DNA of 64,000 nt from Histomonas meleagridis (lineage: Eukaryota; Parabasalia; Tritrichomonadida; Dientamoebidae): positions 372,001-436,000 of the forward strand of contig WSYJ01000033.1 in NCBI GenBank assembly GCA_020186115.1, written 5' to 3'. The translations under genes and the position numbers were made by a program. Below the pieces are notes generated by a model. That model was not told the origin of the DNA, ran no database searches, and saw only the letters and a program-made list of their open reading frames with translations. Shown here piece by piece: positions 1 through 64,000 of this stretch; position 1 is the first letter of the stretch; each line of letters opens with the position of its first letter.

Positions 1-739
1 TTATTTTTCGGAAGTTGTTTTTTATTTAAAATTGAGTTTGAAATTTTTAATTTAATTATAACTTCAGCAAATTTCCAATAGAATGAAGATCTTTTCATCA
101 TAAAATATCAAGTATATGTGAAAAAAAAGTAAAAAAAAATGCAAACGATTTTTTCTTCCAATTTTTTTTACAAAAAATTGAGCTTTAAAGCAAAACAGAA
201 TTTTTTAAATTGTTATTATATCGAATAATGCAATTTAATTTCAAAAAATTATGATACATAAAAAGATATTTGAGTTTCAAAAATCGATAAAAAATGAACT
301 CTGTCGGAGGTAATCCGAATTCTTCGCTAAGAATATTAAAATAAGGAGACATTTTTATTGATGAAATTAATCTCCAAATGTATGTTATTAATACCATGTT
401 ATTTCTTGAAGTTTTGATATGAAAAATATTTTTCATTATTTAAATGAAAATTATAAGAATATTCATATTTAGAATTATTAGGAAAGAAATGTGTTTTGTG
501 TGACAAGTATAATATTCTTTCATTTATAGAAAAAGAAGGAATGCAATCTGATAAACTTATTCTTATTGCATCAATTGATAATTGGAATTTATTTATTTTC
601 AATACCAATAAAATTTACAGATATTTCAAGTTTTTCTGGTAATAAAGAACTGCTTAATTACCTTATTAACCATAAATATATACAAAACAAAATGTTTGAA
701 AAATTTGTTTAAATTTTATTAAAATGATTTTATATTTCA
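1..739. other. AT-rich stretch without a recognisable gene
   Basis: Only short frames of 69-83 codons occur here and none resembles a family I know. The right end, about 620-700 on the plus strand, translates to a short ankyrin-like piece (SSFSGNKELLNYLINHKYIQ) that soon meets stops. This suggests the stretch is decayed ankyrin-gene material joining the pseudogene on its right. Confidence 0.35.
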
Positions 740-1077
740 AAATAATATTTGGAAATTATTTAAATTATTTCAAACAGCACTTATGTTTGCATCAAAATAA
801 TGTTCAAATTCAATGTAATCGTTATTAATTCTTATTATTGGAATTGGTTATTTTGCATTATTACATTAATTGATTATGCAGAATTTTTTTCTTTAGTTAA
901 ATGTTTTAAACATTTACTTATGAATGGAGCAAAATTAGAAAATACAGGCAAATATGCAGTTGTAGGTGGGAATGAAGAAATCATTCATTTATGCGAACAA
1001 AATCATTCATCGTTTAAAGATGCATATGAAACAGCAATTGAATTCCATAGAAATGATATTTTTTATTATTTAAATTA
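740..1077 (+). pseudogene. DUF3447/ankyrin gene fragment (C-terminal part of the DUF3447 module)
   Basis: About 748-798 matches the 3' end of the ankyrin spacer and the start of a cassette (TTTGGAAATTATTT then ACAGCACTTATG). It breaks off after a few codons. About 860-1077 then encodes the conserved DUF3447 block containing KCFKHLLMNGAKLENTGKYA and IHLCEQNHSSFKDAYETAIE, nearly identical to the intact copies elsewhere in the window. There is no start, no upstream domain, and the order is scrambled: an ankyrin piece precedes the DUF3447 piece. It is a dead relic of the family. Confidence 0.75.
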
Positions 1078-1097
1078 CTGTTGTAACAAAAAAAGCC

Positions 1098-1636
1098 ACA
1101 AGTTTTGATATTTCATCATTTCGAATTATTTTTGCAATTTCATTCGGATTAACTCCTTCTTTAACATATTGCTTATGAAGTTCAAAATTATTCTCTTTAA
1201 GTTCTTCTGTTTGCTTGTTAATATTTTCTTTTTCTGGGAAATAATGCATAAAATATGTTTGGATAATTTTTGGTTCAATTATTTCGTCTTCAATCATTTT
1301 TTCAAGAAGATAATTTGATTCTTGACTATAAATTGCTAATAATAATTGTGTGAAAACGTTGATGATTTTTTAACTTGACTTTGTTTCAATTGTTTGTAAA
1401 TACTTGAAACATAATTTTTCATAGCCACGTGATACGAAATATGAATAAGTAATTCTACAAATGATATGAAGAAAAGAATATTGAAATTCTAAACAAATGT
1501 AATTTAATGAAGATTCAACTAAATGAAATCATTGATCAATGTTATTTTCATTTAAATCAAATATAATTTTTTCTAGATCTTGTAATATTTGAAGATTTCC
1601 TTTGTAAGTTGTTGCATAACTTTGGCTTCCTCCCAT
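1098..1636 (-). pseudogene. DUF3447 gene fragment (N-terminal half), inverted
   Basis: Read leftward from an ATG at 1636, the translation follows the N-terminal half of the DUF3447 genes: QILQDLEKIIFDLNENNIDQ, then after stops ESNYLLEKMIEDEIIEPKII, then LHKQYVKEGVNPNEIAKIIR. Homology ends near 1100, abruptly, just after the RNDEISKL block. The rest of the module sits on the opposite strand at 860-1077. In-frame stops near 1370 and 1530 make it a pseudogene. Confidence 0.75.
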
Positions 1637-1873
1637 ACAAAGAAATTATGTGAATTCAAGGGTGGGAATACTTAATAATTTCATAATTTATCACGACAGT
1701 GGTGTTCATGCTTGATAGAAATTATTTGTTATATAAAATGAGTGAAAAGTGTTATTGCATTTATAAACATTTTTTTGAATCAGTTAACTATTAAAAAAAA
1801 TAATTTTTTGTATATTTTCTTTATTGAAAGATCTCAAAAATTCATTAATAAAATGTTTTAATTGATGATTTTC

Positions 1874-3462
1874 TCAAGAAAGTGAAGTCAAAGTCTTTTC
1901 TATTTGGATTCCTAATGATTGAAACATTTCTGTATCCCCTTTATGTAACAATAACCTTAATGACACATCACTTGGCGTTGTGAACTTTGCATTTATGCTT
2001 ACATAAAACAAAGTATCCATTGTTCTTATATACATTGTTAATGGATCTGGATGAAACCATTGTACTTCTTTATCTGCAAGTAATAACTGAATTGAGCCAA
2101 AGATACTCCAAACAGATATTCCGGCCGTATTAATTGTATATGAATCTAAATATTCATTCACATTTGTTTCTCGAATGATATTAAAATCACTTGCTTGTGC
2201 AAATGAATACATTTCAAGTGATTGGCTTTGTATAGGTTTCTTTGGATTTTGTCTAAATAATGTGTTACTACTTGTAGATACTGATGGATCACTTGAAATG
2301 CTGATCGGCGTGTTAACGGTCGAATTGATTAACGGTACGGGGTACCCCGAATATGCGCATTCCCATGGAAGTTGGTCCAAATCAATGAACTGATTTGTTA
2401 ACATGACAACAAATACTTTTGTCATGTTGTTTTCGGTGGATTGAAGATCGTTATAAAGATCATTACCAGATATCCCAATCTGACTAAGTATTTCAATAAT
2501 GGCTGGTGGAATATTATTAACATCAATAGCCCGAAAGAACTTAGGAAATGGAATCGGAGAGGGTGGAATATATGATGGCATAAGACCAATTCGAAAGGCT
2601 GGATGTTGAACTATTTCATCAAGAGTAATACGTTGGGTAACATCAACTGTTAACATTCGTCGGATTAAGTCTTGGACATCAGGGGAGAAGTTGAGCATCT
2701 GATAGACACCTCTCTTGACTTTATTAAGAAGATTTCTGATTGATGAATCATCAAATGGCAAATATCCCTATGTGTTAGATTTAATATACATGGGCCCCAA
2801 AAAATCACTTGGGGACCAAAAAAACATACTGCAAGCAAAGCATATAATATTACACCAAGACTCCAAATATCAGATACCCGTCCATCATAAGGTTGACCAC
2901 GGATAATTTCAGGAGCAGCATAGTGAGGTGACCCACATGATGTTTCAGTTTGCATATTTTCTCTAACCCATCTTGCAAATCCAAAATCTGCAAGTTTAAT
3001 TCGCTTGTTAGCATCAAGTAAAATATTTTCTGGCTTTAAGTCTCGATGACATATTCCCAAAGAATGAAGATAACCAACAGCTAAGACAATTTGTCTGAAT
3101 AATTCCATTGCAACATCTTCTTGGAAGAAATGATTTGTTACAAGGTAATCAAAAAGTTCTCCTTGTTCTTCGTATTCAAGTATAATATATAGATGTCTTT
3201 TTGATTCTAAAACATCATATAATTTCATGATATTTGGATGTTGTACAAGCCTCATTAGTGCAACTTCGCGTTTCACTTTTAGCTGAAGTTCTTCATTTTC
3301 GAGGAAGAGACTTTTTGAAATAATTTTAATAGCAACTTGTTGTCCTGTTTCTTTGTGGAATGCTAATTTAACTTTTGATGTAATCCCTTCACCGAGAGTT
3401 TTAGAAAGAACGTATGGTCCAATTTCAGCTCGGAATGGTGGTGTTGCTAGATCGGCCTCCAT
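1874..3462 (-). CDS. Ser/Thr protein kinase, CAMK/SNF1-like, with one spliceosomal intron
   Basis: A protein kinase predicted to phosphorylate Ser/Thr, in two exons: 3462-2830 (211 codons) and 2767-1874 (297 codons plus stop), about 508 residues in all. Exon 1 shows the glycine loop (GEG, 24-26), VAIK lysine 46, HRDLKPEN (139-146), DFG (159-161) and a CGSPHYAAPE activation segment (176-185), typical of CAMK/SNF1-type kinases. It ends in the SLGVILYALLA helix. Exon 2 resumes with GYLPFDD and carries the C-lobe (VQDLIRRMLTVDVTQRI, then HPAF). The C-terminal 200 residues have no clear motif but could hold a KA1-like regulatory domain. Both exons are whole codons, so splicing is phase 0. Without splicing the frame is lost after residue 211. 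Group assignment is from family knowledge; the substrate is unknown. Confidence 0.9.
2768..2829 (-). other. Spliceosomal intron, 62 nt, trichomonad type
   Basis: On the minus strand it begins GTATGT and ends TCTAACACATAG, matching the trichomonad consensus in which branch site and 3' splice site are fused (ACTAACACACAG). Excision joins the YALLA and GYLPFDD halves of the kinase domain in frame. The interior holds an inverted repeat (CCCCAA ... TTGGGG, extended with one mismatch) that would fold between the splice sites. It is the only sequence in the window I found with both signatures. Confidence 0.9.
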
Positions 3463-3913
3463 ATCTTTTAGCGTTTTTCAATGCTTTAACTGGTCATTCA
3501 AATTTAGAACGGTTTGGTGCGTTTAAAGAAGGGTGCCGGAATAAACCTCCAAAAATTGAATTATCATTTCATTGGTTGGTTAAGTAAAAGGTTCAAAATT
3601 TCACTTTTTCATAGGTTTATTAGTTTATCATTTGAAAACAGAAACAAGTGAAATATATGAATTTCTTTTAAAGTTCGCAGGATATTCACATATTCACAAT
3701 GAAATGACCAACTCCCTGATCCATTTTCAATATTAATTGATCTAAATTCTGATGTTTTGAAGAAATGTTAAAAATTAATTTAATTAAATTAAGTTTTAGC
3801 ATATCATTTTACTACATTTTAGAATTGATCATTAAAAAAAAAAAAAAAAAAACATAAAATTTTCAAGATAAAGTTCAAAGTTTTTTATTTTGGTAGGAAT
3901 ATAAAAATGCTTT
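3463..3913. other. Intergenic region with an A19 tract
   Basis: No open frame of note. It holds the 5' flank of the kinase and the 3' flank of the DUF3447/ankyrin locus on its right. A pure run of 19 A lies at 3834-3852; read on the minus strand it is a T run about 60 nt beyond the last ankyrin codon. Confidence 0.5.
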
Positions 3914-5190
3914 CTACGTACTTACACCCATTTTCTCATTGAGGATTTTAATAATTTCTAAATTCTTTCCATTCTCTGCATAATAAAGTGCATCGTGAAA
4001 CAAATTATAGAGATTCCAAAAACATATTTAAAACCGAAAATTGCTTAAATAAATTTTATATAAAATTAACAAACATCTTTTGCATTAATATCAATTTCTT
4101 CATGTTCAACCAATAATTTAACAATTTCAGTATAACTTTTTTGTACTGCAACAATTAGTGGTGTTCGAAGTCATTTAAATAATTATCAAACCATGTAAAT
4201 AAATATTAAATTATGCAAAGAAATTTTAAATAAAATAAAAAAACATCAATTGTATTAACATTTATATCCTTATGTTCAATTAATAATTTAACAACTTCAG
4301 TGTAATTCCTATCAACTGCAATATGTAGTGATGTTAGAATCTTTCAAAATAATCATTAAATTATGTAAATAAATATCAAGTTATGTGAATAAATATTATA
4401 TAATCAAATAAGATTCGAAATAAAATAAAAAAACATCAGCTGCATTAACATTTATATCTTTATGTTCAAGTAATAGTTTAACAATTTCAGCGTTGTTATT
4501 CTTAGTTGCAATTATTAGTGCAGTCTGAAATTATTAGAGCAATCACCAAATGATATAAGTAATTTATAAATTATCAAATAAGATTCGAAATGAAACAAAA
4601 ATTCATCACCTGCATTTACATTCAGATCTTTTCGTTTTAAAAGTAATTTAATAACATCAATGAAATTGGAAGATGCTGCAACAACTAGAGCAGTACAAAA
4701 ATTTAAAAAATTCCAAAAACTATTTTAATACATGCCATTATAAAATAAAAAACAAAATAAATCAAGTAAAAATTTAATGCATTAACATTAGTTCCTTCTT
4801 GTTTAAGTAATAATTTAACAGATTCAACACGATTATCTGATGCAGCGTTTAAAAGGGGTGTCCAAAATCATAGAAATAAAAATAAAATATATTTAACATA
4901 TAGCGAATTTATAAAATAAACCTTAAAATTAAAAAATAAGTATTATGTGCATTAAGATCAATGCCTGGTTGTTTAAAAAGTAACTTCATAATATTAAGAT
5001 GACCATTTTGAGCTGCAAAATAAAGTGGTGTTTTATTTAATTTTAATATAAATCATTAAATAATATGATTTAACTATAAATTTTTTTTAAAAATATCCAT
5101 TGTATTAACATCAATATTTTCATATTTAAGTAATGATTTAACAATTCCATAATCACCAATTTGAGCAGCAGTTAATAAAGCATTATAAAA
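3914..5190 (-). repeat. Eight ankyrin cassettes separated by frame-shifting spacers (array A)
   Basis: This continues the DUF3447 gene that ends at 5241. Cassettes, first to last: 5190-5089, 5037-4936, 4867-4766, 4700-4609, 4530-4429, 4340-4239, 4170-4069 and 4000-3914. Each is an open ankyrin repeat of the form F-x-T-(A/P)-L ... E-I-V-K-L-L ... (I/L)-(D/N)-x-N-x-x-(D/N). The last ends EKMGVST and a stop. Spacers are 60, 51, 68, 65, 78, 88, 68 and 68 nt. They shift the frame or contain stops, and none has GT-AG ends. The cassettes differ strongly from one another, so this is not a fresh duplication, yet I found no internal stop in about 260 codons. They look like real exons; how the spacers are removed or bypassed is not visible. 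Confidence 0.7.
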
Positions 5191-5240
5191 CTCAAAGAAA
5201 AATTATTTACTAAATAGAAAAACAAAATCATTCAAGAAAA

Positions 5241-6617
5241 CTATATATTAAAAATATTAATTTCACGTTTTGCATTTTTCATTCCCATATCAATTAAATA
5301 ATCAAATAATTCAACATTTCCTGATTTCATTAAATAATGTATACAACTACTTTCATTATAATGTAATGTGTATTTAATTTTAAAATATTGAACAAAAAAT
5401 ATGTTTCCAGAAAATTTGGATTCATTTATTATTTCTTGATCAATTTGTAGTCCTTGTTCTTCTAAAAATGAAAAAATTTCAAAGTTATAACTTTGAATAC
5501 ATTTAGTACCTAATGATTGCAAATTTTTTTGATTTATTTTATCATAGAAATAATGGAAAAGTTCATTTCTATGAAATTCGATTGCTGTTTCTAATACGTT
5601 ATCAAACGATGATTCATTTTGATTACATAAATGAACAATTTCAACATTTTCTCCAGCAATTGCATATTTTAATGTGGATTTAACATTTGCTCCATTAATT
5701 AATAAATATTTAAAACATTTAACAGAACCAAAAAATGCACAGAAATCAATTAACGAAACATTATTTTTGTTAATCATATCAAATCTTTCGTATATTGATG
5801 GTTTAATTTTTTGATTAAAATTGAAATTATTTTGTGATGAAATATTTTGTAATTCTTCTAAATTATCATTGCGAAGAATTTTTGCAATTTCATTTGGATT
5901 AATTGCTTCGTGGATTAATTGTTTATGAAGTTTCCAATCATCTTTTGACAACTCATTAATGTTAGAAATAAAGTCAGAAGGATAACTACTTTGTGGAAAT
6001 TCTTTTAATGTATCCAAATATGCAAAATAACATATATCTTTATATTTAACTATACTTGGTTTAACTAAATTATGCTCAAGTAATTTTTCAAGAATGAAAT
6101 TCGATTCTTGTGTTTTTGTTCTCATTAAATATTCGGTAAAAACATTTAATATTTCAACATTTTTCGTTTGTAGTTCTTTTAAAGAGTCAATAACAATATT
6201 TACGTTTGGTTTTGAAATATAAAATGAATAAAGTAATTTACTAATAAGTAAACTTGATGAATAAGGATATTTGGTATCGAATAATTCCATTATTGATGGA
6301 ATTGTTTTTTGAATGTTTGTTTCATTTAAATTAAAAATTAGTTTTTCTATATTTTTTAAATTCAATCGAATTATTTCATTAGAAAAATGATTTTGACTTA
6401 ATAGCAAAGTAGTTAACTGAACGAACATGTTAGTAAATTTGGTACCAATGGTTGTTTGCGAACTTTTTAATGGATCACCAATTAAGTTTAAAAATGATTT
6501 AATTTTTTCATAAAGAATTTGTATTTGATTCGAAGATAATTCAGTTTTCTCTAGGCTTTTAACACACTGAAGAAGTTCATCAAATTCTGGTGAATTTTCA
6601 AACTTTTCTATCTCCAT
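5241..6617 (-). CDS. DUF3447 ankyrin-repeat protein (contiguous N-terminal frame, locus A)
   Basis: The 458-residue open frame starts at the ATG at 6617. Residues 1-225 are a helical N-terminal region of the family. The DUF3447 core follows with LHKQLIHEAINPNEIAKILR, FNFNQKIKPSIYERFDMINK, FGSVKCFKYLLINGANVKST and IVHLCNQNESSFDNVLETAI, then ankyrin-like helices. The function of DUF3447 is unknown; ankyrin repeats bind proteins. The frame stops inside the first spacer, after KREINIF. Eight more open cassettes continue downstream on the same strand, so the intended product may be about 270 residues longer. It is the most diverged of the four loci. It is divergent from CK2 beta with 89 bp between start codons. 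Confidence 0.85.
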   Translation of the reverse strand: MEIEKFENSPEFDELLQCVKSLEKTELSSNQIQILYEKIKSFLNLIGDPLKSSQTTIGTKFTNMFVQLTTLLLSQNHFSNEIIRLNLKNIEKLIFNLNETNIQKTIPSIMELFDTKYPYSSSLLISKLLYSFYISKPNVNIVIDSLKELQTKNVEILNVFTEYLMRTKTQESNFILEKLLEHNLVKPSIVKYKDICYFAYLDTLKEFPQSSYPSDFISNINELSKDDWKLHKQLIHEAINPNEIAKILRNDNLEELQNISSQNNFNFNQKIKPSIYERFDMINKNNVSLIDFCAFFGSVKCFKYLLINGANVKSTLKYAIAGENVEIVHLCNQNESSFDNVLETAIEFHRNELFHYFYDKINQKNLQSLGTKCIQSYNFEIFSFLEEQGLQIDQEIINESKFSGNIFFVQYFKIKYTLHYNESSCIHYLMKSGNVELFDYLIDMGMKNAKREINIFNI

Positions 6618-6647
6618 TATTTTGACACAATAACTTTTCCTTATCTC

Positions 6648-6653
6648 AACGAT
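6648..6653 (+). promoter_or_regulatory. AACGAT element upstream of CK2 beta
   Basis: An AACGAT hexamer lies 54 nt before the CK2 beta ATG in the 89-bp divergent promoter. An AACG core is typical of Myb sites, and trichomonad promoters are known to use Myb-type elements. Assignment here is by recurrence upstream of other genes in the window. Confidence 0.3.
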
Positions 6654-6706
6654 TAAAATGGTCTCAAAAAAGGGGATTTAGGTGATATGACCAGACAACA
6701 ACAGAA

Positions 6707-7423
6707 ATGCAGATGGAACGCAAAAAGCTACCACGAAGAATTATCGAATATGACGGATACAGTCTATATGCAGGTCCTTGCAAAAAATGCCCAAAAAAAA
6801 TAACACCATGGATACATCAATTTTGTTCCAAATTAGAAAATAATTGGTTTGTTACCATTTTTCTTGATTATGCTCTCGATTATTTCAACTACTATGGATT
6901 TCAAAAGTTTGTTCCAAATCTGCATTTTGCAAAATGCATGATTTGTGATACTCATGGAAAGGAATGGGAATATCTTACAGATGATGAAATTAAATCCATT
7001 CATGATCAGGCAAAACATTTGTATGGCCTCCTTCATTCGAGGTGGATTACTACTAGTCCAGGTCTTTCCATGATGAAAAGAAAATCTATAAAAAAGAAAA
7101 GATATGGAAAATGTCCCCGTGTGGCATGCAAAGGCACAGCTCTACTTCCAGTTGGGACTACGCACATTCCTAACAGACATTGTGCTAAGCTTTTTTGCCC
7201 ACGATGTGCGGATATATATCAGCCACCAGAAGATCGACGTATCGACGGAGCTTACTTTGGAACAGAGTTCCCAGCAGTTTTCCTTCTCTCTTACCCTGAA
7301 TATGACATGCGTGACCATTTCCATGTTTTCGAATTCCAAAAATTCGGATTTAAAATTCGCGATCCTCTTTTAACGAATGGACCGCATTCGAAAAATGATT
7401 ATCGAAAAAACGAGGATGAATAG
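6707..7423 (+). CDS. Casein kinase II regulatory (beta) subunit
   Basis: The 238-residue protein is the regulatory subunit of CK2, which dimerises through a zinc finger and docks catalytic subunits. The zinc site is complete: CPRVAC (C136, C141) and CPRC (C164, C167). It is followed by the diagnostic DGAYFGTEFP block. The N-terminal WIHQFCSKLENNWF segment is the usual family start, though without the very N-terminal autophosphorylation serines. A stretch around 120-133 (MMKRKSIKKKR) is unusually basic for the family. Length is close to typical. Start is the first ATG after the shared divergent promoter. Confidence 0.95.
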   Translation: MQMERKKLPRRIIEYDGYSLYAGPCKKCPKKITPWIHQFCSKLENNWFVTIFLDYALDYFNYYGFQKFVPNLHFAKCMICDTHGKEWEYLTDDEIKSIHDQAKHLYGLLHSRWITTSPGLSMMKRKSIKKKRYGKCPRVACKGTALLPVGTTHIPNRHCAKLFCPRCADIYQPPEDRRIDGAYFGTEFPAVFLLSYPEYDMRDHFHVFEFQKFGFKIRDPLLTNGPHSKNDYRKNEDE

Positions 7424-7927
7424 CATTATGAATATTATGAATAAATATGATTTAGAGTATTTTCATAAAATTTAAATTTTACATTTTTTTACAATAATAA
7501 AATGAGAGAAGAATATCACGATGATATCTTGGTTAAGTAACAAATATTATCCTATTTTTCATATGAATATATATAACAAATTAATAAAGAAATTTTCTTC
7601 ATTTTTCAATTAAATTGGCAAACAAAATATTATATGATGAAAGTTATTTTTATTTTTCTCGAAACTTAAGTAGGATATAATATAAATATCTAATTGGGTT
7701 TATTTTTGTTATGATACTTTATTACATCACTTAAATTTTAAGTTAACAAAAAAATTAGATTCAGCTTCCAACAAATATTTTTATTATGAAACCTCTGATG
7801 TATTTACTAATAAATTTTCATGATCACCAACAAAAAAAAAAGCAAAGGATAAAAAATTAACCAAAAGACAAAAAATAAAATATTTTACATTTATTCCAAT
7901 ATTATTTATTTATTCACTCAAACAAAG
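7424..7927. other. Intergenic, convergent gene ends
   Basis: About 500 bp of AT-rich sequence between the stop codons of two convergent genes. I see no gene, RNA or repeat in it; only the 3' flanks are expected here. Confidence 0.6.
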
Positions 7928-10237
7928 CTAATTTTCTGTTGGCATATCGACCATACTAATTTTACCGAAGAATTCGATTCCGGACAAACAGAAGACGTTT
8001 TGCCCTCCCTTATTCGGCGCCTCCAAAATTATTCTTAGCTGTCTATAAGGCTTTGATCTTTTCTCCAAATTAAACACCTGTTCTGACCATTGTTTCAAGT
8101 CATTTCTACATCTTCTTGTGTCTATATTTTCCCACATTATACCATTCTCAGAGCCTTGTAATTCCAACAAAGTTGGAATCGAATTTCCATTACCAGTTTT
8201 AAACACATATTTATCAACACTCACTAACATATTCTTAAAATCAAACATTAGAAAAGGCGGTACTAAAGACTTACTTGATCTCCAAATAAAGTTATTACCC
8301 ATAAACTGCGGGTTAATTAAATTATCGGGGTCAGCAGCAGTTTTAATTTTTACTTCTCCAATATGTATTGGATTTGTAGGGAACATTTTATATAAATAAC
8401 CGAAGATTCCATTCCATTCTTTACCGGGAACATATAATGCCATGTCTTTATTCTTGGTAAAATTACCATAAAACTCAATCGTTTGTAACGCTAAGATATG
8501 GTTATCTTGCCAATTAGGTCCCGTCATTAAAATACGTAAAAACTTATACTCGGTGTTGTTATTAGTAAGATGCCATGTGTTGATTTTACCTTTTCCATGT
8601 AAAGATGAATCATTCTCTACTTGATGTAATGTTTCCCAATATTGTTCATCATTTGACCCTAATAAATTCCAACTTTTTAAATGCTGTTGATCTTCTCCTT
8701 CACTTAATGGTGATTGTAATGTATATGACTTAACAATAAATGGATGTTTTCGAAAGTCAAATTGTATCCACATACTTTTAATGGATGGTGATACATAACA
8801 TTCATATGGATTGGATTGTGGATCAATTAATAAAGGTAAGTTATTCGTACCGGTGACCGTGATGATTTCAGAAGCAGGTTTCCCATAAAAGTTACTGATA
8901 TAACGAAAGACTCCACTTTGACCACATTCATGACCAACGGAATCAATTTCACTTTCATTCGATGGACTTGAGATTAATGCACCTGTTAATGAACTCCGCA
9001 TTTGATTTAAGTTCGCGCCTGGCTTAGAGATAATAGAACGAACTTGTTGACTACTCATTAAATCGGCATATTTGACCATAAATGGAATTAAACTGGAGCG
9101 AATATCATCATGCCGCTCAAAGAAATCAAAGAGCCAACGTGAAACTTCATCACTTGATTCATTAAGATGATCAGATTGTAAAACTTCTGAAATGATGTCC
9201 ATGGGTAAAGTACTGAAAAGTGGATTTTTGTGAAACTTGTCAAAATTTTGTATGAGATGTTGAACATGTTTTGATGTGTCGAGTTTATACTTATAAAGCT
9301 CTTTGCAAAAAAATATGACGACGTCTTCATCAGCAAAATCATCGATGAGTTGAAGTGAAGCTTGTTCAAGTTGTGAAATCCCTAAATCCCATGAACAAAG
9401 AAGTAAAAATACTGCATTGTCTTGAAATATTCGAATAGGATCCCCCACAAGTGTGTTGACAACAAGGTGAAATGGACCTTTAGCTGTAACATTCGAGATA
9501 ATTGAATATCGATTTGATTTCTTTGAATTAAGAAGACGATTACGTATTTTAGTGGAATGTTGTGACGCAAGAAATGAGTTAACTCGATATATAGAATTTA
9601 AATATTGAATTTCAAAATCAAGAAATAATTGATATTGGACATTGTTGAAATTGGAACTTTGCATAGGGTCAAAGATGATTGGTTGAATTTTTGTGTCTTC
9701 GTCATCATCAAAACAAAGAGATTCAAAATCATAACTTGGAAGTTCGGCTGTAAATTCAGGAGTATTGAATTTATCAACAGCATTATCACGTGTGTAGATA
9801 TTGCAAAAACTAACAAGAATCATGCCAGGTTTGTTATATCGAACTGGATGCATGATTTCGAGAGATTCAATTTGATAATCTTTAAATTTTTCTTTAAGAG
9901 AATCAACAGTAACTGTGGGACTGGTGAAAAAAATAAAAATGGCTTTGCTAAATAATGATTTGATTTTTGATGGATCTTTATGATGTTTTAAAACATATCC
10001 ATCTAAAATTAGTGCTTCCTCATCATTTATACATTTGGATGCGCTTGATCGTGTTGTAAACTCAATAAGCGCAATACCAGAAGAATATTCAAGTTCACCC
10101 CATTCTGGTCGAGATTCACAAATGTAAATCTGATTAAAAATTTTCATTCTAGATATTTCTCCGTATTTTCTGTAAAGATTAATTAGGTCTCTCATATCTG
10201 CATTTGTTGGAATATTGGAAACATACACTTGCTTCAT
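7928..10237 (-). CDS. RRM protein with two F5/8 type C (discoidin) domains
   Basis: The 769-residue frame has an RNA-recognition motif at 1-85 (VYVSNIP as RNP2) and a weaker RRM-like segment at about 98-170 (AIFIFFTSPTVTVDSLKEKF). A helical middle of about 200-400 recalls BTB/BACK proteins. Two discoidin-like domains follow: about 445-595 (SPSIKSMWIQFDFRK, then SWNLLGSNDEQYWETL) and about 605-765 (LELQGSENGIMWENID). Trichomonads have many BTB/BACK plus F5/8C proteins; an RRM at the front is less usual. There is no signal peptide, so it should be intracellular. RNA binding is inferred from the fold only. Confidence 0.8.
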   Translation of the reverse strand: MKQVYVSNIPTNADMRDLINLYRKYGEISRMKIFNQIYICESRPEWGELEYSSGIALIEFTTRSSASKCINDEEALILDGYVLKHHKDPSKIKSLFSKAIFIFFTSPTVTVDSLKEKFKDYQIESLEIMHPVRYNKPGMILVSFCNIYTRDNAVDKFNTPEFTAELPSYDFESLCFDDDEDTKIQPIIFDPMQSSNFNNVQYQLFLDFEIQYLNSIYRVNSFLASQHSTKIRNRLLNSKKSNRYSIISNVTAKGPFHLVVNTLVGDPIRIFQDNAVFLLLCSWDLGISQLEQASLQLIDDFADEDVVIFFCKELYKYKLDTSKHVQHLIQNFDKFHKNPLFSTLPMDIISEVLQSDHLNESSDEVSRWLFDFFERHDDIRSSLIPFMVKYADLMSSQQVRSIISKPGANLNQMRSSLTGALISSPSNESEIDSVGHECGQSGVFRYISNFYGKPASEIITVTGTNNLPLLIDPQSNPYECYVSPSIKSMWIQFDFRKHPFIVKSYTLQSPLSEGEDQQHLKSWNLLGSNDEQYWETLHQVENDSSLHGKGKINTWHLTNNNTEYKFLRILMTGPNWQDNHILALQTIEFYGNFTKNKDMALYVPGKEWNGIFGYLYKMFPTNPIHIGEVKIKTAADPDNLINPQFMGNNFIWRSSKSLVPPFLMFDFKNMLVSVDKYVFKTGNGNSIPTLLELQGSENGIMWENIDTRRCRNDLKQWSEQVFNLEKRSKPYRQLRIILEAPNKGGQNVFCLSGIEFFGKISMVDMPTEN

Positions 10238-10493
10238 TCAAATGTCAAACGAACGTTAACAAAATAAACGGTGTAAAAAATAATCAAGAAATTCAATATT
10301 AAGTTTACCAAGTTTTAAAAAATTTTTGCATAAAGTCAAAGGGCGATTGCACGTTTTTTTCAAGTGGAGATTTGGGACAATAATTTTAAAATCGATTTCA
10401 ATTAATCAAAAAATTTTCAAATTAATTCACAAGAAAAAAACGAAAATAATATATATTATAAAACATTTAACAAAAACAAAATTGAAGTTGAAT

Positions 10494-13400
10494 TCATTCG
10501 ATTGCGAAACTATCGCAAAGGATGGCCAATGATAACTTTTCATCCATTTCTTCGTTTGATTCATATTCTGGGATTTCGATTGAGTTGAAACACGTATGCG
10601 AAACAGGCAATCTTTTTGACGGGTTTAAAGGGCTTAATTTAAAGAACCCTCCATATTTATCATAAGATTGGAACCCACCTATTGGAACATATGGGGAACC
10701 AGTGACGAACTTTAATAACTTTTGTAAATTTAATGTATTCCATTTACTAATTACATCGAAGAACATTTTCTTTAAGTTTTCTGATTCACATTTTGTATTT
10801 TGTTTCCAATCTTCGATATTAATTTTATCTTCTCCAGCGATTAATATATTTAATTCATTTGTATTAAATATTAAACATTCTGCTTTTGATATAATACAAT
10901 GAAAACCATTTAAAAAGTGTTCGAGTTGTTGTTTAACATTTTTAATGAATATGAAATTAATGACTTCTTCGATATATTCATTTTTATTTTCATTTGTAAC
11001 ATCGATATTTGAACCATTTTCAACAACTTCGAATTCATTGATCGTGAAATTTAAATAAAGATCATCTGCTGAGTTTGTAGTTAACCATTTCATTGATTGA
11101 TAAATCGATGAATCATAATCAATTAAATCATTTAACTCAACTTTTTTATTAAGGATTTGTTTTAATATTGCGTTTATAAAGTTTGTTCCGATAACTTGTT
11201 TTTGTAGTATTGAATAAGCTATGAATTGTCCAGCAAAATAAAAGTTATTAAATTCTTTGTTGTTTGGATTAATCATTAATTTTGTTCCTTCATTATTTGG
11301 TATGAATAATTCTTTTTTAAGTATTTCTTTCCATACATTATAAAACCAATCACGGCGAAGTCCTCCTGCATCAATACCTTCTTCGCCTAAATATTCGATA
11401 TGAATTCGATTAAATAAATCTTCTTTCGGTGTGTTCTTAAAGAAGAGAAATGTATCATTAAAGATATCTTCACGTAATATATATGCATCAATAGTTTCAT
11501 AATTTCTCTTCTTTGTGATATATTTTCGTTTTCTTTGGAAATTGAAATCTTCGATGAAAAGTAATATAAAGAAAAACCAGTTTTTAGATAGATGACTTTG
11601 AAGTAATGTTAATATTTCTTCTTTATGTTTGATGATAATGTTTTTGAATTCTTTATGTTCTTCAAATATTTTAATTGCTTCTTCTTTTGTATTTATTGTT
11701 CCGAAACTTTTATCATAATTTGGGAATATTTTATCTAAAAAGAATGAAATCATTTCTAATGTTAAGTTTGTATCAAAGCAAAGTTCGATTTTTTGTGTCC
11801 AATATTCAATATTCTTTTTAGGATTAAATGTTTCATAATATAATTTTAAGAAGTTGAGATAATCGCCCGATTTTTTGAATTCTTTTTCGATGAATTTTTC
11901 GATAAAATTACTAAGATTATTTATCATGAAATCATTTTGATCAAAATAATTCTTTAATTCTTTCATTTGATCAACATAATATTTATCTCTTAATAAATTA
12001 ATCTTCATTGCAATAAGTAATTGATAATTATTTAAATATTGATAAGAATTATATGAATCTAATTTTAATAAATCACATTTGAAATCATGTGATAAAACAC
12101 CAATTATATCTAAAAGATTTAATTCATATATAGTTGGGTTTGCAATATCCATGAAAATGTTCATGAAATATTTTCTTGAAAAATCGGTATGAACAAATGC
12201 ACAAAATGTTAATGCGAGATTTTTATCCATATTTTGAACATATTGATTAAATATTTTTTCATTTGAAATACATTGTGCTAATGTGAAAAAGTTTATAATT
12301 TCTTCTGATACATCTTTAATTGGAACATTTCTTAAAAAATCATTGCTTGGTAAAGTAACTGCAATTTCTTTTATTTCATTTGTTAAATTCTTTGGGAGTT
12401 CTAATTCAGGAATTTCCTGATTTTCGTTACAAGAGGAACAACGTAAAACAAATCCATGGAAAGAATATTTGTTATAATATTTTATTTTATCAAAATATCG
12501 ATTCCAAAACAAAGGAGATTCAAATGAATCAATTTTTTTGCAATCGAAATATTTATTTAATATCAATGAATTCTTGTTATAAGCAGTTATTAAGAAGTGA
12601 ATCATATTGGTTGAAAGATGATTATATCTTTTGGAGATATATTTCAAAATTGATTCAACATATTGAAAATTCGAAACAAGAAAAGTATAATCAGCGTAAT
12701 TTAATTTCTTATTATCTTGTAAATATGCAATTAATGAATCAACATCATTTGGTAATTGATAAGGAATTCCTATTTTCTCAATATATAAATAATCTTTTTC
12801 ATTTAAATCAAGTGAAGGACATTTATCTAATAATATTTCAATTGGCTTCGTTGGTATTAATTCAAATTTCCGATAAAGTTTAATAAATTTATTAATACAA
12901 AATGTAAATTTGTTTAATAAATTTATTAAAAATGGTTCTAATAACTCAAATTGTGTTTTAGTGATCTCCTTAAATAATTGTTCGATTTCATCTTGAGTAA
13001 ATGTGATTGAACATGATTGTGTTACTTTCGGATATTCAGTGAATTGTTCATTTAAAATGTTAATTGTCTTTCCAGTCTTCTTTGCAAGGACTTTAATGAT
13101 TGGTGATTCATTTGGTAATTGTGATAAAAGATTTATAATATATAAGAAATCAAAATGATCAACTTCTTCTCCTAAAATTTTATGAAATCCGGAAGTAAAA
13201 CTTAAGATAATATCTTCATTGATATGATTAATGAAATCTTTATATATATCATTTTTCAAATCAGTTGTTCCAACTAAAAATAAGAGAATACATATAACTT
13301 GTGGATATGTTTTACAATTTGGTATTAATGTTTGAATAAAATCAGATAATTGTGATTTATATTCATTAAAACAATCATTGACATAATTATAAAACACTTT

Positions 13401-13661
13401 CCGAATAAAGAAATCAGTGTTTCCATTTATGTTTGGGAAAAAGTTTTCGATCATTTGTTTAACTTGATCAATGTTATATTCTTCAACATGTAAATCAATA
13501 AGACAATCAATAACTTTTTCTTCTTCCTCTTTAGTATTTGGTGATAGTGTGATGAGTGGTGATTTCATAAAATGAAGTATCGATGGCCAGAAGAAAAAAG
13601 TCTTCAAGTCTTTGAAAACATAAAATTTTACTTTCAATTTTGAATTCCCATTCAATTCCAT
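10494..13661 (-). CDS. HECT-type E3 ubiquitin ligase
   Basis: The 1055-residue protein transfers ubiquitin through a thioester cysteine. The C-terminal HECT domain, about residues 700-1055, begins near IEYLGEEGIDAGGLRRDWFY and ends with LPVSHTCFNSIEIPEY. The catalytic Cys is 1024, and the terminal acidic-hydrophobic tail is intact. The first 690 residues are helical, Lys/Asn/Ile-rich, and carry no domain I recognise; they probably choose the substrate. A downstream ATG at 13568 (MKSPLITLSP) is an alternative start, because the first 31 residues look like a translated leader. The gene follows the armadillo gene in the same orientation, 45 bp after its stop. Confidence 0.93.
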   Translation of the reverse strand: MELNGNSKLKVKFYVFKDLKTFFFWPSILHFMKSPLITLSPNTKEEEEKVIDCLIDLHVEEYNIDQVKQMIENFFPNINGNTDFFIRKVFYNYVNDCFNEYKSQLSDFIQTLIPNCKTYPQVICILLFLVGTTDLKNDIYKDFINHINEDIILSFTSGFHKILGEEVDHFDFLYIINLLSQLPNESPIIKVLAKKTGKTINILNEQFTEYPKVTQSCSITFTQDEIEQLFKEITKTQFELLEPFLINLLNKFTFCINKFIKLYRKFELIPTKPIEILLDKCPSLDLNEKDYLYIEKIGIPYQLPNDVDSLIAYLQDNKKLNYADYTFLVSNFQYVESILKYISKRYNHLSTNMIHFLITAYNKNSLILNKYFDCKKIDSFESPLFWNRYFDKIKYYNKYSFHGFVLRCSSCNENQEIPELELPKNLTNEIKEIAVTLPSNDFLRNVPIKDVSEEIINFFTLAQCISNEKIFNQYVQNMDKNLALTFCAFVHTDFSRKYFMNIFMDIANPTIYELNLLDIIGVLSHDFKCDLLKLDSYNSYQYLNNYQLLIAMKINLLRDKYYVDQMKELKNYFDQNDFMINNLSNFIEKFIEKEFKKSGDYLNFLKLYYETFNPKKNIEYWTQKIELCFDTNLTLEMISFFLDKIFPNYDKSFGTINTKEEAIKIFEEHKEFKNIIIKHKEEILTLLQSHLSKNWFFFILLFIEDFNFQRKRKYITKKRNYETIDAYILREDIFNDTFLFFKNTPKEDLFNRIHIEYLGEEGIDAGGLRRDWFYNVWKEILKKELFIPNNEGTKLMINPNNKEFNNFYFAGQFIAYSILQKQVIGTNFINAILKQILNKKVELNDLIDYDSSIYQSMKWLTTNSADDLYLNFTINEFEVVENGSNIDVTNENKNEYIEEVINFIFIKNVKQQLEHFLNGFHCIISKAECLIFNTNELNILIAGEDKINIEDWKQNTKCESENLKKMFFDVISKWNTLNLQKLLKFVTGSPYVPIGGFQSYDKYGGFFKLSPLNPSKRLPVSHTCFNSIEIPEYESNEEMDEKLSLAILCDSFAIE

Positions 13662-13706
13662 TCAATTTGTTATGATTCAAATTTTTGAATGCATTTGAAT
13701 GGCGCC

Positions 13707-15086
13707 TCAATTGTGAACAAGAAAATTGTTTTTGTTCGATGAGAGGAACAAATGTGCAAGAAATGATATTTTAGGGTCCTCGTTTTCAATCATACTCCAA
13801 ATTAAAGATTCACCATCTAAAAAATGGAATTGGTTCCAACAAATATTACGAATGTCAATGCACTTACATTTTAATAATTTTGAAAGTATAGTAAAACAAA
13901 TTTGGATATTTTCGAAGTTATCTGTTTCCAAAAAATTAAAAACAAATTCGACGACATCAAATATTAACAAATGCGAAATTTGCTCATCAGTTCCATATTT
14001 GATAATATATGAAATTGCAAGTAACACTTCTTGTTTACACGAACGATTTCCGAACCGAACAACATCTTTATATATTTCGAAAAAGCCTAATGATTCACAT
14101 AATGTAACATTTCCGGTGCTTAAAATAGTTGTTATTACCCATAAAGATGCATAATGAATTTTTGGATTTGGACTATTTGCAAAAATTATAAGTTTATCAT
14201 ATGGAAACTGAATAATATCTTTGGAAACTTCAATATATTTCCCAAAAAAGAAAAGTAGAATTGGAATTAATTGAGTTTCTTGTGTTGCGTTTATTAAATT
14301 ACAGAGAAATGAAAAGAAAAATGTTTTATGATATAAAAATGGGATAAAAGTTGGATTATTATCAATAACATTAAAGATTATTTGTAAAAACTTATCTAAA
14401 AAAATCGGATTTTGTTTTTGTAGTTGTTTAAGTGAATAATTTAATAGAAATTTTTGCCCTCTTCTTTGAAGTTGTTGTTTTGTTGATAATAATACTAAGA
14501 ATTTCACAGACAATTTCTTTGTTTTTAAATTTAATTTTTTACTTTTGATTACATTTGTAAAGCATTGAATAAAATTATCGTTCTTGAATAAAAGAGGGAG
14601 AATTTCATCAAAATCATAAATAATATTATAAGAAATCAACAGCAATAAATCAATGAAAAATGGATTTGTTTTTATACGAAGAAAAAGAAATATTGGAAAT
14701 CTTGTTTTGATTAATTCAAAAATAATTTTGGATTGAAAATCATAAGATAATAAGTAAATTAATTTGCAAATTCGAATAACTGATGTTTGGTGAGGGCTTA
14801 AAAATATTTTTAAAATAATATCTATAATTTGATCAATCTGTTGTACAGCTGGATTTTGTTTATCAAGTGCTTTCGTCAAAAAAGTAATTGCTCTGTCAAC
14901 TTCGCATAAATTATTTTCTTTCATTGAAGCTTCAAGCATGTTTAATATATCAGAAATTTGGAATTGAAAATCTATTTCCTTTTTTTCGACACACTGAACC
15001 TGCACATCTTCTAAATACCATTCCCTTCTTACTTTTTTCAATGAATCGATTTTTATTGTGCGCTTTTTTGCTGGGGAAGGTTCCAT
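13707..15086 (-). CDS. Armadillo-repeat protein, importin-alpha-like
   Basis: The 459-residue protein is built of tandem helical pairs, about residues 45-450. Segments such as NPKIHYASLWVITTILSTGN and KQEVLLAISYIIKYGTDEQI are typical of armadillo repeats. The N-terminus (AKKRTIKIDSLKKVRREWYL) is short and basic, like the importin-beta-binding segment of importin alpha. I cannot confirm the Trp/Asn pairs that bind nuclear localisation signals, so importin alpha is a likely but unproven identity. The ATG at 15086 is only 28 bp from the divergent BEACH gene. Confidence 0.7.
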   Translation of the reverse strand: MEPSPAKKRTIKIDSLKKVRREWYLEDVQVQCVEKKEIDFQFQISDILNMLEASMKENNLCEVDRAITFLTKALDKQNPAVQQIDQIIDIILKIFLSPHQTSVIRICKLIYLLSYDFQSKIIFELIKTRFPIFLFLRIKTNPFFIDLLLLISYNIIYDFDEILPLLFKNDNFIQCFTNVIKSKKLNLKTKKLSVKFLVLLSTKQQLQRRGQKFLLNYSLKQLQKQNPIFLDKFLQIIFNVIDNNPTFIPFLYHKTFFFSFLCNLINATQETQLIPILLFFFGKYIEVSKDIIQFPYDKLIIFANSPNPKIHYASLWVITTILSTGNVTLCESLGFFEIYKDVVRFGNRSCKQEVLLAISYIIKYGTDEQISHLLIFDVVEFVFNFLETDNFENIQICFTILSKLLKCKCIDIRNICWNQFHFLDGESLIWSMIENEDPKISFLAHLFLSSNKNNFLVHN

Positions 15087-15114
15087 CCGTTTAATTTTAA
15101 CGGGCGACGAGCAA
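15087..15114. promoter_or_regulatory. 28-bp divergent promoter core between two start codons
   Basis: This is the whole space between the armadillo ATG (minus, 15086) and the BEACH ATG (plus, 15115). It contains CCGTTTAATTTTAACGG, whose arms CCGTT and AACGG are inverted copies of a Myb-type AACGG core. With 5' leaders as short as those known in trichomonads, both transcription starts would have to fall in or beside this stretch. Confidence 0.45.
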
Positions 15115-18100
15115 ATGGAATCAAAAAAAATTGCAACAAATCGGCAAATCGATGAAATACTAGAAATATTTCAGCTCAAGGTTCCTGATACATTACCATT
15201 TTTTTCGTGTGATTTAACATTAGTTAAAAAAATAATTTATGATGAACAAGATGAAATCAAAAGAATTTATATTTTATCTTTATTACTAGATCTTCAATCA
15301 TACCTTGATATAGATAAAACAAGTGATAATATTGTTATTTGTTTTCGACAAATATATTCATTATTTATTTTTTCACATATCCTAAAAAAGAAAAAGATTA
15401 AAAACCCATTCAAAATTTTATCATATGTTCAACAGATGCAATCTCATTTACAAACATCACAATCATTTCATCAACAATGTTTAAATTGTATTTCATTATT
15501 GTTACAAATTCTTTCTGATGAAAACACAAAAATCGTACAAAACAATTCAAGTGATTTTATTGCTATTGCAGAAATTATTGTACAACTTATCAAAGAAAAG
15601 AAAATTATTTTAAATTCAGATAACACATCTATTTTTATTAAATATTTTATTAGTTGTTTATTATCAATTCATTTGAATACTGAATTTAATTCTTCTGATT
15701 TAACAGTTTTAAATAATATTTTAAATTTTATAATTAATAAAATATCTAAAGAAATATATTTATCATTAAAAATTGAAGATTTAATATTTCGAATATTTCA
15801 AATTGTAAATAATGAAAAAATATCAAATGAAATACGTGATAATACTTTTAATTTAATTATTTCATTCTCAAAACTTGATAATAATGTTTTAAATTTATTA
15901 TTTACTAATGAAGGAATCGAATATATTATAAAATGGATAACAATTTCATTAAAATCAATAAATTTCCAAATGGAAAATGAAGACAAACCACAAAACTTGA
16001 ATAATAATACAAAACTAACTGGAAATTATATTTTAATTGATAAACCAATTGAAAGAACTTTTTCTACTGACTTTAAAGTGTTACAAAAGCAAGAAAGAAT
16101 ATTCGAAACAATTCCAACAGTTTCATCAATAAAATCAATTTCTGGTAACAAAAGAATAAATATAATAATTAAATTATTGTCAAAACTTTATGATCTTCAA
16201 CCGAAAGAGAAACAAATTTTAACACGAATTGATTTAATTAAATATATTATTGAAGATAAATCAGTTTTTTCTATTCAAGTAACTCCATTTTTTTTATGCG
16301 CTTGGATTCGTAAATTTATTTTAACTGATTCAGCAAAGATATCTGTTTTATTACATGAAATTAATTTTTACAAAACATTTTTAGAAATTAATAATAATGA
16401 AATAGAAAGTTTTATATATAATTTAATTATTTCATTAACAGAAAAAGTACATTCGAAAGTTCCATATTTCATTGTTGATATAATTGACTTTATGTTAGAA
16501 AAATGTTATAAACTTGAATTTAAACCTGAATTATTTGATACTATTTGTCTTTGTGCTGTAACAAATTCAAATGTGTTTATAAGAGCTTGTAAATTCATTG
16601 GATTCACAAAGAAATTAACATCTGTTTTAGGTGAATTAATGTATTTACATTCACAAAATAAAGAAAAATATAAAAATATTCGAATTCAAGTTTTAAAATT
16701 TGTCGATAAAATAAGTTCAATAAATTTAGTTTTCCAATATTTTTTCACTGATATTGATTATATTAAAGTAATTTTATCACATCTTTATGATGAGTCAACT
16801 TTAGATTTTGTTGGCGTTCAATTAGAATTTGCATTTCAACAACTTTCTGCTTCATCAGAATCATTAGACTTTATATTAAAATTCTTTAATTCATTTGAAT
16901 TTAATCATAATACATTAAAAGTTTTACTTAATTCTATTTTAATAAGCTTTGATTTAAATCCGAATGAACTTACACATATTTTAATTAAGACAAATTTCAT
17001 CGAATTCTTAATGAATATCGCAATTAATATTAATGCTTATGAAACTTTACCTTTATATATCAAATTATTTGGGAAATTTACTAATTCAACAACATTAACA
17101 ATTTCATTTGATTCCGATGTGTTTTTAAATTTATACCATTTATTAAATGATGAAAATGAAAAAGAAGTATTAAATTTATTATGGAAAATTGTTTTTGATG
17201 ATGATTTAAATATAAATCAAATTCGTCAAATTAAAAATCCAGCTCCTTTATCACTTATGTTTAATATATTTAAAAAAGATGAAAACGAATTGAAGAATTT
17301 TATTCATTTCATTTCTAAATGTCTTGAAATTGATGAATATAGTAATTTTAAAATAGGAATGTCTGAATTTCCTTCACAATTATTAAATTATTTGTTTGAA
17401 TTTAGAACAAAACCTTCAACAACACCACTTTTCGATATAGTTCTCAAAATGTTCGAGCACATTTCATTATATTCATTAAAAAATAAAGATTGTCTTTCAT
17501 TATTTAGACTTTGTGCTTCACTTCCAGGTCATATTAGACCATCTTTTACAATAAAAATTGTCGATACATTAAATAAAATTTTTCAACCTCATTCTGAACT
17601 TCCTTCAGCATTTTTTGATTTAACAAAACCTGATTCATTTTTACAAATTCCTTATGTACCCATTTCTATTTTTAATAATGTGAATGGGTTTACACTTTCT
17701 TTAGATATATATTTTACTAAAGATATTATCAATGGAACAATTTTTGAATTTTCTAATGAAACAGAAACAATGAAACTTATAATTTCTAAAAATAATTTTA
17801 ATTTCATAGTTAAAAGTGAAAAGTTAAATACATCTATTAATATTCCTGGTCAAATAACAACAAACAAATGGTGTAAATTAATATTTTTATATACACCAAC
17901 ATCAATATCAATGATATTTGACAAAAAGAAAACAGCGAAAGATTCAAAACTTCCATCAATTTCATTTAAAAATAATTTTATACTTTTTCAAGCATGTCAT
18001 AACTTACCATGTAAATTATATTCGTTATATTTCTATAAGCATAAATTAAACACAGAAGAACTTAAAGTATTAATAAATATCCCACAATATCCGATAAACT

Positions 18101-21100
18101 CATTTACCAAATCAGAAATTAATAAAATTTCAAATCCGAAAGTTAAAAATTCATTAAATTCTTTATCGAATGATATGTTAATGTTATTTAATGCATCAAT
18201 AACATTTCGTAACTTTGCTGTAAATTTAAAAAATCCAACAACAGCTAGAATTAATGGTCAATCTATAAACTATTGTTCTTTAAGGCCAATTTCAATGTTA
18301 GATACAATTGGAGGCGTTGCAGCAATTTTACCTTTTTTTGGACAAATAGAACAATCGACATTAGAAAGTAATAAAACAGATATTAACTTTCTACCACATC
18401 TTTTAGACTTATTAACTTCTATTTTTCAAAATTCAAATCAACAACAACGAAATTTCTTAAACATTAACGGGTTTAAAATTCTTTCATTTTTAATGAAAAT
18501 TATATCAATCGAAAACTTAAATTTAAAAGTTGTTGACGGACTTTGTAAATTATTTGAGTCAATTAAAATAACAAAATTAAGTTCTAAAATGATAAATTCG
18601 ATTTTGTTTAACTTTCAATTATGGATTTATTTGCCAATTGAAACGCAATTATTTATATATAAATCATTTTATCAATTAATTGAAAAATATACAAATTCAA
18701 CGGAAGTAAAGAAATCATATTTTACTATTTCGAAAATTATTCGATCAATTAGTTTATATTTATGGGATGAAAATGAAAACTTATTAATATGTTTAGTAAA
18801 TGAACCGAAAATTAATATCAAAGAAAATAAAATTGAAGCTAAAAGGCCATCAAAATGTGGTAAAATTCGATTATTTTTTTGGGATGTCATTAAACAAATG
18901 ACAAATAAAATACTTTTAGAAAATGATATTCCTTTAATTATATCATATTGTTTTAATATATCTAATAAATCAATTATTGAAGAAGTATTATCATATGTAA
19001 TCTTTTTATTACAAAAGAAAAATCAATTGTTTTTGGATTATATTAAAAAAGATAATACATTTGAATCATTCTATACATTATTCACTATCGATAATTCTTT
19101 TATTATTACAAAAGTTTTAAATATTTTTGTTTTATTTTTAGAAATAGATAAAGATTTATTAAAATCACATTCATTAAAAGATTGGTCACTTGGAATAATT
19201 TCTTCAATTAAGCCTGAATTAATAACACTTGAATTTGTAGAGATTTTATGTAATTGTTTAATTGAAAGAGTTCATTCTAGTGAGAAAATATTAAAATATA
19301 CTGAGTTAATTCCTTTATATTTATTATCGATACTTCAATTAGATAATGATAAAATTACTTATTATTTTGATTTAATTGATGAATTAATTAGAGATAATGA
19401 TATAATATTATGTAAAAATCATTTATTAGAAACTTCATTAACTTTATTTTTATTACATTTATGTCCTAATGAAGAAACATTAATAACAAATAATATTAAT
19501 AAATGTATACAATTAATTGTATTACTTAATATTAAATTAATACAAATCGATTTAAATAAAAATCCAATTTTTCCAATAAATTTAATTATTCATTTTATTT
19601 CATTTAAAACAAAACATAATTATACACATATCTTGAGAATGATTTATCAAGAGTTTATAAAAATTATTCATGATAATTCTATAAAACCCGAAATACTTTT
19701 AAAGATTTTTAATCAAATTCTTCAATTCATATTATTAATTCCTTCATATGACGAATATTTTAATGTTTTAATTAACGAACAAGTTAATAATTCGAATCAT
19801 AATTATACATTTCAAGAATTATTTAATTTAATATCAATAAAAGAAAATGTTCCAATAAAATTCGTTTTCGGTACTCGAACAACTAAAGATTATAAATGGA
19901 AAGATGCACAACTTGCAATAAGTTTAATTCAAGAATTACTTAATGAGAATTTCTCAATAAAGTTTTCCATAAATTTAATTCAGCCAGCTGAAATTATAGG
20001 AATTTTAATACAAAATGGAATTCAACATCAAAATCACAAAAATGAATTTATCGAATTAGCTAAAGAAGCTTCTTTTCGTGTTCCTAAAACTGATTTATTA
20101 TTTGGATCTTTACAAAATGAAATGATAGAAATATTTGCAGGTGCAATAAGATCAATAAATTTAGTAAATGATATTAAAACATTAGAATTTATTTATGAAC
20201 AAACAATTTCATTTTCAAACGTCTTAAAGAACAAATATAAAATTAATTTTATTTCTTTAGAATCTTTTGAAGATTTTAAAGCACAACAAACACTTTTATC
20301 TCCTATTATTGAGAAAGCTGTTTCTTATGAAAATAAAGTCATAAAACATTTTAAATCAATTTCGCAATCATTAGAAAAAGAAATTATTTTAATTTCAAAT
20401 GAAATACCGAAATATTTTAATACTTCTTTAGGTAAAGCAGATGAACAAATATTACTAAGCAAAAAGAGTAACGTTGAATTAGAACTTCAACAACTTATGG
20501 CAATTAAAAGAAATGAAAATATTAAATCAATGAAAAAATACAAACAAATTTTTAATGAATTGTCAACTGAAAACGGACCTTGGCAACCGTTAGAGATTTC
20601 AATTGAAAATCATCGTAAGTTATCAAAAATCATTTGTGGCTTTAAACGGTTTTTCACCAAACCTAACATTGAATTTACGACACATGAAGATGCTTCTTTT
20701 AGAAGAGATAAAGGAAAAGCCGTTGATGCAGAAGAGATATATAAATCACAATTATTATTAAAACAAAAAATGGCCGAATTTAAAGGCGATATTGCATTAG
20801 TTACTGCATCAAAACAAACGACAAATAAACTTAAATCATTTACTAAAATGGTCATAGTTAAATGTAATTCACGTTATGTATCTTTTTGTAATGTATATAG
20901 TGGTACACTTTCATTAACGCAAAAATGTTTAATCTTTGAATCTGAAGAAAAATTTTTACGAATTTCACTTAATTTAATAACAAAAGTTTATTTGCGGCGT
21001 TATATAATGTCTGATACAGCGATTGAAATCTTTACAAAGACGAAGAAGTCTTTCTTTTTTGATTTTAGTGAGAACCAACGCGAACTTATCTTAAAGAATC

Positions 21101-22956
21101 TTCCTACTACAGTAACATATATACAATATAAACGCGAAGACATCAATAAACTTGTTAATAAAGCTACTGAACAATGGGTTAATGGCGAAATCACTAATTT
21201 TAAATATTTATCAAAACTTAATAAATATTCGGGTCGTTCATATAATGATTTATCACAATATCCAATCTTTCCATGGATCATTAGTGATTACACAAGTGAA
21301 GAACTTGACTTGAAATCGAAATCTTCATATCGTGATTTAAGTAAACCAATTGGTGCAATAAATGAACAACGCCTATTACAACTTCAACAAAATATGGAAA
21401 ACAATCAAATAGGATATCTTTATAATTCATTTTATTCATCGGCTGCAGTTGTAATTAATTATATGATTCGAACTGAGCCTTTTACTACATTTCATATCGA
21501 CCTTCAAGGAGGAAGATTTGATTGTCCTGATCGATTATTTAATTCTATACCTCAAACTTGGGAAAGTGTAACAACTGGACCAATGGACTTTAGGGAATTA
21601 ATTCCCGAATTTTTTTATTTTCCGAATTTTTTAGTTAATGAGAATAAATTTGATTTAGGTATATCTTCTTATGATGGATCGATAATAAACGATGTGGTTT
21701 TGCCGAAATGGGCTAAGAATCCACAACATTTTATACATATGAATCGACAAGCACTTGAATCTCCTTATGTTACTTTAACATTACCTTTTTGGATTGATTT
21801 AATCTTCGGTCCTAAATCAAGAATGCCTTCATCTAAATCCGCTAATAATGTTTTTCATCCTTATTATTATGAATCTGCTTTAGAAACTAATGATGTGAAT
21901 GAAATACAACTTATAAAACAATATTCAACATTTTTTGGTACTGCACCAAATCAATTATACTTTAATACACCTCCGAATAAATGTATTGTACCTCAACCTT
22001 TTCATCATTGTTTAATTAGTATTAATTTCGATACATTAAAAGTTATTAATTGTTCACCATCAAAAATTTTAGCGACTTCTTGTGAAGGTTCTGTTATAAC
22101 AATTATAAATGAGCAATTTGAATTTTATAAAATTTCTTCTAATTCTATTAAGAAAGGAGTTCTCCTTGTGAATTATCCAAGTGAACTTCAAAGCTTTGAT
22201 CAATCTGATCTTCATGTAGTCATTTCGAATGAATACGCTGTTATTTCATTACCTTTTGATTCCGCATTTTATATATATAAACTGAATGATGACTCTAAAA
22301 ATGTAATTGAACCTTTATATGTGTCACGTATACATATGAAAATAATTTCCGCAATGAATATCGTAGGGAAATACTTAATAACTGGTGGGAAAGATAATGT
22401 AATTCGTTTATGGAGAATTACATCAAATGAACTTTCGAATGTTTCACTTTTACCGAAACATAAATCAATGATAAAAGTGATTTCAATATGTGAAAAACTT
22501 AAACTTTTTGCAGCTGTAAGTTATGATGGTTATTTAAGTTTAACTTCATTATTTGGCGGAAGACATTTAAACGCTGTGAAATTAAATGCAACAAATCCAT
22601 CGCATATCGCATTATCTGAATATGGTATAATTGTTGTTGCTTTTAATGGATTAAATAAATGTTATTTATGTGCCGTTGATCAAAACTTAACGATAATTTC
22701 CGAAAAGAAAATAAAGGAAAACATAAATTGTTGGAAATTAATTACGTGGAAAGATGGTTGCGATTATTTGTTGGTAATAACAAAAGATAAAAAGCTGATA
22801 TTATGGAGATTACCTTTCTTTGAAAACACTGGAATTGAAACTGTAATAAGTTATGACGTGAATTTTATAGAATTTAGGAAAAAGCCGGCATCGACAATTT
22901 TATGTGATACAAATGGAAATCTTCATTTTGCTGATATTACAGAAGAATTTTGTTAA
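15115..22956 (+). CDS. Giant BEACH-domain protein with PH and WD40 domains
   Basis: The 2613-residue protein is of the LYST/neurobeachin/LRBA type, scaffolds acting in membrane traffic and organelle size. The ATG at 15115 is chosen because the longer frame opens with a non-ATG codon that would overlap the neighbouring gene. Order: armadillo-like helices about 1-850; a concanavalin-like domain about 855-980 (NGFTLSLDIYF); more helices; a PH-like domain about 1910-2010; BEACH about 2020-2290 (TNFKYLSKLNKYSGRSYNDL, then PIFPWIISDY, FPNFLVNENKFDLG, LPKWAKNPQHFIHMNRQALE and FHPYYYE); then WD40 repeats to the end (YLITGGKDNVIRLWRI). At 7.8 kb it is one uninterrupted exon. The subfamily cannot be set from here. 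Confidence 0.95.
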   Translation: MESKKIATNRQIDEILEIFQLKVPDTLPFFSCDLTLVKKIIYDEQDEIKRIYILSLLLDLQSYLDIDKTSDNIVICFRQIYSLFIFSHILKKKKIKNPFKILSYVQQMQSHLQTSQSFHQQCLNCISLLLQILSDENTKIVQNNSSDFIAIAEIIVQLIKEKKIILNSDNTSIFIKYFISCLLSIHLNTEFNSSDLTVLNNILNFIINKISKEIYLSLKIEDLIFRIFQIVNNEKISNEIRDNTFNLIISFSKLDNNVLNLLFTNEGIEYIIKWITISLKSINFQMENEDKPQNLNNNTKLTGNYILIDKPIERTFSTDFKVLQKQERIFETIPTVSSIKSISGNKRINIIIKLLSKLYDLQPKEKQILTRIDLIKYIIEDKSVFSIQVTPFFLCAWIRKFILTDSAKISVLLHEINFYKTFLEINNNEIESFIYNLIISLTEKVHSKVPYFIVDIIDFMLEKCYKLEFKPELFDTICLCAVTNSNVFIRACKFIGFTKKLTSVLGELMYLHSQNKEKYKNIRIQVLKFVDKISSINLVFQYFFTDIDYIKVILSHLYDESTLDFVGVQLEFAFQQLSASSESLDFILKFFNSFEFNHNTLKVLLNSILISFDLNPNELTHILIKTNFIEFLMNIAININAYETLPLYIKLFGKFTNSTTLTISFDSDVFLNLYHLLNDENEKEVLNLLWKIVFDDDLNINQIRQIKNPAPLSLMFNIFKKDENELKNFIHFISKCLEIDEYSNFKIGMSEFPSQLLNYLFEFRTKPSTTPLFDIVLKMFEHISLYSLKNKDCLSLFRLCASLPGHIRPSFTIKIVDTLNKIFQPHSELPSAFFDLTKPDSFLQIPYVPISIFNNVNGFTLSLDIYFTKDIINGTIFEFSNETETMKLIISKNNFNFIVKSEKLNTSINIPGQITTNKWCKLIFLYTPTSISMIFDKKKTAKDSKLPSISFKNNFILFQACHNLPCKLYSLYFYKHKLNTEELKVLINIPQYPINSFTKSEINKISNPKVKNSLNSLSNDMLMLFNASITFRNFAVNLKNPTTARINGQSINYCSLRPISMLDTIGGVAAILPFFGQIEQSTLESNKTDINFLPHLLDLLTSIFQNSNQQQRNFLNINGFKILSFLMKIISIENLNLKVVDGLCKLFESIKITKLSSKMINSILFNFQLWIYLPIETQLFIYKSFYQLIEKYTNSTEVKKSYFTISKIIRSISLYLWDENENLLICLVNEPKINIKENKIEAKRPSKCGKIRLFFWDVIKQMTNKILLENDIPLIISYCFNISNKSIIEEVLSYVIFLLQKKNQLFLDYIKKDNTFESFYTLFTIDNSFIITKVLNIFVLFLEIDKDLLKSHSLKDWSLGIISSIKPELITLEFVEILCNCLIERVHSSEKILKYTELIPLYLLSILQLDNDKITYYFDLIDELIRDNDIILCKNHLLETSLTLFLLHLCPNEETLITNNINKCIQLIVLLNIKLIQIDLNKNPIFPINLIIHFISFKTKHNYTHILRMIYQEFIKIIHDNSIKPEILLKIFNQILQFILLIPSYDEYFNVLINEQVNNSNHNYTFQELFNLISIKENVPIKFVFGTRTTKDYKWKDAQLAISLIQELLNENFSIKFSINLIQPAEIIGILIQNGIQHQNHKNEFIELAKEASFRVPKTDLLFGSLQNEMIEIFAGAIRSINLVNDIKTLEFIYEQTISFSNVLKNKYKINFISLESFEDFKAQQTLLSPIIEKAVSYENKVIKHFKSISQSLEKEIILISNEIPKYFNTSLGKADEQILLSKKSNVELELQQLMAIKRNENIKSMKKYKQIFNELSTENGPWQPLEISIENHRKLSKIICGFKRFFTKPNIEFTTHEDASFRRDKGKAVDAEEIYKSQLLLKQKMAEFKGDIALVTASKQTTNKLKSFTKMVIVKCNSRYVSFCNVYSGTLSLTQKCLIFESEEKFLRISLNLITKVYLRRYIMSDTAIEIFTKTKKSFFFDFSENQRELILKNLPTTVTYIQYKREDINKLVNKATEQWVNGEITNFKYLSKLNKYSGRSYNDLSQYPIFPWIISDYTSEELDLKSKSSYRDLSKPIGAINEQRLLQLQQNMENNQIGYLYNSFYSSAAVVINYMIRTEPFTTFHIDLQGGRFDCPDRLFNSIPQTWESVTTGPMDFRELIPEFFYFPNFLVNENKFDLGISSYDGSIINDVVLPKWAKNPQHFIHMNRQALESPYVTLTLPFWIDLIFGPKSRMPSSKSANNVFHPYYYESALETNDVNEIQLIKQYSTFFGTAPNQLYFNTPPNKCIVPQPFHHCLISINFDTLKVINCSPSKILATSCEGSVITIINEQFEFYKISSNSIKKGVLLVNYPSELQSFDQSDLHVVISNEYAVISLPFDSAFYIYKLNDDSKNVIEPLYVSRIHMKIISAMNIVGKYLITGGKDNVIRLWRITSNELSNVSLLPKHKSMIKVISICEKLKLFAAVSYDGYLSLTSLFGGRHLNAVKLNATNPSHIALSEYGIIVVAFNGLNKCYLCAVDQNLTIISEKKIKENINCWKLITWKDGCDYLLVITKDKKLILWRLPFFENTGIETVISYDVNFIEFRKKPASTILCDTNGNLHFADITEEFC

Positions 22957-23129
22957 ATAATTTTCTTTGTCAATTCTTTTTTAGAGATAATTTTTGAAAA
23001 GAACTTTTTGAAATGACTTCCGTTCAATTTAATTTGATCGTTTACTTCACAATTGTTGTTCAAAAGTTCCAGAAAAAAACCAACCGTTATTATTTATTTT
23101 CATAACTTTATTTACCCATTTTGACGGAA

Positions 23130-23135
23130 AACGAT
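23130..23135 (+). promoter_or_regulatory. AACGAT element upstream of the PH-like gene
   Basis: The hexamer lies 71 nt before the ATG at 23201 and is followed by a second ACGG-containing stretch at about 23144. It fits the recurring AACGAT/AACGGT pattern in this window. Confidence 0.3.
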
Positions 23136-23200
23136 AAAAGAATACGGTGTAAACTTTTAATTTTCTGTTGAATGGTTTATATTTTGACAAAAAAAATCTA

Positions 23201-23848
23201 ATGGATACAGGGCCGATATTAGGATGGTATCTTTATGTTAACAGCGATTCAAAAAAATCGAAGCCTACACCAAGGTGGGTTGTTGTGAACAATTTTTGGC
23301 TTGAAATTTCCCAGAAATCAACGGAAGAACCTTTTTTAATTATTCATCTCGGATTTACAGAAACAATGCCATTGCCAATCGAAGAAAATCCGGGCTTAAA
23401 TACGCTCATCGTTAAAACCAATTCATATTCAGGGAATTTTGAATACAAGTTCACAACAAATAATCGATTTGACATTATTGAATTCAATGATTCTCTCCAA
23501 CAAGGAAAAGAAAGCTGGAATAATTTGGTTCGGAATGGTAGTCCTCTTACTTCATATGAAGCCTCTTTCAAGAATAAAAAAGTTGGATTATTCACAAAAA
23601 GTGTTGAATGTTCGGTGTCTCCAGGCGGTATAAAGATTAGCACTGGAAAGTCATCAGCAGAAACAACACAGTATACATATGATCAAATATCATATGTCAG
23701 ACCTATCGAAAACAAACAAGCTCAGTGCTTTGAAATTGCACTTGAGGGAGGGCAGAAATCTGAAATTCAGCTCCAGTCTCATGGGTGTCTCGAAATCGAA
23801 AAAATTTTGGCTGTTATATTGTATCATCTTGCAAAACGTGGTTCATAA
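23201..23848 (+). CDS. Conserved-looking protein with PH-like fold, unknown role
   Basis: The 215-residue protein starts at the first ATG (MDTGPILGWYLY). The longer frame uses a TTG. The N-terminal half (PTPRWVVVNNFWLEISQ) alternates charged and hydrophobic residues like the beta strands of a PH domain. The second half ends in a predicted helix (HGCLEIEKILAVILYHLAKR) as PH/PTB folds do. I therefore suspect two PH-like units in tandem, possibly membrane or phosphoinositide binding. No catalytic motif, signal or membrane segment is seen. It lies 3' of the BEACH gene in the same direction. Confidence 0.6.
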   Translation: MDTGPILGWYLYVNSDSKKSKPTPRWVVVNNFWLEISQKSTEEPFLIIHLGFTETMPLPIEENPGLNTLIVKTNSYSGNFEYKFTTNNRFDIIEFNDSLQQGKESWNNLVRNGSPLTSYEASFKNKKVGLFTKSVECSVSPGGIKISTGKSSAETTQYTYDQISYVRPIENKQAQCFEIALEGGQKSEIQLQSHGCLEIEKILAVILYHLAKRGS

Positions 23849-24090
23849 ATTATTATCTTTCTAGTAACGGTTAATAATCCATTGTTCTTGGTTATTAAAC
23901 GCAAGGAATCAAACTTTTATTTTTTATTTTCAATTTAATTTCAATTGAATAATAACTTTTTTTGTTTAATCTGTGATATTTGTAATAAAGGATAACACTG
24001 TTATAACAAATGATAAATGAGTACTTACATTAGAGAATTAAATATCATTTTATTTCTGTGAAAAAATTAACTACTTTATTATTATTTTAA

Positions 24091-25350
24091 ATGAGCTTGA
24101 ATGACCAAGTCCAGCAACTAAAAGAGCTACAGAAAATTGTTTTAAATCTTGACGCAAATAATACCGAGGAATCAATTGAGATGACGATGAATTTTTTAAA
24201 TGAAAGTTTTCCTGTTTCTTTTAATATTACTTTGAGTAACTTAATATATGCATCTTATTTAGCACAAACGAAGGACGTTAATATCTATATTCAATATATT
24301 AAAGGAATTGAAAAAAAAGAAGAAGAACTCAAAATTGAACATCGAATAATTGAAGATTTTTCAAAGATTCTAACATGGGATGCAGATAGATCTTATTATC
24401 TTCTTGAGAAAATGATTGAACAAAATTTAATTAGTTCTCAACTTGTTAAAACTTCATGTTCATTATATTTTGCACATTATAAATCACATCAAGAAATCTA
24501 TTCATTAAAAAATAATGCACGATTTGACATAAAATTCTTTCGAAATATTCTGGAACTTTCAAAGAATCATTGGGAACTCCATAAGAAATATATTGAAGAA
24601 GGAGTTAATCCAAATGAAATATCAAAAATAATTCGAAATGATGAAATAGAAAAACTTCAAGAATTATCATCACAAAATAATTTTGATTTTAATCAAAGAA
24701 TTGAACCATCGCTTTATGAAAGATGTGATTTTATTAATAAAAAAAATGTTACATTAATTGATTTTGCAGCATATTTTGGAGCAATTCAATGTTTTAAATA
24801 TTTATTAATGAATAATGCAAAAGTTGAAAACACAGGTAAATATGCAATTGCAGGCGGAAATCTTGAAATTATTCATTTATGCGAACAAAATCATTCATCA
24901 TTTGAAAATGCATATGAAACTGCAATTGAATTTCATCAAAATGATATATTTTATTATCTTTATGATAAGAAAATGATTGAAATTAATGATTTGACTTCAT
25001 TAGGAATAAAATGTATTTCTTGTTCTAATTATGAAATTCTTTCATTTTTATTTGATAAAGGAATTGAAGTTAATGATTCTGTTATTTATGAGTCAGTAAA
25101 GATGGGGAATATGGTTCTGACAAAATATTTTACCAAAGGGAAAATAATTCCTAAAGATATTATTGTTTATGCTACACAATCAGGAAATATTGAGCTTGTT
25201 AAATTAGTTCTTGAGCAAAAAAGTATTAATATTAATGCTAAAGGTTTTTATTTATCCTATTTAATATTTATTTTAATAATTTTATATTTCAAAATAATAT
25301 TTGGAAATAATTTATATTATTTTATACAGCACTTATATGGACAACAGTAA
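24091..25350 (+). CDS. DUF3447 ankyrin-repeat protein (contiguous N-terminal frame, locus C)
   Basis: The 419-residue frame starts at an ATG. Residues 1-155 are the helical family N-terminus. DUF3447 spans about 160-310 (LHKKYIEEGVNPNEISKIIR, FGAIQCFKYLLMNNAKVENT, IIHLCEQNHSSFENAYETAI). A first ankyrin unit follows (GNIELVKLVLEQKSININAK). The coding match ends near 25251. Beyond it the frame reads into the first spacer and adds a hydrophobic tail (FYLSYLIFILIILYFKIIFG) before stopping. Six more ankyrin cassettes follow in other frames. If the spacer is retained the protein would be short with a possible membrane tail; if removed, a long ankyrin protein. Confidence 0.85.
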   Translation: MSLNDQVQQLKELQKIVLNLDANNTEESIEMTMNFLNESFPVSFNITLSNLIYASYLAQTKDVNIYIQYIKGIEKKEEELKIEHRIIEDFSKILTWDADRSYYLLEKMIEQNLISSQLVKTSCSLYFAHYKSHQEIYSLKNNARFDIKFFRNILELSKNHWELHKKYIEEGVNPNEISKIIRNDEIEKLQELSSQNNFDFNQRIEPSLYERCDFINKKNVTLIDFAAYFGAIQCFKYLLMNNAKVENTGKYAIAGGNLEIIHLCEQNHSSFENAYETAIEFHQNDIFYYLYDKKMIEINDLTSLGIKCISCSNYEILSFLFDKGIEVNDSVIYESVKMGNMVLTKYFTKGKIIPKDIIVYATQSGNIELVKLVLEQKSININAKGFYLSYLIFILIILYFKIIFGNNLYYFIQHLYGQQ

Positions 25351-26247
25351 AAAATTACATAGAAATAGCTAAATTACTTCTTAGACAAAAAGGAATAGAT
25401 ATAAATGAGAATGTTTTTTCTTTTTAATGTTTGTTTTTTGTGAGAAATTTATGTTTCCAAAGGAATATTTGGAAATTATTTAAATTATTTAATACAGCAC
25501 TTATCTATGCAACTAAAAAAAATAATATCGAAATGGTTAAATTGCTTCTTGAACAAAAAGGGATTGATGTTAATGCTAAAGATGATATTAATTTATTTTA
25601 TTTGTTATTTATTTTAATAATTTGATATTTCAATATAATATTTGGAAATTATTTGAAATATTTCAAACAGCACTTATAACAGCAGTAAAGAATGAATATA
25701 CTCAAATAGTTAAATTACTACTTGCATATAAAAAAACTGATGTTAATACTAAAGATGTTGTTTATTTCAACAATTTATTATTTCAAAACATTATTTGATG
25801 ATTACCAAAAACATTTCAAACACCGCTTATGATAGCATCTGATAAAGGTAATGTTGAAATCGTAAAATTACTTCTTGAACAAGAAGGAATTGATGTTAAT
25901 GCTAAAGATATTTATTTGTTTTATTTGAAATTTATTTGAATAATTTGATATTTCAATAATATTTGGAAATTATTTGAAATATTTCAAACAGCACTTATAT
26001 TAGCATCTTTTCATACTGATAATAAGTATAACCAATCAAGCACCAAAAAGGTTTTTTTATGATATTCAATATTAATTTCTTCATTTTGATGATTTTCGAT
26101 ATGATTTGATATTTTATAAAATTATTTACAGAACCACTTAAAGAATCATCTACACAACAGTACAAAAAAATTGTTAAATTACTTCGTGAAAAAGGTGCTT
26201 GTGATTCAAAACCCACCTCATCATATGATTATGATGATGATTTTTAG
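25320..26247 (+). repeat. Six ankyrin cassettes separated by frame-shifting spacers (array C)
   Basis: Cassettes: 25320-25418, 25488-25592, 25661-25765, 25814-25915, 25982-26056 and 26125-26247. All are open. The last ends with a cap (IVKLLREKGACDSKP), an acidic SYDYDDDF tail and a TAG. Spacers, including the one before cassette 1, are 68, 69, 68, 48, 66 and 68 nt. The 48-nt spacer (25766-25813) contains no AG at all, and its following cassette begins ACACCG rather than ACAGCA, so AG is not the obligatory end of the spacer. Cassette 5 is shorter and more diverged. Confidence 0.7.
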
Positions 26248-27095
26248 ATTAAAGATAAAATCTAAAATCTTCAATGATTTTTTTATATTATCAGAAAGTT
26301 TCTTTTTATTTTAACATTTTCTGCCAATCAAGCTTAATTCGGTTTACTTCTTAATATTGTGGTGTGGCGATGGCCCACGTGTGCCCAACCGCCTGTTTTC
26401 AATGCATCGACCGCGGTTCTATTTTGGAGTTCCAATTGAATTTTAACCTGTTTTCAAGGTTTTGTGTGATGCCTTTTGAATGGTGATAAAACTACTTTTT
26501 CAATATCAATATTTTGTGAAGGAAAATTCTGGAAGAATCCATTTCAGTATTATAGAATTTTAGGCATTCGATGTATTTTTTGTCAATGATGAATGTGTGC
26601 CAGAGTATCTGTTTGGTATTGGTTTAAATTTAATTTTCACGTGAAAATGTTCATATTGAACATTGACAGACAAAGCATTGAAAACATTGTTGTAAAAAAC
26701 ATTTGAACGCGTGTTTGCATTACTTCGATCAAATTTTTTCACAAAAAGCCAAATGTTGATATAAAAAGACGATAAGCTTTCAATTCGTTATATTATTTTC
26801 AGTTGTCCGGGAGAATTATTTACTCAAATAACCGTGAAGGAAAATCTCCAAATTCCATCCTAGGAAAGGCCAATAATTCTTATTAATTCTATAACAATTA
26901 ATCTCCACAATTCCAAAAATTGTTTTTACATAAAAGAATGTGATAAATTTCCTTTGTGAAACGAAATTTTAAATACTTTTTCACGAAGAAAATAAGGAGA
27001 TTAAAAAACCACCGAGGTTCGATTCAGATAAGTACTCAATTTTTGTATGCCGTTAGCACTTTTTGAATATTTCGGCGTTAACAACAGAACACAAA
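26248..27095. other. Intergenic region upstream of the Myb gene
   Basis: No convincing gene. A short GC-richer patch at about 26360-26420 contrasts with the AT-rich surroundings. Just before the Myb ATG lie GCCGTTAGCAC (about 27049) and GGCGTTAAC (about 27073), both carrying an inverted AACG core. They could be self-binding sites of a Myb factor, which is only inference. Confidence 0.4.
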
Positions 27096-27953
27096 ATGTC
27101 TCGCCCCATTCTCGTCTCAGTGGGGATGTCCTTTATCTCCGAAATGAAAATAAAACTAACTCCGGAAAAGCATGAAATTCTTGAAAACGCTTTTGAGGAT
27201 TTTATTACAGGTAAGCGAAATATCTTCGAAACATCTGCTATTTTCCAATTAAATATAGGAACAACGAAACCGCTGGATAGAATAGTTGCTATTCTTCAAA
27301 CAAGTTATACTCCAATACCTAACTTTCCACTCTTATATGAAAGCCCAACATCTCTCAGGAAAAAGACACGATCATGGACAGAGTATGAAGACCAAAGGCT
27401 CCTTGCTGGGATTCATAGATACGGCCTTGATAATTGGCTTTCTGTTTCAGCATTTGTTGGAAATGGGCGAACACGTGCACAATGTTCTCAGAGGTGGGTT
27501 CGTGGCCTTGACCCTCGCATTAGCAAAGATAGGTGGACAGAAGAGGATGAAAAACTTCTGTTATCTCTTGTCAAAAAATACGGATCAAAATATTGGACAC
27601 GAATTGCTCAAGAAATGGGGAACCGGAGTGACGTACAATGCCGGTATCACTATCAGCAGTTAAAAATGAACGCGAATTTATATTCTGATGATAATAATAA
27701 TAGTGAACCAACGAAAATGATGGGTAGTATTTCTGTACCAGTTCGCCTTACACTGAACAATACCCAAACACCCAGCAAGACAAAATTACCTCCAATTGGC
27801 GATTTGCTGTTTCCTCAAAATTGCAAGATATCAACAAGTTTAACAATGCTTCCAAACATGGGCTCTGAACCATCATTTGGAACCTGCGAAATTAAGCATG
27901 CCCATTCAATAGGTCAATTACCACCAATCCAATGTAATGTTTCTGAATTTTAG
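27096..27953 (+). CDS. R2R3 Myb transcription factor
   Basis: The 285-residue protein starts at the first ATG (MSRPILVSVG); the longer frame uses TTG. Two Myb repeats lie at about 92-138 (SWTEYEDQRLLAGIHRYG ... NWLSVSAF ... CSQRW) and about 146-192 (RWTEEDEKLLLSLVKKYG ... YWTRIAQEM ... QCRYHY), with the regularly spaced tryptophans. Residues 20-75 form a helical extension seen in trichomonad Mybs; the tail is Pro/Ser/Asn-rich and probably disordered. Myb proteins of this type bind AACG cores, and in Trichomonas they regulate gene promoters. AACG elements recur before many genes in this window. Confidence 0.93.
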   Translation: MSRPILVSVGMSFISEMKIKLTPEKHEILENAFEDFITGKRNIFETSAIFQLNIGTTKPLDRIVAILQTSYTPIPNFPLLYESPTSLRKKTRSWTEYEDQRLLAGIHRYGLDNWLSVSAFVGNGRTRAQCSQRWVRGLDPRISKDRWTEEDEKLLLSLVKKYGSKYWTRIAQEMGNRSDVQCRYHYQQLKMNANLYSDDNNNSEPTKMMGSISVPVRLTLNNTQTPSKTKLPPIGDLLFPQNCKISTSLTMLPNMGSEPSFGTCEIKHAHSIGQLPPIQCNVSEF

Positions 27954-28282
27954 GAGCAAAATTTCACCCCGTAATAGTTGGATTCTTTGTTATTAAATTA
28001 TTAAGTTTATCGTATAATTTAATTTAAAAAAACTGTTAAATAAAAATCATAAAGACGAAATTCTTTTGAATTTTTTTGTTTGAATAAAACTTCAATCTGT
28101 TTCATCCTGAGAAAAGAGGTAACACACCTAAAACACATAGCAATAAGAAATGATTATAAAATGTGATGTTTTCCTTTCAAAAGAGTTGACTCCCCTATAT
28201 TTGTAAATATTTGCAGGAGTAAATTGTGAGGAAATAAAATCTCAAATTTTTTAGTTAAAATTTAACGTCCTCAAATTCATCT

Positions 28283-28637
28283 TTGAAAAAAATTAATATT
28301 ACACGAAAACTTAGTGAAAACAGTGCCACTCCTGATGTTCAAAAAATATTTGATCATTTTGATAATAATTTTCCTTATTGTTTTAATCTTGTTCTATGTC
28401 AATCAGTCTCTACAGCTTTTGTTTCTAAAAAGAAAGATTTTGATTCGCGTTATAATTTTTTAAAAGCTGCAAAAAATCAAAGTTTACCAGATAAAAAAAA
28501 AAAAAAAAAAATCAAAACAAATTGAACCAAAAATTTTTGATATTTTTTTACAATTTCTTTTTTCGAGAACAACACAAGAATCAGAATTCTTACTTGAAAG
28601 GCTTCGTGTGCAAACATTATTAGAACTGAATTTTTGA
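28283..28637 (+). pseudogene. DUF3447 N-terminal fragment broken at an A19 tract
   Basis: About 28283-28490 encodes a family N-terminus (VQKIFDHFDNNFPYCFNLVL) without an ATG. A pure run of 19 A at 28493-28511 breaks the frame. Beyond it another frame continues in register with the family (IEPKIFDIFLQFLFS, then TQESEFLLERL) to a stop at 28637. No DUF3447 core or ankyrin part follows. It is a truncated relic. Confidence 0.7.
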
Positions 28638-28773
28638 AACGTAAAGGAACATTATATTTATCTTTTGTCTTGGGTGTACCCATTTTTGTACGTTAAAACA
28701 GATTAACGTACTTTTCAAATCATTGCATTAGAGATATTCCAATATGAAAATAAATAATATTTACATAACATGT

Positions 28774-29706
28774 TTACTGTTGTAAGCTCTTAAGGTACAG
28801 TTGAACTGGATGGACTTCTTTTATTATTATTTGTTTGGAATCCTTCTTGATCACCTTTTTGGCAACATTGAATTCAAATTTATACGTCACCTTAAACAAC
28901 GAATCACATGGGGTTGTGTATGCCCAAAGGTGCATTTTGGAGAGCTGAAGAGAGAACTTTGATTTGGTGCCACTTTTTGGCAATCCATCTGTAAGTTGAT
29001 ATTTGCAAAAAGATTGATCTTTAGTTTCGTTACCAGCAGCCTCAGACGCAACAAATGAAATGTAACATTGGTCGATAGAGTCATCGCATGTGTCATTTCT
29101 TTCGATAATTATTGTTCCATTGATTTCATCTGTTATAGAATATTCGGATTTATTAAAGGAAAGCTTGGCTTTATAATCTTTTTCTTCAATGAACATGGAA
29201 AAAGGCTTCGTAAGTGAAGGAGAAATAGGATTTATAAGAATTACCTTTTGACTGACAACTGTTGTAGTTGAAAATCCTGTTTTAAGGACAGCTTTGATCT
29301 GAAATATCTTATTGAAGGTGTCACTAAAATATGAAACTCCAAGTGATGTAGGTGGAATAAATTGAATTTCATGTGAGTACTTTATTAGAACATCGATTTT
29401 GTTGTCTGTGAGAATAGGAGAAGCTTTTTCTTTAATTTTCTGTTTTTGTGTCCCAGAATGATAAATATAAATGAGATTTCGAAATTTAACCATTAAGCTT
29501 TTGCATGAGATTTTCCCTTCCTTATGTGATTCTATGATAACTTTGCCTTCAATTGGTTGACCTATTATGAATATTGGATAATTTTCTTTGACATTTGTGG
29601 TATCTAAGAATTTTCGATATTTTTCATATTCGCTTACCTGATATAAGTTAAGCCTAAGGGCTAAATCGCCAGATTTTTTAAATGCTGTTGTTTCTTCTTC
29701 AATCAT
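28774..29706 (-). CDS. Arrestin-like / Vps26-related protein
   Basis: The 310-residue protein is taken from the first ATG (MIEEETTAFKK); the longer frame begins with TTG. It reads as two beta-sandwich halves. The first has IFIIGQPIEGKVIIESHKEG and LMVKFRNLIYIYHSG. The second has AKLSFNKSEYSITDEINGTI, the classic opening strand pair of an arrestin C domain. Proteins of this fold act as cargo or receptor adaptors in endosomal traffic (arrestins, alpha-arrestins, Vps26). I see no PPxY motif, which makes a ubiquitin-ligase adaptor less likely. Arrestin versus Vps26 cannot be decided by eye. Confidence 0.72.
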   Translation of the reverse strand: MIEEETTAFKKSGDLALRLNLYQVSEYEKYRKFLDTTNVKENYPIFIIGQPIEGKVIIESHKEGKISCKSLMVKFRNLIYIYHSGTQKQKIKEKASPILTDNKIDVLIKYSHEIQFIPPTSLGVSYFSDTFNKIFQIKAVLKTGFSTTTVVSQKVILINPISPSLTKPFSMFIEEKDYKAKLSFNKSEYSITDEINGTIIIERNDTCDDSIDQCYISFVASEAAGNETKDQSFCKYQLTDGLPKSGTKSKFSLQLSKMHLWAYTTPCDSLFKVTYKFEFNVAKKVIKKDSKQIIIKEVHPVQLYLKSLQQ

Positions 29707-29726
29707 TTTTATTATGTGATTCAAAA

Positions 29727-29732
29727 ACCGTT
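29727..29732 (-). promoter_or_regulatory. AACGGT element upstream of the arrestin-like gene
   Basis: On the minus strand this reads TTAACGGTTTTTGAATC around the core, 21 nt before the ATG. It is one of the recurring AACG(A/G)T sites. Confidence 0.3.
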
Positions 29733-29908
29733 AAGATGACAAAAAATTAAAATTCATCAAAAAAATTATTAAATAAACATTAACTTGTGTTAATGAAGAA
29801 GCTCAATTAGCTTTTGTTTAAAAATTAGTTTTTCCAATAAACATAGAATTTATTGTTTATTACAATAACTTCAAAATTAAATTAATTTTTTGTAATGTTT
29901 CAAGAAGT

Positions 29909-30490
29909 TTACTCAAGAACCTCTTTGATTTCATAGAATCCTTGCTTGTGGCCACATGCAGGACATTCAGCAGGCGCCTCAAATCCTCTGAAAACGTATC
30001 CACAATTCCTGCATTTCCATTCAACTTCACGATCACGCTTGAAAACAGTGCCTGTTTCAACCTGGTGCGCAAGGATCCTAAACCTTTTTTCATGTTCAAG
30101 CTCAACAGATGCAATTTTCCTAAAAAGATCAGCAATTTCAGGAAATCCTTCTTGTTCTGCAACTTCGGCCATGTGTGGATATGCTTGGGAGTGTTCTTCT
30201 TTTTCACCATCGGCAGCTTGTTTTAAGTTTTCAAGTGTTGATCCAATGAATGATCCTGGAATTTCACATTGAACATGAATTGGTGCGCCAGTACCCTTAA
30301 GTGTCTTAAGGAAGCGTTTTGCATGCTCGCGTTCATTTTCAGCTGTTTCAAGGAAAATAGCAGCAATTTGTTCATATCCTTGTTTTTTAGCTACACTTGC
30401 AAAAAATGTGTATCTGTTTCTGGCCATTGATTCCCCAGCAAATGCTATTGCTAAGTTCTTTTCTGTTCTGGATCCTTTTAGTTGAGTCAT
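29909..30490 (-). CDS. Rubrerythrin (bacterial-type peroxide reductase)
   Basis: The 193-residue diiron protein reduces hydrogen peroxide in anaerobes. The ATG at 30490 (MTQLKGSRTEKNL) matches the family start; the longer frame begins with GTG. The ferritin-like domain shows FAGESMARNRY (E20) and ENEREH (E53, H56). The C-terminal rubredoxin knuckle has CRNC (160, 163) and CPAC (176, 179). No hydrogenosomal presequence is visible, so I expect a cytosolic enzyme. The family is prokaryotic in origin, so an old transfer is likely. The coding region is clearly less AT-rich than its flanks. Confidence 0.96.
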   Translation of the reverse strand: MTQLKGSRTEKNLAIAFAGESMARNRYTFFASVAKKQGYEQIAAIFLETAENEREHAKRFLKTLKGTGAPIHVQCEIPGSFIGSTLENLKQAADGEKEEHSQAYPHMAEVAEQEGFPEIADLFRKIASVELEHEKRFRILAHQVETGTVFKRDREVEWKCRNCGYVFRGFEAPAECPACGHKQGFYEIKEVLE

Positions 30491-31410
30491 GATTTGGATT
30501 GTTGTTTTCACTTTTTGATAGAGGTAATTAATTAATTACAACTTTTGCATTGAAAGGAAAAAATAAAAATATTTTCATTTTTAATTCCTTAAATATAAAG
30601 TAAACTAAATCTAAGATTACATTGCATTCACTAAATATAAATATATAATTGTGGTTTATTAATATGCAAAAGAAAGTATTTTTCGTCAATGCAAATCTTT
30701 CATGCCGTTGACAACGATAAGTATTCAATTCGGAGCTCATTCCAATTTTTGTATGGTGGCAATTAGTTTCACTTCAAAATGTTATAGTACTTCAACAATT
30801 TTTTTTTTAAATTGTTTCTGAAATAGAATATGAGCTATAAAAAAGTAATGAATTTTCCAAGTGAAAGTGAGTGATGGTAGAAGACATTCAATAATTGTTC
30901 CCTTAGGCACAACTAAATAACCAAATAACCTTTCCAAGATGAAACTACTTAATGTGCTTGCTAAGGGTTCTTAGTAGGTCAAAGGCAAAAAGTCATTTGT
31001 TTTTGCATGTAACTTTTTTTAAAATTAAAAATTAACTGTTTCGTTTTCTAAACGACGAAGCAACTGATGAAATTATTATTATATGAGAAAGAAACACTTT
31101 AAGAACAATTGTAGATGTAAAAATCAATGAAATCAACATTTTGAAAAATAAAAGTTGTTATTGGCTATTATATATAACAACATATAAAATATATAAAATA
31201 AGTCCATTTTATTAATTCGTATTATAATTATGAACTATAATTTGAATCTGTGATTTTAAAATTTTATTTTAGAAATTTATATAAAGATCATAAAATGGTT
31301 CCAATTAGTAAATATGGGGTCCAGCATTCGAGTGCGCGTTCAAGAATTAATGAAAAAAAAACAATGGGAAAGAAAGCATATTAATGAAAATAATATCCAA
31401 TGAAAAAATC
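30491..31410. other. Intergenic between rubrerythrin and tRNA-Phe
   Basis: About 900 bp with no supported gene. It holds the rubrerythrin 5' flank. Short frames are unconvincing and I see no structured RNA other than the tRNA beyond it. Confidence 0.5.
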
Positions 31411-31416
31411 AAAAAA
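31411..31416 (-). terminator. RNA polymerase III terminator of tRNA-Phe
   Basis: Read on the minus strand, a run of six T begins one base after the tRNA acceptor stem, and a second T run follows a few bases on. This is a standard Pol III stop signal. Confidence 0.7.
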
Positions 31417-31417
31417 T

Positions 31418-31489
31418 GGGACTCCGCGGACTCGAACCACGTACCTCACGATCTTCAGTCGTGTGCTCTCCCAGGTGAGCTAGAGTCCC
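31418..31489 (-). tRNA. tRNA-Phe (GAA)
   Basis: The 72-nt minus-strand sequence folds as a full cloverleaf. Acceptor GGGACTC pairs with GAGTCCC. The D arm is GCTC/GAGC with a GG loop. The anticodon stem CACGA/TCGTG carries loop CTGAAGA, hence anticodon GAA. The variable loop has 5 nt, and the T arm CGTGG/CCGCG has loop TTCGAGT. There is no intron; CCA is not encoded. Internal A and B boxes for Pol III are present in the D and T arms. Confidence 0.95.
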
Positions 31490-31732
31490 TGTTGTAAATT
31501 TTATTTTTTATATGATTTAGACATTTTACCTATATTTTTTTCGAAATTCAAATTTTATTTTCAATTTATAAAAATTCATATACTATATTCTCACACCCTT
31601 TTATAATCATTAGCAGAACCAGTGACTATTAAACTTAATGTTTTCCTTCTTATAAGATAAAAAAAATTTGTTTTTTAAAACCTACCGAACAAAGTTAACC
31701 GCCGTCAAAACCGTATTTTTTCACAATATCGA

Positions 31733-33013
31733 ATGTCTGCTGTTTACATTCTCGATAATAAAGGTCGTGTTCTTATTAATTTCGATTACCGTGGGGAGGT
31801 GGATCTCTCTATCCCTGACAAATTCATGACATATATCCAAATGAACGACAAGATTCTTCCTAATCCAGTCTTCCGTATTGATGACTGGTGTTTTGCCTAC
31901 ATTGATCGAGCTGGAATGTACTTCTTTACAGTCACACGTACCAACAGCAACGTCACACTTCTTCTTACATTTCTTTCATCTCTTGCCAAACTTTTTGAAG
32001 ATTATCTTGGCACCTTAACACCAGATGCCATTATTGACAACTTTTCTCTCATTTATGAACTTTTGGATGAAGTCATGGATTATGGTTATCCACAAACTCT
32101 TGATTCAGAAGCTCTTAGTGAATATATCCTTCGTAACAAACCCAAAACACTTAGTGACCAACCCACAAATGTTCCAGTTAATGCCACCGGTCTTGTTACC
32201 TGGCGTAAACCCGACATTGAGTATTCTGTCAATGAAGTATTTTGCGATGTCATTGAAAAAGTCAACATGTTAGTTGCCAAGAACGGCGCTGTTATCCACA
32301 ATGAAATCACCGGAGAGATCAACATGGCGGCATACTTATCCGGTATGCCTGAAATTCGTATTGGATTAAATGACAAAATTTTATTTGACAAAGACGACCA
32401 AAACCAACATCAGACCGATGTCTCACGTCGTGTATTTGAGCTTGAAGACATCAAATTCCATCCATGTGTTCGTTTGTCACAATTTGAGCGAGATCGTTCC
32501 ATCACATTTATCCCACCAGATCGCGAATTCACTCTTATGACTTATCGATTATCTGCTGCGATCAAGCCAATCATCCATATCGACTCTACTATTGAGAAAT
32601 ACAAAAATTCGAGAGTTGAAATGTTAATCCGCGCACGTGCACAATATCGACCACAATCAGTTGCTCAAAATGTACAAATCAAAATACCAGTTCCACCAGA
32701 TGTTGACACACCAAAAGCGCAATGCACTGCCGGTCGAATGCGATATAGTCCGAATGAAAACGCATTGATTTGGACTATCAAGCAATTCCCTGGTAGGAAG
32801 CAGTTCTCGTTGAGAGCACATTTCGGGTTGCCGAGCGTCGAAAGCGAAGAAGAAGAAGCAAAGAGGCCTATCGTTGTGTCATTTGAAATACCGTTCTTCA
32901 CCGTGTCAGGGTTAAGGGTTCAGTACTTGAAGGTGTTCGAGAAAAGTGGCTACCAAACTGTGAACTGGGTGAGGTACCTGACAAAGGATGGAACTTATGA
33001 ATTCAGAACTTAG
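31733..33013 (+). CDS. AP-1 clathrin adaptor medium (mu) subunit
   Basis: The 426-residue protein recognises tyrosine-based sorting signals in cargo at the trans-Golgi/endosome. The longin-like N-terminus (SAVYILDNKGRVLINFDYRG) is of AP-1 mu type. It continues with DNFSLIYELLDEVMDYGYPQ, then the mu homology domain from about residue 165 (WRKPDIEYSVNEVFCDVIEK, then FIPPDREFTLMTYRLS). It ends with NWVRYLTKDGTYEFRT. Length is typical. AP-1 is preferred over AP-2 because of the start and the DYGYPQ context, but the two are close. Codons use more C and G than most neighbours, suggesting high expression. Confidence 0.94.
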   Translation: MSAVYILDNKGRVLINFDYRGEVDLSIPDKFMTYIQMNDKILPNPVFRIDDWCFAYIDRAGMYFFTVTRTNSNVTLLLTFLSSLAKLFEDYLGTLTPDAIIDNFSLIYELLDEVMDYGYPQTLDSEALSEYILRNKPKTLSDQPTNVPVNATGLVTWRKPDIEYSVNEVFCDVIEKVNMLVAKNGAVIHNEITGEINMAAYLSGMPEIRIGLNDKILFDKDDQNQHQTDVSRRVFELEDIKFHPCVRLSQFERDRSITFIPPDREFTLMTYRLSAAIKPIIHIDSTIEKYKNSRVEMLIRARAQYRPQSVAQNVQIKIPVPPDVDTPKAQCTAGRMRYSPNENALIWTIKQFPGRKQFSLRAHFGLPSVESEEEEAKRPIVVSFEIPFFTVSGLRVQYLKVFEKSGYQTVNWVRYLTKDGTYEFRT

Positions 33014-33063
33014 GAAAGTAAACAAAAAACTTTTGAATTTTATTGCGCGTTCTGACAAATGTT

Positions 33064-33372
33064 TTACTTAATGAAAATAATTTTTTTGGAGAAATTTGAA
33101 TTTGTATTTGTGGAAATAAATTTTGTTTTCATTTTTTGGATTTGATTTGCATTAAATCTAAATATTTGAGATACGGCTTCTTTAAATTGGGTAAACGTAA
33201 GGAAATATGTTAAATCATCAAATTTTTGAGCAAAAAGTCGAATTTTCTCGAGCGATATTTCTGTTGTACAAAAAGTTGAAATTGCTGCAAGCTCGAATAC
33301 TTCCCATTTAAGACAAAGTTTCGAAGAAAACAAAATTAGGACTTTTTTGAAAAAATTTAAGGTGGTGTGCAT
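33064..33372 (-). CDS. Small open frame, uncertain
   Basis: A 102-codon frame with an ATG, between the convergent AP-1 mu and array F ends. It encodes a mixed hydrophobic/charged protein (SLEKIRLFAQKFDDLTYFLT) with no motif I know and a Lys/Asn/Ser-rich tail. It may be a chance frame or a decayed gene. Confidence 0.25.
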   Translation of the reverse strand: MHTTLNFFKKVLILFSSKLCLKWEVFELAAISTFCTTEISLEKIRLFAQKFDDLTYFLTFTQFKEAVSQIFRFNANQIQKMKTKFISTNTNSNFSKKIIFIK

Positions 33373-33412
33373 CTATTTAGTTAAAAAGATATTACAGCTA
33401 TTATTACGGAAA

Positions 33413-33842
33413 TTATTTTGCTTTGGAACTAACTTTTTTTTCAAACAATTCAACAATTTCTGAAAATCCATAATCGATTGCATATCTTAATGGTGTAAAA
33501 AATCATTTAAATAATTTCCAAATATAATTTTCCAACAATATTTTTTTGAAATAAATCATAAAGAAAACAAATAAATATCTTTAACATTGATATCAATTCC
33601 TTTCTGTTCAAGAAGTAATTTAACAATTTCTGCATAACCACATTTAGATGCTTTTATAAGTGCTGTTTCAAATAATTTAAATTATTTCCAAATATTGTTT
33701 TGTTATAGAAAATTATTAAAACAAATTGCAAATAAAATAAACAAATAGCTTTAACATTAACATTAATTCCTTTTTGTTCAAGAAGTAATTTAACTATTTC
33801 TGTATCGCCTTTTTCACATGCATAAATTAGAGCTGTTTCAAA
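33413..33842 (-). repeat. Three ankyrin cassettes separated by 68-nt spacers (array F)
   Basis: Cassettes, first to last: 33842-33741, 33672-33571 and 33502-33413. They continue the DUF3447 gene to their right. All three spacers, including the one after the DUF3447 exon (33843-33910), are exactly 68 nt. Cassettes 1 and 2 begin F-E-T-A-L. The last begins F-F-T-P-L (codons TTTTTTACACCA, with no AG), runs RYAIDYGFSEIVELFEKK and ends SSKAK plus stop. All are open. Confidence 0.72.
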
Positions 33843-35101
33843 CGAATGAAATAATTTCCAAATCTTATTTTGGAATATGAAATTGTTGATAAAAATACCA
33901 AATAAAACAAATATATATCTTTGGCATTAATATTTATACCTTCTTGTTCTAACATAAATTTTGTAAGTTCAATGTTTTTTGATTCTATTGTGAATTTTAA
34001 TATGTTTTTCGGAATTGGATTTTCTTTGAGAAAATATTTAACCAGAAATATATTTCCTGTTTTTGCTGTTTGGTTGATAATTGAATCATTAATTTTCATA
34101 CCTTTTTCTTGTAAAAATGTAAATATTTCATAATTATGATATAAAACACAAAACTTCCCAATTTCATCTAAATTATTATTATATTTATTTTCTAATTTGC
34201 TCTCATAAAGATATTTAAAAATATTATTTTGATGATATTCAATTGCTGCTTCATATGCATCTTTAAATGTTGAATGATTTTGTTCACATAAATGAATAAT
34301 TTCTTCATTTCCACCTACAACAGCAAATCTGCCTGAATTTTCTACTTTTGCTCCATTCATAAGTAAATATTTAAAACATTTAACTGATCCAAAAAATGCT
34401 GCATAATTAATTAATGAAATGTTATATTGATTGATATAAGAACATTTTTCATAAAGTGATGGTTTAATCAATTGATTAAAATTAAAATCATTTTGTGATG
34501 TTATTTCTTGAAGTTTTTCTATTTCATCATTTCGAATTATTTTTGATATTTCATTTGGATTATGTCCTTCTTTAATTAATTTCTTATGTAATTCCCAATC
34601 ATTATTTGAAAGTTCGTCATAATTTTCAATGATTTCGCTAATAAAATAGTTAATTAAATTTTCGTGGTTATCCACATATTGTATAAAATATGGAAGATAT
34701 GTATTTTTGACAACTTTTGGTTCAATGAAATTATGTTCAATTAACTCATTAAGAAAATAATTTGATTCTTGCGTTTTATTTTCAAGAAGAAAACGTATGA
34801 ACTCGTCGAAAATTTTTGTTTTGCTTTTGTTATTTTCTTCCAAGGTTTTAATTGTTTCCAAAAAATTTAAATACTTATTAAATTCATTCATATTTATAGC
34901 AAAAAATATGTACATCATTTGAACAACAATTAAGTTAAAAGAAAATGGATGATTTTCATCAAATTTGTTTATTATTAAATTTGCTGTTGAGGTAATATTT
35001 TCTTCACCCAAACTAAAAATCAACTGCCTGACGATTAGAAGCAATCCCCACTCATTCTGTGAATTTTGTTTCGAACTTTTTCTTTTTTTTCGAGAAAACA
35101 T
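33827..35101 (-). CDS. DUF3447 ankyrin-repeat protein (contiguous N-terminal frame, locus F)
   Basis: The 424-residue frame starts at an ATG with a basic N-terminus (MFSRKKRKSSKQ). The DUF3447 core spans about 170-320 (LHKKLIKEGHNPNEISKIIR, FGSVKCFKYLLMNGAKVENS, IIHLCEQNHSTFKDAYEAAI). A first ankyrin unit ends in EGININAKD. The coding match ends at about 33911. The frame then reads 68 nt of spacer as a hydrophobic tail (IYLFYLVFLSTISYSKIRFG) and overlaps cassette 1 out of frame before stopping. Family function is unknown. It lies close to locus H in sequence. Confidence 0.85.
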   Translation of the reverse strand: MFSRKKRKSSKQNSQNEWGLLLIVRQLIFSLGEENITSTANLIINKFDENHPFSFNLIVVQMMYIFFAINMNEFNKYLNFLETIKTLEENNKSKTKIFDEFIRFLLENKTQESNYFLNELIEHNFIEPKVVKNTYLPYFIQYVDNHENLINYFISEIIENYDELSNNDWELHKKLIKEGHNPNEISKIIRNDEIEKLQEITSQNDFNFNQLIKPSLYEKCSYINQYNISLINYAAFFGSVKCFKYLLMNGAKVENSGRFAVVGGNEEIIHLCEQNHSTFKDAYEAAIEYHQNNIFKYLYESKLENKYNNNLDEIGKFCVLYHNYEIFTFLQEKGMKINDSIINQTAKTGNIFLVKYFLKENPIPKNILKFTIESKNIELTKFMLEQEGININAKDIYLFYLVFLSTISYSKIRFGNYFIRLKQL

Positions 35102-35130
35102 TTTCTTTAATGAATTCGTTTACCTTTCGA

Positions 35131-35136
35131 ATCGTT
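35131..35136 (-). promoter_or_regulatory. AACGAT element upstream of locus F
   Basis: On the minus strand AAAACGATTCGAAAGG lies 30 nt before the ATG at 35101; the core is AACGAT. Confidence 0.3.
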
Positions 35137-35247
35137 TTATAACCAATCGCGTCTCACCTTTTATTTTGTTTGCTGATGAAATTTCGTCTTTTGCTTATCC
35201 TTTTGCATAACTATATGTGAAACATGTTATCATTCGGGAAGTGAGTA

Positions 35248-35463
35248 ATGAAAAGAAGAAAAATTACAATTAAACGTTCACTTACTCAGAGACAAGCAAA
35301 ACATTTCGTATCGAATGCCAATTTGCAAAACAAAAACAAATTTAACAAAAGCATTTATTCAAACCAACATAAAAAAGTTACAAAGACCGATAGGAGTAAA
35401 CCATCGACGGCTTGTAAAAACAAACAAACAAAACTGTCAACGACAGCAAATAAAACGAACTAA
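35248..35463 (+). CDS. Small very basic protein, hypothetical
   Basis: A 71-codon frame with an ATG. It is rich in Lys, Asn, Thr and Ser (start MKRRKITIKRSLTQRQ) with hardly any acidic residues. It resembles no family I recognise. It stands alone between divergent and convergent neighbours, and the composition could come from A-rich non-coding DNA, so it may not be a gene. The surrounding 35102-35774 shows nothing else. Confidence 0.25.
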   Translation: MKRRKITIKRSLTQRQAKHFVSNANLQNKNKFNKSIYSNQHKKVTKTDRSKPSTACKNKQTKLSTTANKTN

Positions 35464-35774
35464 TCGTTCAAACAAACATGTAAATAAGTAATTGAATTCT
35501 GTAAGTTGAAATATATTATTTTTTTGAATGACAAAACCAAAGTTTAGAATTCATAGTGTAAAGCTCTGAAAAAGTGAACATGTAATTAAATGAAGTTCGA
35601 AATTATTGCAATGGTTTCATGAATTCTATTTTAAGTTAAATCAACATGCATATGATTAAAGGTGATTAAATAGCATGGAAAAGTGATTAAATGAATTCTG
35701 TAAGTTGAAATGGGTAAATGTAACAAAGCTTAAATTTTGCAAATTGGAATGAAATGCATTTTTTTTGCGCTTTG

Positions 35775-36752
35775 TTAGTTTTGCATGAGGTGCGCAGGGA
35801 TGAGTGCTGTGTCAATTGCTTTGATGACATCAAATTTCCTCTCATCACCTGCATCGAGAGATGTCCTCATGATATTAACTAATTGTGTAGCTGTTATGTT
35901 TTGAATAGGCTCTGCTATAGATGTATCATCAGCTTCACGCCAATCAAGCATAGGATCAAATTTAAACGGTCGCTTGAATCTGGCGGTTACGGTTGCATTA
36001 CGATAGAGAGAAACCGCTGGAATCCACTGCTTGTCTCGATCGATTCCGCTGAAAACAACACCTTCATCAGAACCATTAATGAAGTATCGGAGGGAATAAC
36101 CTTCATCGTCAAGTGAAATACCAAATCCAATCGTATCCCCTGAATTAAATCGTTTGCTTGGGATTTTCTTCGATTTATGATAGGCACCACCAAGATCACG
36201 AATTGAATATCCTTCTTCATCTATGCCTACTGGGGCTTCCGTATCGGCTTTGCATGTTGCAATGCCAACTCGAATGTGACTCTCCCCATCATTGGTTGGA
36301 TGGAAGTCTATTTCCCAGTAGTACTTGAAGTTGTCTGGTACAAATGAACGTGTTGCTCTGCAAAGACGATATCCACCATCTAATGTAACAGTATTTGGTT
36401 CAATGAAGTTATAACGTCTGGATGATTTAAGGGCTGAAAGAGTCATCTGAGAATTGTATTCTGGATCTTGAACATTGGGTAGAAGACCAAGTGCAGCCCT
36501 TCGAAAAACTGTTAAGTCATCAAAACGGAGATGTAAAGGTATTCTTTCAGGCGGTGGTGGTTGTTCTTGCGATACTTGTTGAGGATCGGAAGCTATTGGG
36601 TTATCTAAGGCAACATTATGAAATGTATCTTCGTGTGTTTCCAGTACAGCCAAGGGCTCAGTAACTTCAGTTTGGTCATTGCCTTGGCTGTTGCCTGGAA
36701 GTTCTTGTTGTTGCTCATTGTCTTGCACTTGAATGTTATCTTCCTTTACCAT
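35775..36752 (-). CDS. ASH2/Bre2-like SPRY-domain protein
   Basis: The 325-residue protein starts at the first ATG (MVKEDNIQVQD). Residues 1-75 are Gln/Pro/Glu-rich and probably disordered. The SPRY domain spans about 100-265: YRLCRATRSFVPDNFKYYWE, then SHIRVGIATCKADTEAPVGI and GYSIRDLGGAYHKSKKIPSK, then FGISLDDEGYSLRYFING. This pattern is that of ASH2/Bre2, the subunit of COMPASS-type histone H3K4 methyltransferases. The PHD/winged-helix part of animal ASH2 is absent, as in shorter protist forms. Other SPRY proteins remain possible. It would act in the nucleus. Confidence 0.78.
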   Translation of the reverse strand: MVKEDNIQVQDNEQQQELPGNSQGNDQTEVTEPLAVLETHEDTFHNVALDNPIASDPQQVSQEQPPPPERIPLHLRFDDLTVFRRAALGLLPNVQDPEYNSQMTLSALKSSRRYNFIEPNTVTLDGGYRLCRATRSFVPDNFKYYWEIDFHPTNDGESHIRVGIATCKADTEAPVGIDEEGYSIRDLGGAYHKSKKIPSKRFNSGDTIGFGISLDDEGYSLRYFINGSDEGVVFSGIDRDKQWIPAVSLYRNATVTARFKRPFKFDPMLDWREADDTSIAEPIQNITATQLVNIMRTSLDAGDERKFDVIKAIDTALIPAHLMQN

Positions 36753-37864
36753 TCTGGACAAATCGAAAGTTTATTTGGTCGATGTCCTTATGAAAAATTA
36801 ACTCAAATTTGTGTGGAAACAAACATGTAACGAACTTTTTGAACGCAGTTAAAATCTGTCAGTTTTGCCAACAGCTTTTTTCTTCTCAAATTATGGTCAC
36901 GTCAAATTCGATTTTAAAACAAAATTACCTTTGTTTATCCTTAGCAAATCATATTAAAACTTGAGGAAAATTGGTTTCAGCAAAATTTTGTATCTTATTT
37001 TGTAATTAGACCATTTTCCAATAAAGAGTAAACAATTTAAAAAAATATGAACTTAAATATAAGTATACTTAATAAAACATAAACTCATTTTTATGACTTG
37101 TTTATTTATCACTTTAAAAGATTAAAATTATATTTTATTCTTAAGTTTTCATTAAATTTATCATTAAAAATTTGATTTTATCTCATTTTATAATATTATA
37201 AATTAGAATTATTAAAACCACAAAATATTTATTCTTATGTCGCTTATAAAAAATAATAAATAATAGCTATTTAAAAAGATAATTATATTTTTTAAATATT
37301 TTCGGTAAATTAATTTATATTGAAAAAGCAAGAAATATTTTCAGTTAACTATATTGAAAATTTCAGACACATACCAGTTAAGAATAATAGTTTTGATTTA
37401 CGAATCAGCGTTATTTTTTTATTCCTTGATCATCTCATGCGTAATTATATTAGTATAATCTCAAGCTCATTCTAAAATGAAATCTATTTCTGATATTTTC
37501 AACATAAACCTAGCAAAATCGATTTTTACAACATTCAAATTTTTTCCATAGATTTGACATTACATCATAAATACATTTGGTTCTTATTGCGTTTTTTGCG
37601 TAATAATTTAATTTTTATGATTTCTTCATTGTGATATTATTGTTTTTTCTTCATTGGGATCCCAATTTCTATGAATTATTGTCGTTTTGCGCAAAATATT
37701 GAATTCAAAATGATCGTGTTCATTGAAAATTTACCAGTTTTGGGTCAAAAAGCCGAAAATTACCGCTAACAAAAATTTTTCTTTAGTTTACATGCATCAA
37801 AAAACGGTTTTTGCTTGATGCACAAAAAAAATGCTTCGGTTCATATCATTGTTTATTCCTCAGG
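36753..37864. other. Long AT-rich intergenic region
   Basis: About 1.1 kb between the SPRY gene start and the kinase stop. I see no gene, tRNA or tandem repeat in it, only AT-rich sequence. Confidence 0.5.
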
Positions 37865-40800
37865 TTATATCCCCATTCTTGCGTACAATCTCATGAAAAC
37901 AGGTCTTAATGGGTCTGTTGCTATCATTTTTTCTAATCCATCTTCCAACTTCGTTCTCACCTTTGATTTCTCCAATTCTTTCTTTCCCACGTTATTTTCT
38001 GCAATTGCCTCCAAAATTTCGTAAGCTATTTGTGCATATTCACCATCACATGCCTTTTCACATTTTTCGATCAAACTTTTTACCAAATTTTCATCGACGA
38101 TTTTCTCACAAGCTTCAGATACAATTAATATTCTATGTATAGCATTAAAGGCCCTTAACTTAGTTTCTTTTTCATCTACATCCATTAATTTAATTAATTT
38201 ATCCATATAAGAAACGCATTTCATTGCAGCCAAAGGATTCACTACAATATTAACAATTGTTAATAAAGGATAAGGGCTTAATTTCTCATCACTTAAAGCC
38301 TCGAAAATGAAAGGAATCAAATTAATTAAAGACTTTGATAATGGGTATGATGAAGCATGTGAAGCCAATGTCATCATAATTAATTTTATTAATTTATTAT
38401 TATCTTTGAATGAAATTATATCATTAATTAAATTATTCTTTTCGATTAATAACGCTCCAGAAAATGTCGAAGATATTACACCTAAAAGTCTTAAACCAAT
38501 TTCGATTTCGATTTGATTATTTGATTTAAATGAATTTTTGATGAATTGAGGAAATTCTTTTTCACCATTTTGTATTAGTTTCTGATTATATTCACTTGAA
38601 TTACTTAATATTATTATTAAACATGAAGCAGCCAAATTTGATATTGCGCCATTTTCTTTATTGTTTACTAACAAAGGGATTAAATCATTACCAATTTCTT
38701 TAAACTTATTAAAACTGGTGAAATTCGATAAAAATGCGAAACAAATTTTTAATGTATAAATAATTACTTGAATTGAATTACTTGATAAACATAATTTAAT
38801 ACCTTCCATAATATTTTCACTTACAGATACTTCTTTATAAATTGAAGAACTCTTAAGTAAAATAGATAATATAATCAAAGCCTTTAATTGTAACTTAGTA
38901 TTATTTGGATTATTTTCTATTAAATATTTAAAGCCACATACAAATAATGATATAGTTTTAATTGGAGGAACTGAATTCTGTAACATCTTTTGTATTAATT
39001 CAAGTGATTCGATTTGTATTTCTTCACTTTTATCTTTGCCTAATAATACATATATTGTTGCAGGCCCATCAGCTCTAATAATGAATGAAAAAGGTTTTGG
39101 TAATTCGAGCAAAAGCTTTAAAATCTTTAAAGTAATCATTAATATTTGTGGTTTAGCTTCAGGTTGTGCATTACACATTACATTTAATGTTAATACTGTT
39201 AATGAACCATCTTCATCATACACATGATTTTCTAATACATATACCAATAATTTCATTGTATCAAGTCTAATAATTAAATCATTTGATACTAAAAATGGAG
39301 CAAGTTTTGTGAAATGGTCAATACCTAATTTAACATTTTTATCATTTTGAATTATTATCATTAAACATTCGATGATTCTATTCATTGAAGTCATACCGAA
39401 CTTTAAGAACAAGTCAAGTAATACATTGCTACCATTACATTCTATGAATTGTTGAATTATTTCTTTATTTTGTAATAACTCGACTAAACATAATACCAAA
39501 CTAAATGAGAAATTAACTTGTTGACATTTTGTCATTATATCGATTAATTTCTCGACAATTTTCAATTGTAAGAAATATTTATACCATTTCTCATAATCTT
39601 TGATCAATAATATCTTTGATATTCCTTCTTCTTGTTTTGTATTATTTGATAATTCATCATAAATTTGTTGTGCGGATTCAATTGTTGCATCTTCTGGATT
39701 AAAGTGATAAGTTTTTGTATTTGTTTGCATATATTGGTTCAAATATGCTTTCACAATTTCATGATTTGTCCCTGGATAAAATACTTCACCACTTGCAAAT
39801 GCTTGAACTATCTTTGTAAAGTCGGGTCTTTTTGATGGATCTTTATCCCAACATAATTTAATCAATACACTTAACTTAGGAGGACAACTTTGTGGTATTA
39901 TCGGTCGACTATCTCTATTAATAACTGTCATTGCAACTTGCACTTCTTTTAATCCTTGGAAAGGTAAATCATGTGTTAATAATTCCCATAATATAATACC
40001 ATATGAATATACATCTGCTTTCGCTCCATATGCAGTACATTGTATGACTTCAGGAGCCATCCATTGAACTGTTCCAACACTACCTGACATTGGTGGTTCT
40101 CCTTCTTTAGCGATTTCACGACTCATTCCGAAGTCACATATCTTTGGGAAGTCATCAGCATCTAATAAGATATTTAATGACTTCAAGTCTCGATGTATCA
40201 TTCCTTTCTCATGCATATGCGCCATACCAGCTGCAATGCCTAACGCAATGATGGTATGTTTCGTGGGATCTAATGGAGGGCCTTTACGTAATCGCTCGAA
40301 CAAACAGCCGCCGCTTAAATACTCAGTGATGATACAATACGGAGGTTTAATGCATGCACCAACAAATGGTAATATCGCAAAGTGTTGGACTGAAGCAATG
40401 ATTTTGATTTCCCGTTTGAACATTTCGAAGTTCTTCCGGTTGAATTGGTTCGAATGTAATTTCTTAATCGCGACGATCTTATGCGTTGACTTTTGATATC
40501 CCAAAAAAACTTCTGCAAACGCGCCAAAGCCAATTTTCTTATGGAGCTCAAAGTCGTTATATTCCAAAGAGTATTTGGAAAGTTCGGTGAATTCCGAATT
40601 TATCTCTTCTTGCGTCATAATACGATTTTGCTCATTAAGTTGTTGTTTGGCTTTCTCTTCTTCCTCTTTATACTTTTTGCGCGTTTCTTCATAGAACGTA
40701 AGTCGCGACTTGTAAGTATTCTTATCTTCTTCATTGGGTACAATGTCGATGAGTTTATGAAGACAATTGATGATGTCTTCGGTGTCCGCTAAGTCATCGA

Positions 40801-41197
40801 TTTTGATCTGGACATCTTCGATTGGACACGGATCTGACTCAACGAATTTGAGCTCTTTCATAATTCCGTTGAAGTTCTGTCGAAAGTTTTGGAGTTTGTC
40901 GATTACATAGTTCGGCTCCTTCTCCAAGAGAAGACGCGGATGATTCGCTTCGGTCAATTCGAAGAATAGATCTTTGAGATCGTGAATGTGTTGAATTATT
41001 TGGCGTAACAAGTTCTGGACATGCGAAAGCGAGTCGGTGGGCATTTTCACATGCGGAAGAACTTGCTTGCATACGTTATTTAATTCGCCACATAAACAAG
41101 CAGTCTTCGCCTTGTGGAGATACACGTTTTTGTAGTTGATGAGCACCTGGTTGATCTCATACCGAATGTTGGGAATCCATTTGTCCATCGGCTGCAT
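37865..41197 (-). CDS. TKL-type protein kinase with C-terminal helical repeats
   Basis: The 1110-residue protein has three parts. Residues 1-205 are helical with a coiled coil (about 170-200, YEETRKKYKEEEEKAKQQLN). The kinase domain is about 214-475: IGFGAFAEVFLG glycine loop, VAIKKL, HRDLKSLNILL near 334, DFG, GTVQWMAPEV, and ADVYSYGIILWELLTHDLPF. HRDLKSLN and the GTVQWMAPE segment mark a tyrosine-kinase-like (TKL) Ser/Thr kinase. About 480-1110 are armadillo/HEAT-like helices, probably a docking platform. TKL kinases with such tails are common in trichomonads. The targets are unknown. A second ATG three codons in gives the same protein. Confidence 0.92.
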   Translation of the reverse strand: MQPMDKWIPNIRYEINQVLINYKNVYLHKAKTACLCGELNNVCKQVLPHVKMPTDSLSHVQNLLRQIIQHIHDLKDLFFELTEANHPRLLLEKEPNYVIDKLQNFRQNFNGIMKELKFVESDPCPIEDVQIKIDDLADTEDIINCLHKLIDIVPNEEDKNTYKSRLTFYEETRKKYKEEEEKAKQQLNEQNRIMTQEEINSEFTELSKYSLEYNDFELHKKIGFGAFAEVFLGYQKSTHKIVAIKKLHSNQFNRKNFEMFKREIKIIASVQHFAILPFVGACIKPPYCIITEYLSGGCLFERLRKGPPLDPTKHTIIALGIAAGMAHMHEKGMIHRDLKSLNILLDADDFPKICDFGMSREIAKEGEPPMSGSVGTVQWMAPEVIQCTAYGAKADVYSYGIILWELLTHDLPFQGLKEVQVAMTVINRDSRPIIPQSCPPKLSVLIKLCWDKDPSKRPDFTKIVQAFASGEVFYPGTNHEIVKAYLNQYMQTNTKTYHFNPEDATIESAQQIYDELSNNTKQEEGISKILLIKDYEKWYKYFLQLKIVEKLIDIMTKCQQVNFSFSLVLCLVELLQNKEIIQQFIECNGSNVLLDLFLKFGMTSMNRIIECLMIIIQNDKNVKLGIDHFTKLAPFLVSNDLIIRLDTMKLLVYVLENHVYDEDGSLTVLTLNVMCNAQPEAKPQILMITLKILKLLLELPKPFSFIIRADGPATIYVLLGKDKSEEIQIESLELIQKMLQNSVPPIKTISLFVCGFKYLIENNPNNTKLQLKALIILSILLKSSSIYKEVSVSENIMEGIKLCLSSNSIQVIIYTLKICFAFLSNFTSFNKFKEIGNDLIPLLVNNKENGAISNLAASCLIIILSNSSEYNQKLIQNGEKEFPQFIKNSFKSNNQIEIEIGLRLLGVISSTFSGALLIEKNNLINDIISFKDNNKLIKLIMMTLASHASSYPLSKSLINLIPFIFEALSDEKLSPYPLLTIVNIVVNPLAAMKCVSYMDKLIKLMDVDEKETKLRAFNAIHRILIVSEACEKIVDENLVKSLIEKCEKACDGEYAQIAYEILEAIAENNVGKKELEKSKVRTKLEDGLEKMIATDPLRPVFMRLYARMGI

Positions 41198-41537
41198 TTG
41201 GGAAATTTGTCAACTGTTTCCTTTTCGAGGCACTTTTCGGTTGGATTTTAAAGAAAATCAAATGCAAAATAACCGCCCAAAAAATTGACGACTGTAGAAA
41301 CGATGGATTCAAATGAATGGGAAATGATCGTATTCATATTCAAAAAATAAGTTGAAGATCGATGGTTAATTATGATATTGTTTTCACATTAATTAATATT
41401 TTAAGTGATAATTTCATATTTACAACATTTAAACTTGATCAAGTTGCATACGATCTCTATTTAAAATAATGTCACATGGAAAATGCACAGTTTGTTTAAA
41501 TAAGTTCCCAAACATTAAGGCACTGGATTATACGTTT

Positions 41538-42959
41538 TTACTTAGCGTATTCATTTAAGAACTGTGCGAACGCAGCAGTAAACTTGATAGTGTATGGGAG
41601 GTCCAAACTCTCGTCGTATCCGTGCGGGTTTGAGTCCAGACCAGCGCATCCTGTTACCATTATTTGTGATTCTGGCCACAGCTGCGCCAACAAACTGGTC
41701 AAAGGTATAGACGCACCTTCGCCATAGAACAATGGGTTACTACCGAACACGCTGTTTGAAGCCTTGTACAAAGCGTCCTGTATCTTCGGCTTAAATGTAT
41801 TACATTCCCAACCAGTTCCAGTGCTCAATGGTGTGTATGTAACCTTAGCGTTATAAGGCGGATCCTTTTCAAGTGTTTCCTTCATTGCTACTGAAACATT
41901 TTCTGCTTTAATTCCTGGCGGAATACGTAACGAAAGTTTCAATGCTGTACGTGTTCGCATTACATTTGATCCTTCTGCAATGCATGGAACGCCGTCGCAA
42001 CCTGTTACAGCAAGACCTGGCTTACATGTGTTATATATAATTTGGTCGCGGATTTGCTCTTTAAGAGGTTTAGCGCCTGGAAGTAATACAACGCTATCAA
42101 GGACATGATCGCCGAATGTTTCAACGCATTCATCGATCTGTGATAGTTTTGTTTGACTAATCTCTGGGAGATTGGCTTCTTTGAGGAGTATTTCTCCTGT
42201 CTTTTCATCTTCGATACGTGACAAAAGTTGACGAATGATACGGAATGTGGATGGAACAAGTCCAGTTGCCATTCCACTATGACATGGTGATGACAAATGT
42301 TCGACTGAAAGAATGCCGCCAACAAAGCCACGAAGCGAAGAGCAACACCAGAAATGTTCATAATCCATACAGGCGCCATCGAGTATGAATATGAAGTCGA
42401 TCTTGCCAATGGTGGTGAAAAGCTCGTTGAAGTATCGCGTGATTTCTTCGTCGCCACTTTCTTCGCCTGTTTCAAGGATAATTGTCATGTTGGGATGAGG
42501 AAGACCTTTAGATTGAAGATACTTAATCGACGTGAAAATGAGGAACGGATTGTAAGAATCGTCGTTGGAGCCACGGCCATAAAGTTTGTCGCCTCGGACA
42601 ACAGGATTTGTGGCAGATAAACCTTCGGACCATTTGGCTGGATCGAGATGTGGCATCTTATCAAGGTGTCCATAAGTTAAGACATTCTCTGAGTTGGGTG
42701 CGCCTTTGATTGTAGCCATTAATAATGGTTGGCGTCCTTCGTCAGCATACACTTTGATGTTAATATCTTTGAGCTCAAGGGATTCAATCCAGGCTTTGGT
42801 GGTGGCTACAGTTTTCTGGATGAGGCCATTCGTTAAGAAATTGACATCATACTCTGGTGAAAGATTTGGAATGCGAATAACGCTCTTAAGGCCTTCGAGC
42901 GCTACACCGCCTTCCGACCACGCGCTGCGGCAGAATTCAAGGCAATCTTTGATATCCAT
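41538..42959 (-). CDS. M20-family metallodipeptidase (carnosinase/CNDP-like)
   Basis: The 473-residue cytosolic zinc peptidase probably cleaves Cys-Gly or other dipeptides. Metal and catalytic residues are visible: GHLD (H98, D100), GRGSNDD (D133/D134), ETGEESGDE (E166/E167), FILDGACMD (D194) and the C-terminal NPHGYDE (H446). The dimerisation domain lies between (HSGMATGLVPS). There is no signal peptide. Length is that of the CNDP2/Dug1 branch of M20. The gene uses more C and G at third positions than its neighbours, which could mean strong expression or later acquisition. Confidence 0.92.
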   Translation of the reverse strand: MDIKDCLEFCRSAWSEGGVALEGLKSVIRIPNLSPEYDVNFLTNGLIQKTVATTKAWIESLELKDINIKVYADEGRQPLLMATIKGAPNSENVLTYGHLDKMPHLDPAKWSEGLSATNPVVRGDKLYGRGSNDDSYNPFLIFTSIKYLQSKGLPHPNMTIILETGEESGDEEITRYFNELFTTIGKIDFIFILDGACMDYEHFWCCSSLRGFVGGILSVEHLSSPCHSGMATGLVPSTFRIIRQLLSRIEDEKTGEILLKEANLPEISQTKLSQIDECVETFGDHVLDSVVLLPGAKPLKEQIRDQIIYNTCKPGLAVTGCDGVPCIAEGSNVMRTRTALKLSLRIPPGIKAENVSVAMKETLEKDPPYNAKVTYTPLSTGTGWECNTFKPKIQDALYKASNSVFGSNPLFYGEGASIPLTSLLAQLWPESQIMVTGCAGLDSNPHGYDESLDLPYTIKFTAAFAQFLNEYAK

Positions 42960-43675
42960 GAAAATAAGTGAAGTGAACTCATTGATCGTTAAAGAAACTG
43001 CATCGTTTCTGAAATTTTAGAGCGGGGCGCCCCAAAGAAGCAAAGATTTTAATCAAGTCAAAGAACCATTTTCTGATATATTAAAAATCTTTTAATTACT
43101 TGTTTTAACTGTCATATTGAGCTATTCATTTCTGTGTGCAAAATCATTTTTGTTTAAATAAAAACTGAATTTCAAATCTGATATCTTTATATATCTTTTT
43201 ATATTTAATGTAATGAATTAGCAACTGTAGTGGTAAATTGTGGAAAACGGTCGTTTTGCACGTCTACGCGGATGAGACATAAATCTCTCGGAAAAAAAAT
43301 TGTTCGGACATGTGATGTGAAACGGTTTGTATAAAATTTGAATAAATAAAAACGCTATTAGGTTTGCATAAACAAAATAAACAAACGTTTTAACCTAAAG
43401 ATTCTTTCCATTGAACAAAAGATAATTTGGAATGTCATAATTTGCATTTGTTTCTTTGATCAATTAATGATGTTATATTAAACTAACGTTACGGAAGAGA
43501 ACCAAAAAGTTGATCATTATAGAAATAACGTTCTCTCATTTATTGAATAAAACTGTGAAATCAACGCAAAAAGTTAATTTCTCAGGACGATCAATGCCAA
43601 TTCAAATTATGGAACAAAAAGTATTTCGGGTGCCCTAGTTTCGAACGTTTTACTTGAGATTTTGGTCTAGCAAAA
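42960..43675. other. Intergenic, divergent promoters
   Basis: About 715 bp between divergent starts. AACGAT cores on the minus strand lie at 42985-42990 and 43002-43007, just upstream of the peptidase ATG. AACGGTCGT lies at 43246 on the plus strand. GAACGTTTT lies about 35 nt before the importin ATG. Nothing else is recognisable. Confidence 0.45.
42985..42990 (-). promoter_or_regulatory. AACGAT element upstream of the M20 peptidase
   Basis: On the minus strand TTAACGATCAATGAG lies 26 nt before the ATG. A second AACGAT follows 11 bp further upstream at 43002-43007. Confidence 0.35.
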
Positions 43676-46564
43676 ATGGATGAGGAAGAATTACAAAAAT
43701 GGGAAACAGTAATGCTTGCAACATATCAAAATGATAAAAGTCTAATTGATGCAGCTCAGAATGAAATATTTGGTCTTCTTCAACAACAATCTTTTGACGT
43801 TTTCATTGAAATTTTGCAAAATTCATGTGAACCATTAGCCCGAAAAGCTGCATCAACATACTTCTGTAGGGACGTTGAAATGCACCTCAAAGAAATTACA
43901 TTAAATAAAAGAAAGAAAATATGTAATTTCATTTTAGGAAATATAATGATTCCAAATCAAGATATTGTTATCATCCAAAACTATATTGAAATCATTCGAC
44001 TTTTTGCTAGTTCTTCACATAAACTATTACCCGAGATCGAACAATTTATTGTTGAAATCCAAAATGATCCCAATATCATTCGCCTTAATTTACTTGTTAA
44101 AGTCATTCCATTTCTTAAGCCCGATTATGTTGAACAACGTTACCAAATGTTTTCCAATATAGCTTGTAATTTTCTTCAACTGGATAATTGGGACATTATT
44201 AACATATCAATTTCACTTACTAAAGTCTTATTGTCATGTTCCAAAGACATTAGAGGCTATGAAAATGCTTTTGTACGTCTTTGTCAACTTTGTCCAATTG
44301 TAATAAATGAACCAGTAAACATACAAAACAACTATTGGAATAGATTGGGCGAACTAATACAAATTGGTGTTTGTCCACCTGATCTTATTCTTGCTATACT
44401 TACATCAATATCTAATGATTCCATATCACCAGATTCGGCCTTATCAGCACTTACAGCAATTCAGCCATCAATTAGGGTCCTTCAACTTGAACAAGTTTTG
44501 GGAGTTATAAACATTTCGATAATTAATGCAGTTAAGTTTACTGAAACTGAAGGCTTACCGCCTGATGATTTTATTGGACCTATTGTCGAAGCATTTACAT
44601 ATTTTCCTCATCAACCAATTTATCAATTTATCAAAACCAAAATCAATGAAATCTTAACCACAAAAGGAATTAATGCAGCTGCAATTACATTATTTTCACC
44701 AATTTTGTCTGAATCTTTTGAACAACTTTCGGACGACATGTTATTTTTGAGAGATTTACTAAAAAGTGGCCTCCAAACAAATGATTCATTAATTGTTCAA
44801 TCATGTTGTTCACTTTTAGCTGAATTTGAAGAAACACATCAATTTTCATCATTCATTAATGAAATAATGATATATATTTATCCATATTTAATTGTTGAAG
44901 ATAAAGATGTTCGCCATCAAGCATTTAGATGTGTACAAGCAATTTTATTTGATCAATATATTCAAGGATCATTAGAAGCGATATGGTCCATTAAAGATCA
45001 AATTAAGCAAGAAGATCAATGGAGTTATATGGATATATTAGGGTTATCTATAAATAATGAAGCAGAAATTAATGATCAACAAATTTCAGCCATTTTAGAA
45101 TTCGCGTTAACATTTATTAGACAACCAACTCATATAATGCTTAAATCATATTCATTATATATATTAGCCAAATTAATTGTTCATGATGAAGATTCGATAA
45201 TGAATATCATTAATGATACAAAAGAATCAATAATATTATGTTTAAAATCAAGAAATGATGAAATACAAGAAAAAGCATTAAGTTTTTTGCATGAGCTTTT
45301 AATTATATATAAACTAAATGCAATTGGATTCGTGCTTGAGTTTTGGTCTTACATTAGTAATTTCATTCAAAGGAAAGTTCTTAATAGTTCAGTGCGTTTG
45401 AAGGTATTACAAATAGCAAGTTTAGTTGCAAGATTTGGTAATAAATATGAATTAGTGCCCGAAATAATACAATCATTACAAACACTTGCTAACAAAAGTT
45501 ATCATGATGATATAATCATTTTATGTATTCAAAAACTTATTCCCATATTAAATGATGAACAATCACAAATATTATTTAATTATATCATTACAAGGTGTAA
45601 AGAAACTGATGACATTGATACTGGAAAGAATTGTTTTCATGCATTAGCAAAGTTCTTAAAATATTGTAAACAAAATAATTCGAATTTGTTTTATAATGTA
45701 TCATTCCAATTATGCCAACAATTCTTTGAAGGTAATTTACCATTTCTATATCATAAATCTTTACTTAATCCTAATGATGATATTAATATTAATTTATTGG
45801 ATATATTCTTTGATTTCGTTTCACGTATATTAATGGTTAAATCAGATATTAATGATCAATTATTTAAAGCATGTATTAAAGTATTAGAACGACCACAAGA
45901 AAGTTATCAAATCGTAGTATTTAGTAATATACTTATAGTGTTTGATACTATTTCACAAGAAAATCTTCAAAAATTAATTTCTTTAATTCCGCAATTAATA
46001 CAAACTAAAGACACAGGTTTAAGGGGTTCTATTTCATTCTTTATGTTATTATTACTTAAGAAATATCCTTCGTTTTATGAAAGTTTTAAAGCTTTAATTC
46101 CAATATTATTAAATTGGTTTAAAGAATCAATTATAAACTTCACTAGTAATTCCGATAATTCCGATAATGGATATCTAACATCAAATCTTTCTTCTCTTTT
46201 CTTAGAAGTTGCATGTATCGATAGGCAATTCCCGAACGAAGTCGTGCTGCAAGCTTTAAGGTTTTTCCCGCCGAAAGATCACTTTGAAACTGATAATATG
46301 GCTAAGTGTATATTGACTTTGTTCTCTAATATACAAAATGTTGAGCCAATAATCTTGAAAAATGTCGCTCTGGCAATAGCAAAGTTTATCGCTCTCCCAA
46401 ATAATAAATTGGAAAAATGTAAAGTCGATCCTGTAACATCGCAAAATTTGATTATGCTATTTAAGACAATAGTTGGAAATTATCCAGACATTTTAAGCGC
46501 TGTGTTTGAGGAACTCAAAGAAAAACAATCAAATGTAAAAAGAATTATGAATGTGCTTCAATAA
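43676..46564 (+). CDS. Importin-beta-like karyopherin
   Basis: The 962-residue all-helical protein is built of HEAT repeats. The N-terminus (LIDAAQNEIFGLLQQQSFDV, then LARKAASTYFCRD) fits the importin-beta N-terminal Ran-binding repeats of importin-4/5 type. Later segments such as KDVRHQAFRCVQAILFD and NDEIQEKALSFLHELLIIYK are typical HEAT units. Length is near the usual 900-1100. It should carry cargo through nuclear pores under Ran control. Which cargo class is not readable here. One uninterrupted exon. Confidence 0.8.
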   Translation: MDEEELQKWETVMLATYQNDKSLIDAAQNEIFGLLQQQSFDVFIEILQNSCEPLARKAASTYFCRDVEMHLKEITLNKRKKICNFILGNIMIPNQDIVIIQNYIEIIRLFASSSHKLLPEIEQFIVEIQNDPNIIRLNLLVKVIPFLKPDYVEQRYQMFSNIACNFLQLDNWDIINISISLTKVLLSCSKDIRGYENAFVRLCQLCPIVINEPVNIQNNYWNRLGELIQIGVCPPDLILAILTSISNDSISPDSALSALTAIQPSIRVLQLEQVLGVINISIINAVKFTETEGLPPDDFIGPIVEAFTYFPHQPIYQFIKTKINEILTTKGINAAAITLFSPILSESFEQLSDDMLFLRDLLKSGLQTNDSLIVQSCCSLLAEFEETHQFSSFINEIMIYIYPYLIVEDKDVRHQAFRCVQAILFDQYIQGSLEAIWSIKDQIKQEDQWSYMDILGLSINNEAEINDQQISAILEFALTFIRQPTHIMLKSYSLYILAKLIVHDEDSIMNIINDTKESIILCLKSRNDEIQEKALSFLHELLIIYKLNAIGFVLEFWSYISNFIQRKVLNSSVRLKVLQIASLVARFGNKYELVPEIIQSLQTLANKSYHDDIIILCIQKLIPILNDEQSQILFNYIITRCKETDDIDTGKNCFHALAKFLKYCKQNNSNLFYNVSFQLCQQFFEGNLPFLYHKSLLNPNDDININLLDIFFDFVSRILMVKSDINDQLFKACIKVLERPQESYQIVVFSNILIVFDTISQENLQKLISLIPQLIQTKDTGLRGSISFFMLLLLKKYPSFYESFKALIPILLNWFKESIINFTSNSDNSDNGYLTSNLSSLFLEVACIDRQFPNEVVLQALRFFPPKDHFETDNMAKCILTLFSNIQNVEPIILKNVALAIAKFIALPNNKLEKCKVDPVTSQNLIMLFKTIVGNYPDILSAVFEELKEKQSNVKRIMNVLQ

Positions 46565-47488
46565 ATATGATTTTAGAGATATTGTAATAATAGAAATACA
46601 TTAAATTTTTTCGATTTCATGAGGAAATAACTCAACGCCATCGAACCACTAAAATTATCTAAAGAAATACTTTTAAAGAAACCAAAAATGTTACAAAATG
46701 AATTCACTAATTAAAAAGAAGATTAAATGACCATTTTTTGGTATTCTAAGTCATTAGAAGTGCATTTATCCTACATATTCCCTAAATTTAAAGAAAAAAC
46801 TATCCACAAACAATGTTATCGAGCAACTCCAAACCTTCGTCATTTGGTTGGTCACATTGTTTTTTGCATTTGACCAAGTTTTCGTTGAAAATGGTATTTT
46901 ATATCCACTTTTTAATATTCATATCAAAAAGTTTATCACAATAAAGATTAAAACCAAAAAAATGTAAAAATTGGAATTTTTTTACGTAGTCATATTTTTC
47001 CATGTCTCGTGAAAACCATATGGCTTATATATGCTAATTATATAAAAAATACAAAAATTTTATTAATTATTTCATATTAAAAATAACAATAAAAAACAAA
47101 AAACTTTCCGAGCCTATATTCGCAAATTCGATCTTAGATGATAATTTATAAATTTCATCCTTTGAAATCAAGCATTAATGAAAAAAAAACCATTTTGTCG
47201 TATCCGAAGTAAAGTTTTCAAAATAAATTCTGGCAAATGTCCTATCTCAATTTAGGCGGTGTTTTATTTGCCAGGCCAAATAACCTCATAAAATTGATAA
47301 AAACTTTTTTCCATTTTTGTCAGAAAATATGCGACTTTTGTTTGCGTGTTTACGTATCGTTTATCCAATGGATGTGTTATCACAATAAAAAATTTTGGTT
47401 TTACATAATGTATAAACACAAAACACACTGTGCAATTTGCTCCTTGTTTCACATAAACAAAAGATATTTAATCATGTTTATTTCCTTG
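46565..47488. other. Intergenic between convergent genes
   Basis: About 920 bp of AT-rich sequence. A short frame at 47237-47497 and its antisense partner have no coding character. I see no repeat or RNA gene. Confidence 0.5.
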
Positions 47489-48322
47489 TCAAAATGACTC
47501 GATTGAGAAGTCATATTGTGGCCTCATTATTGTTTGGAGCTTGGATACTTCTACGAGTGATTCGTGTGGTTCTAACATGACTCCAGCATCTTCTTCTTCC
47601 TGAGGCTCTGGTTGTTTCGGTTCAGGTTCAGGTTCAGGCTCAGGTAACTTAACAACCTCAGGTTCAATTGGCATTGGCACTGGCGCTCTTTGTTTTGGTG
47701 GTGGTGGTCGAAATACTTTTGGTTCAAATGGGATATCCATATCATCTTCACTATCATCTTCAGGTTCTTCGGGCTTTATTACAGCATTAGAATCGCTCTT
47801 GAAAAGTTTTGGTTGGATTTGAGATTTAGAATCAACTGGTGGTGGTGGAAGATGAAGTTTAACGCTGGTGTTCATATTGCGTTCAATCTCGCTGATATCT
47901 GGGAGAGCAGCGTCGTACATAAGGAAGTAATATATTGAAGTAGCCATGAGATGGATTTGATCTCGGAATAACACTCTCTTTTCGCCAAAAGATAAATAAA
48001 GAATGGTTTGGATTTCAGGTACGAGAGCACGAGCTACGGGAACGAATGTGCTTCTTCCGCTCTTTAATAACATAAGAAGAATAGATAAGGCACGATAAAC
48101 TGGGATGGGGTGTGAACCGAATTCATCAAAAACACGCAAAAGGCTAGTGATAATTACAGCACAGTTAACGGTAGATGTTCCAAGATCATTGATTTGAGAA
48201 ATTATATGTGGAGGGACACGATACTGACTCCCAGAGGTGGCCTTCTTAACAGCTTCTGTGATAGAATTGTTTTTAAGTTCGGGTATATCAAGAGCTGACT
48301 TGTATTTGAAGAGCTTCTTCAT
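47489..48322 (-). CDS. ENTH-domain protein, epsin-like
   Basis: The 277-residue protein starts at the first ATG (MKKLFKYKSAL); the longer frame uses GTG. Residues 5-130 are an ENTH-like helical domain (NNSITEAVKKATSG, then NCAVIITSLLRVFDE and ALSILLMLLKSGRSTFVPVA), which binds phosphoinositides at clathrin-coated membranes. The tail is acidic and proline-rich, with a PEPEPEPE run written in the DNA as a short TCAGGT repeat near 47620-47645. It also has DDMDIPF-like motifs that could bind clathrin or adaptors. No ubiquitin-interacting motif is evident. It suits the AP-1 mu gene upstream as a coat partner. Confidence 0.8.
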   Translation of the reverse strand: MKKLFKYKSALDIPELKNNSITEAVKKATSGSQYRVPPHIISQINDLGTSTVNCAVIITSLLRVFDEFGSHPIPVYRALSILLMLLKSGRSTFVPVARALVPEIQTILYLSFGEKRVLFRDQIHLMATSIYYFLMYDAALPDISEIERNMNTSVKLHLPPPPVDSKSQIQPKLFKSDSNAVIKPEEPEDDSEDDMDIPFEPKVFRPPPPKQRAPVPMPIEPEVVKLPEPEPEPEPKQPEPQEEEDAGVMLEPHESLVEVSKLQTIMRPQYDFSIESF

Positions 48323-48406
48323 TTTGACTTCTGGCACCTTTTGAGAGACTACTCAAAAGTTCACAAAAACAGTTTATGATATTTCACAAACTTGACTTCA
48401 AACACG

Positions 48407-48415
48407 GCGACCGTT
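48407..48415 (-). promoter_or_regulatory. AACGGTCGC motif in the ENTH/Pcc1 divergent promoter
   Basis: The nonamer AACGGTCGC on the minus strand lies in the 112-bp space between two divergent ATGs. The same nonamer occurs at 51322 and 62180. It extends the AACGG Myb-type core. Confidence 0.35.
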
Positions 48416-48434
48416 TACTTTCACCTTTTTTTGG

Positions 48435-48695
48435 ATGCAGGACTTTCCTTACAAAGAAACTCTTGAATTCGAATTCAAAAAACCTGAATATGCAAGAATA
48501 GCAGCAAGGTCATTAAGTGTAGATGATGATTTAAAGCCTCAAGAATCAAGCTCACAATTTTATTCTTTTGGTACTTCATTAATAATGTCTGTTCAAGCAA
48601 TCTCAGAAAAGCACTTAAAAAAGGCAATAAATACTACAACTCCATCTATTAAGTTCATACAAGAAATAATTGATACTTTCGCATTAGATAACTAA
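48435..48695 (+). CDS. Pcc1-like subunit of the KEOPS/EKC complex
   Basis: The 86-residue protein has the Pcc1/LAGE3 layout: an N-terminal beta strand pair (KETLEFEFKKPEYARIAARS), the LSVDDDLKPQ block where the family has LxVDxE(L/P), and a strand/helix end (TSLIMSVQAISEKHLKKAIN, then FIQEIIDTF). Pcc1 dimerises in KEOPS, which makes the t6A modification of ANN-decoding tRNAs. Full length for the family. It is head-to-head with the ENTH gene. Confidence 0.82.
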   Translation: MQDFPYKETLEFEFKKPEYARIAARSLSVDDDLKPQESSSQFYSFGTSLIMSVQAISEKHLKKAINTTTPSIKFIQEIIDTFALDN

Positions 48696-48847
48696 AAAAA
48701 ATATTTGTTTGTATTTTTGTTTTTTGATTAACTAAAATGTCAAATGTTTTTTGGACTTTAGCTTAGAAAAAAAAATACATTCAAGAAGGTAATTTAATCA
48801 TGTGCAAATTAATGAGATGATCATTTAAATTCATTGAGCCGAATTTC

Positions 48848-49402
48848 TTAGCAAGAGCATCCACCGTCTGTTTTAGTATTGGTCTGGTTAAAATCAACTT
48901 TTTCAGGCATTTCAAAAGAAGCATCCTTCAAAGAATTAGCAATAGAATTTAATAATTCGTTGGTACCAAAATTTGTTTTTGCAGATACTTCTGAATATGG
49001 AATGCCTTTTTCCTCGCAATATTGTGTTATTTCATCATTAGTAACAACATGCTGAAGATCTGACTTATTACCAACAATAAACATCTTTGTGCTCGTTGGA
49101 GAAATTGAGTTTGTAAGGATTTCATACCATGATTCAAGATTATCAAAAGTTGACTTATCATTAAGTGCAAAGACAAAAACAACGGCTTTAGCTCCATGAG
49201 CATATTGTGGCGCAACTGCTTGGAACGCGTCTTGTCCAGCAGTATCCCAAATGTTTAAATCAACGTCTTGGTCATCTGTTTTAACAGAAAGGTTAATAGA
49301 TGATGCACTAATCGTTGGTTCAACTGCTTTTGGAGATGATTGAAATGAATTAATTATAGTTGTTTTTCCAACACCAGAATCACCGAAAAAAACAACTTTC
49401 AT
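48848..49402 (-). CDS. Rab-family small GTPase
   Basis: The 184-residue GTPase has a P-loop GDSGVGKT (7-14), an effector Thr in the VEPTISAS segment, WDTAGQDAF with the catalytic Gln, GNKSDL and SAK guanine-specificity motifs, and a C-terminal CSC prenylation signal. It is a membrane-traffic switch. The subfamily is not clear from sequence, as trichomonads have very many Rabs. Confidence 0.94.
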   Translation of the reverse strand: MKVVFFGDSGVGKTTIINSFQSSPKAVEPTISASSINLSVKTDDQDVDLNIWDTAGQDAFQAVAPQYAHGAKAVVFVFALNDKSTFDNLESWYEILTNSISPTSTKMFIVGNKSDLQHVVTNDEITQYCEEKGIPYSEVSAKTNFGTNELLNSIANSLKDASFEMPEKVDFNQTNTKTDGGCSC

Positions 49403-49570
49403 CTTAAATTTGTTGGCCTTAATAATGTAAAACTTTCAAACAATAAAATTTGTCGACGGTTTCGGATCAACGACAAGATAAACCAAAGAAAAAAACTGCT
49501 TTTGGTTTGGTGGGGCTACATAACAAGAAAAAGCTCCAAAATAAAAATTAATTCGAACTACCACAAAAGT

Positions 49571-50470
49571 TTACATCATACTTTCTTTGTTACTTTCAAC
49601 TATTTCTTTATACTTAAAAACAATTGCCATATAAGAAATAGAGAAATCATTTGATGACACCAACTGTGCCAACTCTCCTCTCTCAATCATTTTTGCTGTA
49701 TACCCTTCACAGAACATATGCAAAATTAAATAAATTGCATAACATCCGCAAATTGACCCATTAATTTTTTCAATGAAAGTCTTAAACATACTGTAATCAA
49801 AGTTAGAAATGAGATTCATTGCTTCCATATCAAAAAGTTGAAGTTGGTATGTAATACTTATCCTTGTATTTGCATATAATGTAAACTTAAATATTTCCCC
49901 CCAGTGTATAAAGTCACTCGAAATAATAAAGAGCGTCCTATCAGATTTGATTATTGGCTGAAGAATAGAGTTCACTTTTTCTTCGCGACTTTCATTAAGT
50001 GAACCAACCAAAATTGGCACAACTTTAATGGGGCGATCGCCAAAAACATATTTAATAAGTGGGTATTGCATTTCATGAGAGTGCTCTGCTTCATCTATTT
50101 TCTTTTCCATAGGAGAAAACATAGGATCTGCAATTAACTGATTACACAATTCTGTATCAACTTGTATAGGACCAAAAGGTGTGATAACATCACTAGCAGT
50201 ACTCACAAGACAATTTGGAAGAGCTATATGATGACATGGACCAAGCAAGATAATTTTATCATACTTAGTGGGATCAATCAATGAATAGCTTTTAGCTGCG
50301 ATTTTTAAGCAAACACTGTAGCAAGAATGTGGTGATATGATACCAACAACTCCTTCTTTATCTTGAGGAGTAGTTGGCGCATAATAAAATGAAGCTTTCA
50401 GCATTTTTTCAAGTTCTTCTCCAACAGGGTACCATTCTCCGCTATGTGTCATAGCTCGAGAATAGCACAT
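49571..50470 (-). CDS. MEMO1-family protein
   Basis: The 299-residue protein of the MEMO fold begins RAMTHSGEWYPVGEELEKML. It contains VGIISPHSCYSVCLKIAAKS, the KIILLGPCHHIALPNCLVST block, AEHSHEMQYPLIKYVFG and FIISSDFIHWGEIF, which carry the conserved His/Cys cleft residues. MEMO proteins are related to nonheme iron dioxygenases; in animals MEMO1 binds copper or iron and acts in redox and migration signalling. The exact role in protists is unknown. It is divergent from SmD3 with 97 bp between starts. Confidence 0.92.
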   Translation of the reverse strand: MCYSRAMTHSGEWYPVGEELEKMLKASFYYAPTTPQDKEGVVGIISPHSCYSVCLKIAAKSYSLIDPTKYDKIILLGPCHHIALPNCLVSTASDVITPFGPIQVDTELCNQLIADPMFSPMEKKIDEAEHSHEMQYPLIKYVFGDRPIKVVPILVGSLNESREEKVNSILQPIIKSDRTLFIISSDFIHWGEIFKFTLYANTRISITYQLQLFDMEAMNLISNFDYSMFKTFIEKINGSICGCYAIYLILHMFCEGYTAKMIERGELAQLVSSNDFSISYMAIVFKYKEIVESNKESMM

Positions 50471-50567
50471 TTAAAAAAACGTTTTTTTATATAAAAGTGT
50501 CATTAATGTCATTTTTAACGTCACTTTTGTGAAAATATAAAGTATTTAATTTCGAAGCTTTGGCTAC

Positions 50568-50909
50568 ATGTCTCTCGGGATCCCAGTTAAGCTTTTGCAT
50601 GAAGCAACAGGTTTTGTTGTTACAGTGGAGCTTGTATCAGGTGACATTTATCGTGGTACTCTCCAATACGTTGAAGATAACATGAATTGTTGGGTTCATG
50701 ACGTTATTCACACAGCTCCAAATGGAGAGTCAATTAAAGCAGACTCTGCATATCTAAGAGGATCCAACATTTTATATGTTAATGTTCCTGAAATGTTTTC
50801 CAATGCGAAATTATTCCAAACAGGTGAACTCGAAAACAAACCCACTAAGAGAACCAAGAAACTCAAGAGAACACACTCAACAGTTAAGATCAGAAAACAA
50901 TCACATTAA
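50568..50909 (+). CDS. Spliceosomal Sm protein D3
   Basis: The 113-residue core protein of the spliceosomal snRNP ring. The Sm1 motif is GFVVTVELVSGDIYRGTLQY; Sm2 is the AYLRGSNILYVNVPEM segment characteristic of SmD3. The C-terminal tail is basic (KRTKKLKRTHSTVKIRK) but lacks the RG dipeptides usual in SmD3. It confirms that the organism keeps a spliceosome, in line with the kinase intron. Confidence 0.95.
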   Translation: MSLGIPVKLLHEATGFVVTVELVSGDIYRGTLQYVEDNMNCWVHDVIHTAPNGESIKADSAYLRGSNILYVNVPEMFSNAKLFQTGELENKPTKRTKKLKRTHSTVKIRKQSH

Positions 50910-51790
50910 ATTGTTAATATCGATTTTCCGTTTTTTTTAAATAAGAACATAAGGCATGTATTTTTTATAGTTACTTTAAATTTTGTTTTTTAGGCTGAAC
51001 TTTCTTTTTTGAAATAAAATTCTTGAACATATTCATCAATAAAAAATAATGAAATATATTAAACAAGTATTTATAAAAAAGTAACATCTAGTTATTTTAT
51101 TTCCGACCGTGGGACTTACTGGTTTGTAAGCCTTATATTTTTAAATTTGTTGATTGAGAATATGTTTGAATAAATAAACACTTCAAATACCGACACAAAT
51201 CACACTTTTTTGGGTCATATATGCATATATAAGTTAAGCTATATATTAACTGAGGGCTCAAGAAAAATCTGATGGACAATTTTGAGATACCAAAAGGTGA
51301 ATTAACCTTCTTCATTCCATTAACGGTCGCATAAGATTTGCGGTTTTATATCGAAATTCAAACACACTTTCTTAAATACATTTTGAATTTCTTTTTCATT
51401 TTCTGTTTTCGTTATTTCCAAATAACTATAGATTAAAGACATTGAAAATATTTTGGAAAAATGGAACATTGTGTCGGTACGTCATTCGGTATTTTTGTTT
51501 GTTTAACATAGCAATTTTATATCTTCATAACTACACATTCTCATTGGGTGTGACTTGGCTAAGCATATTCTCCTCCGAAATATATGGCAAATCGTATAAT
51601 TTTTATGTTAAAATTGAGTGAAATCATGATTTTTTCAAAGATTTAAATTTTATTTTTTTAAAAATAAATTCCTTTGATAATTTATCTTTATTATCTCTAC
51701 CGTATAGAGATTAAATTTTTTATTAAGACTAAAAATTTCGAAAACTATTTTTTTGACAAGATATTTTCATTTTTTTGTGAGTTTCACCAC
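50910..51790. other. Intergenic region beside ankyrin array H
   Basis: No gene is supported. An AACGGTCGC nonamer lies at 51322-51330 on the plus strand without an obvious downstream gene in that direction; the next thing to the right is the 3' end of array H. Confidence 0.45.
51322..51330 (+). promoter_or_regulatory. AACGGTCGC motif, orphan copy
   Basis: This is the second copy of the nonamer in the window, in an intergenic region with no recognised gene start near it. It may mark a short or non-coding transcript. Confidence 0.25.
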
Positions 51791-53585
51791 CTATATTTGA
51801 TCTGGTGATATCAATTTAACTATTTCATTAGATCCATTTTTAGATGCCATCATAAGTGCTGTATCAAATATTTTAAGTAATTTCCAAATATTATAATGAA
51901 GCATACAATCAGTGAAACAAAAACTAAATAAAATAATTAAATATCTTTCAAATTAATATCAATTTCTTTTTGGTCAAGAAATAGTTTTACTAATTCGATA
52001 AAACCATTTTCACATGATTTCATAAGTACTGTTTTAAACAATTTGAATAATTCCCAAATAAAATTTTGAAACTAAAAATCATTTAAATGAATTTTAATAA
52101 AAACAAATAAATATTTTGATTATTAATATCTATATCTTTTTGTTCAAGAAGTAATTTAACTACCCCTATATTATGTTTATAAGTTGCTTTCATAAGTGCT
52201 GTATCAAATATTTATAATAATTTCCAAAAATTATTAAGAAATATAAAACATTTTTAAAAAAATTCAAATAAAACAAACAAAAATTTTTTGTATTAATATC
52301 AATTCCTCCTATTCCAAGAATAAACTTCACTGCATCTATACTTCCTTCGTATGATGCTATCATAAGTGCTGTATCAAATAATATAAGTAATTTCCATTAA
52401 CAATTTTCAAACAAAAAATTATATAAATAAAATTCGAATAAAACATTTATATATTTTTAGCAGTGATATCAATTCCTTCATACTCAAGAAATACTTTCAT
52501 AATTTCTACGCGATCATTTATAACAGCATTTATAAAGGCAGTATTAAGTTTTTGGAATAATTCCCAAATATTATCATAAAATTTCGAATTATTAAAATAA
52601 AGCCAAAATAAAACACATAAATATCTTTCAAATTAATATCTATTCCTTTTTGCTCAAGAAGTAATTTAACAACATCAATATGATTATTTTCAGTTGCATA
52701 AATAAGTGGTGTTTTAAACAATTTCAATAATTTCCAAATTGTATTTAAAAACTTTAATTTATTGAAACAAGTTTTATTTAAAATAAGTGAATATCTTTCA
52801 TATTAATATCAATTCCTTTTTGTTCAATAAATAGTTTAATGATTTCAATGTTATTGTTGTTAATTGCACAAATAAATGCTGAAAGAATTAATTCAAATAA
52901 TCTCCAAATATCGTTTAGAAACATTAAATTATTAAAAATTATATTAAATAAAACAAATAAATATCTTTAGCATTAATATCAATTCCTTTTTGTTCAAGAA
53001 GTAACTTAACTATTTCAGTATGACCATTTTTAGATGCATACATAAGTGCTGTATAAAATAACTTAAATAATTTCCAAATATTATTTTGAAATATTCCAAA
53101 ATTATTAAAATAAAATATAAACAAAAGAAATAAATATCTTTAGCATTAACATCAATTCCTTCTTGTTCAAGAAGCAATTTAACAATTTCAGTATGACCAT
53201 TTTTAGATGCATACATAAGTGCTGTATAAAATAATTTAAATAATTTCCAAACATTACTTTGAAATAAAAAATAATTAAAATAAATTTCATATAAAACAAA
53301 TAAATATCTTTAGTATTAACATCAATTCCTTCTTTTTCAAGAAGTAATTTAACTATTTTTGTATAACCATTTTCAGCTGCATATAATAAAGCTGTTTTAA
53401 ATAATTTAAATAATTTTCAAATACAAATAATTTTTAAGTATTATTTTGTGATATTAAATCATTAAAATATATCCAAAATGAAATAAATAAATATCTTTAG
53501 CATTAACATTAATTTTTTCTTTTTGAAGAAGCATTTTAACTATTTTTATAAAGTCATTTTCAGCAGCAACAAACAATGAATGAAA
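51791..53585 (-). repeat. Eleven ankyrin cassettes separated by frame-shifting spacers (array H)
   Basis: Cassettes, first to last: 53585-53487, 53401-53300, 53231-53130, 53058-52957, 52888-52787, 52718-52617, 52548-52450, 52378-52277, 52208-52107, 52038-51940 and 51868-51791. They continue the DUF3447 gene on the right. The dominant period is 170 nt: 102 coding plus 68 spacer. All eleven are open and the last ends KLISPDQI plus stop. Typical unit: F-x-T-A-L-M-Y-A-S-K-N-G-H-T-E-I-V-K-L-L, then EQKGIDINAKD. Spacers share TTRTTTTATTT near the start and TTTGGAAATTATTT near the end, and carry stops or shift frame. Confidence 0.75.
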
Positions 53586-54874
53586 TAATTCAAACAAATA
53601 TCAAATATTATTTGGAAACATAAAATAAAAAAAATTTGCATACTTACATATAAATAATCATATAGAGGATTTGATTCAGTTTCTTCTTCAAGAAGATATT
53701 TAACAAGTTCACAATTTCCTGATTGTAAAGAAAATAATAAAATATGAGTTGGAAATTTTCTTCCTTTCATAAAATTCTTAACGAAAAATAAATTTCCGAT
53801 TTTGGCTGATTCTAATATAATATCATCATTGACATTCATTCCTTCTTTTTGCAAAAATGTAAAAAGTTCATAATTATGATATCTAACGCATATTACTCCT
53901 AAATTTTCTAGAATTACATTTTTTTCGATTTTCTTATCATAAAGATAATAAAAGATATCATTTCGATGAAATTCAATTGCTGCTTCATATGCATCTTTAA
54001 ATGATGAATGATTTTGTTCACATAAATGAATTATCTCTGAATTTCCACCAGCAACTGCATATTTTCCTGTATTAAATACTTTTGTATCATTCATAAGTAA
54101 ATATTTAAAACATTTAACTGCAGAAAAAAATGCTGCATAATCAATTAATGAAACATTGTTTTGATTGATAAATGAATAGCTTTCATAAAGTGATGGTAAA
54201 ATATATTGATTAAAATCAAATTTGTTTTGTGATGATATTTCTTGAAGTTTTTCGATTTCATCATTTCGAATTATTTTTGCAATTTCATTTGTGTTAACTC
54301 CTTCTTCAATAAATTTCTTATGAAGTTCCCAATTATTCTTTGAAAGTTCTTCATAATTATCAACTATTTGTTTCTTAAAATTATTGGATTTTAATGTAGA
54401 TAATTCTTTTTCAGACATAAAATGTACAAAATATGGAATTTTTTTAAAGAGAGTTTTTTTGAATATATCAAGTAAGTGGTTAGATTTTTTACCAAGAAAA
54501 TTATGTTCAATCAATTTATCTAGAAGATAATCCAATTCTTGAGTCTGGTTCAGAAGAAAAAGAGCGAAAACATCAAAAATTTTGGATTTTATATTGTTGT
54601 TTTCTTCAAGCATTTCAATTTCATTTAAAAAATTCAAATATATATTAAAATCATTCATTTTCATAGCAAACATTAAACATATCATCTGAATTATAATTAT
54701 ATTGCATGTAATTGGATGAATTTCATCAATTTTATTTATTATTAAATTTGCTGATTGAGAAATATTATGATTATTTAAATTAAGAATTATTTTATTGATT
54801 GATAACAAAGTTTCCCATTCATTATGGTTTACATTATTTTGCTTTACCCAATTGATATTCTTCACAGGTATCAT
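53546..54874 (-). CDS. DUF3447 ankyrin-repeat protein (contiguous N-terminal frame, locus H)
   Basis: 442 residues from the ATG at 54874; one extra codon upstream is TTG. The family N-terminus is followed by the DUF3447 core at about 185-340 (LHKKFIEEGVNTNEIAKIIR, FSAVKCFKYLLMNDTKVFNT, IIHLCEQNHSSFKDAYEAAI). A first ankyrin unit (GNCELVKYLLEEETES) ends near 53648. The frame then enters the first spacer, which here begins GTAAGTATG, and reads a hydrophobic tail (IFFILCFQIIFDICLNYF) before stopping inside cassette 1, out of frame with it. Eleven cassettes follow. If joined, the product would be about 780 residues. Confidence 0.85.
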   Translation of the reverse strand: MIPVKNINWVKQNNVNHNEWETLLSINKIILNLNNHNISQSANLIINKIDEIHPITCNIIIIQMICLMFAMKMNDFNIYLNFLNEIEMLEENNNIKSKIFDVFALFLLNQTQELDYLLDKLIEHNFLGKKSNHLLDIFKKTLFKKIPYFVHFMSEKELSTLKSNNFKKQIVDNYEELSKNNWELHKKFIEEGVNTNEIAKIIRNDEIEKLQEISSQNKFDFNQYILPSLYESYSFINQNNVSLIDYAAFFSAVKCFKYLLMNDTKVFNTGKYAVAGGNSEIIHLCEQNHSSFKDAYEAAIEFHRNDIFYYLYDKKIEKNVILENLGVICVRYHNYELFTFLQKEGMNVNDDIILESAKIGNLFFVKNFMKGRKFPTHILLFSLQSGNCELVKYLLEEETESNPLYDYLYVSMQIFFILCFQIIFDICLNYFIHCLLLLKMTL

Positions 54875-55106
54875 CAAGTAACAATGAAATGTTTCCCAAC
54901 GACAAATGAATGAAAAATCATCGTACTAATATTCAAAATCTCAAAGGGACATTAGTCGTCACTTTTTACATAAAAACAGATGGAAAAGTGAACGTTAATT
55001 CGAAACAAAAGAATTCGAAAATGAAAACACTAAACAACATTAAACATTCCATATATTCATACACCGAGAAATTAAAAATCACAAATAACTTCAGAATATT
55101 TTCGTT

Positions 55107-56024
55107 TTAAAAAGATGAATTTGTGACATGTAATCGTGCAAGAAGTGCAGCCTCATGTGCAGACATACTATCGGCATTTTCCTTTATAAACTGTTTCGGA
55201 TCTACCTTTCCGACGTGCCTTAGTTCATAGTCTGATTTCTTCATTGTTGCTTCCTCTAAGATACTTTTTCTATAGTTTTCGGCGGTTGCGGTTAAATTCT
55301 TCAGAATTTCCAAATTCTTCTTATCGTTCTTCTGGAATGATGGGATTTCAAACCCTGTTGACCACGTTGGTCTGTGGAGCGACTGGAGCATATGTTGTTC
55401 ATGTTCGTTCATTTTGAAAACAATTGGCATTTCATAGAAAGTGAGATTGAGACCACATTTCTGCGTTTTCGCAGATGGAGTAACTGTATGGCCAATAAAT
55501 GATGTCTTTTCTCGCGGATCTTGTATTTTAATCGGCTTGTTGCTGAGAAGTTCAAGTGGATTTCGTGGTATATTACGAAATGCTCCAATAACAACTTTGC
55601 CTCGAACACTTAAAACTGGATCAACAACAACTGCAACAGCTCTTTGATCTAATTTTTCTTGTGAATCTTGATTTGCACAATCAACATCTGAAAGCCAAAC
55701 ATCAAAACCAGGATGAGAGTGATACCAACCAACAGAAACCAAGTTGTCATAACCACATTGTTCTAAAAGTTTCATCATAGAATATTGGAATTTTTCATCT
55801 GTGGTTTCAACACTAATTCCTGTGGCTATTTGAGGAGTTGGGAATACATCAAATATTTCGATTGTAAATTCATCGATTTTGTGACCAAGCATGATTCCAA
55901 TTACTTCTAAAGGAATTCCTGCTTTTCCATGCTTGAGCATTTTAAGAAGAGAAATACCATTGATGAGAATTTTTTCGGATGTATCACATTTTCGAGGAGG
56001 TCTTTGCGCCATTCCAAAATTCAT
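55107..56024 (-). CDS. RPN11: 26S proteasome deubiquitinase Rpn11 (PSMD14)
   Basis: The 305-residue zinc metalloprotease of the 19S lid removes ubiquitin chains from substrates. The ATG at 56024 (MNFGMAQRPPRK) is used; the longer frame adds nine codons from an unlikely start. The JAMM motif is complete: E40, H102-x-H104 in YHSHPGFDVWL, S112 and D115. The usual Rpn11 insert (FGCWLSGVD) reads FDVWLSDVD here, a mild variation beside the zinc site. The C-terminal helices that anchor it to Rpn8 are present. It acts with the beta7 subunit encoded at 60.8 kb. Confidence 0.95.
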   Translation of the reverse strand: MNFGMAQRPPRKCDTSEKILINGISLLKMLKHGKAGIPLEVIGIMLGHKIDEFTIEIFDVFPTPQIATGISVETTDEKFQYSMMKLLEQCGYDNLVSVGWYHSHPGFDVWLSDVDCANQDSQEKLDQRAVAVVVDPVLSVRGKVVIGAFRNIPRNPLELLSNKPIKIQDPREKTSFIGHTVTPSAKTQKCGLNLTFYEMPIVFKMNEHEQHMLQSLHRPTWSTGFEIPSFQKNDKKNLEILKNLTATAENYRKSILEEATMKKSDYELRHVGKVDPKQFIKENADSMSAHEAALLARLHVTNSSF

Positions 56025-56818
56025 TTTTAAACAAATAAGTAAAGTACTCAAAGCAAATCAAATTAATTATCTGGCCAACTATGAACCGATCATTTCTAAT
56101 TCAAAAACAAAAATTTTGAAAATGATTTGATCATCCTGTTTCAACCAACTTAAGAGAGTTTCATCTTGTTATTCTGTTGTTGATTACTAACCATTTAAGG
56201 TTTAATCATAAGTTAAATATACATTAATTAATAATTATACTTGCTACTATTAAAAATATCATTATCAATGATCAATGATCGAGAATTACCACAACACCTT
56301 TTTAAATTTATATTTTAAAATTTCCAATTATATAGATGAAAATATCATATAAGCAAAAAAAATTCTAAAAATGTAACATATATTTGTTATTATCATATCA
56401 TTAAAATTTATATCGCTTCTTTATTAATTTTGACTTTCATCGATATATAAAATGTGAAGTGAAATAATAATTTCTTACAGCGCAATTTCCAATGTTTCCT
56501 CGAACTTGAATTCATAATTTTGGGTTAATATCAGCGATATTAATAGGTTTTCCCATTTCTGGAGTTTGGTCGAAATTTGTTTTGATAAACAGAAAATAAT
56601 CACAATGAAAGTTATAAGTTAAATTTGATGTAAAATTTAAGTTTTTTGGCCTTAACGTAAATTTTGTTTTCTAATTCACATATTTTTCACTAATTAACAT
56701 AAAAATTGCTATATATAACTTTTTTTTGCGATCACAATGTTTTAAATTTTAAAAATTCTTTCCATATATTATTTTGAAATTTTAAATTTAAGATTAAAAT
56801 AAATATTAAATATAACAT
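56025..56818. other. Intergenic, AT-rich
   Basis: About 800 bp between the Rpn11 start and orphan ankyrin cassettes. I see no gene, RNA gene or tandem repeat. Confidence 0.5.
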
Positions 56819-57087
56819 TAAATATTTTCAGCATTAATATCAATTCCTTCATGTTCAAGAAGTAATTTAACTATTTTTGTTGTGACATTATCAGATACTC
56901 TCATTTGTGCTTTATCAAATAATTTAAATAATTTCCAAATATTATTTAGAATTTCTAAGTTATTTAAATAAATATTAAATAAAACAAATAAATATCTTTA
57001 GTATTAACATCAATTCCTTCCTTCTCAAGAAGTAATCTAATTATTTGTTCATAACCTTTTTTAGATGCGAATAAGTTCTGTTTTAAG
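56819..57087 (-). pseudogene. Two orphan ankyrin cassettes without a DUF3447 gene
   Basis: Upstream unit 57087-56988 has the cassette pattern but a frameshift near its start; it ends EGIDVNTKD. The second, 56919-56819, is open (KIVKLLLEHEGIDINAEN). The spacer between them is again exactly 68 nt with the conserved ends. No DUF3447 part lies upstream; the divergent RCC1 gene begins 138 bp away. These are relics of a lost locus, or silent cassettes. Confidence 0.65.
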
Positions 57088-57225
57088 GGGTATTATTTTG
57101 ACAATTATTTAGAAATATTAAATATCATAAAAAATCTATGTTAACCTATTGCCCTCCCATGGTGCACCATTCAAAAAGTCGACATCACCAAAAATGACAA
57201 TACACTTTTTTAGGGTTGACGATTC

Positions 57226-58557
57226 ATGATTAATGAAGATATTCCATTGATTAAGAACATTACTTTGATGGGTCCTATTCCCGATGGGTTTCTCTACAAG
57301 GAAGGAAATTACATAAAGCCAGGAAATGTCTGGATTTGGGGTCATCCATCCACATATCTTGGAGTAAAAGGCGACTCAGAGAAAGACGTATGTTATCCAG
57401 TACAAATTACATCATTAAAAAACATTGTTTATTGTGATTGTAGCTCAACTGAAACAGGAGTTGTTACAAAAGAAGGATTTCTGTACACATGGGGATCTAA
57501 TTACAAGCATAGATTGCTTCAAGATATTGACGACACTATTTACAGCTCACCAACCAAAGTTTCTTCACTTTCAAATGTTTCCATATTTCATATATCCGAA
57601 ACTCATTCTTGTGTTATTTTAAATGATGGGACATGTCTTTTATGGGGGTCAACTCTTCACGGAGCCCTTGGAAATGGAGAAGATGGTATTAATGTTATTC
57701 GAAAACCAATTCCTGCGGTTTATAATGGCGAAATAATTAAAGTATCACAAGCATGTCTTTCATACTGTTCAACAATGCTTCTTAGTTACGAAGGAGAAAT
57801 TTTTGTTTCCGGTTCGAATGAATATGGAAAAATTGGTCTTGGAAAATCCATTGAAAAAACAACACACTTTACCAAACTCCCATTCCCTCCATGCCGCTAC
57901 ATATCAATGGGCTCACTTTACACATTAATTATTACATTTGATAATGAAGTTTTAGGATTTGGAATTGGCAAAAACGGGAATTTAGGAATTGGGAAGAGGG
58001 TAAATATACAGTACGAACCAATTCGAATTACTTTTCCTACAACTGCCCCAATAATTAAAGTATGTGCATCAATTGAAGAAAATACCCCAACAACAATTCC
58101 AATATCTCAAATTGATGGGAATGAAGGCCCGACAAGTTTTGCATGTGATTTGGAAGGGAGAATTTATGGGTTTGGCTCATCGCATAAAGGGAAACTCGGA
58201 AATTTTGAAAATAAAGTATTGAATCCGCGTAACGGCGATGAACTTTCACCGTTTTTGATCGGAAGCATCACACGGGACACAAAGAGGAAAAATTGTTATT
58301 TCCAAGGCGAAGAAGTTATTCAAGTAATTTCTTGTCATATACATTCAGCTGCTTTGACGAAAAGTGGTAAACTTTACACTTGGGGATGTGGAAGCGGAGG
58401 AAGGATTGGACAGGACGGGTTTATATTTAAGGGAAGAAAAAGAAGACTGAAGTTTTACCAAAGCAAACCAACGGCTATTGAGACATTTGCAAGAAATAAA
58501 ACTTTTGTTTGTTTTGCTGCATCAGCAAGAAGCCACATGATTTGCATCGGGAAATAG
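57226..58557 (+). CDS. RCC1-repeat (regulator of chromosome condensation-like) protein
   Basis: The 443-residue protein is a seven-bladed propeller of RCC1 repeats. Recurring signatures are VWIWGHPSTYLG, FLYTWGSNYKHRLL, CLLWGSTLHGALGNGED, IFVSGSNEYGKIGLGKS, VLGFGIGKNGNLGIGK, IYGFGSSHKGKLGN and LYTWGCGSGGRIGQDG. RCC1 itself is the Ran exchange factor, but many protist RCC1 repeats serve as binding scaffolds. No other domain is attached. Blade 6 has an insertion of about 30 residues (IEENTPTTIPISQIDGNEGP). Guanine-exchange activity is not shown by the sequence. Confidence 0.9.
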   Translation: MINEDIPLIKNITLMGPIPDGFLYKEGNYIKPGNVWIWGHPSTYLGVKGDSEKDVCYPVQITSLKNIVYCDCSSTETGVVTKEGFLYTWGSNYKHRLLQDIDDTIYSSPTKVSSLSNVSIFHISETHSCVILNDGTCLLWGSTLHGALGNGEDGINVIRKPIPAVYNGEIIKVSQACLSYCSTMLLSYEGEIFVSGSNEYGKIGLGKSIEKTTHFTKLPFPPCRYISMGSLYTLIITFDNEVLGFGIGKNGNLGIGKRVNIQYEPIRITFPTTAPIIKVCASIEENTPTTIPISQIDGNEGPTSFACDLEGRIYGFGSSHKGKLGNFENKVLNPRNGDELSPFLIGSITRDTKRKNCYFQGEEVIQVISCHIHSAALTKSGKLYTWGCGSGGRIGQDGFIFKGRKRRLKFYQSKPTAIETFARNKTFVCFAASARSHMICIGK

Positions 58558-58920
58558 AGACGAACTTAAATGGTAAAATTTAACTTGTGCGGATAAATTA
58601 ATTTAAACATTCTTTTTGAAATTTCATATTTGAGTTTCCAAACACCGCTTACTAATAAGTGCCTTTGATAGATCATTGCATGTTCATGTGAATAGTTAGG
58701 AATGAACAATTGTTAATAAATTAATTTCTTTATGTGAAATGATTTTATTGATTCGATTAATAAGCTTAGATATTAAAGGGTGAACTTGTGTGTTGGCTCA
58801 AGGATGTTCTTCTTTTAAAAGAAGAACAATATTGTTTTTTGTTACTTCTAAGCATTGAGCGATTTTTGGGCCACCCTGAAAAAAACGTTGGAAAAATAGA
58901 ACGATAGTATCAGACAACCA
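58558..58920. other. Intergenic
   Basis: About 360 bp between tandem genes. It contains a perfect inverted repeat (CTTCTTTTAAAAGAAG, about 58810-58825) and, near the right end, the AACGAT element of the next gene. Confidence 0.45.
58900..58905 (+). promoter_or_regulatory. AACGAT element upstream of the atypical Rab
   Basis: AGAACGATAGTATCAG places the hexamer 15 nt before the ATG at 58921. A GTATCA sequence then lies where a trichomonad initiator (TCA-type) would be expected. Confidence 0.4.
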
Positions 58921-59484
58921 ATGGATGAATGCAAGAAGATTATCGTTGTTGGAGAGGCATCAGTTGGGAAAACATCCATTCTAAATAGGTGGCTTCACGA
59001 TTGTTTTTCGTTTGAAACCGCCCCAACAATTGGTGCTGGAATGTCTCCTATGGAAATTAATGTCGACGGAAACCCTCAATTATTCCACGTATGGGATACA
59101 GCAGGGACTCCGCAATTTCGATCAGTTGTACCTATGTATTGCCGGCAAGCTGCAATTGCTATCATAGTGTTTGATATAACAAAGCGAAACACGTTTGAAA
59201 AAATACCGGAATGGGTGTCTTTTGTTCGGGAAAATGCAAGTCCGGTTTTTGTTCTTGTTGGAAATAAAATTGATTTAGAAGATGAAAGAGATGTTCAAAA
59301 AGCAGAAGAAGAACAAACAGCAGAATCCATAGGGTGTAAATGCGTTGAAGTTAGTGCATGTACAAACGAAGGAATGAAACTTTTTATTGAAGAAATGGAA
59401 AATGCTGCCCGAGATTCTCTAAGAACTTTCGTAAAATCGCAAAGCAAACAAATAGAAATAAGCAAGCCGGGGTGTAATTGCTAA
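58921..59484 (+). CDS. Rab-like small GTPase lacking the catalytic glutamine
   Basis: The 187-residue GTPase has P-loop GEASVGKT (11-18), an effector Thr in APTIGAG, NKID, an SAC motif and a C-terminal CNC prenylation signal. The switch II motif reads WDTAGTPQF: the Gln equivalent to Ras Gln61 is Thr63. In known Rabs, loss of this Gln lowers GTP hydrolysis and favours the GTP form, so this protein may cycle unusually. The subfamily is unclear. One intact exon. Confidence 0.92.
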   Translation: MDECKKIIVVGEASVGKTSILNRWLHDCFSFETAPTIGAGMSPMEINVDGNPQLFHVWDTAGTPQFRSVVPMYCRQAAIAIIVFDITKRNTFEKIPEWVSFVRENASPVFVLVGNKIDLEDERDVQKAEEEQTAESIGCKCVEVSACTNEGMKLFIEEMENAARDSLRTFVKSQSKQIEISKPGCNC

Positions 59485-59647
59485 TGATTTCGGTAAGAAA
59501 TTATTCATTTTTTTAATATCAGAAAATATTATGTAATCTAGAATACAATAGAGTAAAATATTAAACAACTCAAAAGTATTTGTTGAAAATTGTGTTTTCG
59601 ATGATTTGGAAAAATTGGAAGATTTCAAATGAACTTTTAAGAACATA

Positions 59648-60094
59648 TTACAACTGAGTGTATTGAGAGTGCATGGACAAGAATTTGTCTTTAAGCTTGT
59701 CCCATCCGGATTGTGATTGTTGTGGATTAAGAATAGGAATATCTTCACTTTCTGGTAAATCAGATGAAATTGAAGGATCAGTTCCAAGGGGGACTAAGTC
59801 AGCTTCTGTCTGTAATGGAGTAAAATTATCCAAATTTGCTTGAACTTTTTCCCATTTAATACCTTTTGGCCAACGGAGAAAATCATCCGGAAATATATGA
59901 TCTTGCGATCTATGTGGCTTCGTGTTAGTAGTGCTTTTTTGAGTTGGAACGCTTGGTTGAGGTGCTGGGATCCTAAGAAGTTTATTAACTGCAGATTCAA
60001 CTACACCACGGCATTCTCTGAGGACCCTCCTAATTGTTTCAGGAGAGTGGTTTGGGAACATTTCTTGAAGGGAGCGAAGAGCGCTCGAAGACAT
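59648..60094 (-). CDS. CUE-domain protein
   Basis: The 148-residue protein has a CUE domain at about 4-42: LRSLQEMFPNHSPETIRRVL with the MFP motif, and the NKLL end. CUE domains bind ubiquitin. The remainder is Pro/Ser/Asp-rich and probably disordered, with short hydrophobic pieces (FPDDFLRWPKG, GWDKLKDKFL) that may dock partners. No transmembrane segment, so a Cue1-type ER protein is unlikely. It is probably a small ubiquitin adaptor. Confidence 0.8.
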   Translation of the reverse strand: MSSSALRSLQEMFPNHSPETIRRVLRECRGVVESAVNKLLRIPAPQPSVPTQKSTTNTKPHRSQDHIFPDDFLRWPKGIKWEKVQANLDNFTPLQTEADLVPLGTDPSISSDLPESEDIPILNPQQSQSGWDKLKDKFLSMHSQYTQL

Positions 60095-60273
60095 AATATT
60101 TTATGCGAACGTTTACTGTTAACGTTCTCATTTGTAATAAAAAATTAAAAATTAAAAATTAAAAAAAGATTATCTGAATTACATTTATTCATAAAAACAC
60201 CGGCGCCCGCTGAGAAAATAAAAAAAAATAAATTAAAATATTAAAATGCAGTAAATAATATCATATATACATA

Positions 60274-60621
60274 TTAATATGATGTTTCAAAAAATCCAAA
60301 CAGCCAGTTTGAGATAGAATGTACAAAGCTTATTATAAACCTTGAAGTTTTTCGAATGGTTGTTTCTTTTTGTGGTGAAATATGATAAATACTTTGGGCA
60401 GAAATTCTTGTTGAATCAGCTAAGAGCTGGCACTTTGTGGAGAGCTTGCTAATATTATCCATACACTCGAAAATATCATAGGTACTCTGTTCAATATCGA
60501 ATAGATTTTGGTCAATACAAGCTGAAAAAAAGCCAACTTCTTTAGATTTCCCTTCTACCTCCTGCATGTTATTTTCATCAATCTTTTTCTTAAATTCATC
60601 AATCCAATCATTAATTTCCAT
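60274..60621 (-). CDS. Small helical protein, unknown
   Basis: A 115-residue frame with an ATG. It opens with amphipathic helices (EINDWIDEFKKKIDENNMQE). A longer helix region (YDIFECMDNISKLSTKCQLL) follows, and it ends with a moderately hydrophobic stretch (FIISFVHSISNWLFGFF). The pattern is that of a small tail-anchored coiled-coil protein, like BLOC/SNARE-related subunits, but I recognise no family. The four-codon tail after the hydrophobic part is short, as in tail-anchored proteins. Coding status is likely given codon pattern and spacing. Confidence 0.5.
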   Translation of the reverse strand: MEINDWIDEFKKKIDENNMQEVEGKSKEVGFFSACIDQNLFDIEQSTYDIFECMDNISKLSTKCQLLADSTRISAQSIYHISPQKETTIRKTSRFIISFVHSISNWLFGFFETSY

Positions 60622-60756
60622 TTGATTTTATTGTGGAATTAATCCGACATGTGATGTAAAATAATTAAACATACAAAAAGATTTAACGTGCGTTTCTTTT
60701 CGACCCGCCCAATTTTTTTTTTGTGAAATTGACAAGGTATGTTCGAACAATTTTAA

Positions 60757-61425
60757 ATGAGTCAACCAATTCAAGATGTTCAAAACCCAATCACCTCAGC
60801 GAGCTCTATAGTCGGAATAAAGTATGACAATGGTATCCTTTTAGCATCAGACAAAGCAGTTTCATATGGAAGTTGCTTTAAATTTGCAAATGTATCACAT
60901 TTTCATCAACTTACTCCATATCTCATTATTGGTTGCTCAGGCGAAATGGCTGATTTTCAAGAACTTATTGATTCTCTTACTAGTATTGTTCGTAAATATG
61001 AATGTGCACATAATGGAGAAGATCTGACACCATCCGAAGTTAGCAACTATATCAAAAGACTTATGTACCAAAAGAGATCAAAATTAAATCCTTTAGTTAT
61101 GAGGTGTATTCTTGCTGGTGTTAATCCAGATGGCTCTTTTTATTTGACATCTACTGATTTATATGGATCACAATGGGAAGATGATTATGTTGCCTCTGGA
61201 TATGCAGCTCACATCCAAGGCTTACAACTTCAGAATGCGGTCAAAAAAACACGTGAAGAGGTCTACGAAGCTATCAAACAAATATTTGTCGGGTTAACTG
61301 CTCGTCACTCAGTTATGGCTGGGCCAATAGAGTTCATTGATGTTACAACGAATGGCATACATTTTGAGGATCCAGTTGAGATTCAACCAAATTGGGAAAT
61401 TATTGATGCTACTTGGGATGAGTAA
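60757..61425 (+). CDS. 20S proteasome subunit beta7 (PSMB4-like)
   Basis: The 222-residue subunit of the 20S core. The start QPIQDVQNPITSASSIVGIK matches the beta7 pattern (QPIVTGTSVLGVKF), with DKAVSYGSCFKFANVSHFHQ, GCSGEMADFQEL and LMYQKRSKLNPLVMRCILAG typical of beta7. It has no N-terminal catalytic Thr after a cleaved propeptide, as expected of a non-catalytic beta subunit. It joins rings with the other beta subunits and works with Rpn11 encoded nearby. Confidence 0.93.
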   Translation: MSQPIQDVQNPITSASSIVGIKYDNGILLASDKAVSYGSCFKFANVSHFHQLTPYLIIGCSGEMADFQELIDSLTSIVRKYECAHNGEDLTPSEVSNYIKRLMYQKRSKLNPLVMRCILAGVNPDGSFYLTSTDLYGSQWEDDYVASGYAAHIQGLQLQNAVKKTREEVYEAIKQIFVGLTARHSVMAGPIEFIDVTTNGIHFEDPVEIQPNWEIIDATWDE

Positions 61426-61505
61426 ATAATTCATTTTTTTGCAATTAATTGGTTTCGTGTAAATTTTGGATAAATATGAAAATGGAAATATATCATTTTA
61501 TAGAT

Positions 61506-61889
61506 TTAAAATTCGACACTGACAACGGTCTTGTCGGGATTTGGTTGGAATAGACGTGGGAATATCCAGACCCAAAACACCAGTGCTGCAACAGCAATGA
61601 TTCCAACACATACGCCGACGATAATTTTTGTTGTTGTGGGAAAACTAAGTGATGAAAGGTCCTTACACTGGGTAGTACCATTTGGAATCCAAAGAACACA
61701 ATTTGAGCCATACGGTCCTGCAAAATCTCCAGGAAGACATGCTTGGTTATCATTGCACCATCCACAACTAAAATTGGCGTCTTCTGCCTGGCTAATGCAA
61801 TTCATACAATCAGTTCCATTTAATGCCATGCAATATTCTTCAACTGTAATTATTGATGAAGCAAAAGAGAAGAGCGCAAAAAACCACAT
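61506..61889 (-). CDS. Small single-pass membrane protein with a Cys-rich PSI-like ectodomain
   Basis: The 127-residue protein has a signal peptide at about 1-15 (MWFFALFSFASSII). The ectodomain has paired Cys (DCMNCISQAEDANFSCGWC, then CLPGDF, NCVLW, CKDL), as in PSI domains, and N-glycosylation sequons NGTD, NFSC and NGTT. A transmembrane helix spans about 87-112 (IIVGVCVGIIAVAALVFWVW). A cytoplasmic tail of about 15 residues ends TVVSVEF. It is probably a surface or endomembrane protein. The tail may hold a sorting signal. I know no named family for it. Confidence 0.75.
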   Translation of the reverse strand: MWFFALFSFASSIITVEEYCMALNGTDCMNCISQAEDANFSCGWCNDNQACLPGDFAGPYGSNCVLWIPNGTTQCKDLSSLSFPTTTKIIVGVCVGIIAVAALVFWVWIFPRLFQPNPDKTVVSVEF

Positions 61890-62562
61890 TAAACGATAGC
61901 CTCAAAATTGAACCGAAAGAGCACTTTTTGTATTGTTATATTTGTGGTTAACCGTTCAACTATAGGGCAAAACAGTTAACTTTTTCTATTTTAAAGAATT
62001 ATTCAAGTTGGCATTCAGGCATCAATATGAAGATTTTCATGAATAATTAATAAAACATAATTTTGTCTTGATTCTTGTATTGAAAATTTTTATGAGTACA
62101 AAATGATATTGGATAAATTTTCTTATGAAAGTCGCACTCCAGTAAATTGAATAAAAAACGATTAAATCCAGTACATGTAAACGGTCGCCACCGAAAAAAT
62201 ATCATTTTGTTATTAATAAATCAATGCATATTAATAATTTTAATTTGTAAACTCACAAAATATTTTTATTAATGCTCTTTGTTAATTACTTGATTATCTT
62301 AATTCTTTTGATCAATTTCAATTTGAATTAAAAAGTTAAGATATTTCTTCGTTACATTTTTTAGAATTATATAATCTTTCTAAATTTTCCATTAATTTTG
62401 ATTCATATTCAGTTAATATTGATTAATTATCATAATAACATGATAATTAATTCAAATTGATGCCAAACACGCATAATTAATTTTATTTATAGTGGGGACG
62501 TAAAAAGTCCCATCCATCCAAATTTTTTTATTCGGTTAACTATATATTTAAATTTAAAATGA
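61890..62562. other. Intergenic between membrane protein and hAT relic
   Basis: AT-rich, without a gene. The third AACGGTCGC copy lies at 62180-62188 on the plus strand. I could not find a clear terminal inverted repeat or target duplication for the transposon relic beside it. Confidence 0.45.
62180..62188 (+). promoter_or_regulatory. AACGGTCGC motif, orphan copy
   Basis: This is the third copy of the nonamer, within TGTAAACGGTCGCCACCG. No gene starts just downstream on the plus strand. Confidence 0.25.
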
Positions 62563-63969
62563 TTATGAATAAAAATTAAGATTAATTGTGGAAATATATC
62601 TATCAACCTCATCAATTTCGTCATTCCTTAGTGATGCATAATGAAGCGATGGATTTAATCCAAGTGCTAATTATAAATCCAGACGATATTTTTCACAGGT
62701 CATTTCCCACCTTAATATCATCGATTGATCGAATGCTTTCACTGCATCCCTCCATTCAGGATGAATATTCAGCTGATGAACAAGATCACTGATGAATCGA
62801 AAAGATTGTATCACGAATGATCTCGATCCAAAACAATCTCTTTCTAAGTTTAATGATACTTCTTTGAATTTCTATAGTACACTTAGTAGTGCTTTTGTTT
62901 TATCCCAGAAATCATCTGGAGGAGGTGCTGTACCATTACTTGTGAGAAATTGTATTATTAATGGTTGCAAAGCATTAACTGCTTTAACCATTGAATAAAT
63001 ACTATACCATCTAGTTTCTGTATAAGATGGAATAGATATTACATGAGATCCATTCATTATTTTACAGAACTGCCTAAACACTGTACTACTTCCAAGATCT
63101 CTTTGAATCTCTTTGATGTCATCAAATGCATTACCTGCAGCTGTAATAAAATCTTGTAATATAAGATTCAATATATGACAGTAACATGGTGACCATTTTA
63201 TTTGAAGCATATCACTCGTAGCTTTCATCACAGGCGCTGAGTCACTAACCATATCTGCTATTTGATTATTTTCAATATTATATTGGCTAAGGCATTCCTT
63301 TGTGATATTTGATAGTACTTGAGCTGTAGCATGCATTTCTTCAATTGGTACAAGATTCAAAGTATGAATGTTATAATTTCCTGGGAATTGACAGTGTACT
63401 TGAATACCTAGAAATTTTCTGCACATTTTGTCATTCCATTCATCCATTGAAAGACAGATTTTCTAAGCATGAGGTAATCTTGAGCCCATTATATTCCTGA
63501 TTGTATCAGCTGTAGAAGAGCAGAATGATGCAAGATCTTTTCGTGTATGTATACCTGGAAACAGTTGTGCAATAATATCATTATCTAAAATTCTGAACGG
63601 TAATCCAGATGTTAATATGAATAATCTGAATAATCGATTTCTTTCATTGTTAGATAGTTCTAATTGTTCTTCGATAAGTTCATGGTGTTTATGTTTGATG
63701 TGATTGTTTAAGTTTCCAATTGTGGCATTCATTGAATGCCATGAATTGCACCGTGTACAATAGAAATGAAAAGTATCAATTGTTGGAGGGATCGTTTCTA
63801 TGTTTGTAATTAAGACAATAATGAATAAATATTTTATATTTCTTGACCAACCATTTATAATAATCGAATGCGGATGATTTGTAATTTCTAGGTCAATTGA
63901 TAGGTCTGCTGCTTGAGAGAAATGCTTATAACTATTTATCATTAATAAAAGTGAGATCAATAAGGGCAA
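62563..63969 (-). pseudogene. hAT-type transposase relic
   Basis: One minus-strand frame runs from the window edge to 62563 and is interrupted by three in-frame stops: TAG near 63462, TAG near 62872 and TAA near 62670. The N-terminal part has a BED-like zinc finger (FYCTRCNSWHSMNATIGNLN, then HIKHKHHEL). The middle has hAT core motifs (MVSDSAPVMK, WSPCYCHILNLI, then YTETRWYSIYSMV). The last part (HPEWRDAVKAF) should precede the dimerisation region, which is missing. No frameshift has accumulated, so inactivation is recent. The 5' end is cut by the window or degraded; no ATG opens the frame. Confidence 0.82.
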
Positions 63970-64000
63970 TATTTATATTCTTCTTATCACAATTTCGATA

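Follow-up and report, generated by a model that had tools for sequence, protein, structure and literature searches.

Translational bypass elements, such as those of phage T4 gene 60 and the yeast mitochondrial byps, are about 27–55 nt long, structured, and use matched take-off and landing codons. They resemble the Histomonas inserts described here in that a coding sequence is broken by stretches that must stay undecoded, whereas the Histomonas units are 17 nt long, unstructured, and bordered by unmatched codons. The introns of mikrocytids (16–17 bp) and heterotrich ciliates (15–16 bp) are almost fixed in length and are described as spliceosomal, conserved in sequence, and spliced in RNA, with those of Mikrocytos lying in genes of several functions (PMC10245619). 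The very short, near-fixed length is shared with the Histomonas inserts; the latter differ in having no GT..AG ends, in being seen only in ankyrin loops, and in occurring in runs of up to five, separated by single codons. In euglenids and diplonemids, nonconventional introns also have non-canonical borders and no known route of removal, and they are described as forming a stable RNA structure that joins their ends (PMC6221363, PMC4770533), in contrast to the Histomonas spacers, which show no structure beyond shuffled controls and whose units have one small length. Among parabasalid nuclear genes, some ankyrin genes included, introns of Trichomonas vaginalis are described as GT..AG introns with extended motifs, one per gene, and three T. 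stableri genes have two (PMC12316389); these introns, and the 57–66 nt intron-like stretches of the Histomonas genome itself, have the GT..AG ends that the 17-nt units lack. DUF3447 ankyrin proteins of Tritrichomonas foetus (P0017, P0021) belong to the same family or share the domain, and have the same repeat type, but as deposited their repeats are continuous (by eye), unlike the Histomonas arrays.

The window, a 64,000-nt stretch of the Histomonas meleagridis genome (GCA_020186115.1, contig WSYJ01000033.1, positions 372,001–436,000), contains four DUF3447 (PF11929) open reading frames (ORFs), at loci A, C, F, and H, all above the Pfam cut-off of 26.9 bits, and each bare ORF finishes inside, or just beyond, the first spacer (Table 1). 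An earlier note on this DNA had described eleven ankyrin cassettes following the DUF3447 frame at locus H, and this was borne out, with the frame shifting at each cassette until an in-frame stop at about position 51791. The same layout of a DUF3447 ORF followed by cassettes and spacers was confirmed at loci A, C, and F, while the count of 28 cassettes became 27 or 28 outside the four ORFs, the end of locus C being unclear. The layout claimed for four loci is real but extends beyond them, as it was found in 19 of 20 further DUF3447 loci, which were taken from the best 32 entries of the match list, passing over entries that included some with stops or short frames.

Table 1. Positions of the DUF3447 ORFs, ankyrin cassettes, spacers, and intron-like stretch in the window.
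Feature	Position	Strand	Length and composition
Kinase gene, ordinary-looking intron-like stretch	2768..2829	-	62 nt; GTATGT...CTAACACATAG
Locus A DUF3447 ORF	5241..6617	-	
Locus A cassettes	3914..5184	-	spacers 63, 80, 77, 80, 100, 80, last 80 nt
Locus C DUF3447 ORF	24091..25350	+	
Locus C cassettes	25246..26247	+	spacers 80, 78, 83, 63 nt, then less clear end
Locus F DUF3447 ORF	33827..35101	-	
Locus F cassettes	33413..33916	-	three 80-nt spacers and last repeat
Locus H DUF3447 (PF11929) ORF	53546..54874	-	E 1.6e-10; ends just past spacer 1
Locus H array	51791..53656	-	11 spacers and 11 ankyrin cassettes; last repeat truncated, with stop
H spacer 1	53583..53656	-	74 nt; weak anchor
H spacer	53396..53492	-	97 nt; 5 x 17 + 4 codons by length
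H spacer	53226..53305	-	80 nt; 4 x 17 + 4 codons (E, F, G, Y)
H spacer	53053..53135	-	83 nt; 4 x 17 + 5 codons by length
H spacer	52883..52962	-	80 nt; codons N, N, G, L
Inserts of that spacer (52883..52962)	52946-52962, 52926-52942, 52906-52922, 52886-52902	-	
Codons of that spacer (52883..52962)	52943-52945, 52923-52925, 52903-52905, 52883-52885	-	N, N, G, L in this order
H spacer	52713..52792	-	80 nt; codons K, K, G, K
H spacer	52543..52622	-	80 nt; codons W, E, G, N
H spacer	52373..52452	-	80 nt; codons E, F, G, D
H spacer	52203..52282	-	80 nt; codons E, Y, G, D
H spacer	52033..52112	-	80 nt; codons K, L, G, K
H last spacer	51863..51942	-	80 nt; codons S, Y, G, D
H last ankyrin repeat	51791..51862	-	truncated, with stop

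The earlier note had also supposed one insert per ankyrin repeat, which proved wrong. Spacers are mostly exactly 80 nt, and the 80-nt form consists of four 17-nt T-rich inserts ([A/G]TTT...TTT) alternating with four single codons of the loop D-x-x-G-x-T; interrupted ankyrin loops hold from one to five such units. Among 213 loop gaps of 12–110 nt, 181 measured exactly 17n + 12 nt and 197 equalled 17n nt plus 2–5 codons, which just 22 of the 99 possible lengths could satisfy, and 16 broke this rule. Genome-wide, a Gly-insert-x-T-P pattern gave 133 matches with a 17-nt insert (backward control 2), compared with 3 at 16 nt (backward control 2) and 1 at 18 nt (backward control 3), and the array-type pattern gave 2,608 matches (backward control 0), falling to 5 (backward control 1) when shortened by one base as a length control. 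The inserts thus have a single narrow length, 17 nt, which is below the approximately 21 nt by which micro-introns are recognised, and forms of 16 or 18 nt are rare. The idea of a single 68-nt intron within the 80-nt spacer was dropped, because single 17-nt inserts were found.

Interruptions of the same kind were located in other ankyrin genes. Twelve ankyrin loci outside the DUF3447 set were inspected, and seven of them (L052, L053, L060, L061, L063, L064, L065) yielded 20 interrupted loops, picked by eye, with loop anchors also set by eye at the D-equivalent residue. Seventeen of these loops measured exactly 12 + 17n nt and three were off the rule, whereas the uninterrupted loops beside them (chosen by eye) were all 12 nt (11/11); under a rigid 30-residue core, a few uninterrupted loops of L050, L053, and L061 came to 0, 9, or 15 nt. 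Repeats were mostly continuous in L051, L054, L055, and L062; in L050 an array comes after the continuous repeats. Among the 17 exact loops, 11 admit a 17-nt placement restoring DxxGx, where shuffling gave 0.85 ± 0.90 (at most 4 in any of 500 sets), and the remaining 6 yielded no Gly. Inspection by eye of 28 abutting pairs of open segments (at least 90 codons) in 284 kb of partly overlapping sequence showed no 17-nt breaks outside ankyrin loops; these pairs displayed apparent ordinary introns, overlapping frames, one-base frameshifts, and ankyrin arrays.

The isolated codons carry the marks of decoded sequence. In 159 spacers of 80 nt, which are not independent since the paralogs are related, no stop occurred at any of the 636 isolated loop codons, where column shuffles expected 3.4, 6.9, 0.7, and 17.2 stops at codons 1–4; 5, 0, 129, and 0 of 500 shuffles, respectively, also gave none, which makes the Gly codon (129/500) uninformative in this test. 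With one spacer per source, 0/88 stops were found, where other offsets averaged 7.4. Stops were present at 18 of 20 spacer offsets (up to 324), and spacer offset 0 was also free of them (0/636), owing to its RTT composition. Gly occupied isolated codon 3 in 123/159 spacers, the next-best offset reaching 7%, and at locus H it stood at the expected codon in 8/8 of the 80-nt spacers, so that the segment from helical core to T reads as the ankyrin loop D-x-x-G-x-T. The spacers themselves do not look translated. That they are read as loop insertions, in frame or through programmed frameshifts, is scarcely credible: upstream and downstream open frames do overlap in 111/212 spacers, and 7 of the 31 spacers with a length divisible by 3 are open, but 101/212 have no overlapping open frames and 24/31 contain in-frame stops, contradicting such reading for about half of the spacers.

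Cassettes were examined in spacer-anchored segments from L002, L009–L028, and the window, of which 156/189 were exactly 90 nt. A stop in the cassette frame was found in 4 of these 156, compared with 149/156 and 155/156 in the other two frames. The claim that cassettes have no internal stop holds in the window and fails beyond it, where 4 of 256 profile-found cassettes, none in the window, have one. Amino-acid selection on the cassettes is weak, with pN/pS at 1.23 in the 16 closest pairs and at 0.82, 0.70, and 0.73 in wider bins. By eye, the first repeat fused to DUF3447 is unlike the archive-type repeats, so simple swapping would gain little. If the cassettes were an archive or debris and only the short DUF3447 protein were made, the end of the bare ORFs at the first spacer and a pN/pS that is not low would be explained; this is nevertheless very improbable, given that 152/156 exact-length cassettes are open, that stops are lacking at the isolated codons when most other offsets have some, and that the inserts appear to be present also in a relative.

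Judged from translations, a related organism appears to share the inserts, which would make them old. Proteins of the relative terminate in, or continue into, array-type spacers at the corresponding position. In its ortholog of L061, with 81% identity over 252 residues, the break falls at the same loop and the insert seems equally long. The deposited L061 protein (P0052) stops within the insert; 1 of the 32 protein matches listed bore the Histomonas name.

Between removal of the spacers from RNA, skipping in translation, and a silent reservoir, all offered in the earlier note, the lack of stops together with the kept Gly fits an array decoded with its inserts left out and disfavours the reservoir. 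The mutation pattern suggests that the cell skips the inserts, despite the absence of normal splicing signals. We propose that the spacers are trains of 17-nt intron-like units, set at several consecutive codon boundaries in the beta-hairpin loop of the ankyrin repeat, one unit to each; the usual spacer of 80 nt has four units, each followed by one codon (in order x, x, Gly, x). These units would be taken out, most likely from RNA, and the gene would consequently be read as one continuous ankyrin protein; the removal process would measure length and recognise weak [A/G]TTT...TTT ends rather than GT...AG. We favour, by a little over even confidence, such removal of fixed-length units by a length-measuring process; the step at the RNA level, and the absence of the units from the finished message, are what we infer. 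Its main rivals are, first, spliceosomal micro-introns whose ends are degenerate and, second, skipping during translation.

Splice signals bear on the first of these rivals, in which the units would be introns like the 15–17 nt ones of heterotrich ciliates and mikrocytids. A narrow length of this size is indeed found in other protists (PMC10245619), 97/636 units begin with GT, a frame-restoring GT..AG of 12–95 nt is available in 98/159 of the 80-nt spacers, and ACATAG or ACACAG occurs in 6/159. Against this, none of the 636 units has GT...AG ends (best alternative register 0.5%), which argues against the standard spliceosome, and none ends in AG. GT-AG introns of any length were rejected as well, as 61/159 of the 80-nt spacers lack a frame-restoring GT..AG of 12–95 nt, and in the loops of other ankyrin genes a single frame-restoring GT..AG was present in 7/20 and absent from 13/20, with only 1/20 offering one that leaves a 12-nt loop. 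The intron-like stretches in kinase paralogs have GTATGT and CTAAC.CA.AG, and 14 of 18 genome matches to GTATGT...CTAAC(N4)AG take the form GTATGT...CTAAC[A/C/T]CA[T/C]AG at 57–66 nt; the genome intron motif was derived from these 14 and the kinase frames, and the parent pattern is weak (18 matches, against 27 in the backward control). The kinase intron motifs GTATGT and CTAAC were each found in 0/159 spacers. The Trichomonas-type 3' motif ACTAACACACAG gave 3 matches (backward control 2), and GTATGT...CTAACACACAG gave 1 (control 0). Taken with these counts, degenerate micro-introns are an unlikely account of the units.

In co-translational skipping, the message would keep the units and the ribosome would pass over one 17-nt unit per codon boundary; the nascent ankyrin peptide might be what triggers this. 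The position of array-loop units at codon boundaries and the lack of splice signals suit this reading, and a peptide-dependent event would explain why units were seen only in ankyrin loops. However, the codons before units vary (GAT, AAT, GGA, and others) and are unlike the last triplet of the unit, mostly TTT, and no RNA structure beyond shuffles was detected in the spacers (z averaged -0.01 across 159 spacers, and alifold gave no structure). The process would moreover need four successive hops, each with one codon decoded, for which we know of no precedent. We consider skipping doubtful, somewhat more so than micro-introns, and the sequence by itself cannot separate it from the removal from RNA that we prefer.

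Among the literature matches listed, none described such inserts. A tentative but serious possibility, at slightly less than even confidence, is that this nuclear genome contains perhaps tens of thousands of 17-nt units, lodged between individual codons of a single protein motif. Their removal, or their skipping, would fall to machinery other than the GT-AG spliceosome or any described bypass, and this machinery would measure 17 nt, act up to five times per loop, and decode three-nucleotide exons. To our knowledge, every known splicing machine would struggle with exons of three nucleotides flanked by 17-nt introns.

Should the units be removed from RNA, the parasite would possess a great many intron-like elements that rank among the shortest known, confined, as seen, to one domain, and separated by single-codon exons that present splicing models disallow. 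If they are passed over in translation, we know of no ribosome skipping as extensive. In either case, gene models of the ankyrin family are cut short, as in the deposited L061 model that stops at the insert, and the repeats of a large ankyrin family would be absent from proteome searches, in a poultry parasite whose ankyrin-protein genes are interrupted in large numbers inside one small loop.

The assembly searched comprised 43.28 Mb in 121 contigs, the window being positions 372001-436000 of contig C27. At locus H, the layout described in the earlier note was borne out, with a DUF3447 frame followed by open ankyrin segments (cassettes) that change frame across AT-rich spacers (tabulated below), and loci A, C and F are laid out as at H. 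Of 20 additional DUF3447 loci (L009-L028), 19 show the same arrangement. These 20 are a non-random sample: of 1,695 candidates, 150 were scored and the loci were picked from the top 32 rows, some of those passed over having stops or short frames. Gaps between adjacent cassettes were exactly 80 nt in 165 of 226 cases. Two more cassettes lie elsewhere in the window, with no DUF3447 frame noticed upstream. Of the 32 listed matches to the DUF3447 query, P0014 alone bears a Histomonas name; it has a long Asn-Pro-rich stretch adjoining the domain.

Positions of features in the window and in two further genomic loci
Sequence	Positions	Strand	Feature
Window	2768-2829	-	62-nt intron-like stretch GTATGT...CTAACACATAG in a kinase gene; possible internal stem
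Window	29909-30490	-	Frame resembling, we assume, rubrerythrin, a bacterial-type enzyme
Window	53546-54874	-	Locus H, DUF3447 frame
Window	to stop near 51791	-	Locus H, frame-changing cassettes
Window	about 56824-57083	-	Two more ankyrin cassettes
Window	56914-56993	-	80-nt spacer between these two cassettes
Window	62872-63942	-	Two frames, presumably parts of a hAT-type transposase and of its BED finger
L016	about 2709-2747	-	Leucine-rich-repeat-like frame, broken
L030	about 1460-1477	-	Broken frame resembling what we take to be a DHHC-type palmitoyltransferase

Cassette segments were delimited by spacer anchors only (189 segments), and 156 were exactly 90 nt long; four of these 156 have a stop in the cassette frame, versus 149 and 155 in the other two frames. 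Constraint on cassette amino acids is weak, with pN/pS across four divergence bins of 1.23 (16 pairs), 0.82 (44), 0.70 (96) and 0.73 (120). The spacers do not look like translated sequence: stops fall within 167 of 212 in the upstream frame and 130 of 212 in the downstream frame, and 24 of the 31 with a length divisible by three have an in-frame stop. In the two widest divergence bins, 80-nt spacers differ by about 34-35%, with length unchanged.

In the ankyrin locus L053, several inter-repeat loops are 12 nt (e.g. GAAAATGGAATG) and two are 29 nt. For 20 interrupted loops in seven ankyrin loci, with anchors set by eye at the D-equivalent residue, length minus 12 was 17 in four, 34 in eleven and 51 in two, the remaining three deviating from 12+17n (14, 35 and 52); the uninterrupted loops listed beside them were all 12 nt (11/11), and a few other loops in L050, L053 and L061 were 0, 9 or 15 nt when measured from a rigid 30-residue core. 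By this rule, spacers of 80, 63 and 97 nt correspond to 4x17+12, 3x17+12 and 5x17+12. Exactly 17n+12 was found for 181 of 213 loop gaps (12-110 nt), and 17n plus two to five codons, which 22 of the 99 possible lengths would satisfy, for 197; the other 16 miss 17n+3m, mostly by one or two bases (e.g. 81, 79, 78, 82, 47, 101 nt), and may contain 16- or 18-nt units or be dying copies. The last three spacer bases vary as one codon by mutual information (AAT, AAA, GAT, GAA, TGG), encoding the residue that precedes T-A-L. In many loops, repetition of adjoining bases allows the unit boundary to shift by about one base; phase-0 placement is favoured by TGG occurring as a unit at spacer positions 38-40 in 7 spacers and 78-80 in 19.

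Isolated codons between the 17-nt units were analysed in 159 distinct 80-nt spacers from 22 sources (L001, L002, 19 fetched loci and the window). At spacer positions 18-20, 38-40, 58-60 and 78-80, no stop was present among 636 triplets, where column shuffles predicted 3.4, 6.9, 0.7 and 17.2, with zero stops in 5, 0, 129 and 0 of 500 shuffles, respectively. Stops by triplet offset ranged from 0 to 324 of 636, reaching zero at offsets 17 and 0 only, the latter because units mostly start with RTT, a non-stop triplet; using one spacer per source gave 0/88 versus a mean of 7.4 at other offsets. Of the 159 spacers, 123 have GGN as their third codon (GGA 95, GGT 16, GGG 11, one other); GGN is in the majority there in 17 of 22 sources, and all eight 80-nt spacers of locus H have Gly at this place. 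For other ankyrin genes, some 17-nt placement restored D-x-x-G-x in 11 of 17 exact loops, versus 0.85 expected and a maximum of 4 in 500 shuffled sets. As read from sequence, the isolated codons are very probably decoded with the units left out.

A genome search for Gly, a unit that starts RTTT and ends TTT, a single codon and then T-P gave 133 matches at 17 nt (backward control 2), 3 at 16 nt (control 2) and 1 at 18 nt (control 3), and an array-type pattern gave 2,608 at 17 nt (control 0) and 5 at 16 nt (control 1). Since the array-type pattern captured only 42 of the 212 loops sampled, these matches extrapolate roughly to about 13,000 interrupted loops, from a non-random loop sample and genome-wide matches counted by pattern alone; at mostly four units per loop, the number of units would be in the tens of thousands. 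By eye, the 284 kb examined for interrupted frames showed no 17-nt break other than in ankyrin loops. The L016 break, an apparent one-base shift in an A run, looks like decay or an assembly error; that in L030 adjoins a match of ACTAACACACAG and is probably an ordinary intron.

In pooled units, which are T-rich, the first base is A in 75% and G in 19%; the last three bases are TTT, and the base before them is usually A (79%). Unit ends are less variable than unit interiors (0.23-0.29 versus 0.37-0.46). None of 636 units has GT..AG ends, and none of the 159 80-nt spacers contains GTATGT or CTAAC; ACATAG or ACACAG is present in six. Intron-like stretches of the form GTATGT…CTAAC.CA.AG, the one at window 2768-2829 among them, share a single site in several kinase paralogs (L032, L033, L038, L040, L045, L048). 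Searched across the genome, the pattern GTATGT…CTAAC(N4)AG gave 18 matches versus 27 in its backward control, so that support for this motif comes from the 14 matches with a shared ending and from the kinase frames; this weak control makes spliceosomal removal somewhat likelier, and non-GT...AG removal, as well as a novel machinery, somewhat less likely. Spliceosomal micro-introns with degenerate ends are nevertheless unlikely, three-nucleotide exons and the missing AG counting against the usual spliceosome. The second interrupted loop of L061 also holds frame-restoring GT...AG stretches, and one of them, 22 nt ending in CAG, could be read as spliceosomal removal of part of the insert, leaving a longer loop. 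Co-translational skipping by the ribosome would account both for the codon-boundary positions and for the restriction of the units to a single peptide motif; it is improbable, however, as matched codons are lacking and spacers have no RNA structure beyond that of shuffles. On balance, we favour fixed-length, intron-like 17-nt units that would be taken out, most likely from RNA, without GT...AG signals; RNA removal is ranked first as the reading with the fewest special events to be assumed for each message.

Several database proteins from short contigs end in or enter the same kind of spacer at the same place. Two of these, P0004 and P0012, have a best identity of 64% to the H. meleagridis genome and are thus from another organism. 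P0053, an ortholog of L061 (81% identical over 252 residues), passes the same loop without length change, judged from translation (…SATFPLFAFLFNFFFNR… beside …SVTFALFVFILNFFYNR…), and past the loop is out of frame, like Histomonas L061; the L061 frame itself is deposited as an identical protein, P0052, which terminates within the insert. Repeats are continuous in both Tritrichomonas foetus proteins that were read over their full length (P0017 and P0021).

Micro-introns of fixed size (15-17 nt) are on record (PMC10245619), so the length lock by itself is not new. Inserts that lack GT..AG, are spaced by single codons and are confined to one loop were not described among the literature matches listed. 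It is quite possible, if short of probable, that the units are removed or skipped by neither the GT-AG spliceosome nor a described bypass; given RNA or peptide proof, such GT..AG-less, single-codon-spaced units in one loop would be novel.
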